Assembly: GCA_020629335.1 (NCBI GenBank)
Contig: JAHDDN010000239.1
Coordinates: 1-8,083, forward strand
DNA from: Chitinophagales bacterium
GTDB taxonomy: Bacteria > Bacteroidota > Bacteroidia > Chitinophagales > UBA2359
Direction: 5' to 3'
DNA length: 8,083 bases
Positions 1 to 8,083 of the stretch are shown here, piece after piece. Position 1 is the stretch's first letter; the number at the start of each line of letters is the position of its first letter. The notes under the pieces were generated by a model. It saw only the letters and a list, made by a program, of their open reading frames with translations. It ran no database searches and was not told where the DNA came from. The translations under genes and the position numbers were made by a program.

Positions 1-374
1 GAAATGGGCAACAAAAATACGCCAGAGTCGTTCTGAAAAATATAGATAAGACAACAGATATTGTTAAAAGTGCAGATCAAAGATATCAAACTAAACTGGG
101 AGCTACTTTCAAAGACCTTAGTAGTGATGAGCTAGCTCAAATAGGCATTCGAAATGGCGTGTTAGTAGATGATATAAAAGACGGAGGCGCTATTAAGAAT
201 GAAACAGCTATGCGAGAAGGCTTTATCGTACTTAAAGTAAATAATGTCTCTATTAGAACGGGAGATGATATTTATCAAATATTAGATAGAATTCCAGACG
301 GTGATGGAGTAATGATAGAAGGGATTTATCCTGGAGATTATAGAACGCAAATGTACGCTTTTAGCTTAGATTAA
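1..374 (+). CDS. HtrA/DegQ-type serine protease, C-terminal part (5' end outside window)
   Basis: Reading frame open from base 3 to the TAA at 372-374, giving the last 123 residues of a protein that begins upstream. The first residues (NGQQKYARVVLKN) look like the closing strand of one PDZ domain. After a short linker comes a second PDZ domain: LGATF, then GVLVDDIKDGGAI, AMREGFIVLKVNNVSI, and the C-terminal helix DDIYQILDRIP. The ending GIYPGDYRTQMYAFSLD resembles the C-terminus of Bacteroidota Do/DegQ proteases, which are periplasmic serine endoproteases and chaperones with two PDZ domains. The catalytic trypsin-like domain is not in the window, so the protease assignment rests on the PDZ2 tail. 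An ATG at 159 opens only an internal piece of PDZ2 and is not a real start. Another tandem-PDZ protein is a less likely alternative. Confidence 0.75.
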   Translation, partial: NGQQKYARVVLKNIDKTTDIVKSADQRYQTKLGATFKDLSSDELAQIGIRNGVLVDDIKDGGAIKNETAMREGFIVLKVNNVSIRTGDDIYQILDRIPDGDGVMIEGIYPGDYRTQMYAFSLD

Positions 375-415
375 AAATAAAAATTTCGTATTAGATTAAG
401 TCCATTATTAAGTTG

Positions 416-450
416 AAAGGGGCTGTCGATTAGACAGCCCCTTTTGTTTT
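416..450 (+). terminator. Rho-independent terminator of the htrA-like gene, shared between convergent genes
   Basis: A 9-bp perfect GC-rich stem (GGGGCTGTC at 419-427 with GACAGCCCC at 433-441) closes a 5-nt loop and is extended by three A-T pairs (416-418 with 442-444). A T-rich tract TTTTGTTTT (442-450) follows on the plus strand. It lies 41 nt after the htrA-like stop. Read from the minus strand the hairpin is intact but followed by only three T, so it may also stop transcription of def, less efficiently. Confidence 0.9.
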
Positions 451-471
451 ATTGTAAAGTTCAACAGTGTT

Positions 472-1056
472 TTATCTGCGTTTTTTCTTAGCCAATGGAA
501 ATTTCATTTTATAGCTTACCTTGACATCTCCTTTAGATATTTTCTCTAATTTTCCTTTCATCATTCTCCTTTTGATAGGACCAAGATAATCAGGGAATAG
601 GATTCCTTCTATATGATCGAACTCATGTAATATCACTCTGGCAGTAAATCCACTGAAATACTTCTCGTGTCGATTAAAATCTAAATCATAATAAGCGATT
701 TTGATTGTTTCCTCTCTGTTTATATCAGCATTAATCTTAGGAATACTCAGACAACCTTCATTATAAGGCCATAATTCTCCTGTTTTTTCAAGGATTTCAG
801 GATTGATAAACGCTTGTACAATTCCTTCTTCTCCTTCAAATTCCCCTGGATCTTCATCTAATATTTGCTTACTATCTACTAAGAATAATCTAAGAGATAA
901 GCCAACTTGAGGAGCAGCTAATCCGACACCGCTAGCAGCATACATGGTTTCAAACATATTGTCTACTAACTCTTTTAGATTAGGATAGTCTTTGGGTATT
1001 TCTTCGGCCACTTTTCGTAAAACTGGTGTGCCATAGGCCACAATAGGTAAAATCAT
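472..1056 (-). CDS. def: Peptide deformylase
   Basis: This 194-residue metal-dependent hydrolase removes the formyl group from the N-terminal methionine of nascent proteins. All three family motifs are intact: GVGLAAPQ (43-50), EGCLS (100-104, metal ligand Cys102), and HEFDH (144-148, ligands His144 and His148, catalytic Glu145). The start MILPIVAYG at 1056 is the usual deformylase N-terminus. An in-frame GTG at 1107 would add 17 unconserved residues and overlap the end of ruvX, so it is not used. The start lies 10 nt after the ruvX stop, preceded by an AAAAAAGAATTA stretch with at best a weak ribosome site, which suggests co-transcription with ruvX. The basic C-terminal tail (AKKKRR) follows the core fold. 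Length and motifs are normal, with no sign of truncation. Confidence 0.97.
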   Translation of the reverse strand: MILPIVAYGTPVLRKVAEEIPKDYPNLKELVDNMFETMYAASGVGLAAPQVGLSLRLFLVDSKQILDEDPGEFEGEEGIVQAFINPEILEKTGELWPYNEGCLSIPKINADINREETIKIAYYDLDFNRHEKYFSGFTARVILHEFDHIEGILFPDYLGPIKRRMMKGKLEKISKGDVKVSYKMKFPLAKKKRR

Positions 1057-1066
1057 TAATTCTTTT

Positions 1067-1477
1067 TTAAATTCGCTCCATAAAGGACTGTAATATAATA
1101 GTCGCACTTACTTCATCTATGAGTGCTTTATTTTGACGTGCTTTTTTGCGCAATCCACTATCGTATAGTGTTTTGGCTGCCATTTTAGATGTTGACCATT
1201 CATCCTGTCTATGAATGGGAGTATTGGGAAAAGCTTTTGTTAATTGCTGGATAAATTGCACTATATTCCCCTCTATATGAGATAAGGTACCATCCCAATT
1301 TACTGGCTCTCCAATCACGAAAGCTTCTATTTCCTCCTCTTTCGCATAATTAACAATGAATTCGAGTAGTTTTTGGTTTTCTACGGTGGTTAAGCCCCTT
1401 GCTATAATCTTTAAAGGATCTGTCACAGCCAGTCCAACTCTCTTCATTCCGTAATCAATTGCCATTATTCTTCCCAT
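1067..1477 (-). CDS. ruvX: YqgF/RuvX-family RNase H-fold nuclease (putative Holliday junction resolvase)
   Basis: This 136-residue protein of the YqgF family has an RNase H-like fold. Family members are annotated as Holliday junction resolvases and are also implicated in 16S rRNA 5'-end processing. Visible motifs are AIDYGMKRVGLAVTDP (6-21, acidic Asp8), VIGEPVNWDG (54-63), DEWSTSKMA (92-100, Glu93), and DEVSATIILQSF (121-132, Asp121). Asp8, Glu93 and Asp121 are the expected acidic triad. The third position of the usual DER motif is Trp94 (codon TGG at 1198-1196) instead of Arg, which is unusual. The ATG at 1477 (MGRIMAIDYG) is preferred over a TTG at 1486 because it matches the common family N-terminus. 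It is the first gene of a two-gene operon with def. A candidate -7 promoter element lies just upstream. Confidence 0.95.
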   Translation of the reverse strand: MGRIMAIDYGMKRVGLAVTDPLKIIARGLTTVENQKLLEFIVNYAKEEEIEAFVIGEPVNWDGTLSHIEGNIVQFIQQLTKAFPNTPIHRQDEWSTSKMAAKTLYDSGLRKKARQNKALIDEVSATIILQSFMERI

Positions 1478-1483
1478 TGAGTG

Positions 1484-1491
1484 CAAATATA
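1484..1491 (-). promoter_or_regulatory. Candidate Bacteroidota -7 element for ruvX-def
   Basis: On the minus strand these bases read TATATTTG, a perfect match to the Bacteroidota -7 consensus TAnnTTTG. No TTG was found at the usual -33 spacing. The element ends only 6 nt before the ruvX ATG, so transcription would begin at or almost at the start codon. It is the only good promoter-like match in the 105-bp divergent gap. No convincing plus-strand match was seen for the M32 gene. Confidence 0.35.
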
Positions 1492-1582
1492 AGTAATTGG
1501 ATAGAATTACTTAAAAAGTCTTTTATGCGCTCAATATCCTAGTTGTAATTACGTAAATTTAGACCCTAAAAATTTAAAATTT

Positions 1583-3082
1583 ATGAGTAACAACTTATAC
1601 GAAGATTACAAAGCTCAATTATCCAAAATATCTGATGTATCCCACTCTATTGGGGTACTTCATTGGGATCAGGAGACCTATATTCCCAAAAAAGGGATTC
1701 AAAAAAGGGCGCAACAAATCGCTACTTTATCGGGTATTGCACATGAAATGGCAAGCTCTAAGGGTTTGGGCGACTTATTAGTTCAATTGAGTGAGAGCAA
1801 CAATCTTACTGATAATGAGAGGAAAAATGTAGCCGAAAGTTTAAAGAAATTTCAAAGAATCACTAAACTAAGTAAAGATTACATCATTCGTCTTTCAAAA
1901 ACAACTTCTAAGGCTTTTCACGCATGGCATAAGGCTAAAGAAGCGGAGGATTTTAGCATTTTTGCGCCTCATATGAAAGATGTCGTTTCTTTGAAGAGAG
2001 AAGAAGCTGAAATGATAGGTTATGAAGGTCATCCTTATAATGCTTTATTGGATGAATATGAACCTGGAGAAAAAGCTGCTAATCTCGATAAATTATTCGC
2101 AAATGTGAAGGCACAATTAGTCGATTTTGTCCAAGAAATTGCGGCTAAAGATCAAGTAGCACATGATTTCATGGATCAATCATTTGACAAAGATGCTCAG
2201 TGGGATTTTGGGATTGATTTACTCCAACAAATGGGTTATGACTTCGATAAAGGACGTCAGGATATTGCTCCTCATCCTTTCACTACTAATTTCTCTGCTG
2301 ATGATGTGCGTGTAACCACTCGTATTGACGAAAATAATATCGCTAATATGATATGGAGTTGTATTCATGAAGGAGGCCACGCACTTTATGAGCAAGGTTT
2401 ATTGAATGAAAACTATGGCTTACCTGCTGGAAGTGCTATTTCATTAGGTATACACGAATCACAATCTCGACTATGGGAAAATAATGTAGGGAGAAGTAGA
2501 GCTTATTGGCAAGCTAATTTTTCTAACTTACAAGCTCGTTTTCCACAGATGGCTGGTGTGAATGCAGAGGCGTTTTATAAGGCTTGTAATTTAGTGAAAC
2601 CGTCTTTTATTAGAACGGAGTCTGATGAATTGACTTATCACTTCCATATCATGATCCGTTATGAGATTGAGAAGGGGCTGATAGAAGGCAGTATTGATGT
2701 GAAGGATTTACCTGAAATATGGGCGCAAAAATATAAGGATTACCTAGGAATAGAGGTGCCTAATCATAAAATGGGTGTTCTACAAGATGTACACTGGTCG
2801 CATGGAAGTATTGGTTACTTCCCTACTTATTCATTAGGTAGTTTTTATGCAGCTCAATTTTATGCACAGGCAGCTAAGGATATTCCTGATTTAGAAGAAC
2901 AAATTGCTGCGGGTAATATGCTAGGTTTGTTAGCTTGGCTGCGTGAAAATATTCATCAGTATGGCAAATTGTATAGCGCTGAGGAAATATGTGTGAAGAT
3001 CACAGGTGAGCCTTTGAACTTCCAGTATTTCATGGATTATGCTCGTGCGAAATACGGTGATATTTATGGCTTAAATAGTTAG
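1583..3082 (+). CDS. M32-family zinc carboxypeptidase (thermostable carboxypeptidase 1 type)
   Basis: This 499-residue metallocarboxypeptidase removes C-terminal amino acids from peptides. It has no signal peptide, so it is cytoplasmic and probably finishes peptide breakdown. The M32 signatures appear in order: HPF (231-233), DVRVT (241-245), the zinc site HEGGH (262-266, His262 and His266 ligands, Glu263 catalytic), HESQS (291-295, Glu292 as third ligand), IRTESDELTY (343-352), and GVLQDVHW (398-405). The IRT-ESDE stretch has Ser where Ala is common in this motif. Length is typical of the family at about 500 residues. The ATG at 1583 follows an A/T-rich leader without a Shine-Dalgarno sequence, as is usual in Bacteroidota, and the start SNNLYEDYKAQL fits the family. 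The gene is transcribed divergently from ruvX and appears monocistronic. Confidence 0.96.
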   Translation: MSNNLYEDYKAQLSKISDVSHSIGVLHWDQETYIPKKGIQKRAQQIATLSGIAHEMASSKGLGDLLVQLSESNNLTDNERKNVAESLKKFQRITKLSKDYIIRLSKTTSKAFHAWHKAKEAEDFSIFAPHMKDVVSLKREEAEMIGYEGHPYNALLDEYEPGEKAANLDKLFANVKAQLVDFVQEIAAKDQVAHDFMDQSFDKDAQWDFGIDLLQQMGYDFDKGRQDIAPHPFTTNFSADDVRVTTRIDENNIANMIWSCIHEGGHALYEQGLLNENYGLPAGSAISLGIHESQSRLWENNVGRSRAYWQANFSNLQARFPQMAGVNAEAFYKACNLVKPSFIRTESDELTYHFHIMIRYEIEKGLIEGSIDVKDLPEIWAQKYKDYLGIEVPNHKMGVLQDVHWSHGSIGYFPTYSLGSFYAAQFYAQAAKDIPDLEEQIAAGNMLGLLAWLRENIHQYGKLYSAEEICVKITGEPLNFQYFMDYARAKYGDIYGLNS

Positions 3083-3107
3083 ACATCGGCTTAGGGATGG
3101 GAGTGGT

Positions 3108-3203
3108 ATGTGGCTTTTTAGTATTGAGTATTGGGTATAAAGTAGTGAGTATAATTTTTTCTCAATACTCATTACCCAATACCCATTACTATTTTAGCCA
3201 CAT
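3108..3203. repeat. Imperfect long inverted repeat built from degenerate 7-bp units
   Basis: The outer ends are perfect inverted octamers, ATGTGGCT (3108-3115) and AGCCACAT (3196-3203). Inside the left arm are five 7-bp units of the type RRGTATT at 3119-3153 (TAGTATT, GAGTATT, GGGTATA, AAGTAGT, GAGTATA). The right arm has four units in opposite orientation at 3164-3191, reading GAGTATT, GGGTAAT, GGGTATT and TAGTAAT on the minus strand. The arms can fold into one long imperfect hairpin around a T-rich centre. It starts 25 nt after the M32 stop and contains no credible gene. Confidence 0.8.
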
Positions 3204-3220
3204 AAGAACGGACAGCCCGA

Positions 3221-3318
3221 CCCAATTTATTTTTGACCATCGTTGGGCCGACACACAGGTATGGCCCCTACATAACGATGGTCAAAAATAAATTGGGGAA
3301 GCCCCCAAAATAAAAAAA
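3221..3318. repeat. Dispersed palindromic repeat, copy 1
   Basis: Two 24-nt arms (3221-3244 and 3274-3297) are perfect reverse complements. The loop holds a nested 5-bp stem, GGGCC (3245-3249) with GGCCC (3263-3267), around GACACACAGGTAT. The right flank GGGGAAGCCCCC then AAAATAAAAAAA (3295-3318) and the core GGGCCGACACA recur at the right end of the window (copy 2), which makes this a dispersed family, not a chance hairpin. No transposase is present. It is most like a REP or MITE-type non-autonomous element, but its family was not identified. Confidence 0.8.
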
Positions 3319-3358
3319 CAGCTCTTATAGTAGAAATACTGTAAGGGCTGTTGTTTTT
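3317..3358 (+). terminator. Hairpin terminator, probably bidirectional
   Basis: A 14-bp stem (AACAGCTCTTATAG at 3317-3330 with CTGTAAGGGCTGTT at 3339-3352) has 12 Watson-Crick pairs and two G-U pairs as plus-strand RNA, with an 8-nt loop. It is followed after one G by TTTTT (3354-3358). On the minus strand it is followed by a longer T-rich tract (3318-3307). It likely ends transcription from the M32 gene, about 235 nt after its stop. Confidence 0.75.
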
Positions 3359-3474
3359 AGGCTAATCTTTGTCCATGCTACTACATTTCAAGAAGTTTTG
3401 TTTATAATACCTTGTTCTCTCCTTAACATTTCCTTAAATTGAGATATTAAGTAATGCTTAAATAATATCTTAAC

Positions 3475-3828
3475 TTGAAATCTATACAAACATGGGTTAA
3501 AATGCTGTTTTTGCCAGTGTTATTGATTCCCGTCTTAATGGCTTGCCATTCTTCTCAAAATAATAATGAGGCCAGTGCTGAAAAAGCTGAAATGTCTGTT
3601 CAACAACTGATTCTTCAACTTAATACCGATAATATTGATGTGGTGCTTGCGGATCATCAACATTATGATATGAAAATGGTTAAAAAGATAGCTCCTAATC
3701 TCAAAATGTGGGTGGTAAGGGTTCAGCATAAGGCAGATATCTCTGTTGAGAAACTGCTGCTTGATATCAAATCGCATGATTTTGTAACGGAAGCTCAAAC
3801 AGATAAGAAAATACAAAGCCGTGAATAA
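3475..3828 (+). CDS. Small lipoprotein resembling a free-standing subtilisin propeptide (I9-like)
   Basis: This 117-residue protein is not a family I recognise by name. Residues 1-23 form a lipoprotein signal: Lys2 and Lys9, hydrophobic MLFLPVLLIPVLMA, and a lipobox ending LMAC with lipidated Cys24. A polar linker (25-38) leads to a domain of about 78 residues (40-117). By eye this parallels the propeptide of the downstream protease: NIDVVLAD with NIDKVVSD, LKMWVVRV with MRIWLLEF, SVEKLLLDI with NVERAMDFI, and endings KKIQSR with HYIEQR. I infer an I9-type fold acting as protease inhibitor or folding helper, anchored in the cell envelope. The start is a TTG at 3475; the first in-frame ATG (3502) would lose the positive n-region, and a stop at 3463 blocks any earlier start. 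No acidic surface-export signal follows Cys24, which favours a periplasm-facing position. The gene is certain enough; the function is a hypothesis. Confidence 0.8.
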   Translation: MKSIQTWVKMLFLPVLLIPVLMACHSSQNNNEASAEKAEMSVQQLILQLNTDNIDVVLADHQHYDMKMVKKIAPNLKMWVVRVQHKADISVEKLLLDIKSHDFVTEAQTDKKIQSRE

Positions 3829-3846
3829 GGCTATTATTGATATTCT

Positions 3847-3922
3847 GAACTCATTTAAAGTTTTTCTGCTGGCTTAGAAAATAGTTGATTTTCAGCTTCA
3901 TCATAAAACTTTAAATGAGTTC
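3847..3922. repeat. 18-bp perfect inverted repeat between lipoprotein and protease genes
   Basis: The arms at 3847-3864 and 3905-3922 are perfect reverse complements (GAACTCATTTAAAGTTTT and its complement). Within the 40-nt loop a second small stem, GAAAAT (3877-3882) with ATTTTC (3888-3893), closes on AGTTG. The structure starts 18 nt after the lipoprotein stop and ends 67 nt before the protease start. No T-tract follows the right arm, so it is not a standard terminator. A transcript-stabilising, processing or regulatory stem-loop, or a small mobile remnant, are possibilities. Confidence 0.75.
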
Positions 3923-3989
3923 TCTATCTCCAACAAATCATAAACAAATTAGAAACAAGATTTAACAATATCCAATTAAAAAAAATTTA

Positions 3990-6900
3990 ATGAGAACATT
4001 TACTAACTTTTCTAAAATTTTCTGTTTCCTGAGCATTTTGGCGCTCTCCATAGCTGTTCAAGCTGATACGCCTTATGTGAGTAATCAGGTAATGGTACAA
4101 TTACTACCAGATCGTAATATTGATAAGGTAGTATCAGATCTCTGGAAAATGGGGATGAATGATGTTACGATTAAAAGAACGGTTTCTAAGCATATGAGAA
4201 TATGGTTATTAGAGTTTGACGAGACTGAATTTAATGTAGAAAGAGCGATGGATTTCATCTATAATCAACAAGATGTATCTGTGGTTCAGCCTAATCACTA
4301 TATTGAGCAAAGAGTCGAGCCTAATGATCCTAATTTAGATGAATGTTGGCATTTCCCTATAATGGATGCCGCAGAAGCTTGGGATTTTGCCACAGGAGGT
4401 ACAACAGCAATGGAGGATGAGATTGTCGTTTGTGTCGTTGATGGTGGATTTACGGATGGTCATAATGATTTACAAGATAACTTATGGATCAATGATGCAG
4501 AGGCTAATGGTACCAATGGGGTAGATGATGATGGAAATGGTTATGTAGATGATGTGTATGGCTGGAATGCTGATAATAACAATCCAAATGTATTTGGAGG
4601 ATTTGTAGGACATGGTGCTACGGTTTCTGGTTTTATTGGGGCTGATGGCAATAATGATAATGGCATTACTGGAGTCAATTGGAATGTAAAAATCATGACG
4701 GTTCCTGGTGGTGGTAATGAAGCAGCAGCATTGTCTGCTTATGCTTATCCTTTAGAATTGCGTAAAATGTATAATGAATCCGCTGGAGATGAAGGCGCTT
4801 TTGTAGTGGCGACTAATTCTTCTTGGGGAATTGATTATGGTCAGCCATCTAGTGCTCCTTTATGGTGTCAGTTTTATGATACTTTAGGAGTATACGGCAT
4901 CTTAAGCGCAGGAGCTACAGCTAATGCAAGTATTAATGTTGATACACAAGGCGATTTGCCAACGGCATGTAGTAGTGATTATTTAATCTCTGTAACTGCA
5001 TCTAATAATGCTGGTAATTTCTCTGGCTGGTCTGGTTATGGTGAAACAACTATCGACTTAGCTGCTCCTGGTGATAATGTTTATGGTTTATCTAATGGCA
5101 ATGGCTATAGCCCTACCAGTGGTACTTCTTTTTCTACACCATTAGTAGCAGGTACAGTCGCTTTATTATATTCTGTTGATTGCTTGGGATTAGCTCAATA
5201 TGCTTCTTTTGAACCAGGGGAAGCAGCCTTAACTGTAAAGCAAGCGATCTTAGATGGCGCAGAGACAGGCGATACTTATGAAGGGCTTTGTGTAACAGGT
5301 GGTAATTTGAATTTATTAGGTGCCGTGGAAGCTTTACAAGAATTTGATTGTAGTGGTAGTGGCTGTTTCGCTCCAAATGGTTTAGCGGTTTCGGAAGTAG
5401 GATTAGATGGTGCCCATGTCAATTGGAATGGCTTAGGTGATTTTGATGGCTTTAATCTTAGTTATAGTGTAGTAGGAACTGGGGAATGGACAGATATTGA
5501 GCAAGGGGAAGAAGCAGTAGTCTTAGAAGGCTTAACACCTTGTACTGAATATGAAATCTCTTTAACCTCTGTTTGTGGGGAAGATAGCAGTGAGCCGAAT
5601 GTCATTATGTTCCAAACAGATGGATGTTGTGATGCGCCAGTGGAGGCTATTTCAACTTATGAAGAAGATACTGATTTAACGATTACTTGGGATGCAGTAA
5701 CAATCGCCGAAACATATACACTACAAATCGCTCCAGAAGGTAGCGGTGATTGGACAGAATACACTTCTGATATGCCTTCTGTTTTTGTAGACGGATTAGA
5801 TGAATGCACTACCTATGATGTTCAAATCATGTCTAACTGTGGTGGCTTAGATAGTGGCTTCGGTCCAAGTATTCCTTTAACAACAGGTTGTGGTGCTTGT
5901 TTAGATGGCGAATATTGTGAAACCGATATTGCAGATAACTCTTATGAGCATATTTCGAATGTTACTTTAGCAGATATTGATAATGATAGTGGAGAAGATG
6001 ATGATGCTTATGGCGATTATCGTGAGATTAGCACTGACCTTACAGTAGGAGAATCTTATGATGTTTCTGTGTCCATTGGTTATTCTGGACAGGCTTATGA
6101 TGAGCACCTTAGAATTTGGATAGATTTTGATCAAAATGGATCCCATGATGATGATGAAATCGTATTCGAAGAAATTGGTTTCCAAGATTTAGCAGAAGGT
6201 ACATTGACAATTCCTGATGATGTTATTTTATCAGGCCCTACAAGCATGCGTCTGGTGGTTAGTGGTGCTGATAATAGCGGACTTCCTGAACCATTCGCTT
6301 GTGATGCAGTACCTTATGGTGAAGCAGAAGATTACTGTGTAAATATAGTTGGACTTTGTACTTATTCCGCAGATACTGAAAGTGTAGATGTGGTTTGTAG
6401 TGGTGAAGAAAGTGGTAGTGCTACCGTAATTCCTTCAGCTGGTGAAGTAGAAGATTATACTTACAATTGGCAAGGAATTGATAATACAACTAACACTTTA
6501 ACGGATGTTCCAGCAGGTATCTATACTTTAGTCATGTCTGATGGCGATTGTGAAACAACAGTAGAAGTTGAAATTGAAGAACCTAATGCTTTAGAAGCAA
6601 CTCCTTCTTCAGAAGATGCTAATGATGGCCCTAATGGAGTCGCAATGGTTGAAATGAACGGCGGTACTTCCCCTTATACTTATGAGTGGACAGACTTCCC
6701 TGATGTAAACGAGGATACAATAGAAGATGTAAGCCCTGGAATTTATGAGGTAACGATTATGGACTTCAATGGCTGTATGACTACTGCTACTGTAGAAGTA
6801 AGTTGTGGTATCGCTTTAGCGAATGATTTCTTAGCTCCAAGCTGTAATGATGGCGAAGATGCTATGGCAACAGTCATCATTGAATCAAGTGGTGGGGCTG

Positions 6901-7967
6901 GTGATTATACTTACGAATGGGAAGATTTCCCAGATGAATCTGGAGATATGATTGAAGGCCTAAGCGCAGGTAGCTATACAGTGAACGTTACAAGCGATGA
7001 TGGTTGTGGTTCTTCTATCACCATAGACATTCCTAATCCTGATCCTATTTCTGCTACTAGTTCAAGTGAAGATGCAACAGACGGAGATAATGGAACCGCT
7101 TCCTTAGAGGTAGAAGGTGGTACTGGTAATTATACTTTCCAATGGGCAGACTTCCCTAATGAAACTGGTTCTACAGTAGAAAATGTAGGCCCAGGCACTT
7201 ACTTCGTTGAAATCACAGACGACTTAGGTTGTGAAGCCTTAGCTACGGTGATCGTAGGTTGTGGTATTGACATCAGTGCTTCTACAGAAGATGCAGAATG
7301 TAATGGTGCGGAAGATGGTAGCATCAGTGTAGATGTTACTGCGGGTGGTACGCAAGAATTAACTTACTCATGGGATGGCTTAGATAATACAACAGGCGAA
7401 ATCGAAAGCATCGGTGCAGGTGTTTATGAAGTAACAGTTAGTAATACACTAGGTTGTTCTGAAAACTATACTATCATCGTAAATGAGCCAGATGCAATCG
7501 ACTTAGATGGCGAAAGTACTGATTCAACTGATGGGGAAGATGGTACAGCTACTGTCAATGCTGATGGAGGTGCTGGCGACTTCTCTTACAATTGGGAAGA
7601 TTCTGATGCAACTGGCAATACTTTAGAAGGTTTAGGCGCTGGCGATTATACAGTAGTAGTAACAGACGGCAACGGTTGTGAAGAAAGCATCACGATCACA
7701 GTAGAAGGAGCTGGTGTAGCTATTGAAGAATTAAATATCGCAGGCTTGGAAGTATATCCAAATCCAGCTAAAGATCAGTTATTCATCAATATGAATGAAA
7801 GCATTGACCAAATTGAAATCATCAATATCTTAGGTCAAAATGTTCAAACATTCACTCAAGTAATGACTCAAAACACAATAAACATCGAAGCATTAAACGC
7901 AGGTGTTTATACAATCATCTTAACGGATGGAACGAGTCAATCAGCAGTGAAGTTTCTTAAGCACTAA
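3990..7967 (+). CDS. Secreted S8 subtilase with FN3, GEVED and SprB repeats and T9SS sorting domain
   Basis: This 1325-residue multidomain serine protease is exported by Sec and then, by its tail, by T9SS. Order: signal peptide 1-25 (cut after VQA); I9-like propeptide about 29-108; S8 domain about 115-450 with Asp151 (VVDGG), His208 (GHGATVSG), oxyanion Asn276 (TNSSWG) and Ser380 (GTSFSTPLVAG); a DDDGNGYVDD stretch at 179-188, likely calcium-binding; FN3 domains about 459-544 and 547-632; GEVED domain about 635-786, ending YGEAEDYCVNI; six SprB-like repeats 790-1240; type A sorting domain about 1250-1325 (VYPNPAKDQLFI, ILGQNVQ, LNAGVYTIIL, ending KFLKH). The complete triad suggests activity, though DGG and HGAT depart from the commoner DTG/DSG and HGTH. 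The many Asp/Glu residues make it strongly acidic. It is probably surface-attached or released, for degrading proteins or adhering. The ATG follows an A-rich leader and gives a perfect signal peptide. Confidence 0.95.
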   Translation: MRTFTNFSKIFCFLSILALSIAVQADTPYVSNQVMVQLLPDRNIDKVVSDLWKMGMNDVTIKRTVSKHMRIWLLEFDETEFNVERAMDFIYNQQDVSVVQPNHYIEQRVEPNDPNLDECWHFPIMDAAEAWDFATGGTTAMEDEIVVCVVDGGFTDGHNDLQDNLWINDAEANGTNGVDDDGNGYVDDVYGWNADNNNPNVFGGFVGHGATVSGFIGADGNNDNGITGVNWNVKIMTVPGGGNEAAALSAYAYPLELRKMYNESAGDEGAFVVATNSSWGIDYGQPSSAPLWCQFYDTLGVYGILSAGATANASINVDTQGDLPTACSSDYLISVTASNNAGNFSGWSGYGETTIDLAAPGDNVYGLSNGNGYSPTSGTSFSTPLVAGTVALLYSVDCLGLAQYASFEPGEAALTVKQAILDGAETGDTYEGLCVTGGNLNLLGAVEALQEFDCSGSGCFAPNGLAVSEVGLDGAHVNWNGLGDFDGFNLSYSVVGTGEWTDIEQGEEAVVLEGLTPCTEYEISLTSVCGEDSSEPNVIMFQTDGCCDAPVEAISTYEEDTDLTITWDAVTIAETYTLQIAPEGSGDWTEYTSDMPSVFVDGLDECTTYDVQIMSNCGGLDSGFGPSIPLTTGCGACLDGEYCETDIADNSYEHISNVTLADIDNDSGEDDDAYGDYREISTDLTVGESYDVSVSIGYSGQAYDEHLRIWIDFDQNGSHDDDEIVFEEIGFQDLAEGTLTIPDDVILSGPTSMRLVVSGADNSGLPEPFACDAVPYGEAEDYCVNIVGLCTYSADTESVDVVCSGEESGSATVIPSAGEVEDYTYNWQGIDNTTNTLTDVPAGIYTLVMSDGDCETTVEVEIEEPNALEATPSSEDANDGPNGVAMVEMNGGTSPYTYEWTDFPDVNEDTIEDVSPGIYEVTIMDFNGCMTTATVEVSCGIALANDFLAPSCNDGEDAMATVIIESSGGAGDYTYEWEDFPDESGDMIEGLSAGSYTVNVTSDDGCGSSITIDIPNPDPISATSSSEDATDGDNGTASLEVEGGTGNYTFQWADFPNETGSTVENVGPGTYFVEITDDLGCEALATVIVGCGIDISASTEDAECNGAEDGSISVDVTAGGTQELTYSWDGLDNTTGEIESIGAGVYEVTVSNTLGCSENYTIIVNEPDAIDLDGESTDSTDGEDGTATVNADGGAGDFSYNWEDSDATGNTLEGLGAGDYTVVVTDGNGCEESITITVEGAGVAIEELNIAGLEVYPNPAKDQLFINMNESIDQIEIINILGQNVQTFTQVMTQNTINIEALNAGVYTIILTDGTSQSAVKFLKH
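6357..7709 (+). repeat. Six SprB-like repeats arranged as three A-B pairs (inside the subtilase gene)
   Basis: Protein residues 790-1240 hold six immunoglobulin-like repeats of about 75 residues, each with the pattern G-G-x-x-Y-x-W, then G-x-Y-x-V-x-V and a Cys near the last hairpin. Units alternate: A (790-865, 940-1017, 1092-1168) has extra N-terminal cysteines, while B (866-939, 1018-1091, 1169-1240) begins with an SEDA-DG-NG-like stretch instead. The pair repeats every 149-152 residues. SprB repeats are known from the gliding adhesin SprB and other Bacteroidota surface proteins. Confidence 0.85.
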
Positions 7968-7994
7968 GCATCATAAACAAGTTCAGTAAATAGA

Positions 7995-8031
7995 GGGAGA
8001 AATGCAGCAATGCGTTTCCCCTTTTTTATTT
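7995..8031 (+). terminator. Rho-independent terminator of the subtilase gene
   Basis: An 11-bp stem (7995-8006 with 8011-8021) with one bulged A at 7998 and one U-G pair closes on the tetraloop GCAA (8007-8010), a GNRA loop. TTTTTTATTTT follows at 8022-8032. It starts 28 nt after the protease stop. The T-tract is also the first part of the neighbouring repeat copy. Confidence 0.92.
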
Positions 8032-8083
8032 TGGGGCTTCCCCGATTATTTTTTTGGCCATTGGGCCGACACATGGGTACGGC
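8022..8083. repeat. Dispersed palindromic repeat, copy 2 (cut by window end)
   Basis: TTTTTTATTTTGGGG followed by CTTCCCC (8022-8043) matches the reverse complement of the right flank of copy 1, apart from a one-base indel in the G run. The core TTGGGCCGACACA (8061-8073), then GGGTACGGC, matches the plus strand of the copy 1 core. The element is truncated at 8083, so its right arm is not visible. GGGGCTTCCCC (8033-8043) is itself a small hairpin. Confidence 0.75.

What the first reader, a model, noticed from the sequence alone, without database searches (positions are those of the whole stretch)
3475..7967. Candidate lipoprotein propeptide paired with a T9SS-exported subtilase
Seen: the small lipoprotein (Cys24 lipobox) just upstream of the subtilase has a C-terminal domain that parallels the subtilase's own propeptide over about 78 residues. 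Shared anchors in the same order are NID-VV-(A/S)D, (K/R)-hydrophobic-W followed by a beta-strand, a VE(K/R) helix, and a C-terminus ending I-(Q/E)-(S/Q)-R. Known: I9-type propeptides fold and inhibit subtilisins, and free-standing versions exist as inhibitors (yeast IB2, Pleurotus POIA1), acting through their C-terminal tail. Inferred: the lipoprotein is a membrane-tethered inhibitor or folding chaperone that guards the periplasm until the protease leaves through T9SS, in effect an immunity-like partner. By-eye identity is modest, so shared ancestry is a hypothesis.
Basis: partly seen in the sequence, partly recalled or inferred. Interest (0 to 1): 0.72.

Follow-up and report, generated by a model that had tools for sequence, protein, structure and literature searches.

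The report
Membrane-tethered prodomain guarding a secreted protease
A small lipid-anchored protein encoded next to a secreted protein-cutting enzyme is a free relative of that enzyme's own built-in safety cap and probably keeps the enzyme off while it crosses the bacterial envelope; several related bacteria carry the same gene pair.

Summary
The C-terminal domain of the 117-aa lipoprotein (3475-3828) is homologous to the propeptide of the S8 subtilase beside it (3990-7967): a prodomain HMM built without the window's subtilase scores it 26.0 bits (best of 20,000 shuffles 14.9; [quoted passage not shown] It belongs to an unnamed family: 42 clusters, 42/42 ending Q-x-[N/D]-x-x-hydrophobic-x-x-R plus 1-5 residues. 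In 12 of 12 Flavobacteriaceae-type genomes the gene lies -4 to +12 bp upstream of a fused-prodomain S8 subtilase; in three Saprospiraceae-type loci it follows one. Best reading: a tethered, product-like trans inhibitor guarding the periplasm until T9SS exports the protease. Inhibition is inferred, not shown. Against: one Arg-tailed relative has no S8 neighbour, and tail-less relatives sit beside T9SS M14 carboxypeptidases or T9SS proteins without a recognised peptidase domain, so a broader T9SS-cargo role is possible. Precedents: eukaryotic stand-alone propeptide inhibitors and Tannerella potempins. New variant of a known kind.

The parts
3475..3828 (+). 117-aa lipoprotein carrying a free subtilase prodomain (TTG start; alternative ATG at 3502)
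3475..3546 (+). type II signal peptide ending in lipobox VLMA-C24
   Evidence: sequence; a Cys followed by Lys or His stands in this alignment column in 42 of 42 cluster members
3592..3825 (+). prodomain-like domain, residues 40-117, predicted b-a-b-b-a-b fold
   Evidence: HMM match 44-117; AlphaFold2 block pLDDT 93-97 for residues 41-110, strands 40-49, 67-72, 78-86, 104-109 and helices 54-60, 91-99
3796..3825 (+). product-like tail Q108-T-D110-K111-K-I113-Q-S-R116-E117
   Evidence: pattern present in 42 of 42 relatives; model end aligned with the end of the BPN' prosegment in 1spb_P
3847..3922 (.). perfect 18-nt inverted repeat (3847-3864 / 3905-3922) in the 161-bp gap between the two genes; possible terminator or attenuator
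3990..7967 (+). 1325-aa T9SS-type S8 subtilase, the presumed partner
4065..4313 (+). the subtilase's own covalent prodomain, ending Q100-P-N102-H103-Y-I-E-Q-R108
   Evidence: Q, N and R invariant in the 32-row alignment
4416..5177 (+). Peptidase_S8 catalytic domain (residues 143-396)
   Evidence: Pfam PF00082 E=1.3e-26; model aligns with pro-Tk-subtilisin
7752..7952 (+). Por_Secre_tail, T9SS type A sorting domain (residues 1255-1321)

Best explanation
The lipoprotein is a free, lipid-anchored subtilase prodomain that acts in trans as a guard of the adjacent T9SS protease. Inferred working: it is exported by Sec, lipidated at Cys24 and held at the periplasmic face of a membrane by a linker of about 15 residues. 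The prodomain-fold globule docks on the subtilase as the covalent propeptide does, the Q108-x-D110 pair caps two catalytic-domain helices, and the tail lies in the non-primed cleft with I113 in S4 and R116 in S1, like a cleavage product. It thereby silences subtilase molecules that mature or lose their own propeptide before T9SS carries them out. Shown here: homology, predicted fold, conserved tail, lipobox and conserved gene pairing. Inferred: inhibition, its geometry, the site of action and the timing.
Against: No inhibition data and no complex model. Arg-tailed L177 has no S8 gene in the 8.5 kb fetched. Tail-less relatives lie beside M14 carboxypeptidases (2) and beside or near T9SS proteins with no recognised peptidase domain (8), so the fold may serve T9SS cargo more widely. 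In the window the gap is 161 bp with an inverted repeat, so co-transcription is not assured. The free tail carries one to five residues past the Arg and could be a substrate rather than an inhibitor. The structural rows are tied with generic ferredoxin-like folds, Foldseek alone gave no match at E<=0.001, and the tail has pLDDT of about 58.
Confidence: 0.68

Rival explanations
1. Trans-acting folding chaperone (steric foldase): the tethered prodomain helps the partner subtilase fold in the periplasm, as membrane-anchored Lif foldases do for lipases (Lif is recalled, not looked up).
For: Subtilase propeptides are known foldases (PMC6993865, abstract start and passages); the same fold and pairing are seen here.
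Against: The partners keep their own prodomain (window; 12 Flavobacteriaceae-type partners); of the 80 subtilase loci only L042 shows a short free prodomain ORF; a second subtilase in genome G712 was matched without a free prodomain match on that contig. The product-like tail is strictly conserved, which suits inhibition.
Confidence: 0.12
2. General T9SS-cargo partner: lipoproteins with this fold hold or escort T9SS cargo in the periplasm whatever its catalytic class, and protease inhibition is at most one version of that job.
For: Tail-less relatives lie beside T9SS M14 carboxypeptidases (L178, L179), beside a T9SS-type protein of 1024-1118 aa without a peptidase domain (L116, L180-L184, and L115 with one ORF between) and near a PNGase-F-like T9SS protein (L117).
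Against: The S8-adjacent members keep the Arg tail and the tail-less ones lie elsewhere; some tail-less members match the prodomain HMM weakly (L180 8.7 bits, L179 14.6 bits).
Confidence: 0.13
3. The lipoprotein protects against other proteases (of competitors or from the environment), and the gene pairing reflects co-regulation only.
For: DUF6438-fused relatives carrying a similar Arg tail have no S8 gene in the flanks fetched, nor has L177.
Against: Tight pairing with one subtilase type in 12 of 12 genomes with -4 to +12 bp spacing, and again in three distant loci with reversed order.
Confidence: 0.05
4. A degenerate fragment of a duplicated subtilase gene without function.
For: Homology to the prodomain alone.
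Against: Own signal peptide and lipobox; 42 clusters with an invariant tail; dN/dS about 0.1 in the pair with the lowest dS.
Confidence: 0.02

Closest known systems
Stand-alone subtilisin propeptide-like inhibitors: POIA1, yeast proteinase B inhibitor (YIB2), plant SPI-1, TgMIC5, Plasmodium SUB1-ProM (PMC6993865, passages read; PMC10580911, passages read)
   Same: Free protein with the propeptide fold; a C-terminal tail and a capping pair corresponding to Glu69/Asp71 of BPN'; SUB1-ProM is also encoded next to subtilase genes.
   Different: Those named in the passages read are eukaryotic. This family is bacterial, has a lipobox, is encoded directly beside its presumed target and is linked to type IX secretion. 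Inhibition is measured for those and not for this one.
Potempins of Tannerella forsythia (small lipoproteins directly preceding KLIKK protease genes; PMC4404884 and PMC7296668, passages read)
   Same: Small lipoprotein encoded directly before a secreted Bacteroidota protease; described there as inhibitors specific for the downstream protease (citing unpublished data).
   Different: PMC4404884 reports no significant sequence similarity among the six lipoproteins. Whether any potempin has a prodomain fold was not tested here, and no potempin sequence was compared.
Spi/SpeB and Bfi or Bti inhibitors of C10 proteases (PMC3462683, passages read)
   Same: Small inhibitor co-encoded with its protease; the B. 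thetaiotaomicron Bti proteins are predicted to be exported and some to be lipoproteins. That Spi resembles the SpeB propeptide is recalled.
   Different: Cysteine (C10) proteases; the Bacteroides inhibitors are called staphostatin-like there, not propeptide-like.
Pfam Inhibitor_I9 (PF05922) and Fervidolysin_NPro-like (PF22148)
   Same: Prodomain families. Of six Flavobacteriaceae-type partner subtilases scanned, two reach the PF22148 cut-off with their own prodomain (L042 31.1 bits, L131 29.9 bits; cut-off 21) and L132 comes close (19.8); the window's subtilase stays below it (12.4 bits, E=0.21).
   Different: None of the 41 lipoproteins scanned (38 Arg-tailed, 3 tail-less) reaches either model.

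Membership tests
Subtilase prodomains (as a homologue) | Sequence homology to prodomains of S8 subtilases | tested here: met
   26.0 bits against at most 14.9 in 20,000 shuffles; hhalign probability 99.4
Subtilase prodomains (as a homologue) | b-a-b-b-a-b fold of the prodomain | tested here: met
Pfam Inhibitor_I9 (PF05922) | Score at or above the curated cut-off | tested here: not met
   No PF05922 match for the window lipoprotein at E<=1 nor for any of the 41 members of A6 at E<=0.01
Stand-alone propeptide-like subtilase inhibitors | Free-standing, no catalytic domain in the same polypeptide | tested here: met
   117-aa ORF with its own stop; 42 free clusters of 90-134 aa
Stand-alone propeptide-like subtilase inhibitors | Substrate-like C-terminal tail at the position of P1 | tested here: inconclusive
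   Conserved Arg in 42 of 42 at the end of the prosegment by VIA end points, exact with 1spb_P and one residue off with 2z57_B; tail pLDDT about 58 and no complex model
Stand-alone propeptide-like subtilase inhibitors | Measured inhibition of a subtilase | not testable with these tools
   Needs purified proteins
Potempin-type protease/lipoprotein pairs | Small lipoprotein gene directly preceding a secreted protease gene | tested here: met
   12 of 12 Flavobacteriaceae-type genomes at -4 to +12 bp, window at 161 bp; order reversed in L174-L176
Potempin-type protease/lipoprotein pairs | Homology to a potempin | not tested
   No potempin sequence was fetched; the paper looked up by DOI is not held

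The most novel reading that the evidence does not exclude
Bacteroidota own a family of lipid-anchored, free prodomains that guard type IX secretion cargo hydrolases in the periplasm, with the C-terminal tail encoding the target class: an Arg-ended product-like tail for S8 subtilases, no tail for M14 carboxypeptidases and for a still unrecognised hydrolase of about 1,100 aa, and DUF6438-fused versions acting on unlinked subtilases.
Probability: 0.3. Interest if true: 0.78.

Novelty: new variant of a known kind. Interest (0 to 1): 0.62.

Why it matters
T9SS proteases pass through the periplasm before export (recalled), so how a cell survives its own potent proteases there is a standing question. 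A conserved, gene-linked, membrane-tethered prodomain offers a directly testable answer and a sequence signature for finding protease/guard pairs. It would extend stand-alone propeptide inhibitors, named only from eukaryotes in the passages read, to a lipidated bacterial form, and it gives function hypotheses for proteins now called hypothetical or DUF6438.

Tried and rejected
Plain searches failed: PDB phmmer with the window protein gave nothing relevant; the lipoprotein alone found one relative in the protein database and none in genome contigs. Profiles of the fused prodomains and of the free members found no solved prodomain by sequence. Searching 60 relatives of L001's genome with the window protein alone found nothing. 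A sampled phylum search (345 genomes, at most 13 candidates scored per genome) found the short form only in G001, and a sampled order search (395 genomes, at most 12 per genome) likewise; both are insensitive by design. In one search a seventh short frame (125 aa, genome G118) matched only the signal-peptide part of the model and was not counted. The Bacteroidota -7 promoter motif (recalled) occurs no more often than by chance (10 found, 9.15 expected).

A single origin of all free prodomains was considered. With all columns the free/fused split has support 97/96, but without the tail columns it appears in only 30% of 200 bootstrap trees, so it is not claimed. The grouping of the window's member with DUF6438 lipoproteins held in both trees (96/85 and 98/94). 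dS was saturated or could not be computed in nearly all comparisons. The lipobox regex matched 36 of 42; a recount by alignment column found Cys followed by Lys or His in 42 of 42. The upstream check looked on one side only, which read all six frames of the same loci, covers the other side. Ten paper searches were made: held no bacterial stand-alone prodomain lipoprotein among the listings, (DUF6438) found no paper, and led to the precedents cited. The gingipain propeptide paper PMC3677877 (one passage) was not relevant. The library holds only part of the literature.
Full report
WHAT IS THERE. The window carries, left to right, the end of a PDZ protein, a polypeptide deformylase and a RuvX gene (minus strand), an M32 carboxypeptidase, a 117-aa lipoprotein at 3475-3828 and a 1325-aa subtilase at 3990-7967. 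The lipoprotein has a signal peptide ending VLMA-C24, a linker of about 15 residues and a C-terminal domain. The subtilase has S8, fn3, GEVED, six SprB stretches and a T9SS type A sorting tail. The Asp (VVDGG), His (GHGATVSG) and Ser (GTSFSTP) motifs are visible in its translation; that these are the catalytic triad is recalled. No whole genome is held for the window.

Direct BLASTP between the two is weak (17% identity, E=0.010). The subtilase belongs to a large Bacteroidota family (at least 2638 proteins at E<=1e-20, best 120 listed), which allowed a prodomain HMM from 113 relatives with the window's own left out; six other rows were dropped because their tail pattern was not found. That HMM hits the lipoprotein at residues 44-117 with 26.0 bits (E=4.7e-10 for one sequence) and its close relative P0003 with 41.2 bits; the best of 20,000 shuffles was 14.9. 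Profile against profile, 21 fused and 19 free prodomains give probability 99.4, E=4.3e-21, over 74 columns through to the final Arg.

THE TAIL. The VIA alignment with 1spb_P runs from model residue 42 to 116 and chain residue 7 to 77, the last of that 77-residue prosegment; with 2z57_B it ends one residue later, at 117 (ranges give end points only). In the 1spb_P register Q108 and D110 stand on Glu69 and Asp71, which PMC6993865 (passages) names as helix-capping residues, I113 stands at P4 and R116 at P1. All 42 free clusters end Q-x-[N/D]-x-x-hydrophobic-x-x-R plus 1-5 residues, 28 of them with exactly one; the P4 residue is Val in 37, Ile in 4 and Leu in 1. One residue separates free from fused: after the Asn, 109 of 118 fused prodomains have His (2 of 120 rows did not fit the pattern), while 0 of 42 free ones do (19 Lys, 19 Arg, 2 Gln, 1 Gly, 1 Ser); the residue after the Arg is Asn in 32 of 42 free and 6 of 118 fused. 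The pattern used for these counts itself requires the Asn and the Arg; both are invariant in the alignments (15 rows; 32 rows, overlapping sets). The meaning of the lost His is unknown.

THE FAMILY AND ITS PAIRING. The search with a profile of eight free members, which takes only proteins of about lipoprotein length, returned 42 clusters, none with a precomputed Pfam domain; where a source gives a description it is hypothetical or uncharacterized protein, among them Altibacter sp. HG106, Aureisphaera galaxeae and Aureitalea marina. A Cys followed by Lys or His stands in the lipobox column of 42 of 42. Short-frame prodomain matches were found in 6 of 299 genomes of L042's family (L042's record title says Flavobacteriaceae), 4 of 5 of its genus, 6 of 60 relatives of G160 and 2 of 40 relatives of G209, 12 distinct genomes in all. 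In 12 of 12 the next gene on the same strand is a fused-prodomain S8 subtilase, the start codon lying -4 to +12 bp from the lipoprotein's stop if the ATG before the signal peptide is taken; one of these subtilase frames (L162) is cut by the contig end. Of these 12 partners six were scanned: 6 of 6 have S8 and Por_Secre_tail domains, and two reach the cut-off of the Pfam prodomain family PF22148. In the window the distance is 161 bp and holds a perfect 18-nt inverted repeat. The partner is optional for the enzyme: in the 80 loci, read in six frames, L042 alone shows a short free prodomain ORF (same result for 77 genes with at least 700 bp upstream), and G712 has a second matched subtilase on another contig without a free prodomain match there.

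BEYOND FLAVOBACTERIACEAE. Among 120 genomes of G314's family (G314 holds L014, titled Saprospiraceae) 58 have a match at E<=1e-8 and 14 matches lie in frames under 200 aa; 13 were read and one (on G744) was not. Three Arg-tailed ones stand downstream of an S8 subtilase with no gene seen between (L174, L175, L176). One Arg-tailed one (L177) has no S8 gene in the 8.5 kb fetched. Nine are tail-less: two abut T9SS M14 carboxypeptidase genes (L178 just after one, L179 with the carboxypeptidase frame starting at its end); five lie directly upstream of a T9SS-type protein of 1024-1118 aa with no peptidase domain in Pfam (L180-L184) and one (L115) upstream of the same kind with a 198-aa ORF between; one (L117) lies 290 bp from a PNGase-F-like T9SS protein. 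The sorting tail of the L182 partner is below the Pfam cut-off; those of L180 and L181 are below Pfam's but above NCBIfam's. L116, is another directly upstream case; these seven partner proteins share 41-46% identity with the L180 one. L118, also, is a tandem pair of tail-less lipoproteins with no such neighbour seen. So of 17 Arg-tailed single-domain lipoproteins whose surroundings were read, window included, 16 adjoin an S8 subtilase. Scored without their signal peptides, L174-L177 match the prodomain HMM at 37-44 bits, L178, L181, L183 and L184 at 21-22, L179 and L182 at 14-15 and L180 at 9 bits, so the weakest tail-less members are uncertain kin. A third form joins DUF6438 (PF20033) to a C-terminal prodomain ending at or near Arg; DUF6438 was confirmed in L119, L123 and L126, with a match below cut-off in L125; L120, L121, L122 and L124 look alike but were not scanned. 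In one search, 31 matches lie in frames of 240-291 aa, which is that length (one is L121; the others were not checked). No S8 gene was found in L115-L127.

ORIGIN. In a 67-row tree on 80 columns the free and fused prodomains separate with 97/96, and the window's pair groups with DUF6438 lipoproteins (96/85). With the tail columns removed the free/fused split falls to 30% of bootstrap trees, while the window/DUF6438 group stays (98/94). L174-L177 were found later and are not in these trees. The window's gene may therefore have come to its subtilase separately from the Flavobacteriaceae pairs, which would be a repeated recruitment; with so few columns this is a lead, not a result. Free members differ more than their partners' catalytic domains (40-80% against 79-95% identity in the pairs printed; L160 failed extraction and L132 was not included); the pair with the lowest dS gave dN 0.12, dS 1.21.

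HOW IT LIKELY WORKS. Established for subtilases: the propeptide's C-terminal tail binds the active-site cleft in a product-like manner (PMC10580911, passages). T9SS cargoes cross the periplasm before export (recalled). Inference: a tethered second prodomain at the periplasmic membrane face captures subtilase that has shed or lost its own propeptide and keeps it silent until export. Gene order and overlap would give matched synthesis. The residues after Cys24 (HSSQNNNE) show no acidic cluster of the kind recalled for surface export of Bacteroidota lipoproteins, which fits a periplasmic place; this was not tested.

WHAT IS KNOWN. PMC6993865 (passages) lists stand-alone propeptide-like inhibitors from a mushroom, yeast, a plant and Toxoplasma and adds SUB1-ProM of malaria parasites, whose gene also neighbours subtilase genes; no bacterial example appears in the passages read. 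PMC4404884 (passages) reports that all Tannerella KLIKK proteases are preceded by small putative lipoproteins of mutually unrelated sequence, and PMC7296668 (passages) calls them potempins with inhibition specific for the co-expressed protease, citing unpublished data. PMC3462683 (passages) describes co-encoded, exported, partly lipidated inhibitors of C10 proteases in Bacteroides. The present family works like these in design, if inhibition is confirmed, but is defined by prodomain homology; it fails the Pfam I9 score and was not compared with potempins. Searches for a published account found none in the library held.

VERDICT. Observation confirmed; interpretation supported, with inhibition still inferred. 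A new variant of a known kind, of interest for T9SS self-protection and as a predictor for unnamed lipoproteins.

Noticed in passing
L178:1542-4316 and L179:3994-6710: Tail-less prodomain-fold lipoprotein genes abut T9SS-type M14 zinc carboxypeptidase genes, a second protease class whose own propeptide fold is similar (recalled).
   Followed up: partly
L116:804-4290, L180:3910-7818, L181:4250-7893, L182:4093-7799, L183:4033-7563, L184:139-3848; L115:438-4842 with one ORF between: Tail-less lipoproteins upstream of a conserved T9SS-type protein of 1024-1118 aa (alignment A8) with no peptidase domain in Pfam; possibly an unrecognised hydrolase.
   Followed up: partly
L119:4213-4986, L123:4715-5542, L126:4459-5655: DUF6438 (PF20033) lipoproteins carry an unannotated C-terminal subtilase prodomain ending at or near Arg, with no S8 gene in the flanks fetched.
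   Followed up: partly
window 4296-4298 (H103) against 3805-3807 (K111): The His after Asn in the tail is kept in 109 of 118 fused prodomains and in 0 of 42 free ones, which have mostly Lys or Arg; its role is unknown.
   Followed up: partly
window 3221-3244 / 3274-3297: Perfect 24-nt inverted repeat with a 29-nt loop downstream of the M32 carboxypeptidase gene, similar in design to the 18-nt one between lipoprotein and subtilase.
   Followed up: no
L118:4600-5455: Tandem pair of tail-less prodomain-like lipoproteins with no T9SS protease gene seen adjacent.
   Followed up: no
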